Positions 1 to 64,000 of a stretch of DNA of 64,000 bases are shown piece by piece (position 1 is the first letter of the stretch; the number at the start of each line of letters is the position of its first letter). Source of the stretch: Medicago truncatula (taxonomy: Eukaryota; Streptophyta; Magnoliopsida; Fabales; Fabaceae); assembly GCF_003473485.1 (NCBI RefSeq), contig NC_053042.1, positions 47,517,762-47,581,761 of the forward strand. The letters are read 5' to 3'. The notes under the pieces are model-generated. The model was not told the origin of the DNA, did no database searches, and saw only the letters and a list, made by a program, of their open reading frames with translations. A program made the position numbers and the translations under genes.

Positions 1-188
1 AACTTTACAAAAGTCCCCTTCACTCAAACAAGGTGGGAGACTTGTCTCCCTGCCATTCTCCTTTCCCTCCCTTTACCTCAAAAACCCTTCCCTTTTCTTT
101 CCCTCCCTCTACTTCCAGTCCTAACAAAATCTAAAAGAAAACAAAGCAAAGATTTGTTAAACGTAATTCCAAAGTTCCAACAATATAC

Positions 189-726
189 CTGATCTTTATT
201 TCTATCATTCCCTTTATCATTCTCCGCGAAATCAACACGTAATTGACGTCCATTAATTTCATAACCCTGAAGATTCCTACGAGCACTTAACGCCGTTTCT
301 TCATCCGTATACTCACAGAATCCGTAACCCTTAGGTTTCCCAGTTTCTCTATCAGTAACTAATCTACACATAACAGAAAATCAACACACTTAAACCCAAC
401 ATAAAAAATCAATTTTTTTTATCAAAACATGACTTACCCACAACTACAAACACATAAAAATCCTTTTTTAACATAAAACAAATCAAATTGATATGAAAAA
501 AATTGAAAGTTACCTAAAACTGATAACAGGACCAACCTCCCGACAAATTTCCTTAAGCTGTTCCTCTGTAGCATCATATGGTATGTTCCCAACTACAAAA
601 ATTGTCGTAGAAACATAAAAAAAATGTTAAATTTTTCAAAATGAAAAGAACAAGAACAAAAAAAAAAAAAGATAGGAAGATAAATATACCAAAGACAGTG
701 CGATGTTGGGACTGAGGAGCAGCCAT
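189..726 (-). CDS. CSTF64: Cleavage stimulation factor subunit CstF64, 5' part (exons 1-3)
   Basis: RNA-binding subunit of the cleavage stimulation factor, which binds the U/GU-rich element downstream of the poly(A) site in nuclear pre-mRNA. Proposed coding exons on the minus strand are 726-690, 592-514 and 363-189, all with GT-AG borders; phases join to give 97 residues. The start is the ATG giving [15 protein letters not shown]; an in-frame ATG at 807 would add an arginine/lysine-rich leader unlike the family. The piece is one RRM: RNP2 around VFVGNI (residues 11-16), RNP1 as KGYGFCEY, and the family segment [19 protein letters not shown]. Positions 1-188 are intron 3, so the hinge and C-terminal domains lie outside the window. 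Family assignment is by remembered likeness to plant CstF64 and is firm; exact ends are inferred. Confidence 0.9.
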
Positions 727-839
727 GAAATCGAGAGGAAGAAGGTGAAGCGTTGCTCCTCCAATCTTCTTCCTCTTTACTACCATAAGCGTTTGTTCCA
801 CCACCACACTCTCCGTTCCGATCTTCGACGAAGAAGAGA

Positions 840-2742
840 AGGGTTTATTTTATTTTATTTTATTCTGTTTTATTTCTGATTCTGATCTTATGCTCATGCT
901 CTATTTATGTGAAAAATACAACCGTAATAATGCTCTATTTTGTGTTTTCTTCACACCTAAACAATTCAGTTATGTAATTTTTTATTTTTATTTTTTACAT
1001 TAAAATGTATATTTTTTTTATCTTTTTGACTGACTTTTTTTTTTTTACAAAATTACACTAAAATTTTAATACAGATAACACATATAATAAATAGATAGAA
1101 TAAATTTAAATATTAAAATAAAATGTAATAAATTGTGTATGTTCGATTTTCTCTTTATCATTTGAAAAAGATAGTGAATTCGAATATTAAAAAAAGTGTA
1201 ACAAACATGATATATATTTTTTTACCACACAAAATATATCGTGTAACAAACACGATATAATAAGTATATGTCTAATTTTTTTTCATTTATTCTTAAAAAT
1301 AGTGTAACAAACTATATCAAGTATATGTCACTATAAATTTAATCAAGTATATATTTTCAAAGGAGCAATTAAAGAGTAAATTAGTGACTCTTATCATATA
1401 CATCCTCACAAAAATAAGTCCTCTTAACATATGTGAGATCAAATATTTTAAATATTAAAATCCATTAATATTTAAAAATTGTAATCAAAATTATACAAAC
1501 CATAATAAAAAGAGTGGACAGACACGCATAATAGTGTTCGGTGTTCGTCTCTCCGCTAGTAAAATAAAATGTGTTTTGTTCCTTGAACTTAATTTAGTTG
1601 GTAGAGACAATGCATAATATATGTAGGAATCAAAGTTCAAATCCTGAACATCCCACATATAAATTTCTAACCTCTTAATTACTTGGGAAAAAAAAAAATA
1701 ACGTGCCTTTTTTTTCATTGTTTATCCTTCATTTAAACACTTTTATCCATATCATCGTTTTTATAATAGATTTTTTGACTAAAATTATTATCTATATTAT
1801 CGTTGTTCTTTTTTTTTTTACAGATCTATATTATCTTTGTTATCATTGTGTTTTTTTACTAAGATTATTTAAATTGTGCATAGAAAAATAGTTAAATCAC
1901 AACTAACCCACACAATAAAAGAAACAAGACCTTTCTTATAGAAACAATATTGAACATTAAATAATGTTTATTTTAATCTTATTTATAAAAAAACATTTAA
2001 TTATAGTATATGCTAAATTCAAACCTCTTTTTCTATTTTGTAAAATTAAATTTATTTTTTTTAATTGCATTTTTTGGACAAATTTTGTATTTTTTTCTTA
2101 AAGTATAGTAAATGGTCAAGACCTTTTTTTTTCTTTGCTTGGTGTTTTGGTCAAGAGTGTTTTAATGGGAAATAATTTAATATCTTTGAATGTTTATTTT
2201 TACATTAATTTTTTTTACATAAGAATATATTCTAGATGTGGTGCCACTCATACAATTATTGTGTTTTTACATTTTACCAGCATACATGTATTTCATTGTG
2301 TATTTGTTTTATCTTATATTTTAATTTATCTAATATTTCAATTTGAGTTTAATATTCAATTTAAATCTATTTAAATTTGAAATTGAAAATAAAATATGTT
2401 ACAAAAAAAATCAATTAAATATGTAGTTAGTTTTTAAATTACCTGCAGTTATGGTGTTAATTTGAATAAATTTTAAAATTGAAAAAAGTTGAGTTGATAA
2501 AGATAAAAATGAATAATGAACGGTTTATCCCAAATTTTCCTATTCATTTTAGGGCTAAATATGTCTTTTGTCCATGTAAATCTTAAAATCTTAATCGATA
2601 GCAAGCAAATGTAGTCAATTTTGTTTGGATGAGAAAATGTATCCATCGACCGTTTGAGTTAAGATCATATCCATTTAGTACTCTCTTTCTTTCTCTCCTA
2701 TTTTCATGTTTAGAATACTATGTCCGCTTGGATTACAAAGTA
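840..2742. other. Intergenic, AT-rich; CSTF64 upstream region
   Basis: No gene recognised. The CSTF64 5' leader and promoter should lie in the first few hundred bases, near a run of tttta repeats at about 846-872. The rest is low-complexity A/T sequence with one decayed SINE, listed separately. Open frames here are short and rich in Phe, Ile and Tyr, as expected of random AT-rich DNA. Confidence 0.6.
1583..1699 (+). repeat. Decayed tRNA-derived SINE
   Basis: Degenerate member of the family seen intact at 6026-6166. It keeps ttagttggtagagaca (A-box region), the tgcataatatatg spacer, the B-box relic gttcaaatcctg and a terminal A-run near 1688-1699. Many substitutions in the promoter boxes indicate an old, inactive copy. 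Confidence 0.7.
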
Positions 2743-3031
2743 GGGTTAATTAATATGTTTTGATCCCTATGAATATTCTGAAATTCGTTTTTTAATCCCT
2801 GCAAAATAAAATCATATTTTTTAGCCTCGCTAGCATTTTTCTTTAGGATGTTTAGGGATCAAAAATGTTGACGGAAATTTTTACAAAGACTAAAAATGTT
2901 GACGAAAATTTTATAGAGATTAAAAATACTAACACAAAATTTTATAGGGATTAAATAATGTGATTTTACTTTATAGGAACTAAAAAAGAAATTCTGAATA
3001 TTTATAGGACTAAAAACAAATTTAGCCTTGC
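2743..3031. repeat. MITE with long imperfect inverted repeats
   Basis: The left end (gggttaattaatatg, then tgatccctatgaatattctg) is mirrored by the right end (ctgaatatttataggacta, then aaatttagcc). The interior repeats variants of aaaatttt, gattaaaaa and gacgaaaa, so the whole 290 bp can fold back. No coding capacity. The class is not certain; the design resembles common short legume elements. Confidence 0.65.
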
Positions 3032-3288
3032 AAAGTAATAGTTGAGTCTTTCAAAGTATACTTTAGTTGAAATCGGGTAAATGGGTTGCTCTCTTGTTTG
3101 AGTTAAGCGATTAAAGGAGGTAAACAGTAGATGTTCAAAGTTCAAAACCTCACAAGGAAGAAAATATTAACATTCGTTCAAACCCTCTCTGGTACGCCTT
3201 GTGGCAAAGAGGTGTCTCTGTTTGTGTGATTATATACCATTTTTGTTTCTAAAAAAAACTAATATACCAACATTTGTCATTTAAAAAA

Positions 3289-5099
3289 GGCTTAAATAAG
3301 AAAAAAGGCCCTTGTAAGTTCGCGCTTTTTTGGTTTTAGTCCCTGTATCTTTTTTGTTGCGAAACAACCCCTGTATTTACTAAACATTTTGACATTCGTC
3401 CCTGCCGTGCGTTCTTGTCAAAAAAACACTTCGCTGACTAACGGACTAATACATGGCATATGATGAGTCGACAATTGGTTATTAGAGGGACTAAAACCAA
3501 AAACGAAAATTTACATAGAGACGGAAATAAAAAACATAATCATCAAAATTTGAATTTTAAAACATATTATTTCCACCTTCTTCCTCACTATGTTATTTCT
3601 CTCTTCTTCATTTATGCCATTCCCACCCTTCCATAGCTTTGCGCCCTAACACCAAAAACCCATTTTATTGAACAATGTATTCTCATTCCATTTGTCAATC
3701 ATGATGAGTTGCCAATATGTGGTTGCAGAAAAATTATGAGGATGTTCATCTCCAATTCGCATGCCATGCTGCTACAACATGGAAAATTGATAAAGAGAAA
3801 GAGCCATTAAGCATTAATATTACAACGTTTCAGAGGTAATTGAGAAAGCTTAAATTCTCACAGTTGATTGAAGCAACCAATGGCTTCTCAGCAGCAAGCC
3901 TCGTTGGTTGTGGTGGTTTTGGTGAAGTGTTTTAAGGCCACACTCAAAGACGAAACATGTGTCGCGATAAAGAAGCTCATTCGACTGAGTTGTCAAGGTG
4001 ATAGAGAATTCATGGCTGAGATGGAAACCTTAGAAAAAATCAAGCATAAAAACCTTGTCCCTTTTATTGGGATACTGCAAAGTAGGAGAAGAGAGGCTAC
4101 TTGTTTATGAATACATGGAATATGGAAGCCTAGTAGATATGCTCCACAGAAGAATAAAGACATGTGATTGACGAATTTTAACATGGGAAGAAAGGAAGAA
4201 GATTGCAAGAGGTGCTGCTATAGGACTTTGTTTTCTGCATCATAATTGCATCCCTCAGATCATACACAAAGACATGAAGTCAAGCAATGTATTACTTGAC
4301 AATGAAATGGAGTCAAGAGTCTTGAATTTCGGAATGGCAAGACTAATAAGTGCACTTGATACACATCTCAGTGTAAGCACACTAGCAGGAACACCTGGAT
4401 ATGTTCCACCAGAGTATTACCAAAGTTTCAAGTGCACTGCAAAGGGTGATGTTTATTCATTTGGTGTTGTAATGTTGGAACTTCTTAATGGGAAAAAGCC
4501 TGATGATAAGGAGGATTTTGGTGACACAAACTTGGTTGGATGGGTTAAGATTAAGGTGCACGAAGGGAAACAAATGGATGTAATTAACACTGATTTACTT
4601 TTGGAGACTCAAGGAGGAACAAATGAAGCATAACTGAAAGAAGTAATTGGCACTTATAGGCAACCCATTTGATGATGAATGAGAAATGAAATGAGAAAAC
4701 ATTGTCGAAGAAAATGGGGTTTGAGTTTTTGGGCGCAAACAATTAAAGAAAGAACATATAGAGGAAGAAGAAGGAAAGAACAGAGAGAGGAAGAAGAAGG
4801 AAAGACTGGTTTTTTAAATTTAAAAATTGATGATTACGTTTTTTTAAATTAGTCCCTATGTTAAATTGCGTTTTTGGTTTTAGTCCCTGTACTAACCTCA
4901 GTCATCAACTAGTGCCAACTCACGAAGTGCCACGTATTGCTCCGTTAGCCAGGTCATCGTTTTTTTTTCACAGAATTGGACGGCATGGACTAGATCCAAA
5001 ACGTTTAGTAAATACAGGGTTTGTCTCGCAACAAAAAAATTTACAGGGACTAAAACAAAAAATGCACCAACTTACATGGACCTTTTACTTATTTAAGCC
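3289..5099. mobile_element. Non-autonomous Mutator-like element carrying a gene fragment (Pack-MULE type)
   Basis: Both ends start ggcttaaataag, and the termini are near-identical inverted repeats (gttttagtccctgta, then ttgttgcga, then ccctgtatttactaaac). A perfect 9-bp direct repeat, tttaaaaaa, flanks the element at 3280-3288 and 5100-5108, the target-site length typical of Mutator. The inverted similarity continues inward with more divergence (tttgcgccc, ccattttattgaacaatgt against its mirror) to about 3718 and 4657, so each arm is about 430 bp. No transposase is present. The central 940 bp is a captured receptor-kinase fragment, annotated separately. Confidence 0.9.
3719..4656 (+). pseudogene. 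Captured BRI1-like receptor kinase domain fragment (BRL2/VH1 type)
   Basis: The conceptual product is a Ser/Thr kinase domain closest, from memory, to BRI1-like 2: [20 protein letters not shown], then [75 protein letters not shown] and [14 protein letters not shown]. The copy is broken. There is a stop at QR*LRKL near 3836, a one-base gain near 3931, another near 4072 and a stop near 4168. The loop reads HKD where HRD is usual, and the DFG aspartate is replaced (LNFG). The reading ends at GGTNEA, with a stop where the parent would continue. It lacks the leucine-rich repeats, the membrane segment and the end of the C-lobe. Both limits fall at the inner ends of the element's arms. The parent gene is not in this window. 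Confidence 0.88.
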
Positions 5100-5108
5100 T
5101 TTAAAAAA

Positions 5109-6012
5109 ATAACATTGGCTTGAATTTTTTTCCAACATGAAATGTTAGTTTTTTCTTTCTTTCCTAATCCAATTATTTAGCCTTATAATTTTCATTTCAG
5201 CAAAAAAAAAAGTGATACTAATATATATAGTTATAAATACGAAATATTCATTTTCACAACCGAGTTAACTTAATATTCATGGAAAAAATTCAGCTTTCAA
5301 CTGAAAACTATTCTTTGTTTCTACCAAAAGAACAAGAATATTATAGATAGGATTTGAACATTTTTTTTGTGCTTATAGGATTTGAACAAGTCACACAATC
5401 TTCTATTGGACATTAAGAACTGACCAAGAAATTAAAAATTGCCACTTCAACGCAACCCTTGACCTTGAAGAGGTTTACTCCATCAAATATCAATGGCCTA
5501 CCTTGTTCATTAGCATATTTATTATCTCCAGAGTCTATATCAAAGATTCTTGCTCAGTTCCTCCTCCTCCGTCTGAATAAAAAATAAAAAAACAGGAGTA
5601 GCACTTTTTTACCACGAAGAACACACGTTTTTCAGCACACTCTCTTTAATTGATTAAAATATATATGAATCCTACCAAATCATATGGATCCCATATAAAT
5701 ATTGTGGGTCCGATGTAAATATTAATCAATTAAAGAGAGTGTGTTAAAAAATGTATGTTAAAATATGTGTTGTTAGCATTCTCTTCAACCTACAATATTA
5801 AAATCATTTCAAATGTAAAGACTTTATTGAGTTAAAAAATTTCAATTTTCTGTTACTTTTTTAACTTGATAAAATGTAAAAAAATAATAAAAATCACTAA
5901 ACAAATGCAATACTTATTAACTAATAAATACACAACCTTCTATGCCAAAGTCATCATTTATAATCACTTAATAAACAATATTTTTAGAAAACTTAGCATT
6001 TTTCATAATAAT
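5109..6012. other. Intergenic, no gene seen
   Basis: AT-rich spacer between the MULE and the SINE. It holds one small palindromic element at 5636-5743 and otherwise no convincing coding or RNA gene. Confidence 0.5.
5636..5743. repeat. Short MITE / hairpin with 21-bp perfect arms
   Basis: The left arm 5636-5656 (cacactctctttaattgat plus ta) is the exact reverse complement of 5723-5743. The 66-base interior has cat-atgg-atcc palindromic words. Weaker similarity extends outward on both sides (tttttcagca against gttaaaaaatg). No coding. Confidence 0.75.
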
Positions 6013-6025
6013 AACATTCACATCT

Positions 6026-6166
6026 ATCCCCGTGAGTTTAGCTCAGTTGGTAGGGATATTGCATATTATATGCAGGAGCCGGGGTTCGAACCCTGGACAC
6101 TCCACTTCTCCACAATTAAATTGTGTGAGTTCTAGCCACTAGACTACTTGACAAAAAAAAAAAAAA
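6026..6166 (+). repeat. Well-preserved tRNA-derived SINE with target-site duplication
   Basis: Has a near-consensus pol III A box (tagctcagttggtaggg) and B box (ggttcgaaccc), a body with ctagccactagactacttg, and a 3' A-run. A perfect 13-bp duplication, aacattcacatct, flanks it at 6013-6025 and 6167-6179. It was considered as a tRNA gene, but there is no acceptor/anticodon cloverleaf after the A box, and the tail plus duplication define a retroposon. It is the best-preserved of its family in the window. Confidence 0.88.
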
Positions 6167-6179
6167 AACATTCACATCT

Positions 6180-8196
6180 TTTGGTTGTAGGCTTTCTGAA
6201 GTGTTTTTCATTTATTTAAATCTTTATTATCACAAAAAAAAACTTATTGAACATAAACTAAATAATATTCTCAATACATACTCTATTTAAAAATATCTCA
6301 ATACATATTCTTTTATTTATTTTATTTTATTTACGAGAGAGTTAAAGAGTGAGTAAAATCTTAAAAGAAAAAATATTCATAAGAAATTCCCAAAATCCAT
6401 CAAAATCCAATTTATTAAATAATCATTCAAAATTTGATAATAAAAAAATCACAAAACCTTTTTATAATAAAAAAAAATCTTTTAAAAATCTTTAAAATCT
6501 TAATCCAATACACACCCCTAAATAAACAGACATTTTAGTCTTTAAATGTAAAGTGACCTCATTATAATTATTAAAATCACTAAAACATATCAACAAGATC
6601 TAAATGATAAAGATGTAAGTGAGTCCTTTGAATAAATGGTTAAGTGTTCCATCTCCTAATCTTGCACGGTGAGAAAATAAAAATCTTGTTTAAAGAGTAA
6701 AAGCTACATCTATGTCTCTCCCGCAGCAATGTCATTTTCCTACCAATAATATGGTAACATTCAAAAACATTCATAAATGTTTGATCCTCGCATGTTCATT
6801 TCTTTAGTCAGTTTAGTCCACACACTAAAAGACACACTCATAATGTTTTCATTGTTTTAATACATTGATAAACTACAAAGATTACGATTTGCTCCACAAT
6901 ACTTTATACTCATCCTCAAAATGACCAAAGATTAACGCTATTCACAAAACCTGAGTTCAGTTTAAGTCAAATATTTCTCAGTTTATGATACCATCACCCC
7001 CATAAAAAAAGTGGCAAGTTTTGATTCAGCTTTTGCAAACTTGTATAAAACTACATTTAAAACCTATCATCTTACCACTGCAATGCTAGGAATTGCATGA
7101 TGATCCAAAAGACAGCACTTGCAATATAATTTTAATGCTGGGTACATTACAAATTTTGCAAGCAGAACTATAAGTACGTCCACTGATAACCTTCTACACG
7201 GAGCTAAACTAAATTTTTTATCTTTCAAATAATCCTGATTTGGATTTATTTTCACCATGAAAAATATAACCATAATAACGACGATGTCTTTCACTCATAA
7301 TTTACAAATCGGTGAATCAATGATACCACATATTTATTTACCATAAATTAAATGTCAACAACGATACAATACTAACCCTGAAGAGAAACACATGCTTACC
7401 ATTTTCCAAAACACTAAAACACCGAGGTTCATTGCCCACCCGACCAAACTTAATGATGTTAGAACTCAATGAATACACACAAACTAGCAACGTCTTGGAA
7501 ATAGAACGAGCTACCATATCAATTTTCTTGTGAAATTTTTAGCAATAACTAATAGATGAGAAATCTAAAAAAGTTCACCAGAAAATTGTGTGGAATTCAT
7601 TGAGCACTAAGCTCAATATGTTGGTTGTGGGGGAATGAGCTTGGAGTTTTGGTGCTGCGGTAAAAAAACGATAAGTTGTTGCTGATTGTGTTTCTCTTCT
7701 CCAGGGAGAAACAACATATTTATTCATCATAAAGTAAATGACATAAATAAAAAAAATAAAAAAAAAAATAAAAAAAAAGTATACCAATGCTGAATAAGTT
7801 ACTACGTATAAGAAATGATAACAAAAATAGCTCGTATATAATACTATTATAGAAATAGTCTATGTACACATTTCACAAATTTTGATCTTAACCCTGTAGA
7901 ATAAAAGATGACCAAAACTTGATACTACGTGGGACCAAAAAAGAAAACAGAAATGAAGTTATACATGTTTAGCAACTGATTGAGATTTTTGTGGATGTTT
8001 CAAATTCCGATACAAGCCCCTACTCTAGAATTAAGGCTGAATTTGGCTTATCCTTAACCTTACCTTGAGTTGAATATTTACAACAAATAAAATATTTTTA
8101 TTTTCAGATTATGTTAGAAGTGTACTGCTTTCATTTAATTCTGAAGAGATCTCAGACAAAATATATCTATAGCAGCAAAACTTTGGATTTACATAT
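6180..8196. other. Intergenic, downstream of the NAC gene
   Basis: No gene recognised. About 6600-6740 resembles a decayed SINE (gtgagtcctttgaataaatggtta, ctccta, tctctcccgcag). An A/T low-complexity run lies at 7746-7778. The NAC 3' untranslated region must lie in the last few hundred bases. Short minus-strand frames at 7067-7294 and 7575-7787 show no family features. Confidence 0.5.
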
Positions 8197-11100
8197 TCAA
8201 GGGGAGACACATCTCCCTAATAGTCTTAAATTTCCAATAGAAACCCACAAGAAAGCACATAAAGCAATAAGAATCGGGAAGAAAAGGAATGAGACTCCCT
8301 TTCTGCCTGCTCTCTTCATAGTTGCAGTGTCATTATTACCTGCAGCAATGTTGTTGTCGGTGGGCTTGATCTTCACCCTGCTGAAGCTAGACATTCGATT
8401 CAAAGCCCGATTCACCAAAGGATTTTCAGCAGCTGATGCAGGAGTAGTAGGTATTGAATCAACAAAGGCCCATAGAGCAGAGGATAATCTACTTGTTTTA
8501 ACATCTTCGACAGTGCTTCTTTGATTTTCAGTGCTTTCAGTAGGAAAGCCGACAGAGTCACACACGACACCTAAACATGACCAAAAACTATGACAAATTA
8601 GGGACAGCCTATGACATTTTCTAAGCAGAAGAGCCACTTGAAATTGGCTCAAAAACAGAAATATAATGTCGTAAGTTTTAGTTTTAATTTCTAAAGCTCT
8701 CTAAATATCACAAAATTTAAACTCCATAAAGGTTTCTGCCACGCGCAAGTTGGCGTGTCAACCAGGAGCAGTAAACTGTGACGAGCTCAGCAGAAATGAG
8801 ATGGGAAGCTTGAATCTCCATCCAAATCGAAGAAAGTAAAATCATTATTTGCCAGTTGAGCAACATTGTAGCTTGTGCCAATTACTATACCTGGATTTGT
8901 TAGAGAGAAAGAACCATCATAACCTTCAGCTGGACTGCGGGTGTTTCTTTCAACATGCATCCAGAATTCATCAACAGTTTGATTTACGTCTTCTGGATTG
9001 GACAACAACTGGTAACTCTGATTTTCAATATTGCTGCCAGCGTTATTCATATATGCATGTGAAACTGTTTCTTCGTTAATAGACCCCAGACCACAAAGAA
9101 ACATCTCTGCATCTTGGTAAGGATCAAATTCACTCAACACATCTTCAAACTGGAGGTTCTCAATGAGATCGTTGTTAAGCTTATCCGTATTTGAAAATGT
9201 AGATTCGGTATCAATGAGATCATTAATTTCCAAGAAGCCTTCCTCATAAAAGACAAGCCCCTCCCCGCTTTGAATGTTCGGAGTGGAAGTGACCTCAGGT
9301 GCTTCAGAAATACACAAGTGAGAATCAACTGATTGATGATTGAAGTCAAAGCTGGGCTGCGCATCATAAAGCTGACTGCTAGATTGCTGTTTTTCACTTG
9401 GATCAGGGAATACCATGGCCTCGTAGAATTGATCCATGACCACATTTCGTGTTTCTTCATCATCAACCTATATGATTCATGGAAAAATGTCTGTCAGCGG
9501 TTATTTAGAAAATAAGAGAGAAGACCAATAGAAGGAAAACAAGAGAGAAGAACAATACTACGATCAGAAAAACTGAGTTCCTGGCTCTCGTTCTTTATTA
9601 ACAGTAGAGACATTTAAACATGGCATTTTTAAAAAACAAAACCGAACCCGGAGTGCAGATTTTCACATATTTTAACCAAACAAGAAAAACTACAACCACC
9701 AAAACCCTTATAAAAAGCTGCGAAGTTTTTTTGGTCAGATGGGTATCAATTTATGAACATTGAGATCAAAACTACAAAAACAGGAAATTAAAACAGATGA
9801 TTACATACATAGTACTGATTCAAGTACCTCCCCCTACCCGCAACAACCAAAAAGGAATAAAGGCATAAGTAAATTTATAAGAATTTTAGGAAAAAAATAC
9901 TCCAGGCAGATCACACACCTGAGGAAAGTCAACATAACCATTCACATGTTGCTGGTCAAGGACAGGCTCAACATCAAGCATCCCTTTAATGATTTCATCA
10001 ATTTCATCATCAAACAACGGCTGCAGCTGATGCTGATCAATAACATTGTCAATAGCAGCCTCTGGAACCTCCCGGTCAACTGAATTTACATTAAAATCTA
10101 CAACATCATCATCTGCCCATTCTTCTTCTTTAAATGGTGCACCATACTGCTCACCGTTCTTAGGACCCGGTCCACTTTTCTTGAAAACCTTGTAAAGTGC
10201 ATAATAGTCCTGATAATGAATTTATATCAAAATTTGACAGTCAGTAAATAAATAATACTATTTTAGCCATCAAAACAACCAACAGAAACAATAATTTTAA
10301 ATCAAAATAGTCAGTTGAAGGTAATACCTTAACATCACGGCATGTCCTAAGCTCATCTTCATCCATGGTGTACTCATGCATAACCCAATCAGTTCGCTCA
10401 CCACTAGGAGCTCTGCCAAGATAGAAAACAAGTGTCTTTTTCACTCCAACTGACCGAGAATTGTATATCACATTTCGATCTTTTCCAGTAGCTTTCCAGT
10501 AGCCGTGTCTAGTTGCTCGACTAGACCTTCCACCGTTGGGATATTTCCTATCTCTATGACAGAAAAAGAACCATTGCCTATCTCCAGTTTTTAAGAAAGA
10601 TTGTTCTGCAGAATATAACAAGCACGTAAGCAATCAAGCAAAAAGAAATGAAAAAGTGTAAGTTTTATCAATCAAATTGAAACAATACTACAATCATATA
10701 GCATAGATCATGAGAACTCCAAAAACCTATTATTTGAAGGAAATAAATTCAAAAGGTCGCAATTAACCTATTATTTGAAGGAAATAAATTCAAAAGGTCG
10801 CAATTAACCATGTTTAACAACATATACAAGCAGATTATCACATGACACGGATTTGAGAACAAAAACTATCTACGGATCTATCATGCACTGAAGGAAACTT
10901 CAATTCGTCTAAAATGTCCACCAACCATATCAACCAAGAGATCCCAACGTACCCCAAAAAGATAGATAGAGTTCGCAGTGTAAATGAACCCCGCAAGGGG
11001 AAGAGGAACTGTTAATCAGTCTTACAACTAGGTCAAAGCTAAAAAAAGAAACTCATACAACCAGGTTCTCAGTACCACCCATCGAATAAACACCAGTCAT

Positions 11101-11652
11101 AAGTTATAACATGAATCACTCAGATCAACAGAACAAAAGAACCCAAATAACACAAAAACCTTATCGAATCAAATGGAAGTCAACTCTTGAGGCTCTAACC
11201 TGAAAAACACGTCCAAAATATCAAATAAGCATAGGTCAAATCCTGAATTGCTAAGTACTGTGCATAATATTCACAGCAAGGAGATCTAAACATTCATACT
11301 CAAATCAACACCAAAAAACCGATCAAACAAAACCAAAAACATAAACATAACCAGCAAACAAAATAAAAAACATAAACATAACCAACCCAAAAAAATAACA
11401 ATCAGCAATCAGAAAAACATAAAAGGGTATTAAGAGTGAAGAGCAAGAACAAATACCTGGCAAATCCTCAGGATCCCACTTGTACACATCGGTTTCTTTG
11501 ATAACGTTGAACTTCAACTTCTTCCCACAAATCTTCCTTTTCAGATAATACATCACCAACTCCTCATCTGTAGGATGAAAGCGGAAACCGGGCATCGACG
11601 ACATCACCTCACTGAAACAATCAGCAGAAGCAGATTCCGAAACTGCACCCAT
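8197..11652 (-). CDS. Membrane-tethered NAC transcription factor (ANAC017-like, NTL type)
   Basis: Plant NAC factor predicted to sit in a membrane and be released to the nucleus. Proposed exons are 11652-11457, 10605-10328, 10209-9919, 9467-8891 and 8570-8197; all phases agree and give 571 residues. The NAC domain is at about 18-170 ([58 protein letters not shown]). An acidic low-complexity regulatory stretch follows. Then come the conserved [16 protein letters not shown] and one hydrophobic helix at 541-560 ([20 protein letters not shown]) with an 11-residue tail. The overall plan matches the ANAC013/016/017 group, known in Arabidopsis for mitochondrial retrograde signalling after proteolytic release from the ER; that role here is inferred. 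The exon 4 donor is CAG|GTATAG; reading through it gives a stop at 8787 and a 481-residue form without the helix. Confidence 0.9.
10726..10807. repeat. Exact 41-bp tandem duplication in NAC intron 1
   Basis: Two identical head-to-tail copies of a 41-bp unit (starting cctattatttgaaggaaat, ending gcaattaa) occupy 10726-10766 and 10767-10807. The lack of differences indicates a recent slippage or unequal-exchange event, or possibly an assembly artefact. Confidence 0.9.
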
Positions 11653-12634
11653 CTCGATCAGAAGACAAAAATAACAACACTCGATTACCCAGCACCAAAA
11701 ATCGAAACTTTTTCGATCAAAACCAAAAACCCACAACAATATTGACTGATTCAAGCCTTAGATAGTTGGAATTGACGATCGAATAGTAGAATCAAAAAAT
11801 AGAAACCCTAATTAAAAAATCAAATTTCTCACCCCAAAGAAATAACAAAACAAAAAAATCAAGCTTTTTGAATAAATAAGTGGTGTAACAAAAAACCCAC
11901 AACAAAATAATAGGATCGAACCTCTGGGTACGAGGATTCGAAGATTAGGTTGTCGTGAAACAAAAAAAGAAACCCCAAAATATCGAGAGAGAAAATGGAT
12001 GAAAAATAACAGGGTATGAAGGTTATTGTAAGGTGAAAGATTTGGGATAGTGTTATGGTCAAAGAAGGAAGCTAAAGGAAGTAGTTGGAAGTTTCCTACG
12101 AAATGAGGAAGAATGATTCAGTGCCTTTGAGTGAGGTAGTGACTAGTGAGTTTGCGAGCTTGTTGGTGATTGCGTGGGCTTCAAGCTTTTGGATCATAGG
12201 TTTTGGAGGGTCATTAAGGGGTAGTGGTTTGAGAAATATGGGTTACATGTGAGATTTGGTGTATGTGATTGGAGTATTTTGTGTGTGTGTGTGTGTGAAC
12301 GCTACTTTTTCTTCGGATCTCACATTTTCATTATCTGTGGGTATGAATTTTGGATACAATATAATTTTTTTTAAAAAAATACAATTTTGATATGGTAACA
12401 AAATTTTGTAAAAATCTATCAAAATTTTGTGAAAATCTTAGATTGATGTAAAATATTATAACCAAATAGACATTGATTATTTCTCATTAATTTACATTTA
12501 TAATAGCAATAATGATAATTGTGATCACAATTTACAAAATAAAAATTGTGATTATGGAAATTGTTACGAAGCTTCTCTTTGTTTGCGAGGAAGAGAGTTT
12601 CTTCAAAAAAGATGTATTTGATTATGTAATTTTA
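11653..12634. other. NAC 5' leader and promoter region
   Basis: Upstream of the NAC start on the minus strand. The GC content rises between 11900 and 12200 relative to flanking DNA, as in many plant leaders. A (GT)9 run lies at about 12280-12297. No other gene is seen. Confidence 0.5.
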
Positions 12635-12891
12635 TACTCCCTCTGTCCCATTTTACATGACCCAATTTAAAAATGTGTATTATCCACACATCATGTTTTT
12701 ACCTTATTTTTCTACTAATATATACAGACAAAATATAATATATAAGATGTTGGATTCGTCTCGATAAATATTTGCCAAATATCAAATTTTCATAATTTTT
12801 TAATAGAATATTAAAGATATTTAAGTTCAAAAATGTGCATTAGTATACGTGACATAGTCAACTAGGTCACATAATATGGGACGGGGGAGTA
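12635..12891. repeat. Stowaway-like MITE
   Basis: Begins tactccctctgtcccat and ends atgggacgggggagta, inverted repeats flanked by TA as in Tc1/mariner-type MITEs. Subterminal similarity (acatgaccc against aggtcacata) continues inward. 257 bp, non-coding. Confidence 0.85.
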
Positions 12892-14270
12892 GCAACTATG
12901 AGGAACGATATTTGTACAACCAATCCTAAACAACTTTTGTGACAGTCACTTTTCCTCTCTTCTTATTGAATAAAAACAATAGAGAGAATGGGAGAGAATA
13001 AAAACACATGTAAGTATGAGAGAGAGTTGTTTCAAAAGTTCTCAAAACATATATAATATAATATAATAAAATAAAAATACAACAACAAAAATAAAAACAA
13101 ATCATCACATAGTTTTATTCCACTATTTTACAAAATGCCAAAATGTAAAGAAAACAACACAAATTCAATGTATATTTTTTCTCGAGTATCATTTCAACTT
13201 TTCTTTTCATTTGCTTTTTCATTTTTCCATTTTGAGCTCTAAAGACCGCATGTAGGAAGTTATTTTCTGCATTTTTTTGGAATCTCAATCCTTACCATTT
13301 TGGCACCCTCTCCAGAGTCCTTGCATGGAAAAGAGGGGTACAATTTGTCATTGGATCTTCACTACAACAAGTTTTGGCATCTCTTCACGCAACAAAGATC
13401 TTAACCTAGTACGTGACTATAAATACGAACACCCAATTTTGCAACCCAACAATCAACCTTAACTTCCTCTTCAAACAAAACACGTTCAAAAAAACTATTA
13501 ATCATCCTATTTCAAATTAAAAAATCACCAACAAAAACACTAGCAAAACTGAAAGAGAAGCAGAAAAGGAATCCCCAAGGGTGATGTAGTCGCAACCCTT
13601 GTTGTGATGTGTGTGCCAGTCAGTCCCTTCATGTTGGTTTTTGGTCGTTGTTTCTTCCCTCCGTCAAATACAACACCATTGTAATATATCCCAACATCGC
13701 CATGGCTTTCCTCTTTCAATTGGTTCATTTTTAAGTGATGGAGTATCAATCGGAAGAACATGTTTTAGTTTGTTTATACCACATATTTTTACCCGGATTG
13801 TGTCGTGAAGACAACAACGTAAGTATCTATAATAGTTATTCGATTCGTTCTTTGTGCAACTTACACATCATGCATTACATTTTGAACAAGCGTGTCTGTT
13901 CTGGAAAGAACAAATACAGTAGTTACTGTAAAATCTAACGGTGAAAGAGAGAGGGTGATTAACATTGTCACTAACTCACTCTTAGAGCTGATCAAGTCAA
14001 AATTACGAAACTGATGCTTATTGTTGTATTTGTGGCATAGTCAAATACAAAGAGATAATATCAAGATGAATGTTAAGATTTGTTAATAGATTATGAAAAT
14101 GGTTTCCCTAAAAAAAAAAGATTGTGGAATTATGGTTAATCCATTACATTCATCTATTTTAACACACACACCTAAATACTCTAAAATGGGTGACATATTA
14201 TCCATACTCTTATTATGTATATGAGTTGTTTTTTAAGTTTTATTCTAAACAAATGATTAAGGGAAATTTT
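12892..14270. other. Intergenic, no gene recognised
   Basis: Starts with a MITE-end relic (gaacgatatttgtacaacc, 12902-12920) related to the ends of the element at 14491-14678. Overlapping short frames on both strands at 13540-13940 have no recognisable domain and are treated as noise. Confidence 0.45.
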
Positions 14271-14432
14271 TATTTACCTATCAATAAAAGGCAGGTAACA
14301 ATGTCCACGTTGAGTTGGTCCAATCAAAATCATGTATTTATATCACATTAAAAACAATAGAAAACACATAAATAACTTTGATTGGTGCCAACTCAGCATG
14401 TGTTGTTACCCATCTTTTATTGATGGATAAAG
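14271..14432. repeat. Short palindromic MITE
   Basis: Left tatcaataaaaggcaggtaaca is mirrored by right tgttacccatcttttattgatgg. Inside, gttgagttggtccaatca mirrors tgattggtgccaactcagc. Nearly the whole 160 bp folds back. Non-coding. Confidence 0.75.
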
Positions 14433-14490
14433 AAGTTGTCAACAATGATTACCAATGATTAATAAATACACTTGAGATACATAGTTGATA

Positions 14491-14678
14491 GAGAAATGAT
14501 ATTTGAACATCCATTTTGTCACAACTTTTATGACAATTTTCTCTCTCATATTCACATCATATTTTCATTTTCTCTCTCCAATGCTTTGATTTTTGTGCCT
14601 AGACCTCACATTTCTTTGTATATTTTGGTTGTCCCACAAGTTGTCCGTAAAATGGTTGTTCAAATAACACTCCTCTAT
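14491..14678. repeat. Short MITE with about 40-bp inverted ends
   Basis: The left end (gatatttgaacatccattttg, tcacaactt) is mirrored by the right end (acaagttgtccgtaaaatgg, ttgttcaaataac). Related ends recur at about 12903 and 58960 in this window, so this is a local repeat family. Confidence 0.7.
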
Positions 14679-15284
14679 ATAGAAATATTAAGGTACTTGA
14701 TTTGAGAAAAGAAACAAAGGAAAATAACAAATAAGTGTTGTTTGTGGGTTGGACTTTGCGTGCTTTCCCGTTTCGAACGGGTTGAGTTGAGCAGAGTAAA
14801 CACACGAATCAAACAGGTCGGTCGGTGTATTTAGATTTTTTTCACTCAATTAACTCCTAATGTGTTGGTGACGGTGTGCATAATGTGAGACACAACTAGG
14901 AATCCTTTAAATTAAAGTTTGTATCGAGTTAGTCTTTTTAATGTGGTGACGACAGAGAAGTAAGCAAAATTAATGTTTTGGGGCTTAATTGACACCTCTA
15001 TATGTTGATAGTTTGATAATGAGGTGCAAATGATGTTGGTCTTCAAACAAATGATGTATTATGGGATGATATTGTAAAAGTATAATTGTGAAAATTAGCT
15101 CTGTAACATATTTGAACTATGAAAATCGATCTTGTAAAAGAAAACACAGATTTTGCTCCATAATTTGAGATTTTTTCATTTTTGGCCTCCCTACTTCCTA
15201 CTTGTAAACATAAAGTCCAGAAAGTGAGCTGGAGTTATTTATTTTTTTGCATGAATGTTTAGAACGTTAAAATATGATCATCAT

Positions 15285-16035
15285 TTAAAAATTATAATTT
15301 TTTGACAAAGGATAGATTAATTATGAATTTTTAAAGCGGCGAAAATTAAAAAACACAACAACGAAAATTTCAACCTAGAAATTTTCTTTCTTTCTTCATA
15401 CATATATATAACAATATAGAGACATCATCTGCAAAGTTTCATATAATTCTGAGCGTGCCTCGATTTATTTTGATTTTTCAAACAAAACATGCTAAATTAC
15501 AATTTTGCTTCGAGTAAGCATATACTCGCATGTCAAATTTTGTTCCCAAATTTTCCTAACATGTATATAACATCATAAGAACCTCCACCACTAAATTTTG
15601 GAGTTTTTAAATGTGGAAAAAATTAATTATGAATTTTTATTCTCCATAATTATGAATTTGTTAAAAAAATTCATAATTAATTCGCCCCTCAATTAAAAGC
15701 TCTAAAATTTTGTGGTGAGGATTCTTATGATATGCCTACTCGAAAAAGGAACACAATTTGCAAAATAAGAAACACAGTTTCATCCATGAGTATATGCCTA
15801 CTCAAAGCAAAATTGCACGTTTTTTTTGTTGCTAAAAATCAAAATAAATCGAGACATGTTGGTAATACTACGAACTTTACAAATCTTCTCTAAGTATTTT
15901 TATAGAAGCGTATACAAAACCAACTCAAAATTTGATTTCTAGGATGAGATTTCAGATGTTTTACGTTTTAACTTTTTGTCGCTTAAAAAATTTATAATTA
16001 ATTATTCCTTTGGCTCAAAATTTTAATTTTATATG
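15285..16035. repeat. Fold-back element with about 330-bp arms
   Basis: Left words gaaatttc, tcgatttattttgattttt, ttacaattttgctt and gagtaagcatatactc recur as reverse complements on the right (gagtatatgcctactca, aaagcaaaattgca, aaaatcaaaataaatcgaga). The outer ends (gacaaaggatagattaatta against taattaattattcctttggc) also pair, and the centre near 15650 is itself palindromic. No open frame of note. Arms are imperfect, perhaps 80% by eye. Confidence 0.75.
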
Positions 16036-16972
16036 GAAAGTTGTATTTTATACGAGCAACTAAATAACTATATAATATGTTAAAAAATCTATATATGTGA
16101 TATATATTATTTAAAAATTACAAATCTACCCTTGCAAGAAAACTATATTTATTAAAATTCATTTTGGCTTGTTCAATTTTTTTTTTTATACAATTTAAAT
16201 TAATATTTTTATTCTTATAATTTTAATATTTTTGATTTTTTATATTATATAAATTACATATTTGCTCTTGTGTAAAAAAAACCATACATATTTTAAAAAA
16301 TTAATTATTAATATTTTTAATTTAATAACATTTTTTAGTTTTATTTTATTAGATTTCTTTATTATAAATTTTATTTTATAGGGGTAAATCTGTAAATTAT
16401 TTTCTTACCATATTCTTGCTGGTTCTAACCCATCACATACTCATGATAGAAATTGTAAATAATGAGGCATGATATGATAATTACAAGATTAACTTATCAT
16501 ATTCTGATGTACCATCAAACACTACACTAGATACGATACATTTATCATATCTTATCTTTTATCCTGACCACCAAACGAGCAGTCTAGAATTCCATATCCA
16601 AACCTCGTTTATCCATGATTTGACATCAGCTACTGCTTTCCTTACGTGTTTCATTCAAATTTTGATATTTTCGCAGTTATGTTAATACTATTATAAGAAT
16701 CTCTTCATTTTTTTTTTAACAAAAAATGAAGTAAATATGAGTTTTTTTATATATATATTTTGCGGTTAAAAATTCTTATTTAGTTCATGTTTTGTTAAAA
16801 ATTCATATTATTTTAAGAGAAATTTTTATAATATTCTAAACTTTTTTACAAAAACACAACTATTTAATAAATTTAAAAAATACATTTTTGTTTATAACAG
16901 TGATAGGAGAGCCACATATAGCTCTATGCGGGCTTTTGCCCCCACAAAGAAACAACAAAGTGTGAAACAAGG

Positions 16973-17270
16973 TACTTTGTCCGTCCTATAATAATTTAGT
17001 CAATTGCAAAAAAAAAAAAATGTCTCAAAATAAATGAGTCATTTCACTTTTCAATACAATATTAATTACTTTTTCCTCTTTACAACTCTAATTAATATTA
17101 TTTTTATTACTCTCAATTCAATATATTCAACTTTGCATTTATGATAGTGGAGAACACACCAATACTTAACAAAAACACATAAAACTATTTTCTCTCTCTT
17201 TCATCTATACATTTTTCTTAATATGTGTGAAATGAGCTTTTGGCTTAATTAATCTGAGACGGAGGGAGTA
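16973..17270. repeat. Stowaway-like MITE, diverged
   Basis: Ends read tactttgtccgtcctataat and gagacggagggagta, diverged inverted repeats of the tactccctccgt family seen elsewhere in the window. The subterminal aatttagtca pairs with tggcttaatt. Non-coding. Confidence 0.7.
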
Positions 17271-17279
17271 ATTGATGCT

Positions 17280-17870
17280 AAAGTTTATGTTGTTGAGAGC
17301 ACAAAAGCTACACTTCATGATTGACAAGATGCATGTAGGATATGTAATACATCTCGTGCATAGCCGCGACAAGAAAGAAATGTTAAATGGATCAAAGCAG
17401 CTGAGGGGAGATTTAAGTGCTATATTGATGTTTTTTCTCCCAGCTTTCTAATAGGGTGGAAATATGAGGTTGTATAAGGGATTATACATAAACTTTTGTT
17501 TTGACAAAAACTGAATAATTTACTCCAGTATGCGAGATACATGTTGGTGAAACTCTTGGCTTGATATTAGCTTTAGAATGAGTTTATCAATTACACTTGG
17601 GACATATCTTTTTCTGAAATTGATGCAAAAAAAAAAATGATGAATGATTTTTCAACTGCACATCATAATGCTATAAAGTTTGGAATGATTATTCATAATT
17701 GTAAAACTATCTTTGAACAATATTATATCAACTTCCGTATTGAGTTTGTGAGGAGACAAAAAATGAGACATCTCATAAATTACGACCACATTCTCAGCTA
17801 ATTTTCAGATTTTGGTAGAAATATGATATTGCATTGAACGAATTTTAAGTAAAAAAAATGCCATAAGTTT
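17280..17870 (+). pseudogene. Relic of a LINE RNase H domain
   Basis: Shows WIKAAEGRFKCYID from 17389, the usual start of the RNase H domain at the C-terminus of plant LINE polyproteins. Further frame-shifted pieces follow, consistent with family sequence (MMNDFSTAHHNA, FGMIIHNCKTIFEQYYIN, RIEFVRRQ). Multiple stops and frameshifts separate them. No upstream reverse transcriptase is present, so this is a 5'-truncated old fragment on the plus strand. Confidence 0.65.
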
Positions 17871-18430
17871 GCTTTGTAAAAAAAAAGTAACCAAGAATAC
17901 CGCACACTAAATTTGTGAATTGTGTTCTTAAAAAAAAAAACTTGTGAATTGTGACGCGCTTTGTCTTTTCAAGTTTTAGTTTGGAAAATAAGAGTTACCT
18001 TTTTTTACATGCAAATGATAAACATAATATTACAACTTTTGTAGGTTGTGGTCGGGGTTCGAATCCCGAACTTTGCATATATTATGCATTGTTACAACTA
18101 TAATTATAATATAACTTTATAAAAAATACATTAATTAAAATATGAAAAAATTAAAAGATAAATTTGTATTATTATCGCAGCATTAAAAAAATAGAAAATA
18201 CTAGAACCAAAAATGAAAATACTCAAAAAGTTAGAAAATATGGACAATAGAATATTTGAACGGTAGTGATTGAAGGATATTGTGACCCTAATCACGATCT
18301 TACAAAACGTGTCTTTCACAATTTCCTACGAACAAACAAAAAAATGACATGGATGAGGTGCCAAAAAGAAAACATTTCAATCATTTTCTTGTCTCCCGAA
18401 CACGTTTGAGGGAGAAAGAAAGAAGGTTCA
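17871..18430. other. Intergenic with a SINE B-box fragment
   Basis: At about 18034-18080 there is ggtcggggttcgaatcccgaa followed by a tgcatatattatgcat palindrome, the B-box part of a tRNA-derived SINE. The rest is AT-rich sequence just upstream of the hydroxylase gene and may hold its promoter. Confidence 0.5.
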
Positions 18431-19061
18431 CGGGAGTGTGCAATAGTTTAGGGCAAAAAAATCCAATTACACAACAAAACCAATAATTCAATTTTGATAT
18501 AAAAATTCAAACTTTTGAAGATTTTTGGAATCTCACAACTGTCACCACTGTTTATCCATTTGCCCCAGCTAGATCTGATCCACAATTCATTCTACTTTTT
18601 CCTACCTCAAAAGGGTTTCTCATTCTTCAAATCGTTTTTCATCATCTGGGGTAAGCTATTTTACCAGATTCTCTTCTGGGTTTCTTCTACATTGGTGTAA
18701 AGTTTCATTTTTTAAGTTTGTTTAGTTTCTGAAAATTTTGTGAAAGTTACAAGATTTGAAGTTTTTAGGTTGTGGGAACTATTTGGTTGGTTCTTTTCTG
18801 ATTTTGTTTCTTTTGGGTTTTTTCCGAAATTTAAGAATTATGTAGTTGTGTTTGTCTTTTTAAGTTATTTTTCTTTCTTAGTATGTGTGACCATCAACCT
18901 TAATGATTTTGATTTTTTCCTTTTCAGGGTTTTGAAGGAACTTGTTGAAGTTGAGATCTTTAGCTGTAATGCAGCTTTGACTTGCTGCTTTTGATTTTTT
19001 GGGTTGGGTTGGGTTGTTTTAGCATAAAATTGAGGTGTTTCCACTTTTTCAAACTTACATA
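18431..19061 (+). promoter_or_regulatory. Probable 5' leader of the hydroxylase gene with a leader intron
   Basis: A good donor (ctgggGTAAGC, GT at 18651) and a polypyrimidine acceptor (ccttttcag, ending 18927) suggest a 277-bp intron inside the untranslated leader, which then runs to the ATG at 19062. Leader introns are common in plant housekeeping genes. The transcript start is not determinable here. Confidence 0.5.
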
Positions 19062-21869
19062 ATGGTTTTCTGGGAAGGATATGTGAGTGATGAAGTGATG
19101 GGGACTTTTGCTCCTATTGTGGTTTATTGGATATATGCTGGATTTTATCACTTGCTTCCTTCTTTAGATAATTACCGGCTGCATACTACGAGAGATGAAG
19201 AAAAGAAGAATTTGGTACCCTTTAAAGCAGTTGTGAAAGGTGTTTTGCTTCAGCAGCTTGTTCAGGCAATTGTTGCACTCATCTTGGTAAGTCATTCTAC
19301 ACATGTTAATCTCTATTCTCCAGTAACTATAGTTGTTCACACTTCACATTTGTAGTGAATAGAGTTTATAGTTGAAAATCTTATTCTGTTTTGTAGTTAA
19401 GTTAAAAGCACTTTTAGTTATAAGCATTATGCGTTGCTTGATAACTTTTGTGCACGTTATGAAATTGTTTTTCTGTCTCTATTTAGAAAAAATGGTAGAA
19501 AGTAGAAACTAGACTTAGATGGTAGAGAGAAGACTTGGATTATGTAGTAAGGAGAGTAGATCAGATGGAGGGGAGTCAAATCACCAAAGGTAGGGAAAGA
19601 CCTGGAAAAACTATAAGAGAAACTATTTAGAAGAAGGATCTAGAGATTAATGAGTTGGAGAAAAACATGGTTTTTGATTCATGTAGCCAACCCCACTTAG
19701 TGGGATAATGCTTGGTTGTTGTTGTCTCTATTTAGTCGGTTTTCCTGGATTCTTGGTGTTGCTTTATTATACACTTACACCCAAATTGAGAGCCAAGAGT
19801 AATAGATAAGAAGAGGCTTTGTGACTCTTCTAACTGTATGGCGCAGAGTGATTTATAATTCATCAAGGATTATGGTTTTAGTTGCTTTTTCATGTTTTGA
19901 CGGACACAATATTTTGGGTGTACTCTGTTAAAGAGAAACGGATTTATTAACATACTGTTAAGAATTCAGTTATAGTCATTTCCCACACTGTAATAGTTTT
20001 ATTCATCTGCCTCCCAACAATAAACTTTTTCGAAAATTCAGTATAACCCATCTTCCATTTGCATAACTCTTAGTTGGAATTCTATTTTATGCATCCATTC
20101 ACTTGAAGTAATGTTCACTTTAGACTAAATTTTGACCTGAATTTATTTATATACCACTGTTTTGTCAATGATAAAAAAGAATATTATTATTAGGAAGAAA
20201 GGAGATCAGTTACATCTGGAGCCGGGAGGCAAGATAGGAAACTCTTCTTAAATGGTAGAAGTATGCCAAAATGGCTTCAATTAAAACAAACCTGTCCAAT
20301 CGCTTTGCATATTATAAATTCCCTTGAAACAACCATTTTAGTAGAGCTCCAAAGAGAAGTTGTTTTAGTACAATTGTCAAATATTAACAGGTGTAGAGGG
20401 ATAAACATTTTTAACCATATACCGTACATAGTACCGCAACACTACCATAAAATATGGGAATTCAACTTGTTTTTGAACTTGATACTCAAATATTCAGTAT
20501 TAAAGTAAACATGGTTTGTTGAGCTATAGTACTCTTCTTTTTATGTTTAGTTAATGCTGGATTCTGTGGTTATCCTCTTGACCAATAAGTTGTCTTTTTG
20601 CAAAACATGTCTTGTAAACAGGATATTGATCAAGGTTGATCTATTATTTACTAAAATTTAAATTTTGAATGGACCCTCAATTTCCCTCTAGATATAATTC
20701 TGAAATCCTGAAATTTTGTTGCCTGTGTGTTAAGCCGTTGTCGATCTATATCCGTGTCAGTTTAGGTGATAGCATTTCATTGTTATTTAAAACGCGAAAC
20801 TTTGTGTTTGGTCACAGAAGTTAGTTATATACCTGACCTTTTCCAATTAAGAGGCACAACCTAGTAAGTTGAAAACCTTTATACATAGGAGCAGTTATAT
20901 TAACAGTCCTGGAAACTGTTTCTAGTACTGAATTGAACACTTTGATGTTTTCAAAAGCTGCAAGAAATTTACTGCTGTCATGTTATAAACCAAATAATTT
21001 CCTGTAGATGTATACTCTTGCTGTAGTCAAATGACTAACAATATGCTATTAGTAGTAGTTTATTTTTTTATTATTATTATTAAATAAATACTAATGGTGT
21101 GTGTCTGTGAGGGGAAAGGGAGGGAATTCAGTTGTTTATGTCTGGTTGGTTGGAAGACACCAGGCTCTCTAATTCCAAGAGGTTGGGTTATTGTATTTCT
21201 TCTTGTTCTTGCAACCAACTCTGCAGAATGTTATTCTCAGAGTGTTGTTGATTTTAATATAAGCTTGGTTGTTGTTTTCGTTGTTGTTGATAACATATCT
21301 AACATGTGCTTGGTACAATTCTGCAGTTGACGACGACATCAAATGCATCAGGGGTTACTGTGCAGCCTTCTATCACTAAGCAAATTATTCAGATCATTAT
21401 TGCAATGTTTGTGATGGATACATGGCAGTACTTTGTGCATCGGTACATGCATCAGAACAAGTTTTTATACCGCCATATCCACTCCCAGCATCATAGACTG
21501 GTTGTTCCTTATGCAATAGGAGCCCTTTACAATCATCCTATTGAGGGTCTTCTACTCGACACTGTTGGTGGAGCCCTCTCGTTTCTTGTCTCAGGGATGA
21601 CTGCGAGAACAGCCGTTATATTCTTCTGCTTTGCTGTTGTGAAAACTGTCGACGACCATTGTGGACTGTGGTTACCCGGCAATATCTTCCATCTATTTTT
21701 CCAGAATAACACTGCTTATCATGACATTCATCATCAACTACAAGGGCTGAAATACAATTATTCTCAGCCATTCTTCCCCATATGGGATAAAATTCTTGGG
21801 ACATACATGCCTTTCAATCTTGTAAAGCGAGCCGAAGGGGGTTTTGAGGCAAGGCCTGCAAAGGATTAG
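19062..21869 (+). CDS. SBH1: Sphingoid-base C4-hydroxylase (sphinganine 4-monooxygenase)
   Basis: ER-membrane di-iron enzyme that hydroxylates C4 of the long-chain base of sphingolipids to give phytosphingosine-type bases. Exons 19062-19286 and 21327-21869 join in phase after 75 codons, giving 255 residues, close to Arabidopsis SBH1/SBH2. The three histidine clusters are intact: HRYMH, HSQHH and HDIHH. Family stretches include MDTWQYFVHRYMHQNKFLYR and VDDHCGLWLPGN. Hydrophobic segments lie near the N-terminus and in the middle. The ATG at 19062 gives MVFWEGYVSDEVMGTFAPIV, aligning with the family start. The 2040-bp intron contains a LINE relic. A truncated copy of the intron and exon 2 lies about 2.2 kb downstream, so this is the only complete copy in the window. 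Confidence 0.93.
19490..19730 (+). pseudogene. RTE-type LINE 3' relic inside the SBH intron
   Basis: Coding remnants read RWRGVKSPKV, GKDLEKL and LIHVANPT*WDNAWLLL in broken frames. They match the C-terminal end of plant RTE LINEs, finishing in a short ttg-rich tail (tggttgttgttgt). Antisense relatives occur near 46740 and 55562. The downstream SBH duplicate begins at this relic's final segment. Confidence 0.65.
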
Positions 21870-22384
21870 TTAAATGTAGTTGTTATGGTACAATTTTTCC
21901 ATGGAATCAGAGGCTTAACTGCGACATTTTTCGAGTTGATTGGAGCTTGTAGGGGTTTTATTGGTGGCTTGGCAATGTTTTCAGATCATCTGGTTACAGT
22001 AGGTTTTGCCAACCCACCTTGTGTAGCATATCACTGATTTGGTGTGGTTAAATGAGATTTTTCTTATTATGATGTACTTACAAGAACACTTTTTAAGGTG
22101 TAAGTTTTTTTTTGACAAGTTTTTTTTTTTAAGGTGTAAGTTATCAAGTTTTTTAGCTGCCATATTTGTTATTTCCATTACAACTTTTATTTATAAGTTC
22201 GAGTGTGGATACTGGATTATAGGACCATCTGTTAGAAACTTTTATCCCTAATCTTAAACCATTGGAGTGGAATGAAAATGACTTAAATTACATTTGAATA
22301 GTTTTATTTATTTGTTGACCAGACCAGATATAATCAATCCCTACTCACAAGAATGAACTCCTAACCAAAAGAAGGCCTTTAACG

Positions 22385-22617
22385 AGTGTTTATCTAGGGT
22401 TATATAGATCATTTTCGGGTTAACAGCGTGTAATTTTTTTCTATTTTTCTTCAGAATACCCCCTAATAGGCCATTTTTAGATTTTTTTTTTCTCTAAAAA
22501 TTTTGTTTTTTGAATGGTCTATTAGGGGAATATTTTGATTTTATTTACAAGGGGGTAAATAATTTTTTTTACAGAGTATAAACCCGAAAATGACCTATAT
22601 TACAAGGGTAAAACACT
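22385..22617. repeat. MITE with about 60-bp inverted ends
   Basis: Left tagatcattttcgggtt is mirrored by right aacccgaaaatgacctat. Left accccctaataggccattt is mirrored by gaatggtctattaggggaat. The outermost agtgtttta also pairs. Non-coding, 233 bp. It lies just past the end of the SBH 3' untranslated region. A lone tactccctccgttcc end follows at 22635. Confidence 0.75.
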
Positions 22618-23060
22618 ATTAATCCGTTTATATATTACTCCCTCCGTTCCAAATTGTATGTGTCGTTTTATAATACCAATGTAATATTAATATTACTTTT
22701 AATATTATAACCTTAACTATTTTTTAATCTCTTCTTTTCCTAGTATCATTTGTAAAGTAAGATTTACAATCGTACAAAGGGAAATTGCTGCATCTTCTTG
22801 GTGATAGAAGTTTATACTTCACGTTAAAAAAGGATTTTATACCATTAAATATAGTTAGTGTCGAGTTAGTTTACAATTCATTTTTATCACTATATTTATT
22901 TACCAGGAAAGCAATGGAGTGAGGAAATTTTTGGAAGAAAAAAAAAAGAGATAAATGAATTGCATGCAAACCATTAAATTGATTCCTGTCATTGTCGTTA
23001 TAGTCCTTTATAAATTATTCTCGACTCTATTAATATTTTTGACAAAGGAATAAATTTAGT

Positions 23061-23725
23061 CAAGCGTTGGCCGAAACCACCGTGAAGCGTCAAATGAAAT
23101 AATCGTCGAGATTCTTTCTCGGCTTCCGGTGAGATCGATTCTGCAATATAAACGCGTTTGCAAATCATGGAAAACCCTTTTGACCTCAACAGCAGCGTAT
23201 CCACGATTCTTCTGTTCCAATGGAGGCCGCCGTGAAATCATATCATATCAAACCCAGTCAATTCATTGTTCATCAACTCCTATTTATACCACTCGTTTTG
23301 CTTTGTTTGTATCATAAGCTTCTATATAATATTAGATTGTGGAATCCCTTCTATTGAATTGAAATCCAAATTATCTCCAAAGATTGTATCACACATCATG
23401 GTTTTGGTTATGATCAAGTTAACGATAAGTATAAGGTGTTGTACATTGTGCTCAAACTCGGGGATAGGATAGGACAACTCTTTCGAATTTCCCGTGTGAA
23501 CCTCAGGGATATATGTGAGTGGTACTTTGAATTGGATAATTGCTTAAGATGGCGTCAATTCTAATCAACTTGTGATTATTTCCGTTGATCTTGAGAAAGA
23601 GACTTACGGGGAAGTGTTCATGCTCACAATACTCACTTGAATGTTTTGAGTAATTGCCTTTCTGTGTGTTTCCATCCGGAAACTCGTTGGGTCGCAATGG
23701 TAATGCTTTGAAGGAATTCAATTAA
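23061..23725 (+). pseudogene. Shortened F-box gene relic
   Basis: Starts mid F-box (IIVEILSRLPVRSILQYKRV, CKSWKTLLTS), closely like residues of the intact gene at 28816. It then runs through stops and deletions to weak traces of the F-box-associated domain near 23580-23720. The initiating region before IIVEIL is degraded (a stop precedes it), and most of the first half of the associated domain is missing. Its 3' flank (23726-24020) matches the flank of the intact gene at 30040-30895, showing common descent. It is joined directly to the SBH duplicate. Confidence 0.8.
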
Positions 23726-24021
23726 TGTTTGTTGTGATCTTGTTTTTATTCTATTTAAAAACTATGTTTATGTTGCGTTGTAAGAGACTTGTATGATATC
23801 AGTTGTGCTTTTGTTTTACATGCAGAGACTCGCAATTTGCATCTATACTTGCATGAGTAATTTGTTTGTCTATATAAGCTTCACAATCTATGTATGCTTA
23901 ACAATCTATGTATATCTTTCTCATTACAATTACAAATTATCAACTTCAAATCAATTTGTTGGAAAAATTGAAGTCTTTATGTGTTGCTTCGTACCTGTAA
24001 TCACAATGATAGCCGATGATG

Positions 24022-26640
24022 TGTTTGATTCATGTAGCCAACCTCACTAGTGGGATAGGGCTTGGTTGTTGCTGCCTCTATTTCGTTGGTTTTCCCCGAT
24101 TCTTGGTGTTGCTTTATTGTACACTTACACACAAATTGAGAGCTAAGAGTAATAGATAAGAAGAGGCTTTGTGACTCTTCTAACTGTATGGTGCAGAGTG
24201 ATTTATAACTTCATCAAGGATTATGGGTTTAGTTGATTTCTCATGTTTTGACGGACACAATGTTTTGGGTGTACTCTGTTAAAGCTAAATGGATTTATTA
24301 ACATACTGTTAAGAATTCGGTTATAGTCATTTCCCACACTATGTAATAGTTTGATTCATCTGCCTCCCAACAATAAACTTTTACTAAAATTCAGTATAAC
24401 CCATCTTTCCATTTGCATAACTCTAAGTTGGAACTCTATTTTATGCATCCATTCGCTTGAAGTCATGTTCACTTTAGACTAAATTTTGACCTGAATTTAT
24501 TTATATACCACTGTTTTGTCAATGATAAAAAAGAATATTATTATTATTAGGAAGAAAAGAGATGAGTTACATCTGGAGTTGGGAGGCAAGATAGGAAACT
24601 CTTCTTAAATGGTAGAAGCATATGCCAAAATGGCTTCAATTAAAACAAACTTGTCCAATCGCTTTGCATATTAGTATAAATTCCCTTGAAACAACCATTT
24701 TAGTAGAGCTCCAAAGAGAAGTCGTTTTAGTACAATTGTCAAATATTACAGGTGTAGAGGGATAAACATTTTTAACCATATACCATAGTACCGCAACACT
24801 ACCATAAAATATGGGAATTCAACTTGTTTTTGAACTTGATACTCAGATATTCAGTATTAAAGTAAACATGGTTTGTTGAGCTGTAGTACTCTTCTTTTTA
24901 TGTTTAGTTAATGCTGGATTCTGTGGTTATCCTTGAACTTTGTTGGAAATGAAACATTTTATACTTGAAACTAACCAGTGTGACATGATCTCTTGACCTA
25001 TAAGTTGTCTTTTTACAAAACATGACATGTAAACAGGATATTGATCCAGTCCAGTGAACAAGGTCGATCTATTATTTATTAAAATTTAAATTTTAAATGG
25101 ACCCTGAATTTCCCTCTAGATATAATTCAGAAGTCCTGAACTTTTGTCGCCGGTGTGTTAAGCAGTTGTTGATATATATCCGTGTCAGTTGAGGTGATAA
25201 CATTTCATTGTTATTTAAAACGTGAAACTTTTGGTGTTTGGTCACAGAAGTTAGTTATATACCCGACCTTTTCCAATTAAGAGGCACAACCTAATGAATT
25301 GAAAATCTTTATACATAGGAGCAGTTATATTAATAGTCCTGGTTACTGCTTCTAGTACTGAATTGAACACTTTGATGTTTTCAAAAGCTGCAAGAAATTT
25401 ACTGCAGTTATGTTATAAACCAAATAATTTCCTGCAGATATATTCTCTTGCTGTAGTCGAATGACTAACAATATGCTGTTAGTAGTAGACAGTTTATTTA
25501 ATTATTATTATTATGATTACTATTATTATGAAATAAATACTAATAGCGCGTGTCTGTGAGGGGAAAGGGAGGGAATTCAGTTGTTTATGTCTGGTTGGTT
25601 GGGAGAGACTAGGCTCTCTAATTTCAAGAGGTTGGGTTATTGTATTTCTTGTTCTTGTAACCTACTCTGCTGTCTGCAGAATGTTATTCTCAGTGTGTTG
25701 TTGATTATAATATAAGCTTGGTTGTTGTTGATAACATATCTAACATGTGCTTGGTACAATTCTGCAGTTGACGACAACATCAAATGCATCAGGGGTTACA
25801 GTAGAGCCTTCTATCACTAAGCAAATTATTCAGATCATTATTGCAATGTTTGTGATGGATACATGGCAGTACTTTGTGCATTGGTACATGCATCAGAACA
25901 AGTTTTTATACTGCCATATCCACTCCCAGCATCATAGACTGGTTGTTCCTTATGCAATAGGAGCCCTTTACAATCACCCTATTGAGAGTCTTCTACTTGA
26001 CACTGTTGGTGGAGCCATCTCGTTTCTTGTCTCAGGGATGACTGCGAGAACTGCCGTTATATTCTTCTGCTTTGATGTTGTGAAAACTGTTGACGACCAC
26101 TGTGGACTGTGGTTACCCGGCAATATCTTCCATTTATTTTTCCAGAATAACACTGCGTATACATTCATCATCAACTACAAGGGCTGAAATACAATTATTC
26201 TCAGCCATTCTTCCCCATATGGGATAAAATTCTTGGGACATACATGCCTTTTAATCTTATAAAGCGAGCCGAAGGGGTTTTTGAGGCAAGGCCTGCAAAG
26301 GACTAGTTAAATGTAATTGTTATGGCAACTTTTTTCCATGGAACCAGAGGCTTAACTGCAGACATTTTTCGAGTTGATTGGAGTTTGTAGGGGTTTTATT
26401 GGTGGCTTGGCAATGTTTTGAGATCATCATCTTTGTTACAGTAGGTTTCGCCAACCCACCTTGTGTTGCATAACAATGATGTGGTGGTTAAATGAGTGAG
26501 ATTTTCATTATTACAATGTACTTACAAAACATTTTTTAAGGTGTAAGTTTTTTTTTGATAAGTTTTTTTAAGGTGTAAGTTTCAAGTTTTTAGCTGCCGT
26601 ATTTGTTCTTCCTATTACAACTTTAAGTTCGAGCGTGGAT
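24022..26640 (+). pseudogene. 5'-truncated duplicate of the SBH gene (intron, exon 2 and 3' UTR)
   Basis: Copies the parental region from about 19676 to 22200, including intron sequence, so it arose by DNA duplication and not by reverse transcription. Exon 1, leader and promoter are absent. Exon 2 spans about 25768-26305. Relative to the parent it has Arg-to-Trp in HWYMH and Arg-to-Cys in FLYCH. A 4-base loss near 26160 shifts the frame just before the third histidine cluster and ends the reading at YTFIINYKG. Without that cluster the di-iron site cannot form. The acceptor tctgcag before exon 2 is kept, so a spliced chimeric transcript is possible but would encode no enzyme. Confidence 0.9.
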
Positions 26641-26885
26641 TATTTTACAGTACCATGTATTAGAAACTTTAGCCTAATCTAAAACAATTTGAGTGGATTG
26701 AAAATGACTTCAATCAATTACATTCGAATAGTTTTATTTATTTACTTTTGGAGAATTTGGTTATGTATTATATCATATTTATGTTAACAAATTTTTAATT
26801 GAATTCTAAGTACAAAGTATAATACTAATTTAATTCAAAATACGAAGTATAATATAATAATATTAGTGATAAATAATAGGCCAAG

Positions 26886-27680
26886 GCTCCGTTTGGATTG
26901 GCTTATTTTGAGCTTATTTGGGCTTATCTACTCCTATAAGCCTTTTTAAAGGTGTTTGGGTAAATAAATAAAAATAGCTTATCATAGTTTCATAAGCTGC
27001 TTATGCCATATTTTAATAAGCCTAAATTTTTAGTTTACCCTCCGGCTTAAGAAGGAGCTTATGAATTTACGTAACCTCCTTCGATTGTCTCTGGATCCAC
27101 TTTTTCAAAACATATATTTTAATTATAATGTTAGTTATCTTTAGCGGTGCATGAGTAACAAAATTGTTATATACTTATCTTACTAAATTAACACACGTAA
27201 CAAATATTTTTTTTTAAGAAAGATTTTTATTATTTTTTTGGTTGCGTAACAAAATGAAACTGAATATTAATATTTTTCTTAATGGATATTTTTTTGTTAC
27301 GTAACTATATACTTATCTAATGTTAATTTTATCTTATATAAATATTGATATTTTTTTAAGGACGAATATTGATTATACTATATATATATATAATTATAAT
27401 TAATATATTATAATATTGTTTTTTACATCTTGATTTTTATCAAAAAAATCTTGATAATTGTGATTCGATTTTTTGATTTTTTTTAAATTAAAAATATTTA
27501 AAATTTCAATAATTGTTTATGTAATGTCACATCCAAACACTTCAATTTATGTAAGTACTTTTTAGTGTACATATCCAAACATAAATAGCTTATCAAGTAT
27601 AAGAGCTTATGATGTAAGCTCTAATGTTATAAGCCCTAATGCTATAAGCATCTATATAAGTTGTTTATCCAAATGAGGAC
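26886..27680. mobile_element. Non-autonomous hAT-like element (probable)
   Basis: The left end ggctccgtttggattggctta and the right end taagttgtttatccaaatgaggacc are inverted. Subterminal aagctcat, ataagcc and gcttat words are repeated many times near both ends, as in hAT MITE families of legumes. The 795-bp interior is AT-rich and non-coding, and no transposase is seen. A target duplication was not resolved. Confidence 0.6.
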
Positions 27681-28815
27681 CAAATACATCTTGGGTTTTT
27701 AAATTAGTCCTTTGCGTAGCAAAAATGAACACCTTAATCCTTGAATTTTCTTTTTAACTGATGGATCCCTTTTTATCATCCAATTTTGATATAGAATGTT
27801 TACATGATCATTTGACATTGAGGTAAATTTTTTAAAAAAAGTGTTCATGACAACAAACATGATCAATGATCATTTTCATATATTTTTCTTCTTATTGTTT
27901 CTTAATTCAATCATAAATTTTATAGATACACATATAAATTAGGTAATTGATCGTTCTTGTTTCAAACTAAGATTGAATAATACACGTATAAACCATAGTT
28001 TTCAGAGCGGTGGATTTAGCCCTGCAAACTTGCATATATTTTATGACTTTAAGATTAGATGTACCCTTTTACCAACATAAATGACCAATTTAAAACTAAA
28101 AATAAAAAATAAAAAAGAGTGATCTGATACAAATGGTAACTAAGTTGGTCTAATTTGTTATGGTTTGTTGTTGAACCATAATTAATTAGCCTCATGGAAG
28201 AGGGTAATTAGGAAAAGTTAACTTTTCATAATTTCGTCGTAGTAACAATCGTTGATGGAAGAAAGACTTTGAATCGATGAAGATCGAATCGTTGGTGAAG
28301 AAATGAACATTGTGTTCTTGTAAGCTTTGATTGACTCTTATGAGTTTATTTTTTTGGGTCTCCGATTCTTTTGCATCTAACGTGTTCTTCCTTGTATCCA
28401 TTTTCTTTTTTGTTTTAACTAAAGAAATAAACACATGTGCCTTTTCCTTTTTTTTTGGTAGATAGACGAAATGACAAAGCCATTATAAACTCACACACAT
28501 CCGGCCTAACAATTTCGGCATTTTTTTTTTTAATAAATACAGACTTGCCTTTTTTTAATTTGTTTAATTTATAATTACACACGTGACATCCTAATAAGTG
28601 CAACATATGCATTGACTCGATTAAAATTGATTTAGGGACCAAAAGTGCAAAATGGGCTAGACTTAGGGGTTGGGTTGTTATTGATTTTGTTATTTCTGCT
28701 ACTTAGGGGCTAAAACTGTAATTAAATCAAAAGTTAATTACTCATAAGTTATAACTTAACCTAATAGGAGAAACTGAAGGCCGCTTGTTGGAATGCACTG
28801 GTCTGGTCTTTCGAC
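27681..28815. other. Intergenic; promoter region of the intact F-box gene
   Basis: No gene recognised. The F-box gene promoter should be in the last few hundred bases. Short minus-strand frames at 28192-28642 look like chance frames. Confidence 0.45.
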
Positions 28816-29991
28816 ATGCCGCATCTTCACCACTCTCTAAACTCCCAGCGGCTGCCGGTTTTGCCGGAAGAACTCATCGTCGAGATCCTTTTGAGGCTTC
28901 CGGTGAAATCCCTTGTCCAATACAAGTGTGTTTGCAAATCATGGAAAACCCTAATCTCTGATTCCCAATTCGCAAACAATCACCACCTTCTAACCTCAAA
29001 AGCGTATCCACGATTGTTCCTTAACGATGGAGTCCACGAAATCGTATCATACCCGGTGAATTCATTGTTAGAAAACCCATCAACTCCTGTTATACCACTC
29101 GTTAGCTTCAGCTTCAGAATGGACTTGCATAGTATTCTAGGTTCATGCAATGGTTTGCTTTGTTTGTATCATATTCATACGCGTCAATGCAAATTATTGA
29201 ATCCTTCCATCCAATTGAAATCCCAAGTATCTCCAACCATTGTATTAGATTTTGAGATTATCATACATCATGGTTTTGGTTATGATCAAGTTAACCACAA
29301 GTATAAGCTACTGTTAGTTGTGCGAGATGTGGTGTATTGGGATCTTGAACCTATGACTAGAATTTATACCTTTGGTGAAAATTCTTGGAAATCTCTTCCA
29401 AATTTCCCGTGTCTTCCTCATAGGGGTTTAGGGGTATATGTGAGTGGCACTTTGAATTGGATAGTTGCTAAAGATGGTGTCAATTCTAATCAATGTGTGA
29501 TTATTTCCATTGATCTTGAGAAAGAAAATTACGGGGAAGTGTTGCTACCTCAACATGATGATGCTCACAATGTACGCTATTCTGGATTGAATGTGTTGAG
29601 TAACTGCCTTTCTGTGTGTTTTGATCATTCTAAGGAAAGTCATTGGATTGTATGGATGATGAAAGAGTATGGAGTTGCTAAGTCATGGACTAAATTGTTT
29701 ATCATCCCTCACGACAAGTTCAAGTTTAGGCATCTTTTTGTTGACCCTTTGTTCATTTCAGGAAATGGTGTTGTTTTGCTGAGAATCATCAATTTCTTAC
29801 TTTCCAAACTTGTTCTGTATAACTTATCTGATGGTAGGATGGATTATCTTCGGATTTTGGGCAAGAATGATCGGGATATACATATTTACCATGCTCAGGA
29901 TATACATAGCGACAATGGTCGGGATATACATATTCACCATGTTCGGGATATATATATTCACCATGAGAGTCTAGTATCACAGCAGTGGTAA
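28816..29991 (+). CDS. F-box protein with F-box-associated interaction domain
   Basis: Single-exon gene, 391 residues, the only intact member of the local cluster. The F-box is at about 14-60 (LPVLPEELIVEILLRLPVKS, VCKSWKTLISD), predicted to bind SKP1 and bring the protein into an SCF ubiquitin ligase. The type 1 F-box-associated domain covers about 105-345, with GSCNGLLCLYH, NPSIQLK, HGFGYDQVNHKYKLL, RIYTFGENSWKSLPNFP, VSGTLNWIVAKDG and SLVLY-like motifs. The target protein cannot be told. The C-terminus carries four copies of an 8-residue unit (residues 353-384) where the paralog at 38205 has one. The start follows the usual short leader, MPHLHHSLNSQRLPVLPEEL. Such genes form large, fast-evolving families in Medicago. 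Confidence 0.92.
   Translation: MPHLHHSLNSQRLPVLPEELIVEILLRLPVKSLVQYKCVCKSWKTLISDSQFANNHHLLTSKAYPRLFLNDGVHEIVSYPVNSLLENPSTPVIPLVSFSFRMDLHSILGSCNGLLCLYHIHTRQCKLLNPSIQLKSQVSPTIVLDFEIIIHHGFGYDQVNHKYKLLLVVRDVVYWDLEPMTRIYTFGENSWKSLPNFPCLPHRGLGVYVSGTLNWIVAKDGVNSNQCVIISIDLEKENYGEVLLPQHDDAHNVRYSGLNVLSNCLSVCFDHSKESHWIVWMMKEYGVAKSWTKLFIIPHDKFKFRHLFVDPLFISGNGVVLLRIINFLLSKLVLYNLSDGRMDYLRILGKNDRDIHIYHAQDIHSDNGRDIHIHHVRDIYIHHESLVSQQW
29872..29967 (+). repeat. Four in-frame 24-bp repeats at the F-box protein C-terminus
   Basis: Units of cgggatatacatattcacca plus four bases occur four times head to tail and encode RDIHIYHA, QDIHSDNG, RDIHIHHV and RDIYIHHE. The paralogs end in a single copy (DLHIYHESLI), so the tract is a lineage-specific expansion inside the coding sequence. 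Confidence 0.92.
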
Positions 29992-30227
29992 ATCATATCT
30001 TATATTGTTTTTTTCACTAACATTGATGGTTGAATTGAAGTCGATGAATTCAATTAATGTTTGTTGTGATCTTATTTTTATTTTATTTTATTTAGAAAGT
30101 ATATTTATGATATTCGCTGTGCTTTTATTTTACGTAGAAAAAGTGGACTCACAATTTGCATCTATACTTGCAAGAATACTTTGTTTGTCTACATAGGCTT
30201 TACAATCTATGCATGCTTAACGATCTA

Positions 30228-30762
30228 AGAATTGCTCTTCTCCCATCAGTTTTTGCTCATTCCTGTTCTACGTGAGTTATCTCACGCTGAAAAATACACC
30301 TGCCCGGGACGGATGAAATGTTGATCTTTTGAATGCTTTGTCACTTGTTAATGATATCAGAAAATAATTATAAGAAATGAGGAATGAGCAATGGGAAGAA
30401 CTTATATCTAAAGTTATTAAAATTTGCAATAAGCATGATATTTATATGTCTGATATGGATGCACCGTATGCGCAAAGGAAGTAACTTTTCATTGAAAAAC
30501 ACCAAGTTAAAAAGTTATATATTTAATATAAAATACACAAGTTATAAGACAAACTTACCATTTAAAATTTTTTAATGTGCAAATTTGCACATGATAGAAA
30601 AAACTCTTCTTATTTTTAATATAATTTGCATTATTGTTTCTTCAAAATTTTAGTCCCACATATACTAAATGTCTGGATCCGCCCCTGACACATGTGTGAC
30701 TTAATTCACGCTCGGCTATTTGAATAGAATGAGCAAAAGCATATGGGAGAAGAGCAATTGTC
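30228..30762. mobile_element. Small DNA transposon with about 35-bp inverted ends and a 10-bp duplication
   Basis: Ends aattgctcttctcccat and atgggagaagagcaatt are inverted, and tttttgctcattcc pairs with gaatgagcaaaag. A direct repeat, taacgatcta, flanks it at 30218-30227 and 30763-30772. The related flank of the F-box relic at 23900-23915 has one uninterrupted copy (taacaatcta), an empty-site comparison confirming insertion. The interior is non-coding and the superfamily is uncertain; a 9-10 bp duplication fits Mutator. Confidence 0.82.
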
Positions 30763-31895
30763 TAACGATCTAGCCCACATGTCTTTCTCATTACAATTAC
30801 ATATTATCAACATCACGATCAATTTGTTCGGAAAATTAAGTCTTTCGTGTTGTTTCGCACCTGTAATCACATTGACAATGAATGATGTGTTTGACTTAAG
30901 TATCACATAACTCTTTCCTTTTCAACAAGGTTGATAATATTTAGTGGTTAAAGGATATCTAGATAAAGAATGATATTTGGGGCCTTGCCCTAGATAAGTT
31001 TTCACCAGTATCAATTTTAATATTAGCTATGTGAGCTCCCAAACAATGCTCAATAGTAGATTTGCTTTGACCTTGTAGCCGAAGAATACATTGGATCTGT
31101 GGTGTTACTTTTTGCTTTGTTTTTGCCTTTGATACTGGTTTTACTAGCTGCCTCTGTCCACCGTCATTGTGTACTTTGTTGCCTTCCCCTCTTCCTTCTT
31201 TGACCCAGGATCATGTCGTCCCCCGCCTTCTCCTTTCTCTTCTTCGTTTGACGACCACCTTCTCCTTCTTTGTCCAACGCGTTCTCCTTCGCCTCCTTCC
31301 ATAGTTACTACATACGTCATCGGTGTCCACTCCTTCTCCTTCATCACTTGTTCTTTATTTTGTAGTTTTGATTTTTCATGATTTGGCAAGTTTTTTGCTT
31401 GATTTGTCTTTGTTCAATATTTTATTTTTGGTCTTGATTTTGCTATTTCTTCACTGTTTAGTTTGAACAAATCAAGCCACCGACTTATTGTTTTTCTTAC
31501 TATATTGTTGTTTCTACAGGTAATTTAAAGTTGAGACAAATGACAAATCAAAGTAGTATAGGAAATGCTCCTTTACAATTAACTTATCTACGCAAGGAGA
31601 AGGACATGATCAAACTACAACACCACTCCTGAAGGATTTAAAAGCAAGCCACACGAGGATAGTTCATAGCCACCACTACGTTCCTTGCTAAGCTGCTAAA
31701 AAAATTACTTTATATTCTTAGTGAAGATATCATGTTTGATAGTTGATTTGGTTTGTACTTCAAGTGATTATCAAAGTGGTAGAGGCAGTCGAGGGAAATG
31801 TTATAAAGTGAAGTTTTTTTGTTTTAATAATTTTTTTAAGTTGAACTGATCCCCAAAAACTTGTCTAAAACCGATCTGATAACCCGAACTAACCA

Positions 31896-32081
31896 ATGTT
31901 CATCTTGGACGATAGTGTAATTCCTGTGAGAACTTTGTATTCCAATTTAGTTATGTATATCATATATGATGCAAATAATGGTATGTTTGATTATCCTAGA
32001 ATTTCAGGAAAACTTGGGTTGGATCTACGTGTTTTCCATGAGAGTCTAATCATCACTATGGTAATTAGGCTGAGTCACTAA
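31896..32081 (+). pseudogene. F-box gene 3' tail
   Basis: Reads MYIIYDANNGMFDYPRISGK, then DLRVFHESLI, matching the end of the F-box-associated domain of the paralogs (LYNLSDGRMDYLRILGK, IYHESLV). Nothing upstream continues the gene, so only the last 50 or so codons survive. The short frame is open by chance. Confidence 0.75.
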
Positions 32082-32345
32082 ATGCTAAAAAAATTCTGAA
32101 ATCAATGCGAGCAAAGCTGAAAAACTTGAACTAAAGTTTTTTTTTTTATATATAGTTTTCCAATAGATTAAATGAAAAGAAGCTGAAAAACTTGAAAGAA
32201 ATGTTTTAAACAGTTTCCGAATAGATTAAAGGCTATCAATTCATTATGTTGCTGATTTAATCAATGCTTGGCCTTTAAAACAAAGGCACTTGACCTCTAT
32301 AAAATGTATGGCATCCCATGTTCGTTCCTCTAGATATCTGAGTAC
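32055..32345. pseudogene. Fragment of the capping-protein gene (intron plus exon 5 piece)
   Basis: Plus-strand words cctctataa, atgtatggcatcccatg and ttcctctagatatc match capping-protein exon 5 and its border (45650-45700). The preceding gctgaaaaact-gaact and attaaagg words match intron 5. The start (gagtcactaaatgctaa) matches intron 7 near 44780, so about 750 bp including exon 6 was lost between the two parts. Non-functional. Confidence 0.75.
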
Positions 32346-32959
32346 TTTCTATTTGAAAATGAAAAGATGGGTTGACATATTCATCCATCAACACGTACTG
32401 TAGTCTTACTCTACCCTTCTCCTTCTTCACCATCGGCACTGACAACACCAACTTCCTCTTTTTCAGCAACAACAATGTAAACAACACGAGCAAGGTGGAA
32501 GAAAATTTTTACGTTATTCGGTGTTCCTCTACCGGAGAACCACATGAGTCATCTTTAGAGGTTGCGAGTAATTCATTGGCCTCCTTCTTTTCTGTATCCG
32601 AAACAATTATTTGGGATTGAAAATTGGTTTGATGCTAACTAGGTAAGAGTGGTGGGTAATGTGGCTAACACTTTTTTCTGGTTAGACCCATAGCTGAGGG
32701 GGGAACATACATTTATGTTTAAAATTTAGTTGGTTGTTAGAGTTAGTTGAAAATCCATTTGTGTGAAGTGAATATGTGTAATTTTGGTTGGGGTGTTGAG
32801 GGTGTTGGGTGGGGGTCGGGTATGAGGCTTCATGCTTGAGAGGAGGAGGAGAAGTTGAAGGAATGTTATTCGTTGTTGTATAATTTATTTTTTTTGCACG
32901 AAAATAAAGTAGATGTTTGGGATTGTCAACTTAATCCACAAAAAAACTCTGTCGAAGGT

Positions 32960-33205
32960 GTCAATGTTTGCTTGATGTCTTTTGCACAATAGAATTTCAA
33001 CTAAGGACATCTTATTTTGTCGGAAAATTATGCATGACACTTCTCATCTATATGGGAGGTTGTGGGTCATATGAAATTGTTGACCATTTATTCTTTGATT
33101 GTGATTGGTTTGGTAAAGTTTGGGTTCTAATTTTAAATTGGTTAGGTATTAATGGTGCTCTAAAAATATACAATAAGTCTTCATCTTCCCCGTCTGCATG
33201 TTAGT
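32960..33205 (+). pseudogene. LINE fragment A, zinc-binding region of a reverse transcriptase
   Basis: Reads GGCGSYEIVDHLFFDCDWFG followed by KVWVLILNWLGI, the zf-RVT motif near the C-terminus of plant LINE open frame 2. Part of the segment recurs at 34008-34039 and 35718-35790, split there by LINE B. Old and 5'-truncated. Confidence 0.7.
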
Positions 33206-33361
33206 ATTTTGGTTGCTCAAAGTTAAGTTTTGTACTTTATTATTATTATTAAACAACTTTTGTACTTTATATTTTGATCCGCATATGCATGGTGGATAGA
33301 TCCCTTAGTTTGTATTAGAATGCCCACCTAGTAATTTGTCTTTTTTTTCCTTAATAAAAAA

Positions 33362-33732
33362 AACTTAAACACACTTTTAACCCAATAACTTTGTACTAGT
33401 TGCGATTTTGGTCCCTATTAAAAGAAACCACATTCCAGCCCCCCAAGTTTCTTCCCTGTTGCAACCTTCAATTTTAATCATTTAAGATCAACTATTCAGG
33501 ACAATAGAAGATCAAGACACCGGTCGTAAGCCACATTGTTTGCCCTATAAATCTGAAACTTGCTCAACAAAACACCCACTTGTTTTTACAGTATTGAATG
33601 GTTGATTTTAAATGACCAAAATTGAAGGTTGCAACATGGAAGAAACTTGGGGGGCTGGAATGTAGTTTTTTTTAATAGGAGCCTAAAATCGCAACTAGTA
33701 CAAAATTATGGGGGCAAAAATGCGTTTAAGCC
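33362..33732. repeat. MULE-type MITE
   Basis: Ends aacttaaacacactttt and aaaaatgcgtttaagcc are inverted. Long inner arms follow (aactagttgc, gcgattttggtcc, ttgcaaccttcaattttaatc, paired with gaccaaaattgaaggttgca). About 370 bp, non-coding. The ends belong to the same type as the elements at 35810 and 36139. Confidence 0.75.
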
Positions 33733-34039
33733 TAAAGAAAAAGAGCAATTTATCTTTTTCTTTACTATAGTCATCAGTCAATAGGCTAGGTTTCGGTAAG
33801 TGTGTATGACTCTTGTTGGTTCCAATTCTAGACATACTTTGTGCTGTTTTTTCATTCCATCTTGTTTTCTTAACAAAAAAGAAAACCATAAAAGAACTAT
33901 TTTTTAAAGATGAAGTTAGGAGAGAGGAAGCCGATTCTAAAACTGAGTAGTATACAAAATACCAAAAAAAAAAAACATAATGTAGAATAATCATCTTTTG
34001 TACGAGAACTTGTGGGTCAGATGAAATTGTTGATCATTT

Positions 34040-35717
34040 TTTTTTTTTTTAAAAACCAAAATGAAATAAATAATCATCAAGAACAATTCATCTCGCACAA
34101 GGTGTGCAAAGAGAATCACTCCTCAAAAGAATACAAATAAAGTATTTGTTGCCAAATAAAACACTACTAAAGAGATGAAGAAAAAACTACTCCATAACAC
34201 CCATACAAGTTAAAGGGTGCCGCCACCAGTCAGTATAACTGAAAGCTGAAGTAAGCTAATATTTACAATGTTTAATAATAATTGTGTCAAATCCCTTGCT
34301 TTGTTTTTTAAAATCATGTTGTTTCTTTCCTTACAAACTGTCCAAATGCAAGCATGCGAGATAACTTTGAAGAAAGAATGTGTAACTCTCGGTAACCCCG
34401 CCATATGGGTAAACTAATGAAAATGGTCACAACCAGAATTTGGAGAAATGAAAGAGAAGCCGATCCACTGGTAAACCCTTAGCCAAACATTTCCAAAGAC
34501 GTCGCATCTAAAAAAAAGATGATTCGTCGTCTCCTGACAACCGCAGCCACCTATACAAAAGATGTCTTCGTGATGAAGAGCTCTCCTACGGATAAGATTA
34601 TATTTGGTAGGAAGTCTGTTGCGGAGAAGCCGTCAAACGAATAGTGACACCTTTAACAGAAACTGCTTCAGCCACACAGCGTCGTAAATACCGCGCTCCA
34701 CGGATGTATCAGGTCGCGTGAGATATTGATAAGTCCCTTTAACTGAGTAACCATTAATATGCTCCAAAACCAACCGCCACCTGTCATGAACATGATCCTG
34801 CAAAACAATATTACACAACAAGGACGAACATTTGGTAACTAACTCCTCTTCCTACGCCAAAAGACGCCTTCGCCACTCCCAAGCGTCACCTACAACCACC
34901 CATCCTCTACCAGCCATCTCCCTCACCGTCGCCCATTTATTTTCAGCCAGATCGAATAAGCGTGGAAAACGCACATGTAAGGGTGCGCCCCCACCCAGTT
35001 GTCCAGCCAAAAATAAGTATTACTCCCTCCACCAACCACTCTCGGACGTTCTCCTCAAACCAACCCCCCTCCCTCGATCCGACACCACTATGGATAGCGG
35101 AAAACATCCTCCACCACACCGAACTATCTCTCCTCCCTTCCTTCAACCGACCTCCCTCCTCCCCGTACCTAGCCTTTAAGACTCGATATCATAACCCTTC
35201 CTTATCTACTAACATACGCCAACACCACTTCCCTAATAATGCTGCATTAAATTCCCTCAACCTCCGAACACCTAACCCACCCTCCTCCTTCGGTAAACAA
35301 ACAGAAAGTCAGTCAACCCAAACAATTTTTCTAATATCCTCACCCCCCCGCCCCAAAAAAAATAAAATTATACAAAGATTCAATGGAAGAAATTATACCT
35401 GTGGGGGCCTTGAAGAAGGAAAGAAAGTAAACCGGAACATATGACAGGATATATTTCAAAAGGATCAAACGACTACCAAACGAGAGAAGTTTGCTTTTGC
35501 AGTTCGACAATCTTCAAATGATACAGGTTAAAATTGGTCTCCAAAAGTCTAGCTTTCACGGATCCCCGCCTATAGGAAACCCCAAATACACAAATGGAAA
35601 GGCACCGACACGAGAGTGTAAGACCCTAGCAGCCTCAGACAACCAAGAATCTAAAACATTAACTCCCGTAAGCATGCATTTTTGAAAATTTACCTTCAAC
35701 CCAGACAATTGTTCTAC
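34040..35717 (-). mobile_element. 5'-truncated LINE B inserted into LINE A-related sequence
   Basis: Minus-strand reading gives the C-terminal LINE region: GCGCQETTNHLFFRCDVFGN plus VWLRV (zf-RVT, about 34440-34560) and HACIWTVCKERNNMILKNKA (34290-34360). Upstream come RLLRNRLPTKYNLIRRRALH and reverse-transcriptase-flanking pieces in shifted frames. The poly(A) tail appears as the T-run at 34037-34050. Flanking repeats attgttgatcattt (34026-34039) and attgctgaccattt (35718-35731) form a 14-bp duplication with two changes. A TGA replaces a conserved Trp (FV*RLL) and frameshifts are present, so it is inactive. Plus-strand proline-rich frames here are antisense shadows. Confidence 0.82.
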
Positions 35718-35809
35718 ATTGCTGACCATTTATTCTTTGATTGTGATTGGTTTGGTAAAGTTTGGGTTCTAATTTTAAATTGGCTAAGTTTACTTGTATA
35801 TAAAAAAAA

Positions 35810-36125
35810 GGCTTAATTGCACTTTTGGACCCCTATCTTTCCAAAAGTTGCGGTTATGGATCCCTAACTAATTTAAATACAAAACAGCCCCCTATGTTTT
35901 GATTCTTTGGCAGTTTTGGACCCCCAATCCATTGTTGACTCGGTCAACGCTGACGTGGCACCCTAAGTGAGGTGCCACATGTCAAATTTTTTATTTTTTT
36001 TTTTGCCTTGGAGGTCCAAAACTGCCAAAGAATCAAAACATAGGGGGCTATTTTGTATTTAAATTAGTTAGGGGTCCATAACCACAACTTTTGAAAAGAT
36101 AGGGGTCCAAAAGTGCAATTAAGCC
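35810..36125. mobile_element. MULE-type MITE with near-perfect long arms
   Basis: Ends ggcttaattgcacttttgga and tccaaaagtgcaattaagcc are perfect inverted repeats. The arms continue for about 130 bp (aactaatttaaatacaaaac, ctatgttttgattctttggc and their mirrors). The 9-bp repeat taaaaaaaa flanks it at 35801-35809 and 36126-36134. The arms differ at only a few sites, so it is a young copy. Non-coding. Confidence 0.88.
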
Positions 36126-36138
36126 TAAAAAAAAATTA

Positions 36139-37542
36139 GACTTAAACGCACTTTTCGCCCCCTAAGTTTGCAAAGGTTGCAATTTTGGCCCCCTATTAAA
36201 AAAATGGCAAAAGTGACCCCCCATGTCTACCCCTTTTGCAAAACGTCAATTTTGACTTGGTCAACGTTGTGTGGCATGCCAGCTTTGCATTTTCTAAGTT
36301 AAAAAAAAAAAAAATGTCACTTGTGTATTTACAGAATTAAAAAAATAAAAAAGAAAGGATTGATTGAAGGGAGCACATGACATTCATCTTCTTTGTCTAA
36401 ACCATTCATCTTCTTCCTTCATTTCTAAAAGAAAATGCAGAACAAGTTTTTGTTCATAAAGAAAATGCAGAATTTGAAAACAAACACAAACCCAATCAAA
36501 ATTTATAATACTCTTCATTCATAAATTCATCAAAATATTCAAACACAACATATCTTCAATTCAATCTCCTTTTCTTCATATTGTGCCAAAACTGAATTCA
36601 TCCCAAAAGTGAATGTGAATTTGAACATACCACTACTGTGTTTATGTCTCTTTGAATATTATGCCAAAACCCCAAACCCAAAGACACGGATAATTTCTCA
36701 CAAGTACAAAATACAAGAGATGGAGGATGGAAAATAATCACACGGACAAGCTTGTCCATCTTTTGCTATTGACAAAACCAAACAACAAATCACCAAAAAT
36801 CTCACTCACACTCACCGAAAAATCCAGCAACAACAAACCAAAAATCAATTAATCATGAAATTACAATAGATTTCCATATGGTGACACCCGTTATTGCCGC
36901 TGTTAACAATAGATAGAAATTCCGGCACGGTGGTGATGTTTTCCGGTGCGGTGGTCGTCGGAGAAATGTCATCGTAACATGATTTTTTTTTGTTTTTTTT
37001 TTTTTGTGTTTTGTAGGGAATACGAATGAGATTACGTTTATGGTGGCAATTTGTCGAAAAACATTTTGTGGTAGTCAAGATCTAACAATGAAGGTGGCGG
37101 TTTGAAAACTCAAAAAATATTTCCAATCGAAAAATAAATTTATAATGAGATAGAGAAGGAAGAGATAATGAATATTATGTATTTTGTTTGACAAATGATG
37201 GTTGGAAGCACTACGTTGGATGACCGGAAAGAGTGTACTGAAAAGAGGGAAGGAAGAGGAAGAAAGAATTGACAATGCGTGAGGAAGAAAAGAAAGAAGA
37301 GAGTGTAGAGACTCTAAGTGACGTGACTCTCCTTTTTTTTTTTTTAAATCAAAATATACACGCATGGCAATTTTAATATTTTTAAATTAAAAGTTTACAG
37401 AGGTGGCATGCCACATATGATTGACTGAGTCAAAATTGACGTTTTGCAAAAGGGGATAGACATGGGTCACTTTTGCCATTTTTTAATAGGGACCAAAATT
37501 GCAACATTTGCAAACTTAGGGGGCGAAAAATGCGTTTAAGCC
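36139..37542. mobile_element. Longer non-autonomous MULE
   Basis: Ends gacttaaacgcacttttcgc and gcgaaaaatgcgtttaagcc are inverted. Arms of about 150 bp carry cccctaagtttgcaaa, ttgcaattttgg and gcaaaacgtcaattttgact with mirrors. Flanks aaaaaatta and aaaaaaatta are consistent with a 9-bp duplication, blurred by the A-run. The interior 36300-37370 is not repeated between the arms and has no recognisable domain. A minus-strand frame at 36845-37078 may be a captured piece but is unidentified. Confidence 0.78.
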
Positions 37543-37587
37543 AAAAAAATTAATATTTGTTGGGCTTTATAAAATGGGGAACTTCTA

Positions 37588-37616
37588 CGGTACACCTCAC
37601 AAATTGAGGTGTACCG
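37588..37616. repeat. Perfect 12-bp hairpin
   Basis: cggtacacctca at 37588-37599 pairs exactly with tgaggtgtaccg at 37605-37616 across a 5-base loop. It lies at the edge of AT-rich spacer following the MULE. It could be a transposon end or a structured RNA stem; no neighbouring T-run makes it terminator-like. Confidence 0.6.
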
Positions 37617-37619
37617 GTA

Positions 37620-38204
37620 CTCCTGCTTCAAATATTTACAATTTAACGATTATTTTATGAAATAAAGAGTTATTTATCCATATTTATATTTTATAAGACA
37701 TTATTTTATAAGAATAAACAGCATTTCATTGTTTATAAGAATCATATTAAATTTTTAACATTTTCTCATAAAAAATAATAAATATTCTTTGTTATATGTA
37801 ACAAAAATTCAAAAAATGTAAATTTTATTTCGTCGACACTTTCGGTAACTAAGATCTAATTATTGTAATTGTTAATGATAGAAAACAATTCTTTTTCTTC
37901 GAAAAAACAACTCGTTTTAATATGAATTTGATAATTTGTTGTACCATAGAATTTGCCTTATAAATGGAGATGGTGCAAGTGTCTTTTTAACCTAGACAAA
38001 GATAAACATCGTAACTTTCTTCAATCTTTACTAATAAAAGCTGCATGTATACAAAACCTTTCGATCGAATGGATGGTGTTAAGATTGGGAAACGAAACCA
38101 CAGAAGCTGTTCAAAGAAGCGTCTCCGCCACAATCCATTCAAGGCTGCATATAAACTAATGAAAGGCTGCATGCATACAAAACGCAACCACAGAAGCCGC
38201 CGTT
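37620..38204. other. Spacer upstream of the F-box pseudogene with internal partial repeats
   Basis: AT-rich to about 37940. At 38040-38220 two related segments follow each other (gctgcatgtatacaaaac, aacgaaaccacagaagc; then gctgcatgcatacaaaacg, caaccacagaagccgc), a diverged local duplication just before the F-box reading starts. No separate gene is called. Confidence 0.5.
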
Positions 38205-39325
38205 CAAGGATGCGTCTCTGGCTCCACCACTCTCTAAACGAAACCACCGCCAACAATCCATTGCCGTTCTTACCGGAAGAACTCATCGTCAACATCCTCC
38301 TGAGACTTCCAGTAAAATCACTCCTTCAATTTAAGTCTGTTTGCAAAACATGAAAAACCCTACAGTTCGCAAACAACCACCTTCAGACATCTACCACATA
38401 TCCTTCTATCATCGCCACTACTTATCCTGTCGGTGAAATAATATCATACCCTATCAAGCCATTGTTGGAAAACCCAACAACCCCTGCTGAACATCTTAAT
38501 TAGCTTCAGCACGAGACACGATATTATAGGTTCATGCAATGGGATGCTGTGTCTGTTTCATCTCGAGCAATTTTGTGTCAGTTTGTGGAATCCTTCTATC
38601 AATTTGAAATCAAAAGATCTCCAACCATTGTTTCCTCTGAACGTAAGGTCATGAGATTTCGTGGTTTTGGCTATGATCAACTTAATGACAAGTACAAAGT
38701 GGTAGTAGGTGTGTCCAGTTTGAATGATTATGCAAATACTGTGACCAGAATTTATACATTTGGTGAAAATTCTTGGAAAACACTTCATAATTTCCCGTAT
38801 TATCCTCATACATCCTCATACGTGTCATACACGTATGGGAAATCTGTGACGGGCACTTTAAATTGGATCGTTAATAAAGATGGTGTTTATTTCAATAAAG
38901 TGATTCTTTCTTTTCATCTTGATCTTGTGAAGGAAACTTATAGGGAAGTGTTGCTTCCTCAACATGATGGTTACAATGAATGTTATCATGGGTTGTTTGT
39001 TTTGAGTAACTGCCTTTGTGTTTGTTTTGATAACTTTAATGAATCTCGGAAATCTGTGTGGATGATGAAAGAGTGTGGAGTTTTTGAGTCATGGACTAAA
39101 TTCATGATCATCCCTCATGAAAAGTTACATCCTAGTTATGGGCTACAACCTTTTGTTGAACCCTTGTTCATTTCAGAAAATGGTGTAGTTATTCTACTGA
39201 CTAAGAGTACATACTATACAGTGACTTCTCAATTTATCTTATATAACATAAATAATGATGCAGTGGATTATTCTAGCACTTTTGGCAAAGTTGATCTACA
39301 TATTTACCATGAGAGTCTGATATAA
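38205..39325 (+). pseudogene. Near full-length F-box pseudogene
   Basis: A paralog of the intact gene at 28816. The F-box (LPFLPEELIVNILLRLPVKS, LLQFKSVCKT) is followed by TGA where the conserved Trp of CKSWKTL belongs (near 38352). A base gain near 38500 and a base loss near 38616 put GSCNGMLCLFHLEQFCVSLW in another frame from the rest. From about 38620 the associated domain is open to the end (GFGYDQLNDKYKVVVG, RIYTFGENSWKTLHNFPYYP, VTGTLNWIVNKDG) and finishes DLHIYHESLI at 39325. Initiation inside the remaining frame could at most make an associated-domain fragment without an F-box. The few lesions suggest recent loss. Confidence 0.85.
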
Positions 39326-40599
39326 CCACAAAAGTTGATCTACACTTTTGGCAATGTTACTTTTTGCTGTGCTTTTGCCTTGATGATGGTTAGTTATCGA
39401 CTTCTTGTGTCTGCAATGATGAAGCTCAGACTTCTTGTAAAAGACTGCTTCATAATTACTTGCTGGTAAGTAGGAGTGGCCTGGATAAATCCATTGAATC
39501 CGACAAACCAATCCTAACAAACCGGTGAGTTACCGGTTGTTTATTGGTTTCGGTCAAAACCAGATCTAAACCGTCAAGATACCAAACACAATAAGATCGG
39601 GTGACGGTTTTTACTTTTGAAAATCGAGTCCCTGGTGAACCATCCCGAGATGTATTTCTTAAAAGATACTTCATATGTAAGTAACTGATGTCTCATCAGA
39701 AAAAGAATTCCTCACACTTCAGAGTCACCGATCAGTCCATTATCATTGTTTCTTCTTATGCCTTCTTCTCCTCCTTCGACCTACGATCATGTCGTCCCAT
39801 GCCTTCTCCTTATTCTTCTTCATCCGATGACTACACCTTCTTCTTCTCCGTCCTTAGTCACTGTCTGTGCTGCCACTCCTTTCTTGCTGCTGGCTGCTGC
39901 TCTCTCACAAAAGTTCTCATTTATAACTCGTTCTCTATTTTTGTTGTTTAACCTTGATTTGGCAAGTTTGCTGCTTCAGCATATATAAATCTACTATTTT
40001 TTTATGCTTGATTTGTTTTTATTCACTTGATTTGACTAGTTTGTTGCACGATTTGGCTATTTTTATTGCTTGATTTGGCTATTTCTTCACTCTTTTGTTT
40101 AAACAAATGAAGCCACTGACTTCTGTTTTGCTTACTTTGTTGTTGTTTCTACAGGTATTTTAAAGTTGAGACAAATGACAAATCAAAATAGTATAGGAAG
40201 TGCTCCTTTACAAGTAATTACTTATCCCACACAGGGAGAAGGACATCAAACTACAACACCACTCCTGAAGGATTCAAAAGCAAGCTACAGGATGATAGTT
40301 CATGCCACCACTATGTGCCTTGCTAAGTTTATTGCTAAGTTGCTAAAATATTTGATTTAAATTCTAAGTGCAGAGATTATGTTTGAGTTGATTTGGTTTT
40401 TATTCTCTTGTGTGATTAATTTGGTTTGTACTTTTAAGTGATTTTTAAAATGATATAGGCAGCAGAGAGCTGTGTTTAAAAAATGCAATTTAGTTCCAAG
40501 TTGAATCGATCACCTGAACAAATCCGTAATTATAAGGTTTGGTTTGGGTCTGCTGATTTTTTTTGTCTAAAACCGAACACAATAACCTGAACAAACCCT

Positions 40600-40765
40600 T
40601 GTGCATGTTGGATGATGGTGTAGTTCTAGTGATAACTTTGTATTCCAATTTAGTTATGTATATATGATGCAAATAATGGTATGTTTGATTATCCTAGGAT
40701 TTAAGGCAAACATGGGTTGGATCTGCATGTTTTCCACGAGAGTCTTATCACCACTATGGTAAATC
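40600..40765 (+). pseudogene. F-box gene 3' tail, second copy
   Basis: DNA matches the tail at 31896-32060 (tttgtattccaatttagttatgtat, tggtatgtttgattatccta, gttttcca). The reading is broken by stops and frame changes; the last recognisable words correspond to the HESL motif. Only the end of the associated domain is present. Confidence 0.7.
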
Positions 40766-41284
40766 ACACCTATTAAGTTTTTGCTTACTTGACTTTTGAT
40801 TAAAGCGTGTCTCTATCTTTTTCTTTTCTTCAAAACTTTTAGGATCAACTCTAGTAACATGGTGTGACTTATTTTGGTTAAGTCGCACCTCACCTTTACC
40901 ATCTCCTGTCTTATCAGTATTATTCTATGGTATATACACGTGGGTGATGTTTTGTCTTCTTAGTTACAGCGGCGAAGTGCTTGTATAGTTTGATTATATA
41001 GATTATAATGGAGAAGTTATAATAGTGTGATGATATTGAAAATGATCCTTTTGAGAGCTGAAAAGTTAAGAATTCAATCATTCTAAATTATTGATATGTA
41101 ACAAAATAGAAAATAGTAATCCACCAGAGATGTTTAGGTTCAAGTTCAAGCGTTCCCAGTTACACTGTTCTGTTGAATCATCATTTCAATATCAACAAGA
41201 AAACAACAAACATGATGCTATATTGCTTGCTATACACTACAGAACACAACAAACATGCAATACTTTTTGAAGAACAAACATGCA

Positions 41285-41510
41285 TTACTAATTTGGTTGA
41301 GTCACTAAATGCTAAACAAACACTATCTATATAATGCAGGTTCTTACAGACAAAAACTAAATCGTAGACAATAGCTTGTTCCATAAATATTAGTGATAAT
41401 ATTTATGGATTCGTAAAGAAAATCAACTTATCATAAATTTATAAGAAAATCAAAATTCTCATAAATGGATTCGTCAAACAATCTAATTTTCAAGATAAGA
41501 GAATTCTCAT
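41285..41510. repeat. Duplicated capping-protein intron fragment
   Basis: acactatctatataatgcag, ggttcttacagacaaa matches 44808-44844 of the capping-protein gene. Further on, ttttcaagataagagaatt matches 45353-45372 next to its exon 6. Same orientation and order as the source. No coding exon is preserved. Confidence 0.78.
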
Positions 41511-41525
41511 AGATGAAAAGGATGG

Positions 41526-42440
41526 ATGACTTATTCATCCATTAACACCTACTTTAGTCTCTACTCTTCTTTCTCACCTTCCTCTCATCATGGACCCACA
41601 ACAACTTACTCAACTCTTCTCCTCTTCACCATCCGCACCGACAACAACAACTTCCTCTTTTTGAGCAACAACAATGTGAACAACAGGAGCAAGATAGTAG
41701 ACAAAATTAATGTTATGTATTAACTTTAGTCTCCCTATACTGAAGAGTCACACGAGTCATCTTTAGAGGTTGCGAGTAATTCATTGGTCCTCCTTCCTTT
41801 TTGTATCCGAGTATCAATGTCTTTTTGAATTTGCCTCCAAGTGTGTTTTCATTCTCGTTTTGAGAGAAGAATGCATTTGATGTGGCCATAAACGTGAACT
41901 CGAGCTTATTAAGTCATGGCCCGTGTACCTCCGCTACGCGGAGACCCCTCTGTTGTCGATAATGTTGGTTGGATCTTATAGATGAAGATGAAACAAACAT
42001 TGTCGACAACATCGTAATACTCCGCTCAACGTATTTCAAGGTGGATGGTTTGTTATACTCGAGGCTCAAATATGCGGCTACATTGAATATAAGTCTTTTC
42101 TCAAAGAAGAGAGTAAAAAGTAGACCTGAGGGCCAGCCAAAAACACATTGAAACATTGAAATAAAGAAACCGTGAGTTACTTGCAGTTGTTGAAGTGTGG
42201 TTGTTGGGACACTCAAGTGAATAAGTACGTGAAACACAACAAATTAAGTTGAGGCAGAAGTTGATGTTGTAGGTGGTGATGACTGATGGTGAAGAAAAAG
42301 AAAGGAGAAGAGTAGAGTAAGCTGTTGTGGGTCAATGATGAAGAAGAGGAGGAAGGTGAATAGAACAAACTAAAGAGGGAAGCCTTATTTGGCTCTAGGT
42401 TTCTTGTTTTCCCTGCCTTCTCCTTTTGCTCTAGTTTGTT
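41526..42440. repeat. Large imperfect inverted repeat
   Basis: Plus-strand words at 41560-41680 (caccttcct, tcatcatggacccacaac, acttactcaactcttctcc, ttcaccatc) recur as reverse complements at 42255-42365 (gatggtgaag, ggagaagagtagagtaagc, tgttgtgggtcaatgatgaa). The arms are about 120-150 bp with about 550 bp between them. It could be a decayed transposon or an inverted duplication. Minus-strand frames at 41914-42446 are treated as chance. Confidence 0.6.
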
Positions 42441-42810
42441 GTTCATATTTATATTTATTTATACTCACATACTAGGTTAAGGTGCTTGTTACATGAGGAA
42501 GATTTCAAAGCTTCTAGTGAGAATTAACCACAAATTGTAACTCTCCGTTGCTTCTTGCATTACTGTGTAAGTGGTGCCAAAATTGTAAGGACGGATATTG
42601 CAGAAAATGTAGAAGTACTACTTTCAGCATGTGATCTTTAGAGCTCAAACTGGAAAAATGTAAAAGCAAATGGTAAAGAGCATTTTGAATGATCCTCAAG
42701 AAGAAAGATGTTCTCTTTTTCATTTAAGCATAGTGAAATGGGTGAAGGAATGGAGTGAGGATACATGAATTAGGGTCTGTATTTTGTGTTGTGTAATTGT
42801 ATTTTATATA

Positions 42811-43206
42811 TAATCTCCCTCCATCTCTAATTATGAGTATTTTTAAAAACGTTATCTTTAAATAAATTCATACAAATTACTATGTCTACTTTTTATTCTT
42901 TTTTAAAATATATTCTTTACCAATACTAATCTATATTAAAAGATAAAAAATTAAAGTTAGACAAAAGTAACATACAAAAGGTATTTTAAGATCAACATTA
43001 AAAAAAAAAAAAGAAAAAAAAAGGGCAGTCCAATGCACTAAAGCTCTCGCATGTGCAGGGTCCGAGAATAGGGGTCCTACCATTTGGTGTATTGTATGTA
43101 GTCTACCCTATTAGGATTTGAACATATTAAATTAATTAATTACCTATTTTTACTAGTTTAAAAAAATGTAAAACGTGCTTACGAGAATAGATGGAGAAGG
43201 GAGTAA
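42811..43206. repeat. Stowaway-like MITE interrupted by a SINE
   Basis: Ends taatctccctccatctctaa and atagatggagaagggagta are inverted. The interior is split by the SINE at 43020-43122, with an A-rich tract at 42998-43022 next to it. The element without the insert would be about 280 bp. Confidence 0.7.
43020..43122 (+). repeat. tRNA-related SINE nested in the MITE
   Basis: ggcagtccaatgcactaaag, ctctcgcatgtgcagggtcc, gagaataggggtcctaccat and tgtagtctaccct resemble a widespread plant tRNA-related repeat that starts gggcggcccggtgcac. Sits inside a MITE, so it inserted later. Confidence 0.65.
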
Positions 43207-43581
43207 ATTTAATATTTTTTGTAATTTTGTTTGGCTGTAATTAAAGATTAGCAAATACTGTACCAAAAAGAAAAGATTACAAATAACATAAAAGGAGTAA
43301 ACAAACTTTCATCCATAAAAGTATCATGCGTAGTCATAGTAGTACCTGAATGAATGAAAAATATTTCAAATCCCATGATTCTATATTGCTATCCACTAGA
43401 GAACATAGCAGTTTACATTCAAACAACAAGCAGAGCTACCTCAGTAAAACAAAGACCAACCGAACCACCAATCCATGTGAAACTTCCTACTTCAAATACT
43501 GTAACACAAATTACCACCCAATATGCTAAAACATATGAAGAAAACTGAGTATATTTGTCTCCGCCATACGGTGCAATGCGA

Positions 43582-46500
43582 TCAACTCTCGGGCATTCTC
43601 ATCTGCGCTACTTCAGATGGTGGTCTTAGTGTGCAAACCATTTCTCTTGTCTTCCCAAAGTATACCTGTAATATGCAATAACATACAGATTGTTTACAAG
43701 ATGAACTTACATTACCTTCTAGTTTGAAATGTCATAGTTATAAAGGAACTAATTACTAAATTTGATAACTTCCAAGAAGACAATCTGATCTCTTAACTCA
43801 ATCAAACTCTCCTACCAAAATACATAGTTAAAGGGTGAATCCTATAATCAAGAAGTACCTGATCAAGTGAGTTCCTCAGCTTACTCTCCATTTCTTCAAT
43901 CATCCTTCCCATGTTACATAGATGTCCATCAGCAACTGATAGCCTCATACTCATCTAAATATATCAGGAAAAGATTATTTAGGAGTGGAGATTTTCTGAA
44001 TAACTAAGCATTAAATTGACACAAGCAAGGGGCAACGAGGCAGATTGTGCATATACATAATAGTTATATATTAAGGATTTAATGGTAGATCGATTTTCTA
44101 AATACTTTCATAAACTGACCCTTAATTATCATTGGTAAGAAGCATTCTAATTTGTTATTAGCCAGCGTGTTCTCTGATTGTTCTTTCAAGTACATATTTT
44201 AAATGTCAAAAGATGCCATTGCCCGGATGATAGATGCCTATTTCACTTACGATTAACTTTTTTGTACTTATTTTACATCTCCTCAGTCCTCAATAATTCT
44301 TCAAGCTACTAATATCAATATCATACATATTTCGACCAAATAAAATTGTACAGAGGAAACAATTCACCTAATGTTCACACTTCTCCAGATCAATTAATGG
44401 AGAATAATGTTCAACTTAAATTAGACTAATGCATTGTTATTTAATTAGGATTAATAGGGGTTACAGGAAAAACTGAATACGAGACATCTGTTTAGAGTCA
44501 GACATACATGAGTTGATAGATAAAAAGGTTTTCGATTTCTCTTCATCTGCCACTCTATCTTTTGTATAAATGTATATCAGAGTTTATTTTTCCTTACGAA
44601 TTTCATCTGTTTGCTAATTCAAATCCTGGTATCATATTTAATGATTCAACAGTTGTGAAGTCGGAAACATCTGCAATCGTTATCATCAATCACTTTTATT
44701 AAGATGTTGGCATCTTAACTTTCACGAGCTTATTTGGAAGTAACATTTATGATTTTGCCGGCTAAACATGCAATACTAAATACGCTGAGTTGCTGACATG
44801 CTATAGAAACACTATCTATATAGTGCAGGTTCTTACAGACAAACAAATAATGTAAAGCTTGTGCCGATAAAACATTAGTGACCTGCTTGAACTGGTAAAA
44901 TAAAAACATGCACACTACAACAAAGTTGAAAACCAGCCTGAAAATATTAAGTGCAGGAGACTTAATTATATTTGGCAGTTAGCACATAATTATGAGTAAT
45001 AAGGAGTGTTTAAGTCAATGGTTAGAAAGCATAAGGATAGCCTGTTATTTAGGATTTAGTGAACAATTTTCATTGATTGAGCAAGAAAGACTCAAAGCTT
45101 TCCCCTCTAAAGTCAACTCCAAGGTTTAAGGCTGACAAGTGTTTAGAGGCACTTATTACGTGAATGACCCGCCTAATATACTTAATTATCACACACTTAT
45201 TGAGTTTACAGTCCTTCTAAATATTGGTGGAATATATGTGGATTCGCAAAACAACAACCATATAATTCAGTCAATGAAGTTGCATTGTTTATGATGCGGC
45301 TTGTTGAGAAAGAAAATCAATCTTAGCACCAATTTTTAATTAAATGATTTAATTTTCAAGATGAGAGAATTCACATAGAAAGTACCTGACGTCTAATTGA
45401 TCCAGACAGACTGAAGGTTCCCGATGACTCATTATTTGTAGTCAAAGTCAACATAACTGTACTGGTTAACCGATAATTGGTGTCTTCTTCTTCTTCTGGT
45501 CCCACCTAAATTAACATTAAAGAGCAAGATAAGAATTTCAGAGATCAATACAAGAAGCTGAAAAACTAGAACTGAAGTGTTTTTCCAATTGATTAAAGGT
45601 CGATGTGCTGTTGCTTTTATCAACCCATGGTCTTGAAAACAAAGGCACTTTACCTCTATAACATGTATGGCATCCCATGCTCCTTCCTCTAGATATCCCC
45701 GCCGACCTTGCCCTGTCTTTGAGCCATCTTTAATCATGAAATTGGAAACAATCACATGATTAGAGAAAAGGTAAAAAAAAGATGAGAAGTGTTATCCATT
45801 ATAATATACTCAAATAACAAGTTTACCTTTCTTTATCAAGAAGCAAGCTACGAAACCTTCATTTTCATCTTCCCACATATAAACTGATGAAATGCCACCT
45901 TCATAATACCTATAACATTATACATTAATGGCTGGTTGCATATTGTCTTATAACTAAATAGCCAAATAACTACATTTACATATAGCAAGAAGAAAACAAA
46001 GGACGGTCCATCAGCAGGTGATTTTCTTTGAAATGAAACAAATTGGGCAATAAGACACTGGGTAGAAAGGTGCCCTAGTTAGACATCTTTAAAACACATA
46101 AGCAAAGCTCAAAAGATAAAGTAAGTAAAGAACCTCACTGGTCACGATATATAGCAAATATGTCATTTGCTTCAATTTCAAGCTTCCTCAACTCTGAAGA
46201 AGGAAGCGAACCATCTTCTAAAGGTGGATGATATTTATTCGACCAAGGTGATCTGCAGAAAGATACAATGAAATAATAAGTTTAACCTTGTGTTTCCTTA
46301 AATATTAAACAGTAGACATTACAAGAGGAAAATAAATGGGACCCTCGTAAGAAATAAAAAATGGATTTGTCCATAGGGTCTCAGAAGGAGTAGCCCAATG
46401 GTATGAGTTGAGACTTGAGACACCAAAGGAGCATTATGTATGAAGTCTAGGGTTCGATCTTGGATGCTAACATATGCCCCACTCTCTAACAAATTAACCA

Positions 46501-48124
46501 GTAACAATTTGCCAATAAAAAATGAATTTGTCCACAGGAACCGAACTATACTTATCAATAATTGTTTGTACCAGTCTCAAATCTCAATCAAGATCAAGTT
46601 TTTCATAAAAACAACATTTCTATCATATACTTCCATGCATATCAGTAAAAAGTGTTCCTTCCTTACCTCTATCTTAGATATTCTCATGCTTCTCGCGGAC
46701 ACTACCAACTTGCTATATCTTCACTCATGTATAAATAAACAGCACAGCAGCAACTAAACCCTCTTACACTAAGTGGTGGTGTTAGCTACATAAATCAATG
46801 CCACACTTCTTTGCCATGCATAAAGTTCAAATATACATCACTTACTTGTAGATCTCTCTTAACTGTTTACAAATCTATCTTAATTGTTTGACCTATAATT
46901 TGTCTTGGTCTTCCTCAATCGTTACCTATTGAACTACCATTCATTTGGTCAGTTCTCCTTAGTGATACTGCTATGAGTCTTTTCATACATTCATGATCAC
47001 CTAAGACGAGAATCAACCATATTTTCTACTATAAGAACCACCTTGCCTCAGTTTTCTAATAATTATATATTTCCAATCTTATCTTGTGTAATCACTCACC
47101 TAAGCTAGCATTTCTCTCTTGCTAAACTTGCATTCTATATACTTTGATGTGACTATGTCTTTTCAAGTATTATCTACATATCTCTAACTTCTCATTAATT
47201 TAATCTCTTGCAACAAAGACTATATTATTCACAAAAAAGTATGCAGACACTGTCTGTTGATATGTTCAACAAGCATGTCTAGAATCAAAATGACAAGAGA
47301 AGAGCTCAAAATTGACTCATAATGCACACTTAGAGTTATAGGAAAATCTTCTCTATTCCACCTTGTGTTCTCATATTAGTCATGAACCCTTCATACACAC
47401 CTTATACTGCAATCTGAACTATTTTCTTCTTTAGAGCCTTTCACAAAACCTCTAGGTACTCTATACGTCTTTTCCAAATTAAAGAAAACCCTATGTAGAT
47501 CTTGTTTCATTCCTTCAATCTCTTAGTCTTTGGAGCAAATATACAGCTTCCATTAATATATCTACCCAATAAAAACCCAAATTAATTTTATGTGATGAAA
47601 GTCTTTTGTCTTAACATCTTCAATAGACGAAGTGGCAAACTCCACCTAAAACTTAGACACACAACTACGAGATCCTGGTTCGAACACGGGTGAAGGTGTC
47701 CAACCTAACAATGTCAGCATTGCAATTTCATTCGTGTCAATTTTGTAAAAGTTTAAAACTGTACCAAACATGGTCTACATTCATTATTCATATTGCATAT
47801 ATGTGCTAATCAGTGATAATTCCATTCAAAATCCAATGCAATCAAACTTAACAAAGGCTTAAACACTATGCAAATTACATTACATCAACCATAATCAACA
47901 CCATATAAAGATTACTAACCTGTAAGAATCAGCATCTCTGTTATATTCACACAATATAAACTCCTTCCCACAGTCCACGTCGCACAGAACCTGTTTTATC
48001 ACCAACAATTTCACACCAATAAATAAAAATTTAATTTTTATCAAAAAATAATAAACCCCATTTAAAAAAAACAAATAATAATTCAACCTCATTTTCTACA
48101 TTTTTGTAATTACAAAGATGAATC

Positions 48125-48169
<45 letters not shown>

Positions 48170-48300
48170 ACCTGAAGGGGTTGATCGACTTGAGAGAGGA
48201 GATCGGAAGAGTGGTTAGGCATAAGACTGAGAAGGGCGGAGAGAGCGGTTTCAGTGTGTTTGGGTGGAATCCGACGCATCAGTCCCATCGCAGCTTCCAT
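43582..48300 (-). CDS. CPB: F-actin-capping protein subunit beta
   Basis: Beta subunit of the CPA/CPB heterodimer that binds and blocks barbed ends of actin filaments in the cytosol. Exons on the minus strand are 48300-48172, 47990-47920, 46252-46139, 45909-45827, 45727-45654, 45505-45386, 43954-43859 and 43665-43582. All have GT-AG borders and matching phases and total 771 bases, 256 residues, the family's length. Signatures: [94 protein letters not shown] and [20 protein letters not shown]. The C-terminus is short, VAQMRMPES. Introns hold SINE and LINE relics and a long (CT) run directly after the first donor. Pieces of its introns and exon 5 are duplicated in the F-box cluster. Confidence 0.95.
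46383..46525 (+). repeat. tRNA-derived SINE in CPB intron 2
   Basis: Has agtagcccaatggtatgagttg (A-box side), agggttcgatcttgg (B-box side), and accagtaacaatttgcca before an A-rich end. A different family from the 6026 element. Antisense to the host gene. Confidence 0.6.
46740..46960 (-). repeat. RTE-type LINE relic, antisense in CPB intron 2
   Basis: cagcaactaaaccctcttac, actaagtggtggtgttagct and acataaatcaatgcc are the reverse of the LINE 3' end seen at 19670-19730 (catgtagccaaccccactta). Related decayed sequence may continue to about 47600. No open frame survives. Confidence 0.55.
47640..47705 (+). repeat. SINE fragment in CPB intron 2
   Basis: acacaactacgagatcctgg and ttcgaacacgggtgaaggt keep a recognisable B box; only part of the element is seen. 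Confidence 0.5.
48126..48167. repeat. (GA)n microsatellite next to the CPB intron 1 donor
   Basis: About 20 uninterrupted GA units. On the transcribed strand it is a CU run starting 5 bases after the exon 1 donor (CAG|GTCCTT). An artificial Arg-Glu frame arises from it on the plus strand and is not a gene. Confidence 0.95.
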
Positions 48301-50574
48301 TTTCTTGGTTTCTCTCTCTTCAATTCAAAAATGGCACAACAAACGAACGAGAGAGAAAGAGAAACTGTCTGTCTGAAGAGATTTTTGTTTTTCTCTCTCC
48401 TATTGGTCTTTTATCCGAATTTCCCTCCACGTTCAATAATATATCTATCTATATATGTTGAAATTTTATTTATTTATTGCTCAAAAGATTATAAGGATTT
48501 TTTTTTGAAAATTAATTTGATTTTTTTTCATTTTCTTTTCTATTGACAATTGAGAAATTAGTCTGCTAAAAAAATATGATTGGGTGTTAAAAATGGAAAT
48601 TGTGATGTAATGAATGTGACTAAGTTGTTTTTGACATATTAGTCTAAATCTTATCAACAAAAACAAAATATATTAGTCTCATTATATGTAAGTTTAAAGA
48701 ATCTAAACTTTCTTAAGATACACAATAGATCATTGGATTCTTTCTTTTTTAAATTAATATATCATTTTTTTTTTAAGAAATTAAATTAGCCCACCTGAAT
48801 TAGCATCAGAGAGAATCGAACCTGAGAGTGCACTCCCAAATCTCAAGTCAATATCACTAAGCCAACCCAAGTGGATTCATAATATATCATTGGATTCCTA
48901 AATCAACAAAAACTAGTGTATAATTAAACCTAACATTACTTAATTAAATGATGACGTCCTTTTTCAATTATATTGTGATACTTATTTTTATTTAAAATAA
49001 AAGATGGATTTTCCTTATTAAGAGAATTATAAGATTGGTTTGGTGGTTGAAGTTGGACGGTTAAAAATAGAAGTGACAAGGATGGTCTCGAGTTTGATTT
49101 CTACACCAAGTAAATATTAATAGATAAATTAACAATTAATATACTAACATTGGTTAGACTTAGAGTGTGTATCACATACTCACATGTAAGAAGAGCATGC
49201 TAGACTTGATTTTATAGTGTTTTTAATATCTTTGTATTTGTATTTTTTTTTTAAGAGGATCTCTCTATGTTTGTATCTATCCTCTTGAATATGTTAAATT
49301 TTTAAAGCTGTTCATAATTTTTTTCTCGTATTGGAATGGAAGTGTAGTTTGTGTGCAAACTGCACACAACCAATGTATCTAGATCGTTCAATGTTGATGC
49401 ACGATCCATATTTTAAGTTCAATTTTTATTCTTTTTAAATCCAAAATACAAACTTAAAATATGGATTATCTGATAAACACAAATGGTTTAGATATGGACT
49501 GAAGTGTTATTATCTTATGCGACCATTTATCCAGTGTTTTTAACTTTTCTCCAAGAGTCGTATCATCAAACTTAAATCACAAAAGATGTGTTTCCATTGG
49601 TGTTTGACATGTTGTATAATTATCATTCACCTTGCACCATAATTATCGTTAATCGAATACCAAATTTGAACTTTTGGGTGGATGTGGGTTCCACTAAGCA
49701 ATTATTCTTCATACTAATTGATTATATTTTTGGCATGGATGAATAGTTAGGTAACCATGCCTATCCACGCATATGATAACAAACACAGAACCATTATTAA
49801 CCCACCATCACCGAGAAAAAGGTTTGAGTTGTTTAGGTGATTCGACTTTTTCCCACATGTTGTTTGCTAGGTTAGAAGGAGTTGGTTTAAAGGCACACCC
49901 CATGTTGGAGGCATGGACAAGCAAAGTATTGGTTAATTGCTTTTGTCTGTTTCAAAAGAGTGATTCAATCAAATTTGAAATCTAGAAAAAACATTTAAAA
50001 AATATTGAAAATATTTTTTCAAAACTCATAGTCATGCAAGTTTCACCCTTCAAAACTTATGACAAAACTCGCACGCACCTAGCAGAAGTAGAAAAATACA
50101 TGTTTAAACCGCCTCAAATCATATCAAATGTCCATGCAACAACTATCATTTTCGGTTGTTATGAACGTTTATCCATATACTAATCAATATTTTCAAATTT
50201 GTTCTTTAGCAGATTCAAAATTTAAGCTAAACATTATAATAAACTACGTATATTTAAGGATCAATTCATATAAACCACAAAAATTCAGAAGTAAAACAGG
50301 TAAATATCTTTAAAGCAGCATTATTTGATACGTTGACATGCAAAAAAAAATCAACGACCCAAAAAATATTGTATTAAGTTGTTATAGCAAAAAAGATAAT
50401 TTGATCTAGTGACTAGTATACAAAGAATGATACAATCACAGATTTGAGCCCTCATATCTTCGTCTGCACAGCAATTGTCTGGCTGCACAATTGTCATCTG
50501 TTGGGGGCTTGAATACCTCAGAAACAAGGCTACCATATCAAAAACCAAACCCCGAATAGAATCAAATAAAAAGT
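48301..50574. other. Intergenic between CPB and the pseudouridine synthase gene
   Basis: The CPB leader and promoter should lie in the first few hundred bases (CT-rich, 48300-48430). A reversed SINE is at 48785-48885 and a weak SINE-like trace at 49030-49115 (ggtttggtggttg, gtctcgagtttgatttc). The frame at 49773-49985 has no recognisable domain. Confidence 0.5.
48785..48885 (-). repeat. tRNA-derived SINE, reversed
   Basis: Read on the minus strand it gives aatccacttgggttggctta, gtgatattgacttgagattt and caggttcgattctctctg, the A and B box parts of a common legume SINE. Confidence 0.65.
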
Positions 50575-50724
50575 TACTCCCTCCGGTCCTATATATAAGA
50601 AACAATTTACTTTTTTGATTCATTAAATAGTTGATGTATTTGGTCTATTTCTAAGCTAGGTACATCAATTATTGAATGAATCTAAAAAGTTAACTTTTTC
50701 TTATAAATAGGACCGGAGGTAGTA
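50575..50724. repeat. Stowaway-like MITE with near-perfect arms
   Basis: tactccctccggtcctatat and ataggaccggaggtagta bound a 150-bp hairpin whose inner arms (taagaaa, acttttttgattcatt, aatgaatctaaaaagtt) also pair. It lies just past the stop of the pseudouridine synthase gene and may be in its 3' untranslated region. Confidence 0.9.
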
Positions 50725-50778
50725 TCATTTAATAATACAACCTCTTTATCTATGTAATGGAGTTGACCAGTGAAATAT

Positions 50779-53700
50779 TCATGTGCATGAGCTGAGTTTG
50801 GCTCGTCTTTCTTCATAAGATGCTGGATTCAATTTAACAAACAATAAGAAGTCGGTCAGTAAAATAATACTCCCTCCGTTTCAAAATGAGTGTCACTTTA
50901 GCAAAAAAAAAATTGTTTCAAAATGAATGTCAATTTCAGTTTCCAATACAACTTTAATTTTTTCCTTCCAACTTTACCCTCAATAAATACTCCACTTTTC
51001 TCTCACATAATTTTCGATACAACTTTAAGTTAGTCTTTTTCTTATAAAGTAATGGAAGTATAGTAAAAGTGTTATGTCTAATGATTATTTCATTCAATTT
51101 CTTAATTTGTGTGTCAAAACCTTAAACGACACACATTGTGAAACAGAGGGAGTAGGAGATACGAAGACCAAGAAGCATCATTTAGTTTGGAAATAATTTG
51201 GTGTGAAGCTTTGAAGAAAACAAAGCATTCACATTCCATTTATAACATGCATTATAGTACTTGTAAACAGGTTTTAAAATATTTCAGGTGCCAGAACTTA
51301 CGCTCAGTTGGTCGTGACATGAGAGGGATATAGGAGCCTTTCTTCTTGGATCCTTGAATTGGTGGCTTGGATTCTTGAATTGGTGGCAAGCTTTGATCTG
51401 GGCAAGGAACTGTTATCAGTACAATAGATCACTATAAACTAAACTAAGCAAATGTGGTTGGAAATTTATTCAGGTACACATGTTTGCAGCACCATGTAAT
51501 AGAGGCACACAATTAAGAATAGCTTCGTGAAAGATTGCAGTTTGAAGCTGGAAAATTTTGCATTCATTAACCAAGTGTGCATGCAGCGCTTTTCCCGAAT
51601 CTAGATACACAATCACATAAACAAATTCAAGTTATCGAACTTCGCTACATAGAAAACCGCAATAGGCAAGGAAAGAAAACCAGTCACCATATTTGAAGTC
51701 TTACAAACCAGAATTACCTGATGAACATATAAACTTGAGATCTTCAAATTCACAGGACTGAAGAACCAAAGGAGCCTCTGAAGCCATAACGTACTGAGGT
51801 TTTCTGGGGATCCTGTTGGTGTCCAGTAACATGTCAATCACCTAAAAATTTAAGCGTAAAACTTATTAACTCAACCTTCAGAATAACAATCAAGATATAT
51901 AGAGATGGATTGACCTAGAATTATTCTTTTTTTGGACAAGAATTGACCGAGGATTTAATCTTAAAGCATGATGCTAATATGAAATAGAAAATAAAAGATA
52001 AATAAGAAACTGTGCGACACCCTCACAGGCAAGAAGGCAGTACAATCCTTTAACATTTAAAAAAGTCTGCCCCTTTGAAAGTGTGGGATTTGCCAAAACA
52101 CAGAAAGAAAGAAAGAAAAATGAATGCAAGTTGGAAATATTTTCAACAGAAAAGGACTCTTCCTATGGTAAGTGTGGGATTCACTAAAACACAGAAATAG
52201 AAATGAATGCAAGTTGGAAATACTTTCAACAGAAAAGGACTCGTTATGGTTCTGTGCAAATGTTGAAGTGGTTGACAACAAAACTTCAATTCCGACGATT
52301 CAAGATGATAAAAAGTCATTATATTCTACAACAGTAACAGTAATTAGCATATTGCAGCAAACAGGGAACACAGCCATTCAGTGAGGGTTACCTCTAATAG
52401 GCCCCACAAAACATCTATTATTTAGCTTAAATAATCTTAACATCAGTTTCTTTCTTCAATAAAATTGGCTTTGGGAAATAAACTTGCCAAGCATGTCATA
52501 CATTGCATCAAGCCTTCACAGTTCAGAGGACTCTTGCCATGAAAGAATGAATTTACGAGGAATCACAACAAATAAACAAATATTTTAAATGATTGTATGA
52601 GGGTGTTGGGCACTCACATCTGGAGATTCAAGACCTTTGCCAATCGAGAAGAGAACAGCAACCATGCAGCGAACCTGATGCCATAGAAAAGCACGACCTC
52701 TGATTTTAATCACCCAAAGCTGATTATCCTCATACCTGCAGGAAAATGGAAAGCTTGTTCAGATTTCAAACCCAAAAGCTAGAGAATAGCAAATTGATTT
52801 TTTTTTTTTTGTCAGGCAAATTCAATTATGGAAATTTTGTAACAAACAACTCTAAATTCTGAAATGAAACTAGTGAGAGTTTCCCTCTTTAGAATGCAAA
52901 GGGGGAAAATGATAGTTACATAGAAGGTTGATATAAGCTACTGCAGTCTAATTTCAACTGTTGGATTCCAACAGTTGAAACATATGAAGTACAGATCATG
53001 AGTATATTCATCCTAACCTATTGAGAATTATTTTTCATTAAAAATTAATAACCTCGTCTTTTTTTAGCTGTTTTGTGGAAAGAAATTTTGTGTATGTTTT
53101 CCCCCTTTAAACTGTCATTCATTCATTTGATTTGTCTCTCTTCCATGCAATTTTTTTTTTTTGTTTCTGTTTAGTTTATTCTGGTGGGCCCAGAAGGAAT
53201 GGAAAAGATCATCCAAATATTCCATGCAGCAAAAAATGATCACCAGTTATTAGCTATAAACAAAGGAACCTGGGCTCCAGCCAACAGCATTTGGTTCCTT
53301 CGCAAATCGCACCCCATGAGGATGAAGTAAAATCAGAAATCAGACAAGCATTGTAAAACACGTAATTATCAAGTATCATGTCAATGGCTCATACAGAAGC
53401 ACATGCAAACACAAAGTGGGGGGAAATTTTCAATCAATCTTTACAGCAGAAAGTATATGTTACATAGAAGGTTGATATAAGCTACTGCAGTTTAATTTCA
53501 ACTGTTGGATTCCAACATAATTTTCCCATCAACCATGCACTAAGCGAAACACATGTATAAAGGTAAAAAATTGTCTACCAATCTTAACCTCACATCTGTG
53601 GCATAAATCTCAAACATTGTGATACGCCGCATGTAGGTGTGCACATTTGCTGCATCCATTTTACAGAAGTTTCTAAAGTCATGTTCTCCTACTAGTTTTG

Positions 53701-56700
53701 TTCCAGCATTCTCCATAGCCTAATGAGACATCAACCAATGAGAAGTGATTACAATCCATGTGCCTCTCAAATCTTTCACGCGATTGAAAATAGAGAAGAA
53801 AGACAAAACAAGGTTCAAGAACTTATATAAATGGTAATTGAATATGGTTTTCGTACCAAGATATTCAAATTTTCTTTCCAAAAGAAATATCTATACTCCC
53901 TGCCTGAACAGCTGAACCTGTATTAGTAAAGCAAATGAGAAACATGATAACAAAATAGAATAGTTTAAGCTGTCAATATTCATTTCATTAATTACAAAAA
54001 TTAATTCAATTATTACAAGATTTTTGCAATGTGAAGGGTAGTGTCAGTAAGGACAATAGTTCTGCTTAAATCACAAGCTGGAAAAGTATGGTTTAGCTTA
54101 CCATATCAAAGCTGTTGTAACAATTGAAATTATTACTGCCTACTAATATTATTAATTCTAGTCTATAACATTCTTCTCTGTGTCATAAATGCACGTGCCC
54201 ATGAAAGAAAAAACTAGAATTTGCTGAGCTTCCTATGTATTCATCTGAACCTTTCAACATCAACTTAAGTTTTGAAAATATTACCCGCTCAACAAGCTTG
54301 AAAGTTCAAACCTTACATGAATATATGAGTTACAATCTGTTGACACTAGATACTAAAATTGGCACACTCACACCTTCAATGACTTTTTTGTAGAATATGA
54401 ATTTAATCAATCACCTATTGAATTGACAGTACTTATTCTGTAGTTAGAGAATTTCATTAAAAAAAAAAAACTATTTTATACTTCATCTCCTCACTTTATG
54501 TTAGTGCTTGAAATACAAGTAAATACTTACCATTAAAATATATTTCTATGAACGTCTAAATTAATTTAGTATAAAATCATCATCAAGATAATGTAATATG
54601 ATTGAATAGTTGAATTAGTTAATTTTTCACTCGACAAATAATTATTGAAAAGGTGATTATTCCAATTTTGACACTTGGTGTCAACTGACCCTCTCTCTTT
54701 CTCTACACACATATATACACAAACATACACAGATACATAATCTTTCTCTAATATGATGGTTACCAATCAGTAGAAGGACCTTCAGTTTATACTTGTTTAG
54801 TTGTTTATACATTCAACATCAATTGCAATACCACAAACAAAATTTGGCTACTCTAATTGTAAGAATACATGTAATATTGTGATCCCTCTTGCAAAACCAT
54901 ATCAGTTAGCATATATAGGTATTTATGTATTTGAGCATATATATTCTGGATAGGTTATTTCAAATTTATCAGGGGAAAAAGCTTAGATCTAGTGTTGCCC
55001 ATTATTGTCACTCTTCTCTATATAAATTAATAAACATATTAGAAACTGAAAGTCAAGTTTTAAAGAATGTATACAAACCTTGCATGGAAATCAACAGGAA
55101 CAGGACACCAGCCAAGAATTCGAATGTCACTTGGAAGTTCTCGATTTATCACCCTCACATAATCAAGTTCCCCTTCTACGCAAAAAAAAAAAAATGTAGG
55201 AATTAAGAAAAGGAAGAAATAAAATATGTGTGATTTTCGACGCGGATTTAAATGATATATTAAGGACATGGTGAACAATCACAAGGTTGGCTTTTATGTT
55301 TATAAAACTGCCAAAAAAGCAATTACAAATTTGCATTTACATTTATAAATTTCTAAAACTATGCTGCCGTCCTTTTAGCTTCATCAATATACAACTCAAT
55401 GGGCATGAATCAGAGCAATCAATACCCTATATAACCTGCTTAGGCCCCAAGCTATGGAATTAAATCTACCTAGCAAGTAATCCTTTTCATATCTGCATGG
55501 GGTAGTTGATATCTTTACTGTAATATTACGCAACTGAATATTTTGATGTGCCTCATACAAAAACAGCAACCAAACCTTATCCCACTAAGTGGGGTTAGCT
55601 ACATGGAACAAACGCCGCCATAATGTTCTATCATCTATCATATCCCTTTCCAACTAATTAATTTGTAGATCCTTCTTAATAGTTTCTCACTTTCTCTTAT
55701 AGTTTTGATGTACCTTATAAATGAAGGAAAATTAACTAACCCATAAAGGATGAACATTTATCACTACGAAACCATTTTTACAACCTCAAAACATAAACTT
55801 TTAAGTATATCTCAAGCATGATGTTTTTAGAGTAATACAAATATGACTTGGATTATGTAAATTTTGGGGAGAAAAGTAAGAAACGGATTATTTAATAATT
55901 ATATCACATTCACCGGCACATGTCTAATTCACAACCATAACTCATTTCATTGATTTAATGGAACACAATCTGTGATGAATAAGAATAAGTATGCAAGCAT
56001 GGAAATCAATGTCATCCAGGATATTGCCAAACAATAAAAATCAAACAAGACTAAGTCGATACACACAATGAAAATCAGAAGCAACAAATAAAAAGATTTA
56101 ATTTCATTTTTTATTTTCATTCAAAAAGATTGTTATGCTAACCAAGTTGCTCTTCAGAAACAAATTCTCCAGAACTTCCATTATTTACTCCAGATATTTT
56201 GAGCTTTGATCTTAGAAAAAGAGCTATCACCTGCTTCAAAATGTTTTCATCATAAGAACCAATTAAATAACAAACTATATGATGCTCTGCAAATCAACAG
56301 TAAAAGTGCTGATATATAACCTAACTGCTTCATACAATTAAATAACTTTTCAAAAGTTTGCCAACTAACAGATTCCAAACGATATAAATTATTATGGATT
56401 GCATGCTAAATTATCATTGTCTTTCAGGTTTCATTGATTTTTTTAGATGAAAGACTACAAGGATAGCCTCCCGTCTCTGATGCTCATAGTTTTTCAACCG
56501 TAAATCAAACATGTTAAATTGAGGAACTCTGCAGAAGTTCCTCATCTTGCCTTACCATTTGCCAGGTGTCTTCAGCAGTGCAATAATTGTTAATGGGAGT
56601 ATCTTAACACTATAATGGTAAGGCTACAATTTTCCATATCAGTCATTGCTAACAGATAAGATAAGAAACTATTATATTTCTTCTCCCCCTTTTGTATCAA

Positions 56701-58721
56701 CTTACTTGACCAACAGAGGATACCCCTTTGTCTGTTCTACCACATCGTGAATATTGTGACTCCTTCTTATCACCAACCAATAGCCTTGTTGTCTCAAGAG
56801 CTTTAAAAAGTTCAGACTGCGAGAAAAATTATACATGATAAATAAAACTGAGGCATCCACATGAAATGTTTGCAATAACTTTTTTCACAGCTGACAACCA
56901 GACTACTTCATCAGGCAAAGACAATCATTTTTCTATGATTATGGAAAATTATATGTTTAGCGGTACTCATGACCAATATATGCAAATTTTGAGAATTAAT
57001 GGCTTGTGCAACTTTGGAAAAAAGCAAACCTCAACAGATGGTTCCATTTGTGCTTCTGAAGAAAAACCATAGAACCTGTATTTAGAAGGTAGTCAGAAGA
57101 CGTTAATTATCAAAAAGAATTTTAATATAGAGATGATTCAATAAATACCAAAAGAATAAAGAAACAAACAGGAAAAGGATAGGAAGGTTAAAAAAACACA
57201 AGAAACTTCTAATTCAATTAAAAAAAATGAAATTATTATGGGAATTTCAGATTAAGAAGGATCCATCAATGTAATCTCTAAAGCAAGCTCTGAACTTATA
57301 TGAATACTTGTTAAAACATAACTTAAGATTGATAGATCATAATATGATCATCCTAATATGATCTCGAAATATCGCAATTGTATCATATTTTGTGGGTATC
57401 AAACAAGATAATTTAAATGAAATATCCAATTTAGTACAGATAACACCTCAGTTGATATCAGTAAGACATAACGCAAAGCCTTTTTTACCACTAGGTGAGG
57501 AAATACATAGTTTGTGGTGAGAAACTTAAACTCAAAATCAGGATAACTCAGTCTATGAGGCAATTTGTTAAGACGGAAAACAAAGCAAGATAAAATAGTG
57601 ATAGTACCTTTTACCAAAATACATAACTTTTAAAGCTACATATCTTTTGCTATGATGACTCAAATATCTTGTTTTATAGCCTGTATCACAATGTAAAACC
57701 TAATTTAAATATGCCAATTTTGTTCTGATAAAACTGATATATCTCACGAGATTAAAAATAAAATCTATTCCCTCCTCTTTTGAAATTCACTATAAGGTAC
57801 AAAATGGGAGGTCCATGTACACAGAACAGAAGGCAATAAAAAACAAAAAGCACAAATGTAGTGAAAAAACATAAACAAGGTAATTATACAAATCAATAAA
57901 TCACTGAAATAAAGAAAACCATCAAACACAACACGGAATTTCCACTGAAGAGCAGAGATCGAAGCTTAATTCTTATATTATTTTCAGAAAGAAAGTTGTC
58001 ATGGCAATGCCATCATGCATTCAAAACAAAAAACAGTGTTTTCTCGTAACATCTACATCACAGGTGTCACTAATAGTCTTCTAAAGAAAATATTGAGAAA
58101 AATAAACCTGGCTTTTTCTTTGTCGTCTCTTCTGATTTCCCGTTGGATATTTTCGGTTCTGTCACCTCCGCTGTTTTATCATCGGGAGCATATACTTTTT
58201 TACCAACCTGCATCACAAATTTACATATATTTATTGTGTGAAAAATGAAGACAAATTCACAAAACCCTTTTTCAACACTTCCCTTTACTTTTTTCTTTGA
58301 TTAAGTCAATCCTGACTGAATATTATCACTATGCTCCATGGCCAAGAAAATAAAACAAACATAGCACGAAAAAAACAAAAGAAATATGAAACAATCGAGT
58401 AGCTAACCTCGGAGCACTGGCAATGAGCAAGTCGAGATAAAAGATTTGCATTCTCAGCTTCTAATTCCTGGCGGTATGAATCACAAAAATTAAATTGCAA
58501 ACATAAAAAATAAAATAAAAAATAAAAAAACTAAGAATAATGCATAATCCTTGATGCCTACATTGCTATGCTATCAATTTATCATATAGTATAAAATGAG
58601 TGCAATATGTCGACTGAATATGAAGGTTTTGAATGAGAAAATTGGCTGAAAGAAAGTACAGTACCTTGACCCTGGCTTGCAAGGTGGTGATGTAATCAAC
58701 ATCGCTCAGCTGCGTCGCCAT
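50779..58721 (-). CDS. PUS3: tRNA pseudouridine(38/39) synthase, TruA family (DEG1/PUS3 type)
   Basis: Isomerises uridine to pseudouridine at positions 38/39 of the tRNA anticodon stem-loop (family knowledge). Proposed exons: 58721-58665, 58467-58408, 58207-58108, 57680-57608, 57075-57030, 56816-56706, 56230-56143, 55175-55079, 53917-53857, 53719-53589, 52735-52618, 51841-51718, 51409-51302 and 50822-50779. Every phase closes, giving 405 residues. A charged, probably coiled-coil N-terminus (ARVKELEAENANLLSRLAHC) is followed by KRYVALKVMYFGKRFYGFSS and the catalytic loop YSRCGRTDKGVSSVGQ, whose Asp is the nucleophile. Then come GEHDFRNFCKMDAANVH, GRAFLWHQVRCMVAVLFSIG and IPRKPQYVMAS. The tail is basic, ending ERRAKLSSCT. 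No targeting peptide is evident, so nucleus or cytosol is likely. Small exons 4, 5, 9 and 14 were placed by phase and are the least certain. Confidence 0.92.
50868..51154. repeat. Stowaway-like MITE in PUS3 intron 13
   Basis: tactccctccgtttcaaaat and gtgaaacagagggagta are inverted ends of a 287-bp element. Inner words gtgtcacttt and aaacgacacac partly pair. It fills most of the 479-bp intron between the last two exons. Confidence 0.85.
52080..52245. repeat. Imperfect tandem duplication in PUS3 intron 11
   Basis: Two copies of about 80 bp share gtgtgggatt, ccaaaacacagaaa or ctaaaacacagaaa, aatgaatgcaagttggaaat and tttcaacagaaaaggactc. Copy 1 carries an extra gaaa run. Confidence 0.88.
52918..53516. 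repeat. Direct repeat pair of about 60 bp in PUS3 introns 10-11 region
   Basis: tacatagaaggttgatataa, gctactgcagt-taatttcaa and ctgttggattccaaca occur at 52918-52976 and again at 53460-53516 with one or two changes. Both lie in intron 10 (52736-53588). Confidence 0.85.
55562..55720 (-). repeat. RTE-type LINE 3' end, antisense in PUS3 intron 8
   Basis: cagcaaccaaaccttatccc, actaagtggggttagctaca is the reverse complement of the LINE terminal segment. Traces of the preceding coding end follow (ctatcatatccctttccaac, tagatccttcttaatagttt). Inactive. Confidence 0.65.
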
Positions 58722-59672
58722 GCTCCTCGTAGTTTGCTGCGGCATTCGTTACTGATTTGTAGTAATTCAAATTCAAAAACAAACAGCCATTCATTTCATT
58801 TGCGTTTCTTGTTAGGATTACAATTTAGGACCAAAAACCCTAATCCCCGTCAATATACTCTGTTTTCTTCGACAAGAGTTTTCATAGTTATTTTTTTATT
58901 CCAACTAAAAGCGACTAAATCAAAGATTTCGTTGTTAAACTATCATTTTTTCTCTGTGAGAAATGATATTTGTACCAATATTTTTTGACAATTTTGGACT
59001 ACTCCTAGTATTGTGTTTTTACTCTTAGAGTGATATAAACATTCTTTTTCGAAGAGTCTTTAAAAAGTCACTTTATTATTGAATGAAACTCACGTGGATC
59101 TTATACTTTGAAGATCGATCCCACATAAAATGGTGAGACTACCACGAGTGTTAAAAGATAATGTTAGAAAAATAATGTTTTCAGCATTACCTTTTTTGTA
59201 ATTTAAGGAGTAAATTGAAGCGAGAGTGATAGTTTAATGACTAAATTGATCGTTTGGTCAAATAAAAACTGGAAAAAAAAAATATAAAATCAGGTGTTTT
59301 TTAGGTGAAAGTGCGTATTGGTTAAAAAAAAAAGATGATTCTTAGTATCCACGTGTAATTGCGCATAATAATTCATCCCCCATATGGTTGAAAATTGTGG
59401 AATTTAAGTGCAACCTCTAAGCATGGTCTCCTCTGGGATTTTAGTTTACGCGCATTTTGATGTCTTCGATTGATTAGTTGGGAAACATTGTCTCTAAAGT
59501 CCCTTCATCTTTCGGTTGGGAAACATCGTCTCTAAGATCCCTCAGTCTTGCGGTTTACGTCATGACTCTTCGTTATAGACTTTTTATATTCGCAATAAAA
59601 CTTGTTTTGAAGGAACTTTTGTTTTGAAGCGGTGAATATTGTCCAAAAAAGCTTGAAATAGCATTGAAGTTC
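58722..59672. other. Intergenic upstream of PUS3
   Basis: Promoter and leader of PUS3 are expected in the first few hundred bases. A MITE-end relic (gagaaatgatatttgtacca) is at 58959. No gene is seen. Confidence 0.5.
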
Positions 59673-59808
59673 TCGTCCTAGTGAGCTTAGCTCAATTGGA
59701 ATGGACATTGTATTATATATGTATGGGTCGGAGTTCGAACTCCAGACTTCCACTTATTCATCTCTAAAATGTAAATTTCTAGCCACTAAACTACTTGGCA
59801 AAATAAAA
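59673..59808 (+). repeat. tRNA-derived SINE, moderately diverged
   Basis: Same family as 6026: gtgagcttagctcaattgg, tcggagttcgaactcca, ctagccactaaactacttgg and an A-rich tail. Flanking cattgaag copies at about 59662 and 59810 suggest a target duplication of at least 8 bp. Confidence 0.78.
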
Positions 59809-59879
59809 CATTGAAGATCACAAAGATCTTATGAACACTTATGTTGTTATGGAGCCTACTGCTTCGATCTATTCCCTCT

Positions 59880-60150
59880 ATGCTTGGAGTTTTTCTCAAT
59901 CATCTTGCTTCATTGAATATTGATTCATCTGGATCGGTTGATAGCAAATGGGGTGTAGGAATTGTTGTCACACTCCTAAGGTTTTGTTTTAGTAATTGCT
60001 ACTTGGAACTTTGATGCGCTTCTTGATGCTAATGTTGTTGAAACTCTTTGATTTTGTTAGGAATTCAATTTTTTTCATGATGAGTTTTTGGGATACTTTA
60101 GTGGAGGGTGATTCCCTAAAAGTGATTGTTGAAACTTACGGTCTAACTCA
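59880..60150 (+). pseudogene. Possible RNase H relic of a LINE
   Basis: Readings in different frames, SSGSVDSKWGVGIVV and WDTLVEGDSLKVIVET, resemble the nucleic-acid binding and VEGDS core of plant LINE RNase H domains. Stops and frame changes separate them. Weak; only short motifs support it. Confidence 0.45.
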
Positions 60151-61739
60151 TCCTTACAAAACCAGCTTGTAAGGTGAAGTTTGTCTCCTCTTTATAAACT
60201 ATTTAACGCAAAGCAAATCATAAACAAGACCATCTCTATTCTTCTTCAACTCCAATGTAACTCTTGATGTCATTCAATTCCTTTTGTTTTTTTTTTCTTT
60301 CTTTTATGGTACAAATTTCAATTTCTTGTTTTTCCCACCAAAAACCTACCTCAGTGATGTAATAATAAGACAGAATTTAATTTTTGAAAGCGTTCATATA
60401 TTAGTATTACTTTATTTTTTTTCTTAATCACTAAGTTGAACAAAACAATTTTCTCAAAAAAAAAAAAAATTGACCAAAACAATATTAACGAAGTTAGAGA
60501 TTGTTGTTAAATAAATTTGTATATTTTCATGAAGAAAAAAAATTCCTTGATAATTAGATTATTTTATTCACTGTGAACGGGTTGTATTTTGATGTCTTTG
60601 TTTTTATTTCTCTTAAAAATTAATTATCTCTCATCTAAATAATTTATTTTAAGGGTTTTGTTAGAAGCCACTCATGAAGGTGTCTTTTAGCAATCCACAC
60701 CTCAAGGTGTGATTTTCACTTTTTAGTTATAATTTTGTTAAAAGACACCTTCATAAAAATTAATTGGTGTCTTTTAACAAATGCTCATAGAATAACTTGC
60801 TAAAAGACACCTTCATAAAAACCAAAGGAACCCAAAACCCTTATTTTAATCATTCGTCTATCATTATGTCTCTCTTAAATGAACTAAAGACACAAAAAAC
60901 CAAAGGAACCCAAGTATTTTCCTTGGTGAACACTCCCCTACCTTCTATGAAGAGTCTTGGGTCACTCATTTATGTGCTAGAACAATATGATAAAAAATAA
61001 AAAGTGCACCAATGCACAAAGTTTAGCATTTATATCCATGCAAATACATACCGCCAGCCAATATTTTCATGAAATTGTTGATGTTTAACAATGTTTTGTC
61101 AAAGAGAAAAAACAATGTTTAGTCCCAATTTTAAAGTGGATTGAACCTTCTAAATTCGACTATTATGTATACTCTATATTATTATTGTGAACTTAAAAGT
61201 ATACATTATTGTTTCCTAACAATTGGGATATTGCACTTGGAGTGGCTTTCTAGTTTTTCTTGTGTGCAAATTAAAAACATTGCTATCCGTTACAATACAT
61301 ATACTCGGTTTTTTCTCTTCAGAAAAACCAAACTTTTTATTAATGGTTGAACCCATAAACAACCAGGCACAATGTGTAGATATCAGTACAGCAATATGTA
61401 CCCTATCACAGTTTAGTACATCAACACCAAAATATACCACTACCTCTTATTCAAATACACAAATTACTAAATATGCAATAATTGATTCCTATAATAAAAT
61501 TACTTCCAGCTTATTCACACTGCTGAACAATGAGCATAAGATACTTTGGTAGAAAGAGACCAGTTCAAATCATCATCCACAAGAAAGACACCAGTTCAAA
61601 CCATCATCCACAAAACAAGCATCAACCTGCTTTGCATATACTTTTCTCCACCATAATCACAACATAAATACGTCCTGCACAACAACTACCAACCACTAAA
61701 CAGCCCCCAAAGCCACTAGCCTCTATTAATTCCTCAACA
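60151..61739. other. Intergenic, no gene recognised
   Basis: AT-rich. At 60670-60830 the word aaaagacaccttcat occurs in both orientations three or more times (gaaggtgtctttt, aaaagacaccttcataaaaa), a small local repeat cluster. Short frames at 60797-61552 show no family features. Confidence 0.5.
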
Positions 61740-62210
61740 CCATCTTCAATGAACCAAAACCAAACTAATTCCTGTGGTATGGTCAGTGGTCTGCATCGAT
61801 ATCATCCTGCTTCCTTAATCTGGCAGATTTCAATTTACTGCATAGCGAAGTCCAGAACCAAATGGTATAATCTTTCCAACCACGCAAAAAACTTGGTATT
61901 GCCCGGTTTATTAATATCCTGTTAATCAGTTTATGCACATGCAGCATGTGGAAGATTACAGACAGTAACAATGAAACGTGCAACACATTCCTCATCTGAT
62001 CAATCAAATCTTTATCTTTTGATTCTAAATTCAAATAGCTTTACTACACCAAGGCAAGCCTCTAGATTCAAGCACCATTGTGAGATGGTGTAATTGAGAT
62101 TGTTTGCTTTAATTTTCAACCAACTCCAAGCTACAATTCTTACCTCATCCACTAAGATTTCCACCCTCACTTGACTGTTGTGAAAGGCTTTCCCATTTCT
62201 CACTTCAGTG
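61740..62210 (-). pseudogene. Possible LINE 3'-end relic
   Basis: Minus-strand reading FHNSQVRVEILVDEVRIVAW, then SWLKIK and ISQWCLNLEACLG, has the pattern of the last residues of plant LINE open frame 2 (a hydrophobic stretch, then W-S-W-L, then a W/C-containing end). The downstream DNA has the T/G-rich look of a LINE 3' end when read on the minus strand. No reverse-transcriptase core is present. Weakly supported. Confidence 0.4.
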
Positions 62211-62907
62211 TCGCTATATACTCAGCCTTTAGTCTGCAATCGATTATCTTAAAGAACTTAACTAAGCATTTATTCACAAGCTAGTCTAAAAAGAAATAAG
62301 CTGGAAAAGCTTATAAACATTTGATATTATGGGAGTATGGGACAAATCAAAATAAACTCAAAAAAAATCTTAATATTTTCTTAATTAAAAAAACAACTCG
62401 AGTTGTTCTCCCTTAATGCCCACACGTGTTGGGCTTCTTCTGAACAAGCTAGCATGCTTGTGACTCTTTTGATTGTTTCATTGAAAAATAAACATGCCCA
62501 TGATTCTGTATTGCATCTAGTTCTACTCTTAATTAATCCCTAATCCCATAACTCAGTAATCTGTGATTTCTCGATTTACAACATCTTGAATCCACTATAT
62601 AAATAAATTCAGAATAGCACAATAAACCTTTTGTTGCAATATCATTTAAAAATTAAAACTGTTTTTGTCAATTTCAATTTGACAGCGATACACCATATAT
62701 GTAAGAACATTCTATCACTCAACATACGTCCTATGATCTCTATCTGTTAATGTGAGCAGTCATTATCTACAACTTAGTACTTACAGGTCCCAAGAAATTT
62801 TCTAGAACTTTAAAACACGTACCAACCATAGTTAACAACAAAAACCAAACAGCAATACTCGTAGGTAAACAAGTCCTTGGTCATGTGCCTCATGAATCAT
62901 GGATGAA

Positions 62908-64000
62908 TTAGAGACCAAGCCTTTTCAGAAAACGTCTGGTCCTGTGCCTCATGCGGGAGAAAACAACAACTACACAAGCAACTATCAAAGGAGGGTAATC
63001 CACACCGGAAACATTCAATTTCTGAACCCATTCTGCAGTACTAATACCAATATCGCCATAAACTAACATTAGCATAATAGCTATCAATGCCACCCCAACC
63101 AAGATCCTGTACACCGGTTTAAGTAACGACTCCTGAAGCAAATCAAAATCATATTCAGGGTTTGTTTGGATTGGCTTATTTGAACATATCCGCTAGAATT
63201 AACACACTTTTTTTAAAGAATCCAAAGAAAAATATTTATGAACCAACTAAACTCGCACAAAGGCATGCTACAGATAGCCAAAGAAAGACAAGATATAAAG
63301 TATACATTACATTTTGAAAGATAACTTACAACAACACAAAAACAAAACTACCTTCAAATAACAAACAATGCCAGCCACCACAAACTAGAACAAAAAACAA
63401 AGTCCAATCGTTAAACAAAGTCTACTGGCATAAGCACTTATGAGATTATTTGAGGGAACTTATCAAACCAACTTATGACACGTGCACAAGTTGTTTTGAG
63501 CTATGAAGCAAGGACACGAACATGGACACCGCACATTGACACAGCACTGACATGACACCAATAATGATTTGAGAAAATAACATAATTCAATGTAATCACG
63601 TGTGACGGTGTTGGTGTGAGACACGTCTTCAAATTGAAGTGTCAGTGCTACAAAGGCTTTGAGCTTATTTCATAAGTTATCTTAGATTGCTTACAAAAGT
63701 GTTATAGCTCATACAAAATAATTTAACTTGATTTTATCTTATATTCTTATGCAAAAGAAATAGCTTATTCATATGAGCTTGTACGATGAATGATTATGCT
63801 ATAAGCTACAAATTAACCTCATTACATTACAATTAAGTTAACGCACCACTACCACATTTTATTTCACGTCATTTTTCTTAATTAATCATAATTAGACAAA
63901 AATGTACACGTGTGTTAATTAAAGAATTGAAATTGAAGAAACAGCACTACCTTGGGTTCACCGTCGATGTATAGAACGGCGGCGTTCCGGTAAGACAAGA
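62908..64000 (-). CDS. Unrecognised small membrane protein, C-terminal exons (partial)
   Basis: Two exons on the minus strand: one entering from beyond the right edge and ending at 63951 (donor CCAAG|GTAGTG), and a last exon 63132-62908 with stop TAA at 62910-62908. They join in phase to read RNAAVLYIDGEPK and then ESLLKPVYRILVGVALIAIM. Two hydrophobic helices follow (about VGVALIAIMLMLVYGDIG and PPLIVACVVVVFS), and the protein ends in a strongly basic tail, MRHRTRRFLKRLGL. The topology suggests an integral membrane protein with a cytosolic basic end. I do not recognise the family. The N-terminus and start are outside the window. Confidence 0.75.
63155..63830. repeat. Possible hAT-like MITE in the intron of the last gene
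   Basis: gggtttgtttggattggctt resembles the left end of the element at 26886. aagcacttatgagattattt, gagcttatttcataagttat and gctataagctac are the typical subterminal words. The right end was not defined, so limits are approximate. Confidence 0.4.

Follow-up and report, generated by a model that had tools for sequence, protein, structure and literature searches.

A stretch of receptor-kinase sequence framed by two inverted repeats in Medicago truncatula raises the question of how part of a host gene came to lie inside a transposon, and of what became of it there. The window, that is, the whole stretch of 64,000 nucleotides that we analysed (G000:C1:47517762-47581761 in a 430-Mb genome), had been read from its letters alone as carrying a Mutator-like element (MULE) with a captured BRL2-type fragment. 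This reading gains support from a donor gene on C8, to which homology is confined between the arms. We consider it almost certain that the locus is a multicopy Pack-MULE, in which a piece of BRL2 was captured once, spread with the element, and then decayed without detectable selection on its protein.

Architecture of the element

The element is a complete, non-autonomous Pack-MULE of 1811 bp on the forward strand (window 3289-5099), and one of at least seven copies in the genome. It opens with the 12-bp sequence GGCTTAAATAAG, the reverse complement of its final 12 bp, and closes with CTTATTTAAGCC. The sequence-only reading described its ends as identical, which is true of these terminal 12 bp and of nothing beyond them. 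The arms are inverted repeats of about 430 bp, the length first proposed, and in a global alignment 341 of 422 aligned columns are identical, with 36 internal gap columns. In the consensus of the copies, positions 1-438 pair with 1366-1812, corresponding to a left arm at window 3289-3721 (forward strand) and a right arm at 4651-5099 (reverse strand). The homology between them stops near 3716-3721 on the left and starts at 4651 on the right.

The same 9-mer, TTTAAAAAA, flanks the element on the left (3280-3288) and on the right (5100-5108). It is itself low-complexity, and equal 9-mers bounding a span of 1811 bp occur at 2 of 62171 window positions, the element's own site counted. Between the arms, the core codes for a receptor-kinase domain in broken pieces. 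Pfam kinase models match window 3868-4110 and 4172-4633; the best solved relative of the second piece is BRI1, and the core is BRI1/BRL-type kinase sequence. No transposase gene was found inside the element, as judged from frame lengths and from a Pfam scan of three frames. Two of the three match kinase models and the frame at 3637-3810 matches none, while the longest frame touching 3289-5099, besides the kinase-strand pieces, is 92 aa.

A second, short element with inverted repeats, about 285 bp long and distinct from the first, lies just upstream at window 2743-3028. It starts with GGGTTAATTAATATG, ends with AAATTTAGCC, has imperfect 9-bp flanks by eye (TACAAAGTA and TGCAAAGTA), and looks like a MULE-type MITE.

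Copies across the genome

A DNA search with the whole element returned at least 106 matches, with the best 40 of 405 candidates scored; copy counts are consequently lower bounds. At least seven copies carry both the arms and the kinase piece, and they are spread over five chromosomes (C1, C2, C3 twice, C4 twice and C8). The six beyond the window are at C8:7222160, C2:5738312, C3:58613230, C4:29041295, C3:1726904, which has lost its right end, and C4:2817877, which has a 336-bp deletion within the insert. When the longest kinase piece served as a protein query (150 of 1809 candidates scored), the same seven were recovered, together with one further place on C8, within a 1220-codon open frame, at 88% identity or more. 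The next best places in that search reached 66-68%.

Perfect and mutually distinct 9-bp duplications bound all six copies that keep both ends (TTTAAAAAA, TATATATAA, TAGTATAAT, TAAAATGAT, TTATTTCTA and TAGAATTTA). The target-site duplication proposed for the window copy is thus upheld both by its own equal flanks and by the other two-ended copies, each of which (5 of 5) perfectly duplicates a different 9-mer. The left junction between transposon and kinase sequence is identical in all seven copies, as is the right. Their flanks, compared over about 500 bp on each side, show no mutual similarity at E 1e-6, the right side of the shortened copy C3:1726904 being no true flank. The earlier proposal that the element acquired the fragment stands, but its picture of a single acquisition that moved to this place does not, as the window holds one of at least seven copies. 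Joined flanks were searched for the window copy, in one assembly, and no paralogous empty site was found; two weak matches (query 48-151 and 95-151) touch the junction and none spans it. The left flank of this copy also contains a repeat of 75-80 bp that is present elsewhere in the genome, including six occurrences spaced evenly, about 1376 bp apart, like a tandem array, at G000:C5:30889193-30896153.

The arms themselves occur at many other places. A search for copies with and without the insert, which the sequence-only reading had suggested as a check, gave the six further copies with it and 12 compared arm-bearing places without kinase sequence. These 12 (L017-L028) were fetched without a prior kinase match, and the kinase part matched none of them. 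Interiors recur among five of them: L018 has that of L017 (89%), and the interior of L019 is found again at the L021 (93%) and L020 (88%) loci. These five kinase-free MULEs share with the BRL2 element the arms and the inner 37 bp on the left, but in place of BRL2 carry two other interiors, one in L017 and L018 and one in L019, L020 and L021. Some 290 kb separate L019 (G000:C8:37618247-37619907) from the donor BRL2 on C8, a proximity that may be chance. MULE transposase domains are abundant in the genome; for 30 transposase loci, out of 150 scored matches, the flanks (about 1.5 kb on each side) were compared with the element's arms, and none carries them at E 1e-3.

The donor gene and the limits of the capture

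The donor is the 1220-codon open frame on C8, which is intact and encodes, from an in-frame Met, a protein of 1138 aa with leucine-rich repeats, a brassinosteroid-receptor Island domain and, at residues 843-1121, a kinase domain. Against solved structures it scores 1041 bits with BRI1-like 2, a match to the solved ectodomain, 557 with BRI1-like 3, 545 with BRI1-like 1 and 514 with BRI1. As the top score falls to BRI1-like 2, the predicted protein identifies the donor as BRL2. Its coding region is one uninterrupted frame throughout.

When the element is compared with the donor stretch on C8, they match only at element positions 471-1356 and the arms are unmatched. Aligning the kinase part to the native gene, another check put forward at the outset, likewise shows homology that ends within the element, short of both arms. 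The copies' consensus matches BRL2 over positions 476-1359, an 884-bp stretch with 857 of 884 bases identical (96.9%), 27 mismatches and no gaps. In the window, this captured fragment occupies 3759-4644 on the forward strand, the only part between the arms with donor homology. It is 886 bp long, against 884 bp in donor and consensus, and holds the juxtamembrane region and most of the kinase domain, frameshifted and with stops.

An insert of about 940 bp at 3719-4656 had been proposed. Its BRI1/BRL-type kinase nature is confirmed, but the limits took in 40 bp too many on the left and 12 bp too many on the right, and the left edge does not coincide with the inner arm end as had been claimed. On the left, the 37 bp inside the arm (consensus 439-475, window 3722-3758, forward strand) separate arm and insert, because they are MULE sequence also found in the kinase-free relatives L017-L021. 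Sharing of this inner sequence reaches consensus 469 in L017 and L018, and 475-476 in L019-L021. The left capture junction, as placed by these alignments, directly abuts transposon sequence and lies 37 bp in from the arm. At the right-hand end, 6 bp between consensus 1359 and 1366 (consensus 1360-1365, window 4645-4650) belong to neither the donor alignment nor the arm alignment. Microhomology at the capture junctions was considered by eye and set aside: at the left junction (CCAATTC / GCATGCC) no more than one base is common to it and to donor and relatives, and the 6 bp on the right are unassigned.

We propose that a non-autonomous Mutator-like element took up 884 bp of the C8 BRL2 gene one time, probably when donor DNA was copied into a break within it. 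Gap-filling and fork-stalling models for such acquisition are among those discussed in PMC8277862. The chimeric element then reached at least seven sites, probably mobilised in trans by a MULE transposase, and at all six sites where both ends are kept it is bounded by a 9-bp duplication. By the stop common to all seven copies, the reading frame upstream of the kinase domain had already been lost in their common ancestor, and the copies have since decayed without detectable protein selection.

State and decay of the captured kinase

Only donor residues 798-1092 of 1138 were captured, and consequently the leucine-rich repeats, the membrane span and the kinase end are absent, the last corresponding to donor residues 1093-1121. 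In every one of the seven copies, the same Gln codon upstream of the kinase domain has become a stop. The HRD motif has become HKD in six of the seven, and the seventh has a stop at that codon. Changes common to the copies in this way point to one capture, followed by amplification. The window copy is a dead insertion with further lesions of its own: single bases have been inserted at two points of its kinase part, there are two additional stops, and DFG is changed to NFG.

A stop-free run of 276 codons is nevertheless kept in three of the seven copies (C8:7.22, C2:5.74 and C3:58.6) and in the consensus. The longest Met-started frame among the copies is 219 aa and begins past the glycine loop and the catalytic lysine; in none of the seven does the longest such frame span the ATP loop or that lysine. 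An intact frame with glycine loop, catalytic lysine, HRD and DFG, as expected of a functional BRL2-type kinase, was not found.

To assess selection on the inserts, we took the substitutions by which they differ from the consensus and asked how the same base changes would fall if placed at random. Among the 107 unique substitutions, 23 are synonymous, against 25.9 expected, 75 are nonsynonymous, against 75.2, and 9 create stops, against 5.9; no protein constraint is apparent in these classes. Donor and consensus, by comparison, differ by 14 nonsynonymous changes where 18.9 are expected (P about 0.03). We infer that this shortfall results from constraint on the native gene, with both branches pooled in the comparison.

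The insert differs from the consensus by 1.0-3.3% and the arms by 2.9-3.9%. When binned, the excess in the arms is found chiefly in the outermost 200 bp of each. Per-site divergences from the consensus, calculated for the window element together with L009-L013 and L015, are 0.043-0.050 in the outer 200 bp or so, about 0.022-0.030 in the inner arms and about 0.014-0.028 in the insert. Variants present in two or more copies are likewise most frequent there: they account for 22 of the 91 events in this outer part, compared with 11 of 80 for the inner arms and 13 of 107 for the insert. Cytosine deamination was rejected as the sole cause of arm divergence because the arms exceed the insert in every context, at CG, CHG, CHH and A/T sites alike. 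Neutral rates in plants range from 6.5e-9 to 1.3e-8 per site per year, and at such rates a divergence of 2-3% from the consensus would translate, as an estimate only, into roughly 1.5 to 5 million years. The best reading of the inserts is that they are passive cargo in neutral decay.

Alternative explanations

Some observations count against capture, spread and decay as the explanation. These are the 276-codon stop-free kinase frame in three of seven copies; the lower divergence of insert than arms, though the substitution classes do not indicate protein constraint; the nonsynonymous shortfall between donor and consensus; the absence of the arms at 30 transposase loci; and the lack of an empty site for the window copy. 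The first of these would also suit a functional, domesticated protein, for instance a cytoplasmic BRL2-like decoy, all the more as the consensus keeps the frame too. We regard domestication as very improbable, given the stop upstream of the kinase domain in every copy, the late start of the 219-aa frame, the loss of HRD in all seven (to HKD or a stop), the missing kinase end and the fit of the substitutions to neutral expectation. That a processed (reverse-transcribed) or duplicated BRL2 pseudogene merely happened to end up flanked by two separate MULEs, or solo arms, in inverted orientation is scarcely credible. Missing introns are uninformative here, since BRL2 is a single frame and a DNA copy cannot be told from a retrocopy by their absence. 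What speaks against chance is the repetition of the arm-insert-arm layout with the same two junctions in all seven copies, the distinct duplications that bound the whole unit wherever both ends survive, and homology that begins and stops within coding sequence.

Action at the RNA level is also improbable, though less so than either of these. Read-through or hairpin transcripts of the copies could yield small RNAs that match the native gene and lower its expression. Each of the seven dispersed copies shares between 167 and 370 exact 21-mers with the BRL2 coding sequence, and for maize, captured sequences have been described as reservoirs of siRNA able to silence donor genes (PMC13317346). Yet the kinase piece sits in the loop rather than in the inverted arms, and a simple hairpin would for this reason yield small RNAs from the arms. 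We speculate that transcripts started in an arm or a neighbouring gene might give rise to small RNAs matching BRL2, such that the Pack-MULE family would tune BRL2 in trans with a copy number that varies among accessions, a scenario to which we give little weight.

Relation to known Pack-MULEs

The element that captured and spread BRL2 sequence belongs among Mutator-like (TIR-MULE) elements by its long inverted repeats of about 430 bp and its 9-bp duplications, found in six of six two-ended copies. It is a Pack-MULE by its 884-bp internal fragment of a non-transposon host gene whose donor is intact on C8. Pack-MULEs have been defined and counted in rice, Arabidopsis, tomato and maize (PMC3310237; also PMC8277862, PMC8903248). 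As outlined there, they too are non-autonomous MULEs with long inverted arms around a host-gene fragment, its donor kept elsewhere, and are multicopy with distinct target duplications. The present case differs in host and donor gene, and no new mechanism was found in it. A close parallel is PM-ZIBP, a tomato Pack-MULE family of 14 copies (PMC3310237), in which a single captured gene fragment was likewise amplified to many copies. PM-ZIBP has tandem arms in 13 of its 14 copies, whereas the BRL2 element has one arm pair. No paper on a BRL2 Pack-MULE was found among titles and the starts of abstracts, which is not proof of absence, and the account of the Mt4.0 release (PMC4234490) has the term Pack-MULE only in its reference list.

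The BRL2 element is an ordinary, well-documented case of transposon gene capture, and leaves the picture of what Pack-MULEs are unchanged. A single assembly offers the donor, seven copies of the element, sibling elements whose interiors differ and junctions resolved to the base, and a case so fully anchored is a useful worked example of how Pack-MULEs acquire DNA. It also calls for caution in gene annotation, because the 276-codon kinase frame in three copies could pass for a receptor-kinase gene.

Elsewhere in the window are an F-box/FBA_1 frame (28768-29991), a second frame with FBA_1 only (38504-39325), and an open frame matching fatty acid hydroxylase PF04116 (21303-21869).
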